64,000 bases of DNA, from assembly GCF_029227915.1 (NCBI RefSeq), contig NC_079887.1:8494001-8558000 (forward strand). Reading direction: 5' to 3'. Source of the stretch: Hydractinia symbiolongicarpus. Its lineage: Eukaryota > Cnidaria > Hydrozoa > Anthoathecata > Hydractiniidae. The position numbers and the translations under genes were made by a program. Every line of letters starts with the position of its first letter. The stretch's first letter is position 1. Under the pieces are notes generated by a model. It ran no database searches and was not told the DNA's origin. It saw only the letters and a list, made by a program, of their open reading frames with translations. Below are positions 1-64,000 of this stretch, one piece after another.

Positions 1-106
1 TCCATTGACTTTCTAAGTCTTTCAACATTTCACGTTAAATACATTACGTACGTTAAATACATTAAATACGTTAAATACAAAAGTAAAACAAACTAAAAAG
101 ACATAC

Positions 107-13276
<13,170 letters not shown>

Positions 13277-13504
13277 CGTGCTGTTTGTTTTTCAACAACT
13301 TTGCGCTGTACGTATAATTTCTAAATAAGTAGGCTCAGAACACAGTTAGGAGTTATTACATACACGTTACGATATGTAAGAGGATTTTTCTGCAAACCAT
13401 CAGCACTGTTTCATAAATATTCTTGCCCCCATGTTCCTGTTTACGGCAGGTCCGCAAACTTTTTTATTGCACGCGGATGTATCATAAACGATCTTTCATG
13501 CGCC
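13277..13504. other. AACS upstream flank
   Basis: 228 bp between the AACS start codon and the target duplication of the large transposon. It should hold the AACS 5' UTR and core promoter. No TATA box or other site could be assigned with confidence. Confidence 0.4.
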
Positions 13505-13510
13505 ATAATC
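13505..13510. repeat. target-site duplication, left copy (ATAATC)
   Basis: ATAATC directly precedes the left terminus TATGGAACGCC. The identical hexamer follows the right terminus at 18498-18503. Confidence 0.9.
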
Positions 13511-14047
13511 TATGGAACGCCAAGGCTGCCTTATTCGATGATTTCATTCGGTCATAAAACACTATTTGTCGCTAATTGTATTCGATTTTGTTAAAATTCA
13601 TTCGATTTTGTAAAAATTCATTCGATTATGCGCTAAATTCATTCGATTATGCGCTAAGTTCATTCGATTATGCGCTGAATTCATTCGATTATGCGATGAA
13701 TTCATTCGATTATGCGATGAATTCATTCGATTATGCGATGAATTCATTTGATTATGCGCTGTTTGCATGTGATAAATTATTCGATGCGCTGAATTCATGC
13801 GCTAAATTATTCGATGCGCTGTTTGCATGCGCTAAATTATTCGATGCGCTGTTTGCATGCGCTAAATTATTCGATGCGCTGTTTGCATGCGCTAAATTAT
13901 TCGATGCGCTGAATTCATGCGCTAAATTATTCGATGCGCTGTTTGCATGCGATAAATTATTCGATGCGCTGAATTCATGCGCTAAATTATTCGATGCGCT
14001 GTTTGCATGCGATAAATTATTCGATAGTTTTGGCGCCTCAATCAAAA
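13511..14047. repeat. left terminal inverted repeat with tandem units
   Basis: 537 bp matching the reverse complement of 17901-18497. After about 90 bp of unique terminal sequence come roughly 21-bp units (GAATTCATTCGATTATGCGAT type, about 13612-13758), then nine 30-bp units (about 13760-14029) alternating GTTTGC and GAATTC variants of xxxxxxATGCGCTAAATTATTCGATGCGCT. The 163-residue open frame across it is a by-product of units divisible by three. Confidence 0.93.
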
Positions 14048-14068
14048 CTCAAGGATTACAAAATTAAT

Positions 14069-15436
14069 ATGGCTGACGAAAGAACACGAGCTATATTAAA
14101 GAAACTTGGATTGAAACACCTTATTTTGAAGTTTAGTGAAGAAAATATAACCGCTGATTTGATACCAAAGCTTTCTCTAAAGCATTTCGAAAGCTTAGGT
14201 GTAACAGATAATGGAGTTATAATGAACTTGAGGGTAAAATTTTGCAGCTTTGGTGGAATTAAACCACAAAAGTTAAAGTGGGAAAATGGAGGAGCTCCAA
14301 AATTCCTAATACCTGAAGAAGTCCTACAAAACCTACTCAATGACGGCTGTCTTATTTCGGAGATCAGCAATATCTTATGCGTTTCAGAAAGAACAATTTA
14401 TAGAAGAATGGAAGAGTATGGGCTTAAAAAGCATAACTTTACAGAAATGTCTAATGAAGAGTGTGATTCAATTCTGAGCACTGTGACTCAAGAGTTTCCT
14501 AATTGTGGCGAAGTTATGTTACGAGAACTGTTAAGGGAACGTGGGATACGAATTCAAAGGCAAGTGCTAAGAGAAAGTTTGCAGAGAATTGATAAAGATG
14601 GTATTCAGTTTAGAAGCAAAAGGAGGCTGCACCGTCGAATCTATAACGTGCAAGGGCCAAACCACTTGTGGCATATAGACACAAACCACAAATTGGTGCG
14701 CTGGTATTTTATAACTACTGGGATCGTTGATGGGTTTAGCCGGTTACCTGTCGGTTTATTTTGCACCGATAACAATAAATCGGACACTATTCTTCAATGT
14801 TTTCAATTCGCAGTCGGCGAATATGGTCTTCCAAGCAGATTGAGGTGTGACAAAGGGAAGGAAAATGTTCTCGTAGCAGATTACATGCTAGAAAAGCGTG
14901 GAACTGACAGGCGAAGTGTGATAGCAGGTAAAAGTACACACAACCAAAGAGTGGAAAGACTTTGGAGAGACATTTTTAGTGGAGTGTTGTCTTATTTCTA
15001 TAACCTGTTTTACTTTATGGAAGACAAAGGTATTTTAGATGCGACAAATGGATTGCATTTGTCTGCATTGCATTATATATATATGCCCCTAATTGTTGCT
15101 AAGCTTGAATGGTGGAGACAAGCATGGTCTACTCACCGATTGAGAACAGTCAACTCTTCTCCCATCAGATTGTGGGTTTCTGGACAGATGACCAATCCTG
15201 TGGGTATTGCCCCTCATGAGGTTGATCAACTTTATGGAGTAGAAGGCTATTTATCCACTGAAGAGGAAGAACCTGAGGAGAATGAGAGACCAATCTTTGT
15301 TTTTCATCAGCAGATAAGTCAAAATTGTTTTCAAGAGCTTTCAGAAACTATAACGGATGATTCTAAACATGAGAACAGTGGAATTAACAGCTATTTACGG
15401 GCTCTGGATATAATAGAAAAATATATCCAAGAATAA
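14069..15436 (+). CDS. SAM-HTH-DDE integrase-type transposase
   Basis: Predicted transposase of 455 residues, intact, starting at ATG 14069 just inside the left inverted repeat; an in-frame ATG at 13994 lies within the repeat array and is less likely. Residues about 8-60 read as a SAM domain (LKKLGL...[12 protein letters not shown]). Residues about 84-120 form a helix-turn-helix ([22 protein letters not shown]), probably for binding the ends. Residues about 195-330 are an rve integrase core with D204 (HLWHIDTN), D261 ([10 protein letters not shown]) and E296 ([10 protein letters not shown]), a DD34E spacing. The acidic C-terminal tail is unassigned. A fused or spliced product with the downstream HECT gene is possible but not shown. 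Confidence 0.9.
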
Positions 15437-15498
15437 TAATCTGACATTGAAAGTTGTGAATTTTGGTGTATTTTGATTGATTTATTTTTTATGAGTAA

Positions 15499-17500
15499 TT
15501 TTTTGGATACATTCTCACTTCGCTTAATGTGAACTGGAAAATTAACTCATCTCAATGTTTAAATTGTTTTGAGGAGTTTTGTCTCGAAGAACTGAGACAA
15601 CATACTGAGTTATGCATGCCATACTATGAATCTAGTGATGATTCAGAAGTTGCATTACCCCCTGTGTTATCAAATGAGGTGACCCATGAAGAGGAAAACA
15701 ATGAAATAACTGAAACTGAATCTGCTTTTCGAATAAGCTATGAGTACATTCCAGAAACAAGAGATCAAAAGCAGGATAATGCTAATAACAACGAAGAATT
15801 TGATCTCAATGCAAACATTAACAACATCATCAGTTATTGCATTGATAATCAAGTGAATTCACCAGTCGAGATATTACGGTATATGCAGCAGAAGTTAGTT
15901 CAAGGTCGAAGTTTAGAAATAACTGATATTGCGGTTCATGATGACAGACCAACAAATTTTATCATGGTTGATCGGGCCAATCTTATTGAAACTGGTTTAG
16001 AAGAGATACGGGAACTGCAAAATAAGTTGATTTGTTTATCTGTGCAGTTTTATGGTGAGGTAGGAAAGAGTATTATTTTTATCTTCATGTTTAATATTAA
16101 GATTGTTTTTTTGTTCATCAGTTAATTTGTTTATTTTACCAGACATGTTTGTGTAATCATTATATTATATTATTTATCATTTATATTATTATATTTTTAG
16201 TTGGCAGAAGATTATGGAGGGCCAAGAAAAGAGTTTTTTCAACAGATAATAAGAGAAATCAAAGAAAAATACTTTGATTGTGAAATAAACTTGTTTCCTT
16301 TAAGTGATTATTATGATATTGGAATAGTTTTTGGTACGTAATTACACTCAGCGTTATACCACTGTGAGAAATTGAAAAAAGGAACACAAAAACATTTCTT
16401 GTTGTTGTGAGCTTCTTAAAAACTAAAAAAAAATCTAAAAAGATAAATATTCTATGAAAATGAGTGTTTATTCTTATTTTTTTAGGCTTGAGTTTGCTTC
16501 AGAATGGCCCATTTCCACAGTTTTTGGAAGAAGATGACCTGCAAAAAATATTTTTTAACGAAGAACCTGGCAAATTCAATGAACTCCGAAGAGCTTTCAA
16601 GGATCTTGGAATTTTCCAAGTTTGTATTATATATTTTTGGATGTTTCTCTAAAAGAAGCTTTTTCTCATAAAGCTTTCTCTTAACATACCGTATTTCCTC
16701 TTATCCGTCTGTTTTCTAATACCTAAATTCAGCATTTTAAGGTTTATTAGAGGGGGCGTTAATAGAGGAAATACGGTAAGTAAATACATAAGGAAAAGAT
16801 CTGTTGAGCATTGTATTTACATCTACACTCAATGAGTTTATTTATCATTATAATTAGTTATCATTGCTTTCAGATTGTGGAAGCCTTTCCTATCATGCTA
16901 CACCTTTTCCGACCCAATCCTAATGCTACTTTCACTTTTAAAAAACTGGTCAACTTGCTTCAGCCAAAATGGGCAGCTGAAGGGTCAAACGAACATTACA
17001 GGCAGAAAAAGCTTTATCCGTTATTAATGAAATATTTGAGGCAAGCACATGGTAAGTGTCAAATTTAAATTTCCACGCGCTCGCTCCGCTTTTCTATAAA
17101 CTAAATAGCCAAACATTTTTTATTTTGTATGAGCAGAGTTTCACAAAGGAAGCTGGCTTCTGCTACCTTAAGGGAAGAAATTATGTGCGGAAGAAATATC
17201 TATATATAAACTTTCTATTTTTGTTACTGTTTAGGTGGAAAACGTTCGGGTGTTTCGCTTCCCGATGTACTAAGGTTTGTCACTGGAAGTGAAGAAGAGC
17301 CTTTGTTAGGATTTGCACTGGCCCCTTCGATAAAATTTGTTCCGGTGATGTAAGAAGGTCGATTTCTTCCGACAAGTAACACTTGCATTAATCAATTGCA
17401 ATTACCAATGGAAAGTAATGCTATTTCCCTTCCAGACGAAAACGCTCTGTTCGGTTTATATGACTTAGCCTTTTCTAGTCGATTTTTTGGACAAATTTAA
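15499..17500 (+). pseudogene. UBZ-like zinc finger plus HECT E3 ligase gene, interrupted
   Basis: Second gene of the transposon. Exons: about 15499-16059, 16201-16333, 16486-16619, 16874-17051, 17235-17500; all joins keep frame. The first exon opens with CLNCFEEF...LRQHTELC, a C-x2-C-x11-H-x3-C finger like ubiquitin-binding UBZ modules, then an acidic stretch. The HECT domain begins SVQFYGE-LAEDYGGPRKEFF and ends with the C-lobe motif FLPTSNTCINQLQLP, whose cysteine codon (17384-17386) would form the ubiquitin thioester. An in-frame TAA at 17351-17353 truncates it 11 codons earlier; the frame then runs on to TAA 17498-17500. No ATG precedes the finger in frame, so an upstream exon, possibly spliced from the transposase transcript, may supply the start. 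AATAAA lies at 17757. Closest recalled relatives are G2E3-like HECT proteins. Confidence 0.8.
16687..16778. mobile_element. 92-bp MITE with TACCGTATTTCCTC ends
   Basis: Short inverted ends TACCGTATTTCCTC and GAGGAAATACGGTA surround a small core, with possible TA target duplication. It sits in the HECT-gene intron between 16619 and 16874, so it is a nested insertion. Confidence 0.7.
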
Positions 17501-17653
17501 AAGTCGTCGACAGTTTTATTATTTATGCCTATTAGGAACTTAACTCTTGTGATTAAATGCAAACATTTATGCTTTCTTTCGTTACCTTTTCACTGATTCA
17601 AAACTTATTTTATAATTGGTAGTTGTTTACTTGTAAACTTCGTTTTGTTTACG

Positions 17654-17675
17654 GTGTCCCTTTCCAAAGGGACAC
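17654..17675. other. perfect small hairpin in transposon 3' region
   Basis: GTGTCCCTTT-CC-AAAGGGACAC is a 10-bp perfect stem with a 2-nt loop, between the HECT reading frame and the right inverted repeat. Its role is unknown; it may be part of the transcript 3' UTR. Confidence 0.5.
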
Positions 17676-17900
17676 TTAATTTTTGTTTTATTCAGAGAGA
17701 ATATTTTTTATATTTTAGCTCTTATCGTTTGTATTCATTTTCTTATATTATAGGAGAATAAATGTTCCGTAGTTTCTTCAGAAATTTTCGATGTACTTTG
17801 CAAGATTAGACTGACGCTTAATCGTAACACTATGGTAAAGTGTTCCCGCGAAATTGTTAATTTTCTAAGAAATTCAGAGGTTACCATTTTTTAATTTTAA

Positions 17901-18497
17901 TTTTGATTGAGGCGCCAAAACTATCGAATAATTTATCGCATGCAAACAGCGCATCGAATAATTTAGCGCATGAATTCAGCGCATCGAATAATTTATCGCA
18001 TGCAAACAGCGCATCGAATAATTTAGCGCATGAATTCAGCGCATCGAATAATTTATCGCATGCAAACAGCGCATCGAATAATTTAGCGCATGAATTCAGC
18101 GCATCGAATAATTTAGCGCATGCGAACAGCGCATCGAATAATTTAGCGCATGCAAACAGCGCATCGAATAATTTAGCGCATGCAAACAGCGCATCGAATA
18201 ATTTAGCGCATGAATTCAGCGCATCGAATAATTTATCACATGCAAACAGCGCATAATCGAATGAATTCATCGCATAATCGAATGAATTCATCGCATAATC
18301 GAATGAATTCATCGCATAATCGAATGAATTCAGCGCATAATCGAATGAACTTAGCGCATAATCGAATGAATTTAGCGCATAATCGAATGAATTTTTACAA
18401 AATCGAATGAATTTTAACAAAATCGAATACAATTAGCGACAAATAGTGTTTTATGACCGAATGAAATCATCGAATAAGGCAGCCTTGGCGTTCCATA
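17901..18497. repeat. right terminal inverted repeat with tandem units
   Basis: 597 bp, the inverted partner of 13511-14047. It has the same 21-bp and 30-bp arrays but two additional 30-bp units (one GAATTC/GTTTGC pair), which accounts for the 60-bp length difference. Base differences between the arms are few. Confidence 0.93.
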
Positions 18498-18503
18498 ATA
18501 ATC
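18498..18503. repeat. target-site duplication, right copy (ATAATC)
   Basis: Identical to 13505-13510 and abuts the right terminus ending GGCGTTCCATA. Confidence 0.9.
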
Positions 18504-18538
18504 GGTAAAAAATATTTTTTGTAAGGGCTGAAAATCTA

Positions 18539-18641
18539 GGAACCTCGTTCCCAGAGCAATTTTTCGCTTTTGATATCCGACACGGCGCCTCGCCGTCCGA
18601 GATTGTCAGAAAAAGTAAAATAGGCCTGGGAACGAGGTTTA
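18539..18641. repeat. small inverted-repeat element (AACCTCGTTCCCAG ends)
   Basis: AACCTCGTTCCCAG near the left is matched by CTGGGAACGAGGTT at the right, about 100 bp apart. Similar blocks (CCAACCTCGTCCCCAGG, CTGGAGACGAGG) occur at 58834-58890, suggesting a dispersed MITE family. Confidence 0.5.
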
Positions 18642-18801
18642 AAATCTAGTGTATTTTTTTTCTTAAATTCAAGGGCGCAATCTCGATCCAAGGACCTGCT
18701 GTCTCTTTTTTGCATATCGGACACCAAGAAGCGCAGCGCCGATAAGGGACCAATTAAGAATTTAGCAAACAAACAATAAACAAAAGATAATATGGACCCA
18801 C

Positions 18802-18870
18802 GGTTTATTTTTAGTATATAGCTGTTATATATTTTCCGTGACTCACATACTACTAGCTTAAAAATAAACC
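18802..18870. repeat. 69-bp imperfect palindrome
   Basis: GGTTTATTTTTAGTA at the left is mirrored by TAGCTTAAAAATAAACC at the right. This is a fold-back remnant or tiny MITE. Nothing else was recognised between 18642 and 19500. Confidence 0.4.
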
Positions 18871-19554
18871 ATAAAAATAATAAATCAAACATTGGTAAAA
18901 GAAAGATTCGCGAAAAGAAATCCACCGGCAGCCAATTGCGAAATTAAATACGCGCGGAATATTAAAATAAAAGAGTCGCAAAAAATAAATCCACAGGAAA
19001 ATAAATCGTGCAGGCTTATTAACAAATTTTCCTTCGTATGGCTCTTTGTATTGGAGGGGCAACTATTAGATAAGGGGTTTCATTGGAAGAAATTATAGAA
19101 AAAGGGAGAGAGCATCAAAGTGGAATTTATTAAGAGCATTTCGGCGAAAGAACTAGCATGAAGGATCGTTTTGAAAAAGGTTCAAGCCCAAAAGTAAAAA
19201 CACATAGAATAGTAAAACAGAATTAAAAGATAAAGTTTTAAAAAAATAATGGAACGCGTACGTAGAGGTTGTGTTAGTTCTAGCAGGATAGAGATGTATT
19301 AAATACACAATAAAACATTTCTTTACAAACATAATTTTATAACGTACGTAATTATTTTGTTGGCGGGACAAAAACAAGGGGGCGAACATTAATAATTTCG
19401 TGGCACTTAAACCATCACAATTTGCGACACCATTTTAAAATGTTAAATTTGAAACTGTAATCATATAGTTGTTCAATCGTTAGTGGATTGCTTATATATT
19501 GCTTATATTTTTCACAGTATGGTAGTCCACCACCTATAGTGCCAAAAGTGTGAT

Positions 19555-20970
19555 CCGATCTTTCGCGACGCCTTGGCGACGTTGCCCATTGACTGATATT
19601 AATTACCTCCTTTCCAGTTTTTTTATCCTTGCATCCCTTCTTTGTGGCCTTCTGCGTGAACGATGTTATGCTGTTTACTACCCAGGACAGAACTTGAGTG
19701 TTGATGAGTCTCTCGTACTTTTCAAAGGTCGTTTGAAGTTCTAACAGTACATCCGGACTAAACGAGCAAGGTTAGGAATCAAATTTTATGAACTTTATAC
19801 CTCCAGTGGAATAACTCTCGATTTTTTAGTGTACTGTGGAAAAGGTATGTTCTATGATGACGATGGCAATGAAGGGATGCCAACGACTGAACGTATTCCT
19901 GCATCATTGATCGTCTCGTAGCTTTAAAAATATCACATCTTATTTACTGATAACTTCTACACCAGTCCGAGTCTCGCGGAATACTTTTTAAAGCATGGCA
20001 CCCATCTTTGCGGAACAGTTAGGAGTAATCGTAAACATTTCTGCAAGGATATCGTCGATGTCGCGTTGGAAAAAGGAGAAGCATCTTTTTACAGATCAAC
20101 CAAGTGTAGAGACTTGATAGTTCCTGGGGCAAAGCCCAGAGGAAGACCGAGAAAGACTTGGCAGGAGGTTATAAGGACAGACTTGATACAGAGGAAGTTG
20201 AGTTTAGATCTAACACAGTCTAGATCAGATTGGGAGAGGGTCATTAATATACCCCGTCCAACCCATGCTAGCATGGAAAGCGGACGTTAAGCCGAGGATG
20301 ATGATGATGATGATGAACTAACAACAACAAAATAGTTGTTTCAAAATACAGAGCTGCAAAGGACAAATCTGGTAACAAACCAAAAATTGTTTTTTTGCTA
20401 TCAACATGTCATTCAGCCATAATTTCAGAAACTGGTCAAGCAAACAAAGATGGTGTAGCGATCCGCAAACCCACTATGATAAAATCGTACAACAGCCACA
20501 TGGGAGGTGTTGACATGGTCGATCAGCAGCTGCATAACATAGATGTTCTCAGAAAACACTACAAGTGGTACAGAAAGGTTGCTTTCAGATTGATTATACA
20601 AGCAGTATTGATTTCCCACAAACTTTTTCAGTTTCGTACCGGGAACGAAAAAAAGACCTTCTTGGAATTCCTACAGGATGTTATTGCAAGTTTAGCCAAG
20701 CAGAATGAGCTACCACAGAACTATGTCCCTGATGATGGTAGAGAGAGACTTACTGGTATACATTTTCCATCAGTACGAGTTGCAGACGAAGATGCAAAAG
20801 ACAAGAGGCCGTCCAAAAATTGCCGTGTTTGTTATGAGAAAAATATGCGCAGCGATAAAGGCTGTCCGCTGAAGACTGTCTATATTTGTGAAAAGTGTCC
20901 ATCACAGCCAGGACGTCACTCTGACAAATGCTTTGAGATCTATCATACTCAAAAGCATTTTGGTGAATAA
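19555..20970 (+). pseudogene. piggyBac-type transposase pseudogene (PGBD-like)
   Basis: A decayed DDD transposase of the piggyBac superfamily. Readable blocks in order are YPGQNLSVDESLVLFKGRLKF, a stop, then QYIRTKRAR and ITLDFLVYCGKG, further stops or shifts near 19920, then TDNFYTSPSLAEYFLKHGTHLCG and ALEKGEASFYRST. A retrotransposon insertion (about 20104-20317) follows. The frame resumes with NKIVVSKYRAAKDKSGNKPK, MIKSYNSHMGGVDMVDQQ, HYKWYRKVAFRLI and a C-terminal cysteine-rich finger (CRVC...YICEKCPSQPGRHSDKCFEIYH). The N-terminal third is missing or unreadable. Stops, shifts and the insertion make it non-functional. Confidence 0.88.
20104..20317 (+). mobile_element. 3' tail of a non-LTR retrotransposon
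   Basis: An open frame reading RDLIVPGAKPRGRPRKTWQ, VIRTDLIQRKLSLDL and SRSDWERVI, then a stop and a GATGAT microsatellite tail, is the typical C-terminal end of LINE-type reverse transcriptase ORFs. It interrupts the piggyBac reading frame between FYRST and NKIVVSKY. It is severely 5'-truncated, and the exact target duplication is unclear. Confidence 0.75.
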
Positions 20971-21649
20971 AGGGAAGTTCTTACTAATATTATGTAGAAA
21001 CAATACGCGTACATTTTGTCACCTTTATGGACTTTTTTTTTTAATTTTTATTTTGTCGTTGAAGAATTTTAGTTTTCCGTAAGAATAAAATACAAATCTT
21101 AAGCTATTATATCGTATAATCTAAAAGTTATGACGTCATCAGTACCGTTTATGATGTAAATATTTCTCTTTTTTTGGTTCTATTCAGTAGTATTTCATAT
21201 TTACTCACTTTAGATGTTTTCTTTTGTTTTATTTGCTCTTTTTGCTAAGAATTCAGGCAGAAATCGCCTTATACAAAAAATTATCCTTTTCAGGTATCGT
21301 AAACGTTTACCGCCATCATGGAAAAGATTTTTTTAAATAATTTTTCTTGTTTATATTTTATGTTACCTTATAGATTTTCTCAACTATATCTAACTGATTT
21401 ATGTGTTGCAAAAAAAATTAATTTGGTTTTTACCATTTCTAAACAATTATTTGTTATTGTTCAATAACGAATTAAGGATCTATTTATAGATTGTGACGTC
21501 ACAAATTTTAATTTTAATTTTTTTTTTGAAAGTTTTGTTCCAAATTATATAACAACAAATAGGTGAAAATTTCATGATGATTCCTTTTATTTTTTTTGCA
21601 GATATTAATATTTAAGTTAGTAAGGTTGAATTCCAAAGAAAATGCTCTG

Positions 21650-21688
21650 GGAATATAGGGGAAAAATAGCTGGGAGTGAAAGGGTTAA
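21650..21688 (+). mobile_element. right terminus of the piggyBac-type element plus TTAA
   Basis: GCTGGGAGTGAAAGGG ends at 21684 and is followed by TTAA (21685-21688). Reverse-complemented it starts CCCTTTCACTCCCAGC, typical of piggyBac/Looper-like ends. No matching left end was found upstream of 19500. Confidence 0.65.
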
Positions 21689-23045
21689 ACAAATAGTGGC
21701 TGTTCCAATCCAATCCATTCATAAATTGGTGAAAATTCGGCTTTAAAGTGTTTTGATGAATACGGGATGTTAAAAATATGAAATAATAACAAAAACAGAA
21801 AATATATTCTTCAAAAAATATATAATAACGTTGAACATATATACATATAATAACGTTTTAATAAATGGAACCACTAAAAAAAGTAGAAAGCAGAAAATAC
21901 AGAAAAGTAAAACAAAGTATAAACTTTATAAAAGTAAAACAATACGTTATAAATAGACAAAAAAAGTCTTCAAAAACCCTAGTAACACTTTATACTTTAG
22001 TCAGGCATAAAACTCGCAAAATTGACCAAACTAAGGCGTTCCTTGATCTTTGTTTTTTCATAGACGCTTATTTTAATTAAAAGTGCTGGGCTAACTTTCA
22101 CAATTCACAAAAACTAACGAATTGTTCTCGAGTTTAACGTTGCCGAAATGCCTTAAATTCGCAAGAGCTAAATATCAAAAATACTAAATAAAACACTGCA
22201 TAAAGATCCGTTTCAACCCTCTTTTACTATGATGTTAATTCAATTACGAACACAAAATTGAAGATAAAAAAAATACTTGTTAACAGAGTTACCTAACAAA
22301 TTTTACACTATTAACTTTTAACCTGTCAACAAACGTTATAACCAACCCGATTCGTAAACAAGAATTTCACAACTTAGTTAAAAATCTAAATTGTGAAATG
22401 CTAAATTTGTACCGACAAAATTCTGCTTTCTACATTAAAAGTATACCCTCGTCAGACTCTTTACCCACCCTCTTGCTGATTTTCCAATAAAATTGCAACC
22501 CTCTGCGTTATTTGATGGGAGGAATTTACCACAAACAACATTGCGAAAGAGCTAAAATATAACGTAACACAAAACGTCCAGAAAAAAATGCTTAAAACAA
22601 CGAAAATCTCGTAGTTAGTAAAATGTCCCCCAGCTGACTGGAAACTGGCTTGACCAGAAAGGAGGAGTCAATAAGAAACAGGTCTACTTTAAAATATGTT
22701 TTGTCTTTTTGATGCAGTTTTTACTGTAGTGCTAAAATTTGGAGTACTTGTAATTTGGAGCCAGACCAGATAGGTTAAATCGAAACATTTCACTATAAGC
22801 AGGCCAAAACCATAGTGCGACCTCCTCAGTTAACACAAAATAATATTACAAATATAGTAGAATTTCGCCCCTTCACGCTTACACCCCCCGACCCTTAGGA
22901 TGCTTCAGGTGACGAAAAACATCTTAGCTTCATATACACAAAAAATATTAACACTAACGGTAAAATCTGGTCTTATTAAAAAAATAATCGCGCACTTCGG
23001 ATTTAGTTTTTACCACTTTTCCAACAAAAGTCCAAAAAGTTGCAA
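21689..23045. other. intergenic, no recognised feature
   Basis: AT-rich sequence of about 1.36 kb between the piggyBac remnant and the unknown minus-strand gene. No coding pattern, repeat pair or RNA gene was recognised. Confidence 0.4.
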
Positions 23046-24360
23046 TTATATGCTGCAAAAAAGATTAACTAATACTCGTTTCACTTTGAATTTAGCTTGT
23101 TTTGATAAGAAATACTGAAAAAATGTATGTAACACATTCTTTAAGGATCTTTCAGTTTTCATGTTCCTTATACCCTTGCAAATCGCATTTAACATGCAAT
23201 GACCGTTCGGAAGCGAATCTGACTCGTTAAATAAAACATCTAACATATGTACAGAAAAATGATCTTGCTCGTTTACCCGACTCACATCGAAAGCCACGCA
23301 AAATCTGATGCCGCTGAGGACTCGATCAGCTTTCCATACATCGAGGTTTTCAGAAGGAGGAAGAGCATTCGTTTCTCGGCCATTCAGACAAATGTAACTA
23401 TCCTGACAAGAAATGTTCTAAACAATCGAGATAAGCAATCCAATTTGTTCCAGCCTGGGGTAAACAAATTGATGAAATCCTTGATAGCTGTGATAAGTCG
23501 CTATATCCGTTTCTTTATTGTATACGGAAATTGAACCTAACGACCTACCATCCGGGGTGATCATTTTTCTTGGGTCGGTACAATTAACAAAAGAACAGTA
23601 TAGAAGATCTTGGCTAGGTAGAGAATCCAGCACGAACTCAACATCCAGCAATATGTTTTTTTCTCTTGAGTTTGAAAACGTTAAATATTTAATCCATTCG
23701 CCATTTTGGTAGAGGCAAGGCACTTTGCCCTCCTGTCCTTGGTCGAAAGGATCGAAACGGCGAAACACGTCGTCGTAATTCCTTTTTGTTACCATTATAC
23801 GAACAGCCGACTTCGAAACGTAATCAAGAAATTCGACGTAGTAGAAACGCATGTCTTGCAAGAATTCTAAATGCTTCATTGAGAAACGCACGTTGCCATA
23901 ACGCGTCACATTGAAGTTTTGCAGTTTGTCGGCGCCAACCCAAAGGAACAAAACATTCTGCAGCGGATGGTGGAAGCCTCTGTCGCCGTTGCATTTATTT
24001 ACGCACGAGTAATCGTCAACTTTTTGCAACTTCAAGCCTTCCTGTAGAATCTTTTCCGTGTTTTCAATTAGTTACATGCGATAGAGTATCGAAAACGTCG
24101 GCGTCGTGAAGTTTGACGTCTTGTTCAAGCCAGGAATAGTAGTAAACATTGCTGAAGTTACGATGTTTTACTTGCATGGATAATGGGCCGAACTCTTTCC
24201 AGAATTCCCTGCTCTAAAGCGACATAGCAAGCAGGCTAACAAATAATTTTTTTTCTACCTATAAAAACTCAGATGAAAACTGCTGTTAAATGAGCTCACC
24301 TTGTCCTTTACAGACGGCATCTTGTTACGTAGATTCAATACATGACCAAACACGTTATAT
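23046..24360 (-). pseudogene. unrecognised protein gene with frameshift and in-frame stop
   Basis: The coding-like minus-strand sequence starts near 24355 (VFGHVLNLRNKMPSVKDK), has a GTGAGC donor near 24302, and resumes after an acceptor near 24213 (REFWKEFGPLSMQVKHRNF). A one-base frameshift lies near 24070. A long frame then runs 24035-23421, with motifs NVLFLWVGADKLQNF, FYYVEFLDYV and TDIATYHSYQGFHQFVYP. An in-frame TAG (23418-23420) follows, after which the same frame continues as NISCQDSYICLNGRETNALP, RVLSGIRFCVAFDVSRVNEQ and NESDSLPNGHCMLNAICKG. Spaced cysteines and an intron suggest a genuine, perhaps extracellular or membrane-associated gene now broken, or assembly errors. The family is not recognised. 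Confidence 0.55.
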
Positions 24361-24866
24361 TTCTTCTATTTGCGATACTATGCGTAGTGTCAAGGTATGA
24401 CCAATCACACTATTTTATCCATTTGCTATACCCTACGGCTAGTTTATAGTTAGTGTCAGATTCGAAATGTAAAAGCAAATACGAATTTTTTTTCTCTATG
24501 GAAACGTGTTTACCAATACAGAAAGGCGAGATCTGATTTTAGACTAGATGAAAAAGCAAATTCACTTCAACAACTTTTAAGAATGTAAATAAACAACAAC
24601 AAAAACAATAATTTCAAAGAGAAAGGCGTAATTTCCTAAGGTGAAGCGAAATGTATCATTAACGTGGACTGTGTAGCAAGACATAGTGTTATGTTTTAAT
24701 CAGCCAACACATTCACCAACACTTTGAAGAACATAACGACATAACACGGCTTGTTGTCAGTCAAAATATATTTTTTGATCATGCATATTTTACATTATAA
24801 AAAATATAGATCATTTGTAAAACAGAGATTTTTCTTCATAAATCAGCTTTTATCTTTTTTCTTTCC
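24361..24866. other. intergenic between unknown gene and PRMT5
   Basis: About 500 bp of AT-rich sequence containing the PRMT5 3' flank. No repeat or coding pattern was recognised; the 24751-25185 plus-strand open frame is antisense shadow of PRMT5. Confidence 0.4.
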
Positions 24867-26768
24867 TCACGCGGAAAGTCCGATCCAGTATGATCGTCCA
24901 CCTGGATTGTGTATAGCAGTTGCTTGCGGCGATGTGAAGCACCATTCATACCAAACTTTCGTCTTCGCAACTTTTCGCCAAAAATGTAAACACACTTTCC
25001 CACCGGCTGGGCAATATATCGGATTTTCGATGGGAAAGAAGGCTGGAAACCAACTGAACATACCAGGCGAATGGGTGTTCGGGAGTATACTTAGGGTAAC
25101 GTCCTTATACAAAACCATATCGAAGAAGCCGGCCACGCCGTGTATCATGGAAGCTTTGTCAACGTTAAACTCGAGTTTGACGTAACGTTCGTTATTAATC
25201 GGCTCTTCATAGTTGGGATGAACGAAAGTAAACACATCTTTTGGCTCGTCCAAGTAATTCACGTTTTGTAGTCGAACAACGTACGGACATTCGAAGTGCG
25301 CTTCTGGCAATTTACCTACTTCTCGACACGCTGCTACTTCTCCGTGTAGCTTTGGTGACGACAGAGGAGTGGCGTATGACGTGTATTTACAAGGAATGCT
25401 AATCCCGCCCTCTTTTAAAAACTTTTGAGCACCATCTAAACATTCCGGTGACAGTTCGTTATCGCTAAATGAACCCAGGAGTTCACTAACAAGAATGTCG
25501 GCTTTTTCCGGCGCCTCGTACAGACGCATGTCACACGACACAACAGTGACAGCACCTTTCCATTCCTCCTCGTTTAACGTTTCCAAAGTAACGATTGCGT
25601 TAGGATTCTTCTCCACAGCGTACATTTTTACTTTTCGTTGAGCCTCCTTTGCAGCTTTAAGCGAGGCTCGCACAAGAGGACCTCTACCTGCACCGACAAC
25701 CATGATAACCGTGATAACTTCATCAGCTTTCTCGTCTGGAACACGGTCTAATAATGCTTTATAAACAGCATTTTGGTACTCAGCATATTTCACAGGATCC
25801 TTTTCAAATATCTCGTACGTTTGAGACTCCAGATTTTCACTTAGTGGTTGAAGCGGAGTTTGAAGATAATCTTCATAACCTTTTGCGAACTTTTCAACGG
25901 AATCGTAACCCTGCGTGGCGTAGAGGTGATTTAAATAATGATAATAGTACATGATGTTCTTGTGTAAAACGGCCCCAGAAACGATGAATTGTACATTCAT
26001 TTTGGAAAATTTTTGAAAAACTAACTGCGTTTCTTTAGGGAGTACAGGATAACCTTTCTTATTTGTGAGAAACATATTCGTTGGAATAACCACTGCTTTC
26101 AGTGGTTCACCTAACCATCGTTTTATGACGTTATCATAATTCACTACTTTACTGTTAAGTTCTAACACGGGATTGAGCTTTCGATGGTTATTACAAAGAC
26201 AGCGCATCTCGTTCCACCATTCCCAAGGATCAGTAGCTCGCTGATCTTTGGGTTGTAAGTCCGCCAAATTTGAGTTCTTATTTATCAACTCATTATCGCA
26301 CACGTCATACGGCGACTTTAGTGGCACATTAACCCATATTTGCTGGATGGTCGAATTACGTAAAGTATGATTAACGATTTGGCTTAGTTGCATGTTGTTC
26401 GGGCTTTTCAATTTGATCATAGCAGCCGGTAAACTGAGATGTATGGAAAAGGCTAATTCTTGCTTGATTGCCAGTATGGAGTTCTTGCGAGCAACCTCGC
26501 ATCTAGAATCTACGTTAATCCAAGGAGATATTTTACCAACCACTAAGCTGCTCCAATCCGAACCGGGCAACAACAAGTCTGTTCGGGTGAACGCTCCCGG
26601 TCGCTTAGGACCATCAGTTGATCCCAATTCACGTTTATATCGTGGATGTGCTATTGGCACGGCGATGAAGTCATAACCAGACCCGGACGCCAATTGCAAA
26701 CAATCTCGGATGTCAGGAACATACGAGAAGTCTCGTCCACAGGATACATGTGTGGTTTTTTCTGACAT
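24867..26768 (-). CDS. PRMT5: protein arginine methyltransferase 5, intronless coding region
   Basis: Type II arginine methyltransferase that, with MEP50, makes symmetric dimethylarginine on Sm proteins and histones. A complete uninterrupted frame of 633 residues (human 637). The N-terminal TIM-barrel region reads GRDFSYVPDIRDCL, HPRYKRELG and TRTDLLLPGSDW. The catalytic part shows YEIFEKDPVKYAEYQNAVY (with the phenylalanine that favours symmetric methylation), SAM-binding VVGAGRGPLVRASL near residue 360, and the double-E loop SELLGSFSDNELSPECLDG. A C-terminal beta-barrel follows to WIGLSA. The start is the only N-terminal ATG that fits the family. A polypyrimidine-AG acceptor (exon from 26784) lies 16 bases upstream, suggesting a 5' UTR intron although the coding region has none. 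Neighbour CCT2 lies upstream on the same strand. Confidence 0.97.
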   Translation of the reverse strand: MSEKTTHVSCGRDFSYVPDIRDCLQLASGSGYDFIAVPIAHPRYKRELGSTDGPKRPGAFTRTDLLLPGSDWSSLVVGKISPWINVDSRCEVARKNSILAIKQELAFSIHLSLPAAMIKLKSPNNMQLSQIVNHTLRNSTIQQIWVNVPLKSPYDVCDNELINKNSNLADLQPKDQRATDPWEWWNEMRCLCNNHRKLNPVLELNSKVVNYDNVIKRWLGEPLKAVVIPTNMFLTNKKGYPVLPKETQLVFQKFSKMNVQFIVSGAVLHKNIMYYYHYLNHLYATQGYDSVEKFAKGYEDYLQTPLQPLSENLESQTYEIFEKDPVKYAEYQNAVYKALLDRVPDEKADEVITVIMVVGAGRGPLVRASLKAAKEAQRKVKMYAVEKNPNAIVTLETLNEEEWKGAVTVVSCDMRLYEAPEKADILVSELLGSFSDNELSPECLDGAQKFLKEGGISIPCKYTSYATPLSSPKLHGEVAACREVGKLPEAHFECPYVVRLQNVNYLDEPKDVFTFVHPNYEEPINNERYVKLEFNVDKASMIHGVAGFFDMVLYKDVTLSILPNTHSPGMFSWFPAFFPIENPIYCPAGGKVCLHFWRKVAKTKVWYEWCFTSPQATAIHNPGGRSYWIGLSA

Positions 26769-26784
26769 TTTGTTTTTGTTCTAT

Positions 26785-27288
26785 CTGGAAAAATAAAAGC
26801 AAGTGTTAGAACATCAAACTTCGACTGGAATGATCAAGCATGTCGTTATGTTTAGCGCGCAGCATAAACAAGTAAAAATTCAAATTCGCCTGAAATATGA
26901 TTATGCGAAAAAAAGTCACGCCTAATTATGCGGTAATGCGGTAATAAATGAAAAACATGTATATGAGCTATATCGATAGATACTATAATCAGAAGCTGTC
27001 AACTTTCATTGTGGAAAAACAGAAGAGATCTAGCCAGAGGAGCAGTCAGAAAACATTAGGAAAGTTTGTTTACTGAATACTAGCTGGCATTATCAGTAAA
27101 CAACAACAAAATGAAAAGAAAACAAAAATTAATGCTTGAACAGCTAACGGAAAATTATTCGTTGCAATAGATTTTACAATTTAAAACGTTCATTTAACTG
27201 TCTGTTTAAATTACGAAGAGGGTGTCAAGTCGACGGCAAAATTCGCATAACATGAACGAAAAGGAGGAGGGTCACAAAGTCGTCTCAA
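26785..27288. other. intergenic between CCT2 and PRMT5
   Basis: About 500 bp probably holding the CCT2 3' UTR and the PRMT5 promoter and 5' leader with its likely UTR intron. No individual element could be assigned beyond the acceptor at 26785. Confidence 0.4.
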
Positions 27289-30200
27289 TTAATGTCCATG
27301 GTCCTGTCTGCGAGGTCTTGGGGGAGCTTTGATGATATCGTCTACACGTAGGATCATTTCGGCAGCTTCTGCAGCAGCTGTCAGCACTCTGTATTTCACC
27401 TTGAACGATTCAGTTATACCTAACTCTGCCATATCGCCAATCAATCCTTTGTTCATGTCTAAGCCAGCTGTCGACTGTCCAGTGGTATGAGCGGCGCGAA
27501 GTTGAGAAATTAATTCGGAACTATCGTAACCAGCATTGTCGGCGATGATCGTCGGCAGCTGTCGGAGAGCTGCTGCAAACGACTCTACGGCCATTGCCTC
27601 TTTACCAGGTGTTTCTTGGGCGAGTTTGTTGACTGCGTTCGCCATTAACATTTCCGAACACCCTCCTCCGTAAACAATGCGTGTTTCCTTAACGGTCTGC
27701 TGAAGAACACACAAAGCATCGTGAAGAGATCGTTCAGCCTCTTCAAGAATTTGTTGGGTGGCACCTCTTAACACAACACTGCAAGCTTCGCCCATATCAA
27801 CGCCGGAGAAGTGTATTAATTTATCTTCGCCAATGATGACCTCCTCGATAAGTTTACATTTACCTAACTTCACCAGTTCAGGATTATGAAACGTAGACAC
27901 GATTTCTCCTCCAGTCACTAGAGCTAATCTTTCAACACCTTCAAAATCAGCATGTTCGATGGCCATAACACCAGCGTCAGCGAATAATTGTTCAGGATAG
28001 TTGTAAATCAACTGCCGGTTAATGAAACAGGTTATACCGTGATTTAAGATCAAGTTCACTTTATCCTTCATCTTCTCCTTTTCTGCAAGTTCTAACTCGG
28101 CTACTTTCGCAACCGAATCGACGCGAACTCGCGATCCGAATACTTTAATTTTATCAGCGTCCATAGCGGTGTTTGCAATTAAAATGGTAGCGTTTTCAAT
28201 CCTCTTTGGTTGATTATTCCCCACTTTTTTATCAAGTAAAAATCCTTCGTCTAAGAAAGAGTCGTCTAAACTGCCGCCAAGTTTCTTGATAATCTGAATA
28301 GCATCGAGGTTCCCGCTACCTTTTAGTCGCAACACGGCGTTTACGGCCAGTTCTGCAAAATGTTCTCGATGCTGTACTAAGATTTTTGAGCTCAACGTCG
28401 TCCGCGCAATATTCATTAAATCTTCGCGAAACTGATTAGGATTACTGCTGTTGTCTTTCGCAAAACCCTCTAACGCACTTGCAGCCGCCTTGTTAGCTTT
28501 TCTCCAACCGTATATGATAGTCTGTGGATGGATCTTTTGAGCGATGAGCTTTTCAGCCTCGCGAAGGAGTTCTGAAGCCAAAACAGCAACGCTGGTGGTT
28601 CCATCTCCAACCTGTAAATACAGCATCTCCATAAATACTCTCGTTTTCATAAACGTCGGGTAAAATGCTTATTATGGTTCGCAAAACAAAGCTTGTTTTA
28701 CTCATGTTCAAAGCTTTAATACACCAATTTCTAAACAAAGCAGACGAGTGGAACTTTGCACTAATTGAGTATCAAATGATATCCTAATAACACAGAAAAG
28801 AAGAATGTGTCAATTTGAAACATTTTAATGTGTAGGCTTTATTATATAATTCACACATCACCGGTAGTATGTTCACTCAGTATTAGCACCTTATTTTAAT
28901 GACAAAAACTCCAGACATTCCCCTTTCAATCTACATATTTTCGGCTAGTATCTTAAGCTAAAATGTAGATAATTTTTAAGAACCAATCCTTGTCAATAAT
29001 TCGAAAAAAATAGATATAACATTTGAATCTAAAACTCCTGATATTTTCCTGTCAATTACGTTGTTAATTTAAGAACCTTTACCTCCGCATCCTGCACTTT
29101 AGAAATATCGACCAGCACTTTAGCTGCCGGATTGTCAACTCCCACAGACCTCAAGATGGTTGCGCCATCATTTGTCACCTCGATTTTTCCATGTTCTTGC
29201 ATAGACACCAAAATCTTGTCCATACCTTTTGGACCAAGTGTGGTCTTCACAAGATCGCCTATTGCTATGGCACCAACGAAGGATGACATACGAGCTGTCT
29301 CTGAACGCTCCTCCTCAGCTCCTAAATACAGAAAGATTAAACAAATTAACAAACCGACTTCTTGACAGGGTCACCTAAATTTTTTGAAATAAAATTTCCA
29401 GGTTTGTTTAAATTTCACTTTTATATATATATATATTAAAAAACAATTTAACAAAATCTGGTGAACTAGATTTCTATATAGAGTATATTAATAACAAAGT
29501 TTAAATAATGTTTTGTGACATTTGACTGAGGTAAAAATAATAAAAAATTTCTTTGTACACCACAGAGGGGCGGCTGTTTTTTTGTAGGGAACAAGCGTAG
29601 TGCAAGTTCTAGCAATGTTCTCATCTAAAATTTTCAGTTAAACTGTGTAATTACTTGTGAGACACACAATATATAAAATGTATATTAGATTTACAGAAAG
29701 TTAAACAACAACTAATAATGATATTCAATATTAACATATACAATTTTATTGCATACCAAATTGTGTATATAAAGTTATTGGGAAATTGAAAACAAAATAA
29801 GAGGCCTGGGATGAGCAAACAAGTGTCATTTTGGCAAAAAAAATTCATGTTAATCAATCAACTTTATAATACCTATGCATTGATAAAGTTTAAATGCACA
29901 ATCCTCATATATGAACAACCTACTGTTCGTGTTTAGACAGTATAACTAATTACAATAGTGTTGGATGGGGTTTTTGTTCTGTTTGGTGCAGATCTGATGC
30001 ATTGGTACAGCGTTGCGTTGCTGTTGTGTTTAAAGGTACTGTCCGATTAAAAATCAACTAAAATTTTGACAAAAAATTCTTATTTGGAACTAATTTCTAT
30101 AAAATAATTATATAATTATTTGTTTTCTTTCCTAAAACCAACTGAACAACATCTCATTCTTGTTTACAAAAAAGCATGCGGTCTCTCGCTTCGATTGTTT

Positions 30201-33200
30201 ATATGGATGGCGGATGATAGGCACTAAAGCGAGGCTGAAATAATATGTCGCGTGTGACGTATTTACCTGGAGCGCGCCGAACTGACCAAAATAGATAAAA
30301 CGTGGGCCAGGGCTGATATTTTATTATATGTTTAAAAATTTTGGTAATTTTACCCCCTGAATTGTGAAAGACCGCTTTTTATGAATTATTCATATGGAAT
30401 TAAAAAATCGAAGGCGAGAGATGTGTCTAGACCTTAAGGTAAACACACACTGTGCTAATTCTGTACGAACCTAAGTAGGAAGCTTTCGCTAATAAAACTT
30501 GAAGTTCAATATGACTTTAGCCTTAGGGTTGCATAGTTGTTTCAGCTACTCTTAAGACAACCAATCAATAATTAAAAATTAGTTTCCTCTTCACTAGATG
30601 TCCCGCCACAGAGAGATTAGACTCAGATCGCACATTCAGTAAGGTTGGGAGGCAGAATAATGTCGTGGTGCGCTGTTGTGAATTGCACTAACAACAGTCG
30701 AAAAAAACAGGATAAAATTTTTTTTTCGCTGCTCAAGGATCCAAAAAAAAATCTTCCGTATAAGGAAAAACCAAAAGTCAGAGAAATATCTGAACGGAGG
30801 AAAGAAAAGGATGTTAAGGAGGTGAGTGGGGGCTGGTAACTAGGTGGTCGTTCGAAACTCTCTGTCATGGAGTGCCACCAAAGATGTTCACAGCGTACTC
30901 TTCAATAAAACCATCGCTCGGAATTCTTCGTGTTCCGTAATACATTTTTTATCTGAAAAATATTACAATATTACTCAATCACACTCGCATCTAAGAATTA
31001 CTCATGAAGGAGTAGAAACTTTTACACCATGTAATTGAAAATATTTAATAAAGTCCAGTCTTTTTCAGGAGAGGCGTGTGATCGCACGCGCACGCCTTGG
31101 CACACGCCTAAATCGTTTCAGGCGTGTGATTAATCGCACGCCTGAAAAATAAATATTGAGTTTTCAAAATCAACCTATAAAATCCATTTTGTAGCGTGCG
31201 ATGGCAGCCCTCGAAATAATTTTTGGACAGTCGTCAGACAAAACGTCCGATAGATTTCCGTATTGGTCGGACACTTTTAGATCTCAGAAGTTATTGAATA
31301 GTCCTGGTCCTTTTAATCCACGAGCAAGCCTATTCATAGCCAACCTGACCATCCTAGCTAATTCACCGACTCCTGACTTAGTTAAAAGAACTACGTAGGC
31401 ATAAATCTCTTTTGCCTGGCCTCTTCGTCGTTGGTAACCAGGTCTTACACAAGAAATCCAGCCATGCGGTTCTTAACTAATGCGGAGGTGAACGCCGACG
31501 GAGCACGAATGAAGCAAGTCTGCAAAACTGCACTTACAGGCGGAATAGACATTTTATCATGGATTTAATTGTAGATAATTTCTTAATTTGACAAAATAAT
31601 TGGAAACCATAGCAGGTCCGAATTTAATGGATTTTTTCTTTATGCCTGTAAAACCGAAACCCACGGGCGGTATAAATTTTTTTCTGTAAAAATTTTATTA
31701 AAATGTAGCTGAACTTTTTGAATGAATTTTGAAGTTTTATTTAAGCCACGTGGATAAAGATTTTTTTTAATTTGAAAACAAAGCATATTTTTGCCTATTT
31801 GCTTGTGAAAAATAAACAATAAATATAAAAATGACAGTATAGTCATGCATACTATTTCGGACATGTAGAAAAGGAAGTTAAGATTGAGAGAGTCGCTATA
31901 CCAGTAGACGCTCGATCATCGTTTTGCGGTTCACGATTTAAAACGTCCCCCACTTTTCTACCGCAAAATGAATGCGCAACAAAAATAACCTCGGAGCCCG
32001 TATCCCAGGCGTAACATTCTTTGCACGTGCGTTTTACATCGCACGCGTTACTTGATTTACACGTGCGAATCATCGCACACCTACTCAAATATTCCTGAAA
32101 AAGACTGACAGCAAAAACATTCTACACTTCAGAGGGCATCCTCTCACATTTAGGAGTAGGAGCAACAAGGTTTCCAATATTATGTTCGTCTACGTCTTGA
32201 AAAGTCGGAACTAGCTCATCATTCGCTGTTCTTTCCGGCTCGAATTGAAATCCTAGAACCTGCGAATTATTTTCATTCATTGCTATCTTCATGAAGAACT
32301 TTTTTAAACAAAGGAAAAAAATTATAAATAAACATTTAGTCGTTCGATGCGCAAGTCGGGGGGGGGGGGTTCGCCTAATAAGAAGCCAGGTAACTACGTC
32401 ACAAGCAAAAATGTGCTGAATAATGAATTGACCCAGTCCTTTTGCTGCGTTCGAAAGTTCGTGGAGATGGTAGGCTAGTGCAGCAAGATCAAAACAAACA
32501 AACGATGGTGCTAAGTATTGGATAAATCTTTGTTGTTTAAGAGTGCAATCTTCGTTATTTTTGATACTTAATAAAACAAAAGAAAAGATATTGTTTTTTA
32601 ATCGGACAGTACCTTTAATGATTGTTGTGTTAAACCCAAGTCAGAGCTACAACGATTATCAGGTTAGTCACATATTTCACCAATTAGTAGTCTACCTGCA
32701 TTAAATTTTGGTGTTTGTATAAGCGACACAAATGATCTTAAATTTTAGCTGATGACCAATAGCTTGAGATCTGCAACTTGGTTTGCAGTAAGGTTTTGTG
32801 GGTAAGCTTGTATAAGCCCTATATGTTTACATACAGCATCAAAACTTATGGAAACATGCAAATACACTATATACAACAGCCTATATTAGTAGCCAAACTT
32901 ATGATGAAATGACCATGCAAAAAACTGTAGCAAAAATGTATTACCATCAACCTCTTATAAAATGCCCTAATAACGATATGGTATTTAAAATTTCCTAGGT
33001 TATATAAGTTCACTGATAGTATAAAATATCTCACTCATTTTCCTCTCTATTCTCGGATCTGGGTTAACATTATCAAATTTTGAAAAAAAAATCCGCTAAC
33101 AGGGCCCAAAATTTTTTCGAAGGCTCCTAATAGAGGATAGATTGATAGATGTGCATATTTTACATGGCTAGCCTCACAAATATCCAGGGATATACCCTGT

Positions 33201-33894
33201 CTATTATTTCCAGGAGGGGCCATGACTTAGTCCTAGAGTATTTAATGCTCATTTTGAGCTACGCAGACCCAATTAGGGCCCACGGTCTACCAGACAACTC
33301 CCGGCAACATCCAACGGCCCACACAGTGTGCCATCTCCCCAAATTCCCTCACATGGCTTAGGTTAACCCGGGGCTATGGTAACATTCACTCGCCCATGTT
33401 GAATCGCCGTCAAGAGGAATTGAACCCCAGTCTCCCGCATAGAGTACGAGAGCTATTACCACTAATCTACGGCACCACTTGTACTTAGTGTATAAATTTG
33501 AAAATTTGCATGTTTCCATAAATTTTGGTGTTGAATTTTAATCTGTTGGTCATTTTTGTTAAAAATGATCAAAAAAATTAAAGCATGTTAACCCGGATTC
33601 GAGAATAAATTTGATGATTCAAACATGGATTCGAGAATAACAGGCATTTTTCGGCAAGCTGGTGTTAAATTGTGCATCTTTGTGGGAGGGGATATTTGGC
33701 AGTGTGTCGCACTATTTATAGTAAATTGATCTAGCTAGCTATAGCTAGGTAGCTACATAATTTTACAATATCAATATGTCGGCTGGCATGATTAACAGTT
33801 GACCCAGCCGACTCAGGCAAATTCTCAGATCGCAAAATGTCATGCATATATATCTACCTTGATGAAGAATGTTAATTCCACTTAAAGACGACAT
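27289..33894 (-). CDS. CCT2: T-complex protein 1 subunit beta (chaperonin CCT2), 3 exons
   Basis: Subunit of the cytosolic group II chaperonin that folds actin, tubulin and other proteins using ATP. Exons: 33894-33858 ([12 protein letters not shown]), 29321-29083, and 28611-27289. The joins keep phase and give 532 residues (human 535). Motifs: [33 protein letters not shown] and [20 protein letters not shown] in exon 2; the ATP-site [19 protein letters not shown] at the start of exon 3; then [29 protein letters not shown], the apical region, [30 protein letters not shown] and [17 protein letters not shown] near the C-terminus. The 37-base first coding exon is short but matches the family N-terminus and ends in a good GTAGAT donor. 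Intron 1 (29322-33857) carries a Kolobok-like transposon and a SINE. Confidence 0.95.
29560..29760. repeat. diverged interspersed repeat (pair with 11780-12000)
   Basis: Second copy of the low-identity family described at 11780-12000, lying in CCT2 intron 1. Shared anchors include the TACTTGTG and AATAATGATAT blocks in the same order. Confidence 0.4.
30660..30821 (+). pseudogene. THAP-like zinc-finger first exon fragment
   Basis: ATG at 30660 opens [20 protein letters not shown], matching the start of a THAP finger (C-x4-C then an FF pair). Sequence after LLKDPK is lysine-rich and no longer THAP-like, and the second half of the finger (the AVPTIF region) is absent. The exon can end at 30821 before GTGAGT. 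Probably the N-terminal exon of a decayed transposase. Confidence 0.45.
30841..32292 (-). pseudogene. P2RX7-C-like domain gene, broken by insertion
   Basis: The minus frame begins at ATG 32292-32290 and reads LGFQFEPER, then [15 protein letters not shown] 2-base shift follows and it continues VECFCCQ, reproducing the C-x2-MP-x3-EC-x-CC pattern of the cysteine-rich domain found at the P2X7 C-terminus and in many invertebrate transposon-associated proteins. The copy-A repeat (31056-32107) is inserted directly after this. Beyond it, after a TTTTTCAG acceptor at 30953, the frame resumes as [21 protein letters not shown], a stop, then [11 protein letters not shown], the next part of the same domain. 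The frameshift, stop and insertion show it is inactive. Its biological role in such elements is unknown. Confidence 0.6.
31056..32107. mobile_element. 1.05-kb inverted-repeat element, copy A
   Basis: Ends CAGTCTTTTTCAGGA and, at the right, TCCTGAAAAAGACTG. The subterminal parts also echo each other (GTGTGATCGCAC and GTGCGAATCATCGCAC). It is nested in the Kolobok-like element. A second, truncated copy is at 36192-37190. On the minus strand both copies share a readable stretch ([20 protein letters not shown] in copy A) ending in stops, so the family once encoded a protein I do not recognise. Confidence 0.65.
33150..33478 (-). mobile_element. tRNA-derived SINE of a second family
   Basis: On the minus strand a tRNA-like head has an A box TAGATTAGTGGTAATAGC and a B box GGTTCAATTCC (about 33470-33410). 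A body follows that is unlike the 1781/56081 family (GGGAGTTGTCTGGTAGACCG, GGGCCCTAATTGGG). It lies in CCT2 intron 1 in the same orientation as the gene. No stable tRNA fold or anticodon loop was seen, so it is not a tRNA gene. Confidence 0.75.
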
Positions 33895-34344
33895 CTTATG
33901 TGCTGAATAAATGCGTTACACCACAAGGGACTTAAATTGTAGAATAAATCTTTCTTCGCAGACGCCACCTCCTTTACCTTGTAAGACTTCCAGAATGATC
34001 CATGCGAAGAATACTGAAACGAGGCAAAATAAAAAGAACGCAAAATATTGCCTTGATTAATCACACGGGTAATCAATGCACTTATCTATCACCATCTGGC
34101 GTGGCTGAGACAATTAATAAAAAACACATGGTTTTTCTCATTCAAAAACGGCAACAAATGCCGTTTTTGAGCTATGTTTTATTTTTATTGCATTTTTTCT
34201 TAATTATGACTAGCTAGCTACCTACTTTATTTTTCTTGTTTTTGTGTGTTTTAAAGTGGCCCATTGTACACTTGGCTAAATAAATATAAACTTCTTTACA
34301 GTTTTATTTGTTTTCCTCATTTTCTGTTACCTGAAAATGTTTCT

Positions 34345-34936
34345 CAGTCAGGAGAAATCCTCTTAATTAAGCTGTATATACAGCTTAATTTGGAAGTCTA
34401 CGATGTATGATACAGTCTAATTAGGCGTTTTACAGCTTAGTTAAGATGTACAAAACTTTAATCATCGAAAACACACATTTAACTAAATTTTAACATCTAT
34501 CTAACTGAATAAACCCTATATTTGCGTGCATATATTTCCAATACATTAGTTTTTTCATAGCACCCCAGAGATACGTTAAATTTGTAGTTTTAAAAATGTC
34601 CACTTAAATAGGCTGTATCACGTGACGTGACATCCTAACGAGGATGCAGTACAGCTTAAATAGACTATCATTACAATGAACCGTTGTTTCTATTTCATAT
34701 CTTTTCAACCCAGGGTGCTGGAGATACTATTCTTTTTTTATAATGTAGTGGTCAAACTGACAATGAGAGTTGCAGCGGTGATTCTGCTAAAATTTACATT
34801 TTTTGAGAAATTCGGGAAAACCTTTTTCTACCTTCTAATTTAGATTTATGTCACCTAATTAAGCTGCATGATACAGCTTATTTAGGAGACCTCCAAATTA
34901 AGCTATACAGCTTAATTAAGAGGATTTCCCTGACTG
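34345..34936. mobile_element. 592-bp MITE with CAGTCAGG ends
   Basis: Left CAGTCAGGAGAAATCCTCTT is mirrored by right AAGAGGATTTCCCTGACTG. TTTCT is duplicated at 34340-34344 and 34937-34941. The interior repeats AGCTTAATTAAG and CTAATTAGG motifs several times. It lies upstream of CCT2 and HEATR6. No coding frame. Confidence 0.75.
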
Positions 34937-34941
34937 TTTCT

Positions 34942-36191
34942 CATTTTCTGAAGAAATGATAAATAAGTTTCCAATGTTTACAAAATTCCGTCTCTCCTCA
35001 TGCGTTGTGCAAGAGAAAAAAGGACCATGTAGATTGGCTAAGTATTGGCTAATTTTTTATTTGTGGATTTTTCAGAAAAACATACAGAAGACAGAGAATA
35101 GGTTTTTTTATGCATATATCACACTAGGGACAACGTCCATATTTATAATGTTACACCTGACAGAAATAGGGCAGAGATAGTAGATATGCCAAATTCTTGC
35201 CCCTAATAAGTTTTACGTGGTTGAATTCAGCAAGTATGAAGTCCCCACACAACGCTGCATCTGATTTGTTTTGGTTAGTTCCTACTGCTGACCTCTATGA
35301 CTGCTAACCACTGGGTTTGCAGCTATTGGACCATATTTCTTTTATACATATTTTTTTTTAACTTGCGCAAACAAAATTATCGAAGCTTGAGGCACGTGGT
35401 ATATGGTGTAGTTGCTTTTTTCATATTGATAAGTCTGCTATACACATAACATTATTGGTGGTGCAAGCCTATCAATAAGAAAATTACACCTGAGCAATAA
35501 ATTGCTCCCCCAATGTTACAATAATTTAGACTGGGAGAACAATTTGAGTAAATAGAATAAGTTTATATATAAACCTATATTTTACGACAAAATCTTTTTT
35601 TATCTATTTTATCTTGTCTTTTTGTATGTTTTAATTTTTTTAATGCAAAATAACAAGAAAGTAACATTGATTTCCATGTGAGATGAATTGATATTGCTCA
35701 GCCAGACAACCTTTTTGTGAAATCGGGTGAAAAGTTTATGGCTCAGCTAGTTTTTCATTTCTTAGAATGGGGCGAGTCTGTGCGCGTGAGCAAGAGCAAT
35801 CGCTCTCCCCTTAACTCTGATTCTGGGCCTCTTAAATTTTTTTTCATTATGTGTTTATATGTATTTTCAAAAATAATTCCATTTTTTTTTGGAATTATGA
35901 ATTATGCCAAAGTGTTGCCAACACCTTTTTATGTGAAGTAGAATTCTTAAAAAATTTTTTCCTAAAAGAGGTTGTTATATACATGTTTTTAAAAGCTTTA
36001 TGTGACTTTTTAGTTTATATTGTTATATTATTTTGTGTTTCCATTATTATTGTTATTAAATTCATCGCAATTATACAACATTCAAAATGGTTAACAAAAT
36101 TCAAAGTTAGTACTTTTTTTTCTATATGTCACCGAAATTAATGACATCATCACCAAAATGCTGACGTCGTCAATTTTTTTCCACTAAATTC
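34942..36191. other. intergenic, no recognised feature
   Basis: About 1.25 kb of AT-rich sequence between the CAGTCAGG MITE and repeat copy B. Short open frames here show no family resemblance or conserved pattern. Confidence 0.4.
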
Positions 36192-37190
36192 AGGCTTTGG
36201 CACACGCCTAAATCTTTTCAGGCCTGTGATTAATCGCATACCTGAAAAATAAATATTGAGTTTTGAAAATCAACCTATAAAATCTATTTTGTAGCGTGCA
36301 ATGGCAGCCCTCGAAATAATTTTTGGAGACTCGTCAGACAAAATGTCTGCCACATTTCCGGTTCGGTCAGACATGTCCGTAGCTCGTTTTGACCTTTTGT
36401 CAGACACAATGTCCGATAGATTTCTGTCTTCGTCTGACACTTTTAAATCTCAGAATTATTGAATAGTTCTGGTCCTTTTAATCCACGAGCAAGCCTATTT
36501 ATAGCTAACCTGACTATCCTAGCTAATTCACCGACTCCTGACTTAGTTAAAAGAACTATGTAGACTAAATCTCTTTTGCCTGGCTGCTACGTCGTTGGTA
36601 ACCAGGTCTTACACAAGAAATCCAACCATGCGGTTCTTAACTAATACGGAGGTAACATTGATGGAGCACGGATAAAGCAGGTCTGCAAAACTGCACTTAC
36701 AGGCGGAACAGACATTCTATCATGGATTTCATTGTGTATAATTTCTTCATTTGACAAAGCAATTGAAAACAATAGCAGGTCCAAATTTAATAGAGTTTTT
36801 TCTTTATGCAGCAAGTGTATTTTTATTTTTAATTAAACCATTTTAAAAACGAAACCCAAGCAAAGCATATTTTTGCCTATTTGCTTGTGATGATCTGAAA
36901 AATAAACGATAAATTTATGAAATAAATGTATAGTCATGCATATTATTTCGGACATGTAGAAAAGAAAGTGAAGATTGAGAGAGTCGCTATACGTAGACGC
37001 TCGATTATTGTGTTTGGGGTTGGCGATTCAAAACATCCGCCACTTTTCTACCGCAAAATGAATGCGCAACAAAGTTTAAGCTGGGAGCCCATAACGCACA
37101 CATAACATCTTTTGCACATGTGTTTTACGTTGCAGACGTAACTTGATTTGCACATGCGAATCATTGCACACCTACTCAAATATTCCTGAA
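36192..37190. mobile_element. copy B of the 1.05-kb repeat, 5'-truncated
   Basis: Aligns collinearly with copy A (31090-32101), from CTTTGGCACACGCCTAAATC through ATGGCAGCCCTCGAAATAAT to CAAATATTCCTGAAAAAG. The outer left end is missing. An extra segment of about 70 bp with repeated GTCAGACAxAATGTC motifs lies near 36345-36420. Confidence 0.7.
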
Positions 37191-37420
37191 AAAGCTTAAA
37201 AAAATGCTACTCGTACCCATACTCAAGGTAGTTTTCGATTTTATCAGGTGGACGCTTATTTGAAGGGTGCTTAATAAGTGCTGGGCGCTTATTGAACTTA
37301 ATTACGGTATGTAGTAGATAACCACCACCACTTATGGTATCGCTGTCATGTTTTACTGAAATTAGGTCTATTCTGTAATTTTCATGGTTTGTAACTGAAA
37401 TTCCAAAGGAGAAGGAAAAT

Positions 37421-40400
37421 GTGCGTGCCAAAACATTGCCCCAGGATGAATTAAACTTGAACCATGGTTCTTTATTTAGACAAAAAATGTCTTCCTCACC
37501 TATCAATCGTTTTTGTCGGTTGCCAACTCCATCATACGAGAAGATATATGCTGATGCTAATAGAATTCTTGATGATATTATATCCCAATGTCACACATAC
37601 AGAAAGCCTAATCAAAGTTTTGACCCAAAGGTAACTTAGTGCCTTAAATCTAGTACATAGATTTATAGTATATTTATATTTAAATTTCTTAAAGAATATA
37701 AGAGGTGATTAATGGTATTAATTAATTTTTATTCATTTGGGCAAGAAAATCAGAAAGCTCTCTCATATTACATGCAGCTTTTTTTTTCAAATCAGTATTT
37801 TGTTATCATATTTAGTTAGGTTTAGTTAATTTAGTTATATAAATTTTTAAAGTTGTTAGTGATGACAAAGAACATTTTAGAAAGCCTATATATGTAAATA
37901 TATTAAAATAAAAATTACAAATGACTTTTTTTAATCTTTTTTAAATCTTTTGTTGTTTTATGTTATAAATCCATAACACATCACATGAAGATTTTTGAGT
38001 GCAATAAGATCCTTTTTTTTAGGAAATGGTAGCATTCATATTACATGGATGTGAAATCCTTCAAAATGCCACTATTTTGTTACGAAGTAAATTTGCACAA
38101 GTTGTTAACATTAATCTTCCATTGATAAAGGTATGAAATAATCAATTTTTATCTATATTGTCTTTGACCGCTTCACTTATTATTAGGTCTAAGCCTGTGA
38201 AAGATTTCCAGAACCCTATATCTCTCATACAAGGCATTATAAGGCAATTTAATTAGTTGTTCTATGGGCAGTAAAGAATTTTTTTGGGTTGGTCAGTCAA
38301 CAAAATAATAATTATATTATAAAGAAGATAAGGTGGGCACATGGAGAAAAAAAGGTTGTACTCACTAACTGAGAAAACCACGAAAAAAAATCATTTAATC
38401 ATTGTTTTGTATGTTGGTTATTAAACATGACAACCTAAACGAGAAAAGGAAAGTAGGGCAATACTAAGTTAAATTTCTTTGTGTGTTTTTTTGCTTAAAA
38501 AAATTTGTATTATTATTAAAAAACTCACTTGATGAGTAGTCTCGAAAAAACCCTTATAATTTATCAATACCTTTATATATTCTTTTTTTGTTTTTCTTTT
38601 ATTTTCTTAATAAAATACTTCTTTCATGGTGTTATTTTCGTGAGATGTTAATTTTCCAAAAAGAAAATATAATGAAATAAACACACCATTTTTTTCACCG
38701 TACGTTTTAAAATGGCTTCTTTTTCCGAACGCATGATAGCAGACTTCTCGTTTTTGCACCATTATATTCAGCATAAATTAAATTCAAAAAGGTGCCCGTT
38801 TTTTTTTTCTAAAAACGTTGTTATCAAATTATTTGTTATTATATATAATCATTTAAAAAAATGCATATTTTTTTCCTTATGTTGTCATAATTCGCTAATC
38901 AGTAATTTATACAAAAAAATTCGGAAACCTTTTGTGCATAATTTATTCAGCTTTCCATTACCGAAAATTTCATTGAGCCAATAGGAAGCTTTCGGAAAAA
39001 GAGACCACAAACGTAAAGGCATGTATGCGAATATTTACTAACAAAATATTTGTTTTTAAAGATTTTCATAGGTGTTATGAAAATGTGTGAACTGAGTATG
39101 CAGAAAGATGATAGTAGTGCGAACTTTTTCTTTATGCTGAATATGATGCATGCATGCGTTCAGAATTATTAATGGACAGAAGTCAGGGTTACAAGAGACA
39201 GCTCATATGCATACTCCTTAAGGCGGGGATACACGATCCAATTAATCAAATTCGACTAATCGAATTCGATGTATCGGATACCACCGCCTTTAACTTTGAT
39301 TCTTTTTAATGATTCTTTATACGACAACATTTATATATATATATATATATATATTGATGGTGAAAGTAAACTATCTAAAGAATATTATTATGCCTATATT
39401 TATATGGAAATTCCATATCATGTATAATGTTTACAAAAAATATGCTCAACTCATTTTGCACAAATTTTCCCGAAGGTATGAAGGATATAACACCTCTGAA
39501 AAGGCTTTTTCCAGAAAAAAGGAATTTCCAAATATTTTCATGGAATATAAAATTGTCATTCGAAATATTTTTTTTTTCTATATGTCATGAATTTTTTTGC
39601 AAAAAACTTAAAAAAATTGTTTCCTTTATAGTAACCTTAATACTTTAGTATCACTAGTGTCGCAAGTGTCCAAGTGAATTAGAAGGCTGAATATATATCC
39701 TGTGATATTGCAATTTACAAGTTGAAAACTAAGCATAGATTGTAGTAAAGGATTTTTTTATTTTTTTAGAACTGTATAGATGAAAAGTGCCTTAATTGTT
39801 TAGTACTATTTCTCTGTCAGTCGCTTTCAAATATTAAATCTTCGTTAGTATCTGAATTCATAAAGGCATTGGCATTAACGTTGGCAGGAAATGGTCCATA
39901 TCTTAACGAGGTAAATGAATATTTATACCAAATCCTTCTCATGAAATTTTATTAAAAAATTAATTGAAACATGCAAGTTATACGTATTTTTTTAAAAAAG
40001 AAAATACTTCTTTGATTGCTAGAAATTTCTACCCTGAAGCTGAATCTGCATTTACACAATCAAATTTTTTAAATCATATGATAGTGATCATATAAATACC
40101 TGTTACTACCTATTATCTATGTAACCAAAAACAAAGAAAATATTGCCATACTAAGTTCAAACACCTACTTTTAAGAATATCATAGACATAACCTTTGGCC
40201 ATGCATTATAAAGAACTTTACATGATTCCAAAACCTGTTAAAATAAACTTATGATTGTTGTGTGTGTGGATGGCAATAATAAAAAATGGTTGCTTATTTT
40301 AAACATGTTGCCACTTCTCAATACTCCTTAATTCTCCCACCACCACCACTAAATATGTATAAATGTTATATTGATACAAAATAAGTTTTTCTTTACTTGG

Positions 40401-43400
40401 GGTATTACCTTAAAGTTTTCCTAAACTATTCTCAATTTCTTTAGAAAAATAATAAAAATGTCCTCCAATCTCCTCATTTTTTTGATAAAAATACTTTTGT
40501 CTGCTCATATAATCCAAAAAGTTCTCATTAAAAGTCCTCAAATCTGCTAACATTTGACCCTGTGAAAAACACTGAGTAGAGGAAATAGATGCTGGTACAT
40601 CTTTTTGTGTCTTTTCAGGACTGTCTTTCACAGCTATTGGAAGAAGATGGCATAATTTGGTTGTATCTAAACCAAGAAGATTGGATTGTGAAGGGTTATG
40701 CCTTGCAATGTCTTGGAAGCATGTGCTTAAAGTATGATTTTATTTAAAACTTTTCATATTATATGCTAAGAAATATTATTACTGAGTGTTTGTGTTCATG
40801 GAAAGTTGTTTAAACCATGAAATGTACAGCATATCATGCTGGCCAGTGTAATTACTACATTAGTACTATTTTTTCATTAGGTACGAACAATTTCTGATTA
40901 GCAAATCAATTTTTTTTATAAAAGAAAGATTTGTTATTTGTTATGAATTTTGATGTATATTCTTTTTTTAGATCACAAAATAGTGATGTGATTGACAAGC
41001 AATATCTTCAGTTGTGTTATTCAAAATTATTAAACATGCTTCGTGTTTTACTCTCAAATGATGCGGGAGACATCAATCAGTTAAAGGTAAAGATAAATGG
41101 CAGACCTATTTTTGGAGAGAATTTCTTCTTCTCTTATCTAATAACAATTTTAAACTATAGCAAGTGAGATCAATATGTTATGTTGTTATAGTATTTGTCA
41201 GAAAGGAAAAATTATTATTTAAAATTTAAACTGTAACATACATGTAAAAGTGTCACTAATGCAGCTTTAAAATTTTTTCAAGAATGTAACTTTTCCCAAT
41301 ATTTAGATTTCTTAATTTTTCACATAACAGGAAAAAACTACATATGTTTTTATGTAATTGAATTTCCGCGCCCGAAGGCGTAGGAAATTCTTTAAAACCG
41401 TCGTTTTTTTCTTTCGGAGCATTTTTTGAGAAAAAATCGACCATGGGATTTCATTTTGCTCAGTTACAGATGTAAACTTCGTACCCAAGCTCCTTAACTA
41501 CTGGGAAGTCTCGTATTGACGTTTCAGGCCAAAATTGGTATTTGTTTTCGACAAAATTTGGCACAGTTAACAAAAAGAGTATGCTGAACATAATGGTGAC
41601 ATAATAATTTTGATTTTTGTCACCTAAATGCTATTTTAGGCCAAAATTGGTCCAAAAATTAAAACCACTTCATTTTCGGCTAAATCTGGCACAGTTAACA
41701 AATAAAGTATGCTGAAAATGATGATGGTACAAAAGTTTGATTTTTTGTCACCTAAATGTCATTTCAGGCCAAAATTTATCCAAAAATTAAAACTGCTTTA
41801 TTTTCGACAAAAATTGACACAGTTAATAAAAAAAGTATGCTAAAAATGATGGTCACATCAAAATTTTGATTTTTTGTCAACTAATGCCGTTTAAGACCAT
41901 AAACGTTTCAATCGCAAGACTTTCAACCATGAATGATAGGCTGTATTTTTTGTTAGCAATTTCTTTTAAAATGTGAGTTTAATGACACGTTTCGATTTGT
42001 TTTTGATTTGTATGTCAGTGGTGTGCTTTATCTTCAGAGGTTCATGCACCAAACCCCTTCGAATGTTTGGCACTATAACACAACGAATTAGCAGGTTTTC
42101 ATCAAATATTTTGGTAGAAATTCTTAGAGCCCCCCAGGGCTTCTTGTTTTATGTAATAAAAACATTCTTACATATCAAGAAAACAACATAGCATAAAAAT
42201 TTTCACATTCCAAATTTCGTTTCTAGCAATGTTTCTTTTAAATCTCTCATAGCATTGTTAACACTGTCATGTACATTGGATATGTTTTAACCCTTTTGCC
42301 ATATGCTATAAGGAAGCCAAAAAATCGATTTCTGACCTACTTTACTTAAACTGTAATAGAAATTTAACCACTGAAGATATATCAGCAAATGACCCCTTTT
42401 TTCTAATATAATAAGGTTTGAAAGAATTGAAAAATAAAATTAAAAAAGTTTTAATTGGACATGGCCAAAAACTGAATTTTCTTTTTTTAAAAAAAATCCG
42501 AAGTTTTGACTTTGAAGTGAAAAGTAAGTATAAAAGCAATTACTTTTCCTTCTCATTTAAGTTATATTTAATAGACAAACTATATTTTAATACAACAAAA
42601 AAAGATTGAAACAAAAATCTTCACCAGAGCCGGAAAAACTTGGGTTGGCATAAAAACGAAAAAAAATAAGAAAATAAAAAACCAGTAAGCGGTTATCTTG
42701 TAAAAAGTCAATATCAACATAAAACTACAATCAGGGACATAAATATGGGGCCAAACACCAAAAATACAAGTTCATTATGCAGAAACTATCCCCCTGCCCC
42801 CTATATCAATGTTTCAACGAAATTCAGTGCATGACACATAACAAAACATTGATAGTGGGAGGAAGGGGACTACAGTTGATATTTTCACTATTTTTGATGG
42901 TTTTTTGATGGCCACATTTTTTTCCTTGATTGTGGAAATAAAATGGCAGTAAATGATTCAATATTCATAAAATCAAGGGTTAGCGGGCGAAAAAGGGGGC
43001 CAAAAACACCCTCAAGGCGATGAGCCGCCCTACAGATCATTCATCATCTACGGTCAAATTTTATAAGCCGCTCTACGGGTCATATGTCGCGAAAGGGTTA
43101 AATAGAATTTTTATATCCTACTATTTATGAAAGAAAAATTATCCATTGACATTTTCAAACAAGTAATATGCATCTCAAGTACATATTTTGGAAGTGTGTT
43201 CCGTATACCATGTTACCTATACAATGGTATATATCTTTAATAAGAATAAAAATATTGTTAAAATGGCTAATAACATACATTATCTATTAAAAAGCCAGTG
43301 ACACAAATTTTCTCTTCTAGCTTGTAAACATTGCTTTAAAGGCATTACAGAATGTATTATCAAGTATATCAATGAATGATGGTATTGTTGAACCTGAATT

Positions 43401-46400
43401 TGCAGTAGCTTTATTAAAGGTATCTAGTATAAACACTTTGTATCTTTTGTTGAAACACTTCCTGTCTGCACGGAGATAAAATTCTCAACAGGAGGTTAGG
43501 ATAACTGCCTTGTCATTTTGCTAATAAAACTGATAGAAAAATTCTGTGCAAGGCCTAAGCACCACAATATTTCAGCGAGAGTCAAATAGCTTTAATAGAT
43601 AACTGATAAAAATTTTTAATTTTTTGTTTTACCACCATTTTCACCCAATTCCAGACAAGAAAACATTTTTCTAATTGTATACATATTAAAAAAACCCAAC
43701 ATATAATCATGATAAAGCAGCTAGTTATGGAATTGTGACCCTAAATACATAAGTTAGCATCTAAAGGCTAAAATACATGGTAAGTTTAAACGGACTGTTT
43801 AAATGTAAGATAAAAAAAAAACTTACTGTGTAAACAGCAAAGATGTACAACTTTTTTCGGTTTTGTTTAAACTAAGATTTGAGCATATTTTTTTCAATTT
43901 CTAATCATAACTGCTTTTTTTTTCAACATTTACCCTACTGCTATAACAATACCCGAAACGGAATATTTACGTGTTTTTCTTTGGTTTCATTTTGAAAAGA
44001 GAGTTTTTTAAAAAAAGTTATACATTTTATCTTAACGTGTAGACAGGTATATTACGTCCAACAAAACTTATAAGTTTTTTTTACAACTAAACGGTCCGTT
44101 TAAACTTACCTTGTATTATAGCCTTAACACAGCAAAATAAAAGTTAAATGATTGGGCTTTTTGGCTGTTGCGCTGAAAATAGAATTCAATAAGACTACCA
44201 ATGTTATGCTTCTATAGGATTAAGCCAAATTAAATTCAGATTTAATAAAAGAGGGTTTTTATTTTTTATTTTTTTTAAACTGCACAGAAAATCTTTTGGC
44301 TTTAACCCGCATGTTGTTTTGACTTTAAATGTATGCTTTTGTCAAGTTATACTAAAGAAGTGACGATCTTTCCAATAGTGAAACTATTTATTAATTTTTG
44401 AAAGGGAATGTTGACTTTATTCAAATAACTAACTTTTTTTCTGATCGACCTTTCACACCTTTAAATTAAATAGGAGTTGTTAGTGAATATTTTTAACACT
44501 TATATATCATCCTCTTGAGTATAATTTTTCAAAATACAAAAATCTTTTATTTTGCCTTTTCAAAAGACATGACCATCTGTGTTTTTCAAGAACAGAAAAT
44601 ACCTCAAATCTTTTATTTCTAAAAATGTCAAGTTATCATAAAACAAAAGAAGAAAAATTTCATAAAATTCAATTCTCCAGCAAAGAGGATACTGATTAAA
44701 AATCAAAGTTCTTATATGTAGGTTAGTACAGAGGGTGGATATATATACTGTGAATCTTCAGAACCAACTTCCTTTCTAAAGGACATCTTGCCCAGATACA
44801 GTGTTCTGATAAGCGACAGCTATTATTTGCTGATGCTTAAAATGCTGAGTTACAAGGGCTGAGGACACCAATAAAGATTCATACACAACTTTTCAAGCTC
44901 TCGTATGAAATTAAATTGTGTAAACTTGAAGAAATTGATTTTTCTTTAATTCAGTAACTGCTTTTACTATTTTATTTGTAAAATCCAACCATAATATGGC
45001 TACTCTATCATCTAACAGCAGCTCTAAAAGCATCCAGGCTTAGCCCATTTGTTGGAAAGTTTTGTTAAGTAATGTTTGTTCCTCTAGACCGATTACTCAT
45101 TATAATTTATGACTTTCATAGTTTTTTTTTACCTTTATTTAGTTGTTTTTGTTGTATGGAACTCGAGATTATCGTGCAATTGTAGATAAACTGATGAAGG
45201 TATTGCCATCAAGAAAAACTGGTAAGTCCATCACATTTTTAAATATATTTAGGCTCGATTTGTGTAATCTATCTTAGCATGCCAGCTGTGCTCCTTTTGC
45301 CCAACATTTAACCTTTGTTTGGTATAAGGGTTAAAAAAATGTTAAATCCTTCAGGCTATTTCTTCTGTACCTGAGATTCAATTCAGTATCTGTATTTCAA
45401 TCTGTGATAAAGTAATTTTAATTTTAGAGGACATTGAAAAGTCTGAAAAAATCTATCCCACAAAGCGTAAAGAAAAATCTGCCATGACAAAGAAAATTCA
45501 TGCAAAGAAAAACAGGCGGAAAAAGAAAAAAAATCTGGGTGCAAATATTGACGAAGGTTTTGATAATACTTCTGAAGAACACTTTTCTAATTCCTATGGG
45601 TTTAATGCAAATTGGCGACAATCTGGTCAATCAGCTTCCAGTTCAGAGTCAGAGTACTCAGATTCAGAATCTGCACATCTAGATCAAAAGAAGTATGTAA
45701 CATTTTGTTGTTATCAATCTTAGGGAAAATAAGGGTCCATGAAGATGGTTATAAATGTATGGTGACAAAATTAGTATTTACTTTATTTAATTCATAGAAG
45801 TACTTAAATATCATAAGAAGGTGTGATAACTGTATATAGATTACAAAAGCATTTTACATTTATCAGAGTGTTGCTTATCCTGAGAGAAAGTAAAAATATC
45901 CAAACATTGCATATACGTGATGCTTAATTCTACTAAATTGAACCGTTCTCTGTTCTGCACAACAAATATGGTAACTAAAGTCTTTTAAAACAGGTAAATA
46001 ATGAAACTTAACAAAAGGGTAAAAAATTGATAAGACTATCAGCATATGAATTTGTAAAAGACTTCTTTCTTTTTATCTGCTGCACATGTATCTCTTTTTA
46101 GCTCAGTATTTTGCAAAATCCGTCAGAATGCAGCTACAACCATGCAGGAAATTCTTCATGTATGTATGTATGAATCTTGTGATTATGTTCTGAATTGAGC
46201 ATTTTGGTTTAGGAATTATTAACTTGATATTTTGTATTTCTGGTCAAAATGGGAATGGTATCTTTGCGTCATTTGTTATAGTGTTGTGATCGTAGATCAA
46301 AATTTTCGTGTTGGCTAATCCTTTTACCAGACAGTATCTCAGAAAGTGAACCTTCACTACTCTCTTCTTTAGCCATGGAGCATTCGGCTAAGGTAAGTCA

Positions 46401-49400
46401 AAGTGTTAAATGTTTTATGGCGAAGCGTGGCGAAGTTATAAATAAGAATATAGCAAACATTATTTTAGATGGTACAGGTAGTACCATCTAAAATAATGTT
46501 TGCTATAAAAACAAAATAGTTTAATCATCACATTACATGTAATATTAGAACAAATTTCATAAAGTAATGGCTACTACTAGAGGATTTCTATTTTTCTCTT
46601 TATTAAAAAATAAAAAAAAAGGCTGGGCTTTAACAATTTCTGTGTCAGAGGCGATGTCATACAAAGCATGAAGTCCGAGACATTTTTTGCTGAAACATGG
46701 TACACATTGAGAAAATCTATCACAGGTCCACACCTTTTTGACTAATTTTGGCATTTGAGGTCAAGCTTTAGTACAGAAACATATGGCATAAATATTCTAA
46801 AAAAAAGTCTGTAAAAAGCTGTGGATAAGATTAACATTTCCTGCGTGATCTAGAATTTCTTTTGGATACATAATCAGCTCTCCTGCAAAGTGTTCAGAGC
46901 AAAAATACATTATAACCCATTATCACTGATGACATCAAGGCCATTAAATATATCTTTATATAAAGCTCCTTACAATCTTTGCTACTTACTTTAATATTTT
47001 CATGTGCTCAATTTATCTACAGTTGTTTTGATTGTAGATTCGAACTGCTGTTCTGTTGGCGATGATGGAAGTTATAGATGGTTCTAAAGGATTTTTAGAT
47101 TCTGCTGTCAATGCTGGACCACGGTAAACTTGTTGTTTTTGTGTTGTACTGTACTGTAAAACTACTGCAAACTAAGTAAATGGAATGTGAAGCAGATAAT
47201 ATTTTATTAGAAGAATTATTTGAAGTAAAATTTTTTTAAGGGTTCCACCTACAACATCGTCAGGGCGACCATACACTCCCTTCTCAATGAGGTTGAACCA
47301 TTCGCTCTATACATTACATGAAACTCTACTTACAACATTACAACGCGAAACATTGGACCTGTCAAAAGACAAAGTTGTTAAGGTAATGACGACTTTTCCT
47401 AAAAAAGGGTCTCTAATGTTAACTATTGGGGTAAGTGCGTGTTTTAGAGGCAAAAGAAAATATCTATATGGTTCATTAGGTAAACCAATTTTTTTTCTTC
47501 TAGAACAATTTCCAAACAACCTAATCTCCATACGTGTCCATTTGTGCAGCGGTTTTTGCTTAGCTGAATATTTTCAAGATTGAGATTTTGTCCATTCTGT
47601 TCGCCAAGAGAGTTTAATGTTTTGTATTTGTTTGTTTTAGTGTATAACATTGTTGATGTTGAACGCACCGTATCGTAAAATTGGTGTTGACTATTTGCCT
47701 GATATTGTAGCAGCAGTGTGTGGGCTTTTACATTCAAATGGTTAGCTTTGTTTATTCTTGTTCTCTTTATTTTCTTTAACAGATTACGAGGAACCGTTTT
47801 TTTCACACACTGGGTTGTCATTTAAATCAACTAAATGACTAGATCCTATTCGTTTTGTAATTTTATTGGGTTTAACTCAGCCCTGAGTTAATCAGCTCTT
47901 AATTTTTTTGTATTTTCGTAATTTAGTGAGCTTGATTTATTAACTGTTCAATTTTTTTCTGTTACATGCAAATCAGCTGCAAATAAAATGTATTTATACA
48001 ATGGTAACAATATTGTCTGTGTGTACTTTTGTAGATGCCATATTTAATTACGTTTTCCAGATGACTTTTATTTGGGACTTTAAGAGAAAATAATAAGGAC
48101 TAATTCCCTGCTTACTTTGTTTTCTGCAAAACTGTGGTGGATGCTGTTATTTTTCTGCCTCTAATACACCATTTACGAACATGCAAGTGATGCAACTGGA
48201 AACGCAGCTAACCGTTATTAGACGAAACGCACACGCTGAAATGTTTTTTGACATGCATGCTTTTAAACTGCGGTTTCTTGTTTTATTTTAATATTAGGGA
48301 TTGCAGAAACGCTTTTAATGATCTGTCCGCAATTTCCTTTGCATTTAGAAATCACCTTGTGTCAATCAGTACTAACATGTCTGGCTGCATGTATGTCTGT
48401 TCAACCTGACAACTCGAAAGTCTTACAGTTGTTACAACGAAGCTCCTTACCAACAAACACAATACTTGCCAACAGTCAGTCGTCTACTGGTGATTCTTCA
48501 AAGGAACCATCCTGGCTTGTTTTGCATTGCATTCAACGACTTACATGTGCTACTCAGGGTAACGCATGCTTCTCATTGTAAAAAAAAAATTAAATTATGT
48601 TAATGATGAACACAGCCTGTTTTACTTCCCCTCTTTGTGTATCATGTGTCAATAAACTTAAAAAATGTAATGCCTAATTCTATATCTAGTTCAAATCTTT
48701 AGTATTTTTATTTTAATGCAGGTCTTGTTGTTTGTGTTTAAATATTATATTACAAAATGTCCTAATTTATAGACAGTGCAAGAGAATTACGATTGTCATC
48801 TGAGTATATCCAATTACTAACTGTCGTTTTAAGGTGTCATCCAAGTTTGATTGATAAGTGAGTGGATTTTTTGCCTGTAATTAAAATATATGTCTGTTGG
48901 TTACAGATAAATCTCAGTGATGGACTTCTTGTTTTTGTCGCTTCAGTAGGGAAGCAAAATTAAATAAGCAAAATTTAAGCAACAGAAATTAAACTGCTGA
49001 ATGTAAACTTAAAATCATTTGACCAGTGGCTTCATTAGTACTCCTCACTAATGCTCACAAATAAAGTTCTTTTTCTTTTTTCTATCTCATTTAGAAACCA
49101 ACGTGAAAAAATTGTCAACATGTGCATAAATGTATTTATGTTTTCAACAGATCAATCTATAAGCGTGCATGCAATCAAAGTAAGATAATTACCATAATAA
49201 ATCCTCTAACAAATTTCCTTTCGTCCTTTCAATAAGCACAGCCTCCTCTAAAAGGTGAATTCTTATATAGTGCTTTGCCCTTTAAATGTCCCTCTAAAGT
49301 GGGACATTTATTAGATAGCTGTGTTTATTTTAATACACATTAAAATTACACTTTTTTGTGACTATTCATAAAGTGATACCTAAACATAAAACTGCCGTAA

Positions 49401-52400
49401 ATTTTACATAGATGGAAAAAATGTTAAGCGCTTTTCCTAGGAGGTACAAAAACGTTTAATAAAGGATTTGCGACACTTATATTCTAATACTTGCTGTGAA
49501 TCAATGCTTGTAGTAGCGATGGTTAAATTTAGATAGGTTTTTTTGATGGGTTATTTTTTTACAGGCTTACAACTAGTTTACTAAAATGTAAGAGGACTAA
49601 AAAAAATAAAAGTTTCTTTCTTTCTTGTGACAGATGTTGGAAGAATTTGCTAAATTCTATCAAGGTAGTTTTCACTCAACAAAAGATGACATAGAGGTAT
49701 GTGAAGTTGCTACTATATTTCCTTTAATTTCGAAAATCATAACCTTAATTACTTTGAAATAATGTTATTTACATTAAGCATAACCGTAGTTGTAAATGTC
49801 ATAAACAGTAGATGTAGAAAATAACGTCTTTACGAAGCTCAGGCGTTAAAAAGATAACGGCGACATCAGCAGCAACAGATATCTCTGTCCTTTCTGATGT
49901 ATGGTGTGGACAATTGCTTTTAGGGGTGATTCTACCTTGATATTTCTCTCAAATTGTTTAGGGTACGTCATTTTGGAGGAGAATGCTGGGTGGTGCAATT
50001 CCTCAATATTTACACGTGGAGCCAAAGAAGTCTGTCAAAGGACAAGCAGCTATTTGTGATTGGATGTCAAACATTGGATCGCATTTTTTTTCTGTCATGA
50101 AGGTAATTTATCAGTTAAATAAAAAAGATTAGGAAAAAAATGATGGAGTCATAAATTTTAAATGGTTTGCCAGTGTTGGAAATTTCGATTAAAACTATTG
50201 ACTTAGCCTGTAACACCAAGAATACAAAGAGAGTAAGTCAGAATCTCGCGTTTTGGTCCTATAAATTAAGCCTGAGTGTGTGTATTGTATAGATTTTTGC
50301 ACAAAGTAATACTAGACTCCTTTGACCACGTATTTTTGTTTATTTTACAGTTTAGTGTGAAAGGATCAAAGAAAAAAAAATGCTAATTACAGGACTTTTA
50401 TGTTTCCCATCCAATTTAAATTTTAGAGCCCAGAGCAAATATTTATCAAAACAATATTAGTTGGATTGTCTTCGAGTGAAGAGACAATACTAGTGGTAAG
50501 TGAAAGCCTTCCTACTTCTCAAGGAAACAAAGAGACGTATCTTGGAGGACTGATAAGGCTGAAAGAACTCTTTTGTATAGTCCGGAGCAAATATTTATCA
50601 AAACGATATTAATTGGGTTGTCTTCGAGTGAAGAGACAATACTAGTGGTAGGTGAAAGCCTTCCTACTTCTCAAGGTAACACAGAGACGTATCTTGGAGG
50701 ACTGATAAGGCTGAAGGAGCACTTTTGTATAGTCCGGAGCAAATATTTATCAAAACGATATTAGTTGGGTTGTCTTCGAGTGAAGAGACAGTACTAGTGG
50801 TAGGTGAAAGCCTTCCTACTTCTCAAGGTAACAAAGAGACGTATCTTGGAGGACTGATAAGGCTGAAAGAGCACTTTTGTATAAGTGAGAAATAATTTAT
50901 GTTTAACGATGTTGATACGAAAAATGGGAATACTTTATACTTTCAAGTCACCGAAAAGATGTGATTTGAATAGGACGCATTATCTATTTATGTTTGTATA
51001 CAAGCAAAAGTTGCTTGACTTTCCAATCTTCATTTAGGCTGCTGCAGTGAGGGCTTTAGGTGTTATTATTGATTATGAATGTATGAAAGACGTAAGTGTG
51101 TTAGTTGGTTTATTGCTAATTTATATCAAAGTTTTTTGTAGATGCATGTGTATATTAATAAGTTTTGAGTTTCTTGTATGTTATGTGTACGGCGTTATGG
51201 CGACACCACTCGCTAAGAGAAGCAAAAATGACCAGGAAAAACATGATAGTCCACTCCTCCAAGGCACACATACAAATTTTGCCTCCCACCCTTTGTAAAT
51301 CTTCAATGAATGCGTAAAAAATGCTCAGATTATAGGGTTTTACAACATAAATTTCAGTAAGGAGAAATTTGATTAACTTTATTTTTTAACTAGTCTCTGT
51401 GTTCAGTTATTGTTTTGTTCTTTAAAATTCCTGTCTTGATAGGACGTTTGGTTTGTTGTTGATGTAACACGGTCGATTCTAAATCAATTGGACAACCCTT
51501 CAGTGAACATTCGATTAAAAGCGGCTTGGTCACTGGCTAATCTTTGTGATTTTATCGCTAAAAATGGGTAGGTTGAACAAAAGTGTGAGTAGAACACTGC
51601 AGTCTTACAATACGTGGGAATTAGTGTGGTTTGGAAGTATTTGTGAAGAAAATAAGGGGTGCATACAGTTCCTTTTTTATTGCTTTACAAAAGTATGTGG
51701 GAAAAGGGTAAAGTGAGAATTTATATTTTTTGGCAATACTAAAAGCAAATGGAGTGATAATGTTACAATCTTGTAGAAAAGGTCGAGAAAATAAGTTTTT
51801 TGTGACATGGGTGGGTTTGCAGTGTCATGAAAAATTCTCTCACTAGTTCGAGTATTTATGTTGCCAATATTCTCAAAGTTGTAAATTTGCATTTCTTTTT
51901 TCGGGAATAAAAAATAAAATAAAAAACAAAAACAAAACAAAACATACACACATATTATAATTTTTTTATTTTTTACTTTTTTATTTTATTTTTAGATTTT
52001 TGGAGAAGGAATACCCTGAATCGTTGATCTTGAATTTATTTGATTACTCGACAAAAGCATCTTTAGATAATGAAAAGGTAGATGTTTACGCTATACGCAT
52101 GTAATCTAATGGCTAAAATACACTGTAAGTTTAAACGGACCGTTTAAATGTAACATAAAAAAACTTACCGTGTAAACAGCAAAGATGTACAACTTTTTTC
52201 GGTTTTATAAGTTTTTTTAAAAGTTGGACATGTTCAACTTTTGCTAAGTTTTTTCTATTGAAATTAACAGAATGATTAATGAGCTATTGTTTAAACTAAA
52301 GATTTGAGCATATTTTTTTTCGGTTTCTAATCACAACCGCCTTTTTCTTCTACTATTTTACCTGCTGCTGCTATAACAAAACGTGTGTTTTTTTTTTGTT

Positions 52401-55400
52401 TGTTTTTTTTTGTTTTTTTTTTTTTTTTGGTATTCAATCTGAAAAGAGAGTTTTTAAAAAAACTTATACATTTTATCTCAACGTATAGACAGGTTATTGT
52501 CTGCAACTAAACTCTTACAAGTTTTTTTCTTACAACTAAAAGGTCCGTTTAAAATTCCCGTGTATTTAAAGCCTTTACACCATGTTCTTAAAATTGGCAG
52601 GAGTTTGTTACTTTGTTCAAAGCTTTATACAAAACGAATTGTGCGGCGCAGAGTCAGGGAACATCCTTTTTCCCCAAAAAACTCCAAAACTTCTAAATGA
52701 GACGACGACGTTTTTCCAAGCACTGTTTTTTAATTATTTTGATTTTGCAATTTTTATTACGTAAAAGGTATTGGTGTAAAACCTTTTTTTTCATCAAACT
52801 TTGCATTTAAAACGACGAAGTTGGTAAGTCTTTGAAACCATATAAATAACGCAGCAATTTCGATTATGATGCTAGTTTTCAATTACGAAGATTTGTATCT
52901 AGGTGGAAAATATTTGAATCTTTCGTGGACAAGGGAATTTCTTAAATATTTCATTTATTAACACATGTTCTGTTTCAGGTCAGTTCAAACGGAGTCAGGG
53001 CGCTTGGAAACTTGTTGAAGTCGTTTCCTGCAAAACTTTTTGGTGAGAAATTGAAATATTAAACATTCTCTGTTGTTAGTTCATTTCTCGTTGAAAAATC
53101 GTTTAATTTCATTTCTCTAGAAAAAGAAAACTTTCAAGAGAAAATTGAGAAAGCCGTCAAAGCGTTAATACAAGCAATTCAGACAGGTTCGATGAAGGTT
53201 TGTGAAATGCTTGTTTGTATTCTAATCGCGTGTGTGTGTTTTCTAATCCCTTAAATGGGACCTTAAGAAAAGAATAAAGAGCTTCCACTACAAAGTTCTT
53301 ATTTGACCTCAAGTGTGTAATTTAATAGTGGACCTTTTGCTGCCCATCGTCTGAGAATTCTGTTATTTCCCACCAAAAAATTGCGAGCAGGATTGTAGCT
53401 GTATTGGTAAAGTTTGTGTAGCTAGTGTGGAGTATTTACAAATTGGAAAAGTATTTCAAAGGGCTTGCAAGATTCATTTAATTCAATCAGAAAATACAGC
53501 TGTATTTTCAAGATCATTGTTCAAGATCAAAACAACCTAAGAAATTTCATGGTTTATGAATTCGTAAGAATTAAAATTATGAGTTTTATAATTATCAGTT
53601 TTTCTGTTATTTTATTCATTCATTCGTTCTATAAATCATTCATTCATTCATTTCTTCTTTAAATCATCCATTCATTCATTCATTCGTTCTTGAAATCATT
53701 TATTTATTTGGTCTTTAAATCATTTGTTCGTTCTTTAAATCCTTTATTCATTCATTCCTTTTTTTAAATCTTTATATACAAAGTTTTTTTTCACTTAGAC
53801 TCGTTGGAATGCATGTTACGCATGCAGATATATGTTTGAGAATTCTGACTGTCCTGTAGGTAAAGCAGAATGGACGGTAAGTAGAGTATGTTCTATAACG
53901 AAATGTGAAGCGTGAAATATTTTTATTGTCGGTTCAGCATAACTATATACCTCTACGATATTTTAAAGTTTTTATCAATTTTTTTTTCTTAGGAAGATCT
54001 ATACAGTTGCTTGTTAGAAGCGTTGAGCGACTGCAAAAATTTCAAGGTATCCAAATTTAAGATTACTTCTGTAGTTTATTATTTTTGTTATTTACTCAAA
54101 ATAAAATTAAGGCTAAAAAAGTTTTCATACAAAAAATCTTTAAAGTAACTATCAGGCCATTCTTATATGATTCTTCGTTTAATTAGCCATGTTTCATATC
54201 CGAAATCAATTCGATACACTTCGTGTTTTTCTGAAAATTCATATTCCTCTTTATCATGGTTCTAAGCTTTTTATGCTGTAGACAAATGTTTTGTCTGGCT
54301 TGTGTAATAGGTATTCAAATGTTTTGTGAGGTACAATTTCTGGGGGGAAAATTCAGCGAAATTAAACATGGCTACGCTTTCAAAATCCTGGCTACATGAA
54401 AGCTGCATTATGTTGCTGCTTTATAGAACAATATAAAGTCGAGAATGTATTTCTCTTTTCATGCAGGTTCGCATCAGTGCAGCTGCCGCCCTATGTTCAC
54501 CAACAAAAAGAAGTTGCTATGGTGATGACAAGCTGTTTGCTCGTTTATGGAAAGAAACTTTAATAGCGTTAGATAAATCGGAAGAATTGGCAGACTTTAC
54601 AGAATTTAAACATAAGGAAACACTCCAGGACCAAGTATGAGACAAGTATTCTCTGCCTATAAAATTTCTTTAGAGCGTGCTTCCACGATGCAAAAGTGGG
54701 GGATGGTTCCAACTTTATGTTGCTCAGTTGGATTAATTCAACCAATTTCGTTTTTTAAGTGGAAACTCACCTTTAAAATAATATTCATGTGACTTGTAAA
54801 TGTTTCATTCTTCTTATCGACGTATAGAGAGTTTTATGGTGTTAATAATTATAACTAACTTTCAAAGGATAAACGAGACTATTTTTGCCTCGGTTTACAA
54901 TTTTACTGCGATCAAGATATCCTGCGTAGGTTTTTCTATTACGAGTTTGTTTTAGTCCATTATACTTCTGCTGCATTTGTTGGCAGTGGCTACATTAGAA
55001 GATTTATCCAGTTTCCGCCAAGATGTGCAAAAATATCACAAAGTGTTTTTAACTCATTGCAAAAAATGTGTGGCCAAGGTTGAAGTTTTGGGCAGCTCTC
55101 CGTCAGAATTCGGAAACAAATCAACAAAGATGGAGGAAGGGACGGTAGGTTTGACCTTTTTTTCATTTTCTTTTTTTCTTTTCTTATCTTAATGCTGCTT
55201 TCCCAATGTCGCTGTTTCTCTTCTCGACTTAAACTTCTCGACTTGTTTTATTTATATTTATTAACGACGATTTTAGCCATCAGCCATCAGCAATATAAAA
55301 ATGTTTACCAAAAAAAGTATTTATTTTGTGTTTGTGAACAGAACTAATTTTTATGCATTCTTGTAAATACATAAAATATATTCGAAAATTTGTTTGCGCG

Positions 55401-56639
55401 TTACTACACTTTTAAATCAATGTTTTTAAAAAGCCATTTTGAAATATGTCCTAGAAATAAACTTTCGCTTAGAATGAGATTTCCGAAAAAAGATCACTTT
55501 TCTCTAGTTTATCGTTTAATCTTTAAACACATCGCGCACCAAATTTTTATTTTACAGAAGAATGCATTTCTGCAGGGAAGAGAATTCTTTCGCGGGAATG
55601 AACTCAGGTTTTTCAATTCTCGAAAAAAACTTGCAAAAGGAAAGAAACCTTTGTTGGGGACATGTTTCATTGATTTTCCTCGTACCTTCGGAAATTGCTT
55701 GTTTTTAGTTTTCTTTGTTTCTTTTTTTGTTGTGGTTTACCACCATGGCAAACAACTCATTTCTTTAGAATCCAGTTATAAATGAAATAACAGAAGATGA
55801 GAAAGATAAAAGAAACGAAATATGTACGTTTTTCAATTAGTTTCTATGATGTTGTAACAGAGGGAGATACATTGTGGATTGACGAAGTCTAATAAGCATA
55901 GCTTTAAAATGTTGAAGTAGGGCGTGTTTATACATTCAAAAGTGATTTACAACTAACTCCCGCTGTTTTGGTTTTGACTGAAGTAATTTCTCAGCAAATA
56001 AAAAAGCATGCTGATAACGCCCTTGATTTTTCGGCATGTGATACTGTTTTAGGCTGTTAAGATTAGTTCAAATAAAAACTGAGATAGTGTAGTGGTAGCG
56101 CATTCGGCTTCTAATCAAAAGGTTTTAGGTTCGAGTCCCCACTCCGACGCACTTTAAATGCAGTGTTGTCATCCCATTTGTTGCCATCTACTGACCGCCA
56201 ATCGGCTTGCGTGGCAGGCAAGCAAGTTAGAGCACTATACGCATCTCTCTAGCGGTAATGTAACAGTTACAGTCGGAGGGGAGAAAGAGCCAGCCGTTAG
56301 GATGAAATCTCTAAGGACGTTAAAACTTCCCGTTACTTATTTACAAAAATCTTCGAAGCTTCAGAGATGAATTATATTCTTATTCTCTTGTAAGTATTGC
56401 GTATAAACACACAACAACATTAATATCGTGGCATTTAGAAAGAAAATAATGGGTTATTTACTTACTTAAGATACCATGTTGTCATCGTGTAAACAGTGCA
56501 CCAATTAATGTATTTGTTTATTTACCTTACAGCTCAACATATCGGCGTGATGAAAAAGAACTTATGTGCGATTATTGATATAGACAAAAATACACTTACG
56601 ATGGATATAATAAGAACGGCGCTACATTTAAACACGTAG
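37421..56639 (+). CDS. HEATR6: HEAT repeat-containing protein 6, 30 exons
   Basis: A long alpha-helical HEAT-repeat protein of poorly defined function (the human gene is also known as ABC1, amplified in breast cancer). Exons: 37421-37630, 38023-38130, 39770-39910, 40619-40731, 40972-41086, 43321-43419, 45143-45221, 45428-45692, 46102-46159, 46282-46392, 47038-47123, 47241-47382, 47641-47740, 48298-48558, 48773-48857, 49095-49179, 49634-49696, 49962-50102, 50427-50495, 51038-51091, 51443-51567, 51996-52077, 52979-53042, 53121-53197, 53799-53876, 53993-54046, 54467-54634, 54956-55144, 55769-55823, 56533-56639. Every join keeps phase; the product is 1,127 residues (human about 1,181). Family landmarks: the lysine-rich then serine-rich linker (KKNRRKKKK, ASSSESEYSDSES), NVRAKAAWSLGNL-like NIRLKAAWSLANLCD, TRWNACYACRYMF and CKNFKVRISAAAALCSP. 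ATG 37487 is an alternative start. Confidence 0.93.
41524..41900. repeat. three diverged tandem copies of a 110-130-bp unit
   Basis: The block CAGGCCAAAATTGG ... TGGCACAGTTAACAAA ... AGTATGCTGAAAATGATG ... TTTTTGTCACCTAAATG recurs from about 41524, 41635 and 41763. Located in HEATR6 intron 5. Confidence 0.75.
42291..43097. mobile_element. 807-bp TTAA-flanked, piggyBac-type MITE
   Basis: Left CCCTTTTGCCATATG and right CATATGTCGCGAAAGGG are inverted ends flanked by TTAA (42287-42290 and 43098-43101). The right subterminal region repeats GCCGCCCTACAGATCAT as GCCGCTCTACGGGTCAT. No transposase frame. In HEATR6 intron 5. Confidence 0.8.
43766..44123. mobile_element. MITE with GGCTAAAATACA ends, copy 1
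   Basis: The left end GGCTAAAATACATGGTAAGT leads into TTTAAACGGACTGTTTAAA. The right end GGTCCGTTTAAACTTACCTT ends in GTATTATAGCC. A related copy is in a later HEATR6 intron at 52111-52573. The family has no coding capacity. Confidence 0.75.
46449..46507. repeat. perfect 27-bp fold-back with 5-nt loop
   Basis: TATAGCAAACATTATTTTAG plus ATGGTAC (46449-46475) is followed by the loop AGGTA and the exact reverse complement (46481-46507). In HEATR6 intron 10. It could be a miniature transposon remnant, a replication-generated palindrome or a small-RNA precursor. Confidence 0.9.
50433..50888 (+). repeat. three 152-bp tandem copies including a HEATR6 exon
   Basis: GAGCAAATATTTATCAAAAC starts at 50433, 50585 and 50737, and the unit repeats with very few changes. 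Each unit holds the 69-bp exon 19 (SPEQIF...SSSEETILV) and its donor (GTAAGT in unit 1, GTAGGT in units 2 and 3). Units 2 and 3 lack the original acceptor: the bases before the exon are TAT, and the only AG (TATAG|TCCGG) is 2 bases inside, which would give a 67-base, frame-breaking exon. Only unit 1 is therefore placed in the gene model. Confidence 0.92.
52111..52573. mobile_element. MITE with GGCTAAAATACA ends, copy 2
   Basis: Related to 43766-44123: it begins GGCTAAAATACACTGTAAGT, shares AAACAGCAAAGATGTACAAC and ends AGGTCCGTTTAAAATTCCCG, TGTATTTAAAGCC. It is longer by about 100 bp because of an internal segment and poly-T tracts. In HEATR6 intron 22. Confidence 0.72.
53610..53765. repeat. 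ATTC-rich degenerate minisatellite
   Basis: Runs of ATTC interspersed with TTCTTTAAATC units in the HEATR6 intron before exon 25. Simple-sequence expansion only. Confidence 0.8.
56081..56335 (+). mobile_element. tRNA-derived SINE, copy 2 (better preserved)
   Basis: A box TAGTGTAGTGGTAGCGC and B box GGTTCGAGTCC match the RNA polymerase III promoter consensus. The body TGCCATCTACTGACCGC, GCAAGCAAGTTAGAGCA, AAAGAGCCAGCCGTTAGGAT matches the copy at 1781-2030. It lies in the last HEATR6 intron in gene orientation. Confidence 0.85.
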
Positions 56640-56651
56640 CGAAGATAGTGC

Positions 56652-56694
56652 AATTAATTTTCGCCAGTTTTCGTCAGGTTCGCGAAAATTAATT
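56652..56694. repeat. 43-bp palindrome just after HEATR6 stop
   Basis: AATTAATTTTCGC and GCGAAAATTAATT are perfect inverted arms around CAGTTTTCGTCAGGTTC, 12 bases after the stop codon. Similar TTTTCGCG/CGCGAAA motifs recur near 57270 and 61620-61730, so this may be a tiny MITE within the 3' UTR. Confidence 0.6.
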
Positions 56695-56787
56695 CCCCTA
56701 GGATAAGTATATATCTAGAGTTCTCTATTTTATATAGTTTAATTTTAAGTTCGAGTGAGGGAGGTCTAAAATCATTATTAATGCTTT

Positions 56788-56793
56788 AATAAA
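56788..56793 (+). promoter_or_regulatory. putative HEATR6 polyadenylation signal
   Basis: AATAAA about 150 bases downstream of the HEATR6 stop. This is a consensus match in AT-rich sequence, so specificity is limited. Confidence 0.4.
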
Positions 56794-57359
56794 ATCCCGG
56801 AAGTTTTTTTTATTTTTCGAGATTGCTTAAATGATGAAAATTCTAATAACGCCTTACTAAAGTAATGGGCCTAAATTAAAGGACGAGCGTTCATTGCATT
56901 TTTAATATTTAAGCATTTTATCAGAGCATTTGCGATACTTGCGTTTCTCCGTAATGGATACTTGTGTACATATTTAGGTTTACTTGGGTTAACAAAATTC
57001 TTTCTGTTTTCTTTAATTATCAGAGTTCCTGTTCCAGCGTTCAAATTAAGTTCTCCTTTTGTTTTCTTCCTGCAGTCTCTATTACTTCTTAATTTGAATT
57101 TTACAAAGGATTTTTAAAATTCTCCATACCTTGAGTGCAGAATTTTCACAGACAGAAACAGTAACAAATAAAAAAAAATTTGTATCTTTCAAAATTTTCC
57201 GAAGGATCCATAAGATTTTGCAAGCATTAAACTTCGCGAACTGAGCAAAATTCCCAGAAATTATGCCGCGAAAGTTTTTGCACTTAAAGTAATGCCTTTT
57301 GTAATTATATACTTTTAAAAGCGAAAGATAAATATACTGCTCTAGAAGTTTTTGTGTTT

Positions 57360-57815
57360 TTTTTTTCATTTAATTGCATTGTAATGTGAGTTCCCACGAG
57401 ATTGTACATTAGAAACCAGGAAAACCATTCCCCAAAATTAACACAAAGCTACCAAACCATTGATTATTATTTTTTTTTTTTTCATGTAATTGTATTGTAA
57501 TGTGAGTTCCCACGAGGTTGTACATTAGAAACCAAGAAAACCATTCCCCAAAATTAACACAAAGCTACCAAACCATTGATTATTATTTTTTTTTTTCATG
57601 TAATTGTATTGTAATGTGAGTTCCCACGAGGTTGTACATTAGAAACCAAGAAAACCATTCCACAAAATTAACACAAAGCTACCAAACCATTGATTATTTT
57701 TTTATTTTATTTTTTCGTGTAATTGTATTGTAATGTGAGTTCCCACGAGATTGTACATTAGAAACCAAGAAAACCATTCCACAAAATTAACACAAAGCTA
57801 CCAAACCATTGATTT
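57360..57815. repeat. four tandem copies of a 114-119-bp unit
   Basis: GTGAGTTCCCACGAG recurs at 57386, 57502, 57616 and 57735. Each copy also holds TTGTACATTAGAAACCA and ACACAAAGCTACCAAACCAT and ends in a poly-T run of variable length. It lies between the convergent HEATR6 and SH3-protein genes. Confidence 0.9.
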
Positions 57816-57969
57816 TTTTTTACTTAAGCATGCCATTAAATATTTCATTTAAGCTTATTTAAAACACGCTAACATTTTTATCCAAAGTTAATTCAACTTC
57901 GTAAACTGTAACTTTACAAAAGTAAACAAAAATAAAATTGCCGAATAAACACTTACAAAAACAAGGAAT

Positions 57970-60743
57970 TTACACACTCGCTTGGCTAATTTCCTTAGCC
58001 TTCTCTACTGTCTTGTTTGGTATATAACCTGAACATTTTTGTCTTGGTGAGTACACCCACAGCCATCCGTCGAGTGACTGCTGATTCATGTTGCCAAATA
58101 CCAGGTCACCTACGCAGACATATAAATCGTCTAAATCACGTCCTGAATAATTCGATGTGACGATAAACCGAGTCATATTGTCGGTATTCGGTATTATGTA
58201 CTTTGTCGGATCTCCTTGGTAACTATCAACTAACGACTCTTCTCCACAATTCGAAATTGTTAAACTTTTTTTAAGTCTGTGTGGCAACTCCTGTTCAGCG
58301 TCACCATCCTGGTTCGTACATACTAAAATATAACCCTAAACTCACCACATTTGCAAATGTCGAGATCAACTAACGCAAAAAATATATTTAATCGGCAAAC
58401 TGTTGACAAATACGTTTCAACTGGTAAAAAAAAGAAGGAAAACAAAGATAAAACCTTTTCTCAACTAAGAAAATCAAGGTGGAGTTTCAGAAAACTTTCC
58501 TGGGATGAACTTCAACAAATTATAATATTGCAAACAAAGCTAGCGAAAGGTCAAAAATCGGCTAATATATACGTACAAAAATATGCGAACGCGCAACACA
58601 CGCATTTTTCAAAATGTCCTATTGTATAACTTTTTTATTGTCGTTACACAAAATTCAACAGAGGCGGCATGTGTGGGATAGAATCGTGTACTCACAGCAC
58701 CAGAAACGAACAATATTATTCACAGGGAATTTTCTTCGCTTTAGAATGCGTGACTTGCATGAAGGCATATTACAATGCGAATAATAAAAGGAAACTTAAA
58801 AATTTGAGGTTGGAAAATAGGACCAACCTCGTCCCCAGGGGTTAAGCACAAGCAGCTTTGACTTCAGGCAACAAATCCTGGAGACGAGGATAAAATAAGA
58901 CAGTAAACTTAGCATGCTTTTAAGCTTTACGCAGAATATTACAAAATTTGTCCATGACTTGGGAATGCTCGAAGAAAGTATTAACCCAAACTCGACCCTA
59001 AATACATCGTTTTACGCTCATATCTGAAAATACTATAAAAATGGAATCGAGGTTGGGTGTTAAATTGGAAATAATAATCATAAGAGACAATGAGCAGATA
59101 TATTTGCAGAGCACATACCTTCACATTGGTGTTTGATAACACATTCTGTCGGTATAAATCCTTTCTCCCCTTTCTCGTTTAAAATGTACATCCATTGTTC
59201 ATACTTTGTGTCGTTGATAATGGCGGCAAAATCACCACGGTCAATCGAGATATCAGTCTCGCCTTGTTGTTGATAATCTTTGATCACGATCAACTCTGGA
59301 TGTCCGCATTTGGAATAAACTAAATTAACTGGAGCTGATTGACTACGCTCTTTCTCCCGGTGCTGTTTTATATGCTGAACTTTTGTTGTTTTTGCAACTT
59401 GCCAATAGTTTTGCAAGTTCTCGCGCAGTTGGTTGTGTTCCATCAGTGATAACTGAGTGTCAGCAAAAAGATGTTCAGACGTTTGACGAAGTTCATCCGC
59501 ATAATGATTAATGTTTGCATCGACTTGACGTTTTCCGCTGGGTAATGAAGATTTGTGCACACCAGCATGTACTCCTCTTCCTTCTCTTCTGTGACTTGCG
59601 CCCTCAAGACCATGCGTACAGCCTTGCTGACACTTCCTTCCACAAATCGGGAAAGATTCCTGTGTGTGGGGCTCTGAGTAACGCTGTTTTTTTGGTAAGA
59701 CGTCAGGTTTATAAGAGCTAATGTTTTGATGTGTGAACATGCCCTTAGTGTCCGTCCATTTTCGTTGACTTGCAGTGATCTGCATGTAACCACTTGATAT
59801 GGTGCTCGCAGGACTTGCTGAAGAACTTGTAGGTCCGTTATGGCTCGAACTCTCGCTATGTTTCCTGTTTTTAGCAATTTGCCGTGGTGCTTGCGACGTA
59901 GTACGTGCGTTTGATTCTTCAGACGTTCGCTTATATTGAGGGACATCACACTCACTCTTTTGGTGGTCCGAATAATATCCGACATCAGAATTTACGTCAT
60001 TTTTGTCGGCGATACGGCAATGTCGTCGTGGTATGTATCCGTCAGAACCGTTTTCCGCACGAACAAACACCCACATTCCTTCGTTCTCTATGATTTCTAC
60101 AATCTCGCCAGCTCTTACTGGCAATTCTAAAGCCGAGCAGGGATAATAGTCTTGCACTACTTCAAGCAATGTTTTTTCTTCTTGTGTTTCCGCTACAACG
60201 CGAGCATCATCGCTTTCGGCAGCATATGCATCGTCTGGTTTTTTTCCGTCGTATTTACCTAAACAACACGCGGATATGGTTCATTTTGGTTTGAAGTAAA
60301 TTTAACCGGTAAAGAAAGTTGAAAGAAAAATATAGATATTTTTTTTGATATGTGGGTAAACAACAAGTTTTTATAGGGCATGTCTCCACTTCTTTTAACA
60401 GCTACTAGGCAACTGGGAAGTGGGTACAAAGTCGGCAGCTAATTATAGAAACAATCACAACCACTCTTCTCTGATTTCAAAAAAGTAAAAAAAACCTGGG
60501 GACAAGAGTGAACCGCAGGAACAAGGTTTTATCAGTCTCCATTCCATTTTAGTTACCAGGCAACTAGTCCCCAAGAGAACAGCAAAATCCACTAAATTTT
60601 TTCACCCAAAAATGAAATTATGCAAATATCTTTTTCTTCCAACGAAAAACTTAAAGTGTATTACTGCAACCTTAAAATTTAGAATTGTTTAACAACTTTC
60701 ACATACCCTTTTTCTTGATTCCGTATGGACACAAAAATGCCAT
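57970..60743 (-). CDS. three-SH3-domain protein, Dlish/Vamana-like
   Basis: Exons: 60743-60707 (MAFLCPYGIKKK), 60258-59119, 58322-57970; the joins keep phase and give 509 residues. SH3-1 starts LEVVQDYYPCSALELPVRAG and continues MWVFVRAENGSDGYIPRRHC. A low-complexity Ser/Gln/His linker follows. SH3-2 is LIVIKDYQQQGETDISIDRG to GEKGFIPTECV. SH3-3 is FIVTSNYSGRDLDDLYVCVG to GYIPNKTVE at the C-terminus. Each keeps the ALYDY-like start, the WxxV/W segment and the GYIP/GFIP proline turn, so peptide binding is plausible. Three SH3 domains and a short N-terminal Cys-containing leader recall Drosophila Dlish, a Fat-Hippo pathway adaptor that binds the myosin Dachs; orthology is not proven. C5 could be a lipid-modification site. 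The gene is convergent with HEATR6. Confidence 0.8.
58834..58890. repeat. AACCTCGTCCCCAGG-type fragment
   Basis: CCAACCTCGTCCCCAGGGG and CCTGGAGACGAGG form imperfect inverted arms resembling the element at 18539-18641. Inside the SH3-gene intron between 58322 and 59119. Confidence 0.35.
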
Positions 60744-61283
60744 TTTTATAAAGCGAGTATCTGTCAACGCTGTTGTCTGTTACAAGAAAGTTACTTCAAA
60801 CTTTAACCTCTGGTTATAACACGCTATATATACAAATCTCAATTTCTCGCGATTTTTTCTATCGTATGTCAAAAATATCACCTATGATTTAATATCAAAA
60901 AACTTTTAACTATTTTTTCATTAGTTTTTCGTTTTTGTTCGTATTTATAATACATATTTACACTGCATTCTTTTATGTATTTGCAGACTTTTCATTTTCT
61001 ATTCATTCCGCTTATAACATTAAGTCTCAAATAGCAAACATAAACGGACTTTTTATCAAATATAATCTTGATGACGTAATATCAAGATACATTTATTACC
61101 AGTCTCGTATCTGAGGGACATTAAATTTCGCGTGTGCCAATTTTCATATTTTGCGTGATAATTGAATTTTATAAATGGATATAAACTAAACAAGTATTTT
61201 GCCAACTTCATCACCAGACCTATTTGCTTTTTAACAGCGCTACGCTTGCTAAAAGTTTTAACGAATTTGCTAATACGGGTGCT
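60744..61283. other. upstream flank of the SH3 gene, nothing recognised
   Basis: AT-rich sequence that should contain the SH3-gene promoter. No TATA box, repeat or coding pattern was assigned with confidence. Confidence 0.35.
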
Positions 61284-61640
61284 GAGAGATACTAAGTACG
61301 AGCTTGTATTTCTGAGACGCTGCATAAGTGAACGCTCATATGCGCAACTCCACAGATAGAAGATTTCTTAAAATAGACGATTTTTTATTTCTTACAGACC
61401 TACGTAAACGACATACTGACCTGTTTGAAAACTCAACTTACTTTATTTCATTGGCTGTCCTCAAATAAGCACTGTGAAAAAGAAACGTAAAAAGCTAGAA
61501 CGTTATAAGTTGAAGATTTTGGGAACATTGGTACAGTGCTTGTAGGTTTTGTAAGATATATTCATTACAGTAATCCAAGAGATGCGAATATCCAAACAAA
61601 TTTATATTTTAAAGGATGAAATTTTCGCGGGAACTTAATT
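61284..61640. repeat. direct duplication, proximal copy
   Basis: From GAGAGATACTAAGTACGAGC onward this matches 63644-64000 almost base for base (the one clear change is near GAAGATTTCTTAAAATAG), at an offset of 2,360 bp. The right copy runs off the window, so the true length is unknown. Confidence 0.95.
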
Positions 61641-62800
61641 TTGCGAATTTAAAAAAATGGATGGTTTGGAAGAATAAAGTTTCGCAAATTTCGTGCCAAT
61701 TTTTTACCGCGAAATTTTCTCCCATTAAAGTAGTCGTTTTTTTACTTGACATACATAATAATTTCGCCATAAAAAATTCAAAATGATTCAAAAACAATAT
61801 TATTGCATTTTAATGGGATTTTAATTTGAGCTTCCAAAAACAAAAATGCTTCCTACGGACAATGCATTGTGAAATTAAACTACTTTCTTTCGCCGTTGTT
61901 CTAGGATAGACCTTATGCGTCGCTTTAGGATTATTATCGCGTCATGCTTACTGTATTATTGTTTTTAATAGAAAAGTGCATTTAAAATGGAATTTCTTTC
62001 TTCATTATATCATTATGTCATATATACTTTATATTATCAAAACTTAGGTAAAATTTGCGTAAAATAATTGTAAAAATAAGTTCTTTAAAATTTAAAATAT
62101 TTCTAATATTTAATGAATCGTTTTTCTTTCACAGGTCTCAAACGGCGTCATTTTTTAAACAATCGCCGTCAATCTCTGATCAACAAATACCTCAATCTGT
62201 AACTTTCACACCATGCTACAAGTATGGCCGACATTATAAGTCGGTGTAAAGATTGTATACACTTCAAATAAACGTTCATAAAGTTGTTACATATGGAACA
62301 TCAGAAATCTTATAACGCTGGCTAGCTTTTGACTGAACCAAAAGTCTCCTTGGTATAGAAAATGTTCACAAAAAAGAGATCAAAACAAAATCTTTATTAA
62401 GGTTTGACGATAGTAGAAATATTATTTGTTAGAAAAATGAACACAAAACGGAGCACGTTAAAAACCAGTAAAAATAATGTAAATTAGGTAAAAAATAATG
62501 TAAAATTCTTATATTATTTAATCTTTATGTAGAAAATATAAAACATATATTATTTCCATGTAAATGTACAAACCATAGTGTCCATTTAAGCATACAAGGA
62601 TATCAACAATTTGATAAATACTCGATCTCTGGTTCGATGGTAGCGACTTTTCTGATCAACAACAAACGCTTCTTATTCTGTCCCCAATCAGAGAATGGAA
62701 AGAAAAAGAGAAGCTGAAGAAAACAAAATTACACAATGATCATAAAATACAAAAATTTAAAACAAATGCTACTAGTGCGAAAAGAACAACAATTATAACG
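61641..62800. other. spacer of the 2,360-bp duplication unit
   Basis: No gene recognised. The first 100 bp carries inverted AAATTTTCGCGG and CCGCGAAATTTTCTCCC motifs (about 61620-61725), likely a degraded MITE. The rest is AT-rich without recognisable structure. Confidence 0.4.
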
Positions 62801-62822
62801 ACAATGATGGTAACATGTAACA

Positions 62823-63284
62823 ATGAAACATATGACAACGACAACTACAACAATGACTACAACGACAACTACAACAATGACTACAACGACAACTACAACA
62901 ATGACTACAACGACAACTACAACAATGACTACAACGACAACTACAACAATGACTACAACGACAACTACAATGACTACAAGGACAACTACAACAATGACTA
63001 CAACGACAACTACAATGACTACAACGACAACTACAACAATGACTACAACGACAACTACAACAATGACTACAACGACAACTACAACAACTACAACAACGAC
63101 AACTACAACAACTACGACAACGACAACTACAACAACAACGACAACTACAACAACAACGACAACGACAACTACAACAACAACGACAACGACAACTACAACA
63201 ACAACGACAACGACAACTACAACAACAACGACAACTACAACAACAACGACAACGACAACTACAACAACAACGACAACAACAACG

Positions 63285-63315
<31 letters not shown>

Positions 63316-63640
63316 CGAAAACTACAACGACAACTACAACAATGCCTACAACGACAACTACAACAACAACGACAACTACAACAACAACGACAACAACAAC
63401 AACGACAACTACAACGACAACAACAACATGGACAACTACAACGACAACTACAACAATGCCTACAACGACAACTACAACAATGACTACAACGACAACTACA
63501 ACAATGACTACAACGACAACTACAACAATGACTACAACGACAACTACAACAATGACTACAACGACAACTACAACAATGACTACAACGACAGCTACAACAA
63601 TGACTACAACGACAACTACAACAATGACTACAACAATGAC
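62823..63640. repeat. ACAACTACAACAATG minisatellite (24-bp unit)
   Basis: About 820 bp of CAA/ACT-type triplet-based repeats. The flanks are regular 24-bp units (GACAACTACAACAATGACTACAAC, given here as the period) and the centre is simplified to ACAACG and ACA runs. Poly-Thr, poly-Asn/Tyr and poly-Val frames are by-products. Confidence 0.95.
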
Positions 63641-63643
63641 AAT

Positions 63644-64000
63644 GAGAGATACTAAGTACGAGCTTGTATTTCTGAGACGCTGCATAAGTGAACGCTCATA
63701 TGCGCAACTCCACAGATAGAAGATTTTTTAAAATAGACGATTTTTTATTTCTTACAGACCTACGTAAACGACATACTGACCTGTTTGAAAACTCAACTTA
63801 CTTTATTTCATTGGCTGTCCTCAAATAAGCACTGTGAAAAAGAAACGTAAAAAGCTAGAACGTTATAAGTTGAAGATTTTGGGAACATTGGTACAGTGCT
63901 TGTAGGTTTTGTAAGATATATTCATTACAGTAATCCAAGAGATGCGAATATCCAAACAAATTTATATTTTAAAGGATGAAATTTTCGCGGGAACTTAATT
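63644..64000. repeat. direct duplication, distal copy (cut by window end)
   Basis: Second copy of 61284-61640, starting immediately after the minisatellite. At least 357 bp. Confidence 0.95.

Follow-up and report, generated by a model that had tools for sequence, protein, structure and literature searches.

The genome of Hydractinia symbiolongicarpus carries a two-gene DNA transposon whose complete form, about 6.1 kb long, encodes a SAM-HTH-DD34E transposase together with a second protein made up of a SAM domain, a C2HC finger and a HECT domain. The window, by which we mean the whole 64,000-nucleotide stretch analysed (contig C13, 8494001-8558000), holds a recently inserted, internally deleted copy that has kept the transposase and the ends and has lost a working ligase gene. 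Because the pair recurs in further families and at further loci, we regard the ligase as a recurrent second gene of IS3EU-like elements. Our preferred reading, to which we give a probability of roughly 0.5, is that the ligase is a retained second gene of the transposon, whose product would meet the transposase by way of SAM domains and ubiquitinate its complex or nearby proteins.

The copy in the window

The window element lies at 13511-18497 and has TATGG..CCATA ends, inverted repeats of 515 bp with 2 mismatches, and an exact 6-bp duplication, ATAATC, on its flanks (Table 1). Together with the intact transposase, these features bear out the sequence-only reading, which had described a young DDE transposon. 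That reading also gave the element a HECT gene of its own, with a complete C-lobe motif. The gene is indeed carried by the family, but it is dead in this copy: a deletion of 1155 bp has taken away the start and the SAM domain, an in-frame stop lies ahead of the catalytic cysteine codon, and no open reading frame runs through that cysteine. Deletion and stop together rule out a working ligase here.

TA..TA termini, a 6-bp target-site duplication and an integrase-type DDE transposase were all found, and the IS3EU placement of the sequence-only reading is supported by the ends, the duplication length and the integrase core. In the accessible text of PMC10045372, IS3EU elements are described with TA..TA ends and usually 6-bp duplications, and that of PMC12730594 gives the ends of the fungal TET-carrying IS3EU as TAYGG..CCRTA. 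The TATGG..CCATA ends occur in families 2, 4 and 5 as well as in the window copy; family 3 has TATGG at one end and TATGA at the other.

Table 1. Features of the window element (positions in the window) and of the further families that hold a ligase relative (length, or positions in the locus).
Feature	Position or length	Strand	Remarks
Target-site duplication ATAATC, left	13505-13510		read from the sequence
Left terminal inverted repeat, TATGG end	13511-14052	+	subterminal 21-bp array 13580-13758 and 30-bp array 13754-14025
Transposase gene, single exon, 455 aa, intact	14069-15436	+	SAM-like N-terminus, HTH, DD34E integrase core
Junction of 1155-bp internal deletion, 2 bp filler	15551-15554		window copy (L009) against L019; ligase start, SAM domain and linker gone
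Passenger exon 1 remnant	15554-16059	+	C2HC finger, acidic linker, start of HECT N-lobe
Passenger exon 2	16201-16333	+	HECT N-lobe
Passenger exon 3	16486-16619	+	HECT N-lobe
Passenger exon 4	16874-17051	+	HECT N-lobe
Passenger exon 5	17235-17500	+	HECT C-lobe; in-frame stop 17352-17354, catalytic Cys codon 17385-17387
Right terminal inverted repeat, CCATA end	17896-18497	-	30-bp array 17923-18254, 21-bp array 18250-18413
Target-site duplication ATAATC, right	18498-18503		read from the sequence
Family 2	6.5 kb		duplications CACATC and CAAAAA; CUE 1e-5, nearly full HECT 5.6e-14
Family 3 (L034)	622-4089		duplication GATATT; degenerate copy with stops
Family 4 (L033)	1321-4093		duplication AATCTT; degenerate copy with stops
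Family 5 (C11 family)	5695 bp		duplication CACCCC; HECT 5.9e-18

Copies of the element in the genome

A search with 190 bp of the element end gave 84 genome matches, and of the 20 loci fetched, 15 are two-ended copies. The other five (L016, L025, L026, L027 and L028) lack one or both ends when 4 mismatches are allowed in 30 bp; L016 (C8:8225911) has a whole transposase all the same. Exact 6-bp duplications flank 13 of the 15 copies, while the duplication of L010 matches at 5 of 6 positions and that of L022 is 5 bp. The transposase is whole in eight copies and the ligase gene in six, and these six (L011, L012, L013, L019, L020 and L021) have both genes intact. They measure 6.05-6.39 kb, are spread over contigs C4, C6, C10 and C13, and have no internal stops and all splice sites. 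The search by end sequence had been proposed as a check on the sequence-only reading, and its outcome agrees with that reading. Copies without the gene had been named as the observation that would speak against it; such copies do exist, the window copy in part being one, but they are shortened versions of the longer HECT-bearing element. Outside its missing 1155 bp, the window copy differs from L019 at 5 of 4985 aligned bases. Compared with the old copy L024, dN/dS is 0.87 and 0.83 for the two genes, and a signal of constraint is absent in either.

The ligase protein

Read from L019, the whole passenger protein has 648 aa encoded in five exons and consists, in order, of a SAM domain, a conserved middle region, a C2HC finger and a compact HECT domain. 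Pfam recognises HECT at 9.4e-9, over the cut-off, and SAM_1 at 0.00017, just under it. A protein search with the passenger, in which 7998 candidates were scored, returned 37 proteins at E 0.001 or better, with relatives in Clytia (48% identity), Dendronephthya, Ptychodera, Saccostrea, Mytilus, Argopecten and Acropora. The full-length relatives of the window gene have the HECT fold, and in an alignment of ten proteins, the passenger included, the catalytic cysteine (C611) and the zinc ligands are nearly invariant. For relatives in viral contigs, 15 and 45 pattern matches were obtained, of which none was confirmed. In other species, two ligase matches (P0012 and P0017) and two transposase matches (P0042 and P0101) lie on contigs of the same lengths, 749193 and 468268 bases, which suggests shared scaffolds; these four were left out of the linkage counts.

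The predicted structure of the passenger has a mean pLDDT of 73, and its residues 341-644 match HECT domains of solved structure. This HECT domain has 304 residues, against 388 in UBE3C and 374 in Smurf1, and the span between the conserved blocks is 109 profile positions, against 179 residues in E6AP. Read from these lengths, the N-lobe seems to be about 70-80 residues short, apparently at the part that binds the E2, and ligase activity of the passenger therefore cannot be assumed.

The ligase-transposase pair in other families

We searched the genome with the transposase, the window-family ligase and the family-2 ligase. The counts that follow are lower bounds, taken from the best-scored candidates: 93 of 626 for the transposase, 68 of 134 for the window-family ligase, 69 of 104 for the family-2 ligase and 129 of 198 in a further search. 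Outside the window family, at least 17 of 23 distinct ligase loci found with the window-family ligase have a transposase match no more than 6 kb away, one of the 17 being an 80-90% relative of the window family. Using both ligase searches, a piece of the passenger lies within 6 kb of all 18 family-2 transposase loci, where membership was set by identity and frame and several of the loci match by a passenger fragment only. A passenger match also lies within 6 kb of at least 16 of 58 other transposase loci (15 of 58 without C9:26494733, which merely adjoins a family-2 copy), where 0.08 of 58 would be expected by chance if loci were evenly scattered. Two more loci, C11:10546265 and C5:27429002 (L042), have a HECT neighbour and fall outside the 16, the latter recognised by eye with a Pfam HECT value of only 0.027. 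At the remaining 40 of the 58, many of them fragments, no passenger was found among the best-scored candidates by any search or reading.

In four diverged transposase families, a ligase relative is enclosed by the family's own inverted repeats and 6-bp duplications (Table 1). Their gene orders differ, and a HECT C-lobe could be identified in two of these families. The degenerate copies read for families 3 and 4 showed the SAM domain, the middle region and the beginning of the HECT N-lobe (1.6e-4 and 7.5e-7); no C-lobe was recognised in them. The two genes lie on opposite strands at all 16 loci; in the window family and family 2 they lie on the same strand, in opposite order. Inverted repeats and a 6-bp duplication are also present in family 6 (C4:4694932), where neither HECT nor SAM was found. 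It was rejected as a HECT-free control, since C11:10546265, another locus with a 32% transposase match, has a HECT match 1.8 kb away; family 6 may thus represent loss in one copy. The sequence-only reading had noted neither this recurrence of the pair nor the SAM domain that heads the ligase.

SAM domains and a proposed mechanism

Profiles of the two SAM domains were used to scan six-frame translations of one element from each family, and the window copy was scanned as well. In families 1 and 3 the ligase and the transposase each carry a SAM domain; families 2 and 5 gave no match as good as E 0.1, the best being 0.13. Family 4 has SAM in the ligase only, the N-terminus of its transposase being eroded, and the window copy retains only the SAM of the transposase. 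This correlated presence and absence may have its source in one evolutionary event. The SAM of tankyrase, a polymer-forming domain, heads the PDB SAM matches of both profiles. An hhalign comparison of ligase SAM with transposase SAM gave 98.5%, which does not prove pairing, since SAM domains are generally alike. The VIA-align structure matches are confined to residues 340-644 in the ligase and 195-378 in the transposase, and the absence of a SAM chain from them carries no weight. At the start of the last helix, GDR is present in eight of eight ligase SAMs and in none of 17 transposase SAMs, an asymmetry that would fit a one-way contact.

From the SAM pairing and the GDR difference we infer that the ligase would be brought to the transposase complex, perhaps through contact of the last-helix end of its SAM with the mid-loop face of the SAM in the transposase. 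Once there, it would ubiquitinate the complex or proteins kept in its vicinity. The element would most likely gain from controlled clearance of the stable transposase-DNA complex once strand transfer is complete, or from regulation of the transposase level; next would come the marking of nearby chromatin or silencing factors. The window copy, if it required a ligase, could be supplied by its intact sisters. A broader version, which we put forward tentatively and with less confidence, is that a large group of animal IS3EU elements has HECT as its core second gene, SAM-coupled in one branch. It would be a ubiquitin system encoded by the transposon that binds to the element's own transposase and marks the transposition complex, and it would have been kept together with the transposase while the gene order was reshuffled.

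Alternative explanations

A competing and rather unlikely reading, close to the role suggested by the sequence-only reading, is that the ligase serves counter-defence, degrading or marking silencing or repair proteins of the host, and that its SAM recruits host SAM proteins instead of the transposase. The passenger SAM does resemble those of the host scaffold proteins ANKS3, ANKS6, BICC1 and tankyrase, and fungal IS3EU elements carry, as cargo, genes for a TET/JBP dioxygenase and an alpha-kinase, of which TET/JBP is thought to serve escape from silencing (PMC12730594, accessible text). The paired presence and absence of SAM, seen in few families, fits a partner inside the element better.

It is improbable that a host HECT gene was simply caught between the ends and carried along without benefit. 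The near-neutral dN/dS values to L024 would agree with such passive carriage, as would the clean ends and duplications of the window copy and the other shortened copies that have lost the ligase. These shortened copies, however, can move with protein made in trans, and therefore their existence decides nothing; moreover, a ligase relative recurs in four further bounded families and beside many transposase loci, and relatives in cnidarians, molluscs and a hemichordate have kept their active-site residues. That the HECT exons belong to a host gene and became attached to the transposon through an insertion or a misassembly, a concern raised with the sequence-only reading and favoured by the gene's exon-intron structure and nothing beyond, is refuted by six intact copies with the same pair, the same ends and their own duplications at different sites on four contigs, which need neither event.

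Significance and comparison with known systems

With a HECT ligase that recurs next to the transposase in several families, one can test how a transposon governs what becomes of its transposase complex, or its silencing. Cargo that could act on regulation has been described for fungal IS3EU in the accessible text of PMC12730594; here a HECT ligase is found in one animal genome. HECT genes that occur in many copies and are listed as ordinary predicted proteins in cnidarian, and perhaps mollusc, annotations may belong to transposons. No report of IS3EU and HECT together was found in the literature searched, which did not extend to subscription papers or Repbase, nor did titles and abstracts among the matches listed report a HECT gene or G2E3 in a DNA transposon; the word HECT is absent from the accessible text of PMC10045372 and PMC12730594. 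Unclassified fish repeats match G2E3 (PMC5638112, accessible text) and are perhaps the same kind of element, unrecognised.

With the IS3EU superfamily (IS3EU/GingerRoot) the window element has its ends, duplication length and DDE core in common, and its termini fit those given for fungal IS3EU in the accessible text of PMC12730594; the HECT gene sets the Hydractinia element apart, and may be annotated in Repbase. The fungal IS3EU with TET/JBP and alpha-kinase genes and Styx of Zymoseptoria also carry further genes beside the transposase, according to the accessible text of PMC12730594 and PMC10853768, but these genes are different and the hosts are fungi rather than an animal.

UBE3C, UBR5, AREL1 and E6AP share the HECT fold and the cysteine motif with the passenger, which differs from them in having a SAM domain and a C2HC finger in front, a seemingly shorter N-lobe, and a coding gene that lies in a transposon. 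RAG1 carries a RING ubiquitin-ligase module, and RAG1-RAG2 and the RAG-like transposons are likewise a two-gene lineage linked to such a module; the RING, however, lies within the transposase-derived protein, not in a separate SAM-HECT protein, and the origin is Transib, not IS3EU. In bacterial transpososomes, disassembly is driven by a protease, and tagging of the complex by the ligase would be the animal counterpart that we propose.

Structural variation among IS3EU-like copies

Nine of the 15 two-ended copies of the window element's family are shortened; in one of these loci, L014, the ligase gene is almost complete and the transposase is absent. The subterminal arrays, which possibly serve as transposase-binding arrays, differ in unit number among copies by 60-150 bp, and their 21-bp unit corresponds to two helical turns. 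In transposase family 6, the C4:4692000 locus (L037) holds an IS3EU-like element with ends TACGGAGCG and the target-site duplication GCTGAG, in which a 215-aa frame (4542-5186 of the locus) occupies the place of a recognisable HECT. This frame gave no confident match in Pfam, the top one being ubiquitin at 0.074.

Features in the window and additional HECT frames in the genome
Feature	Position	Strand	Remark
Subterminal satellite-like arrays, 21-bp and 30-bp units	window 13580-14025 and 17923-18413		
DDE_Tnp_1_7/zf-Tnp_2 transposase, fragment	window 20317-20967	+	piggyBac-type
Host genes, PRMT5 and TCP-1 chaperonin subunit	window 24867-26777 and 27289-28665	both -	past the element's right end
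Additional HECT frames	C3:20124212, C13:6775336, C9:18646117 and similar places		genome search

Other HECT frames in Hydractinia

Several more HECT frames of about 310 aa, each with a Pfam span of 35-294, are present in the genome among the matches listed (129 of 198 candidates scored). Near those checked, none of the listed matches to the window family's transposase (93 of 626 candidates scored) was found, and these frames may belong to other transposon families. The gene table of the Hydractinia sex-locus study includes a HECT domain-containing protein, HyS0116.7 (PMC9926710).
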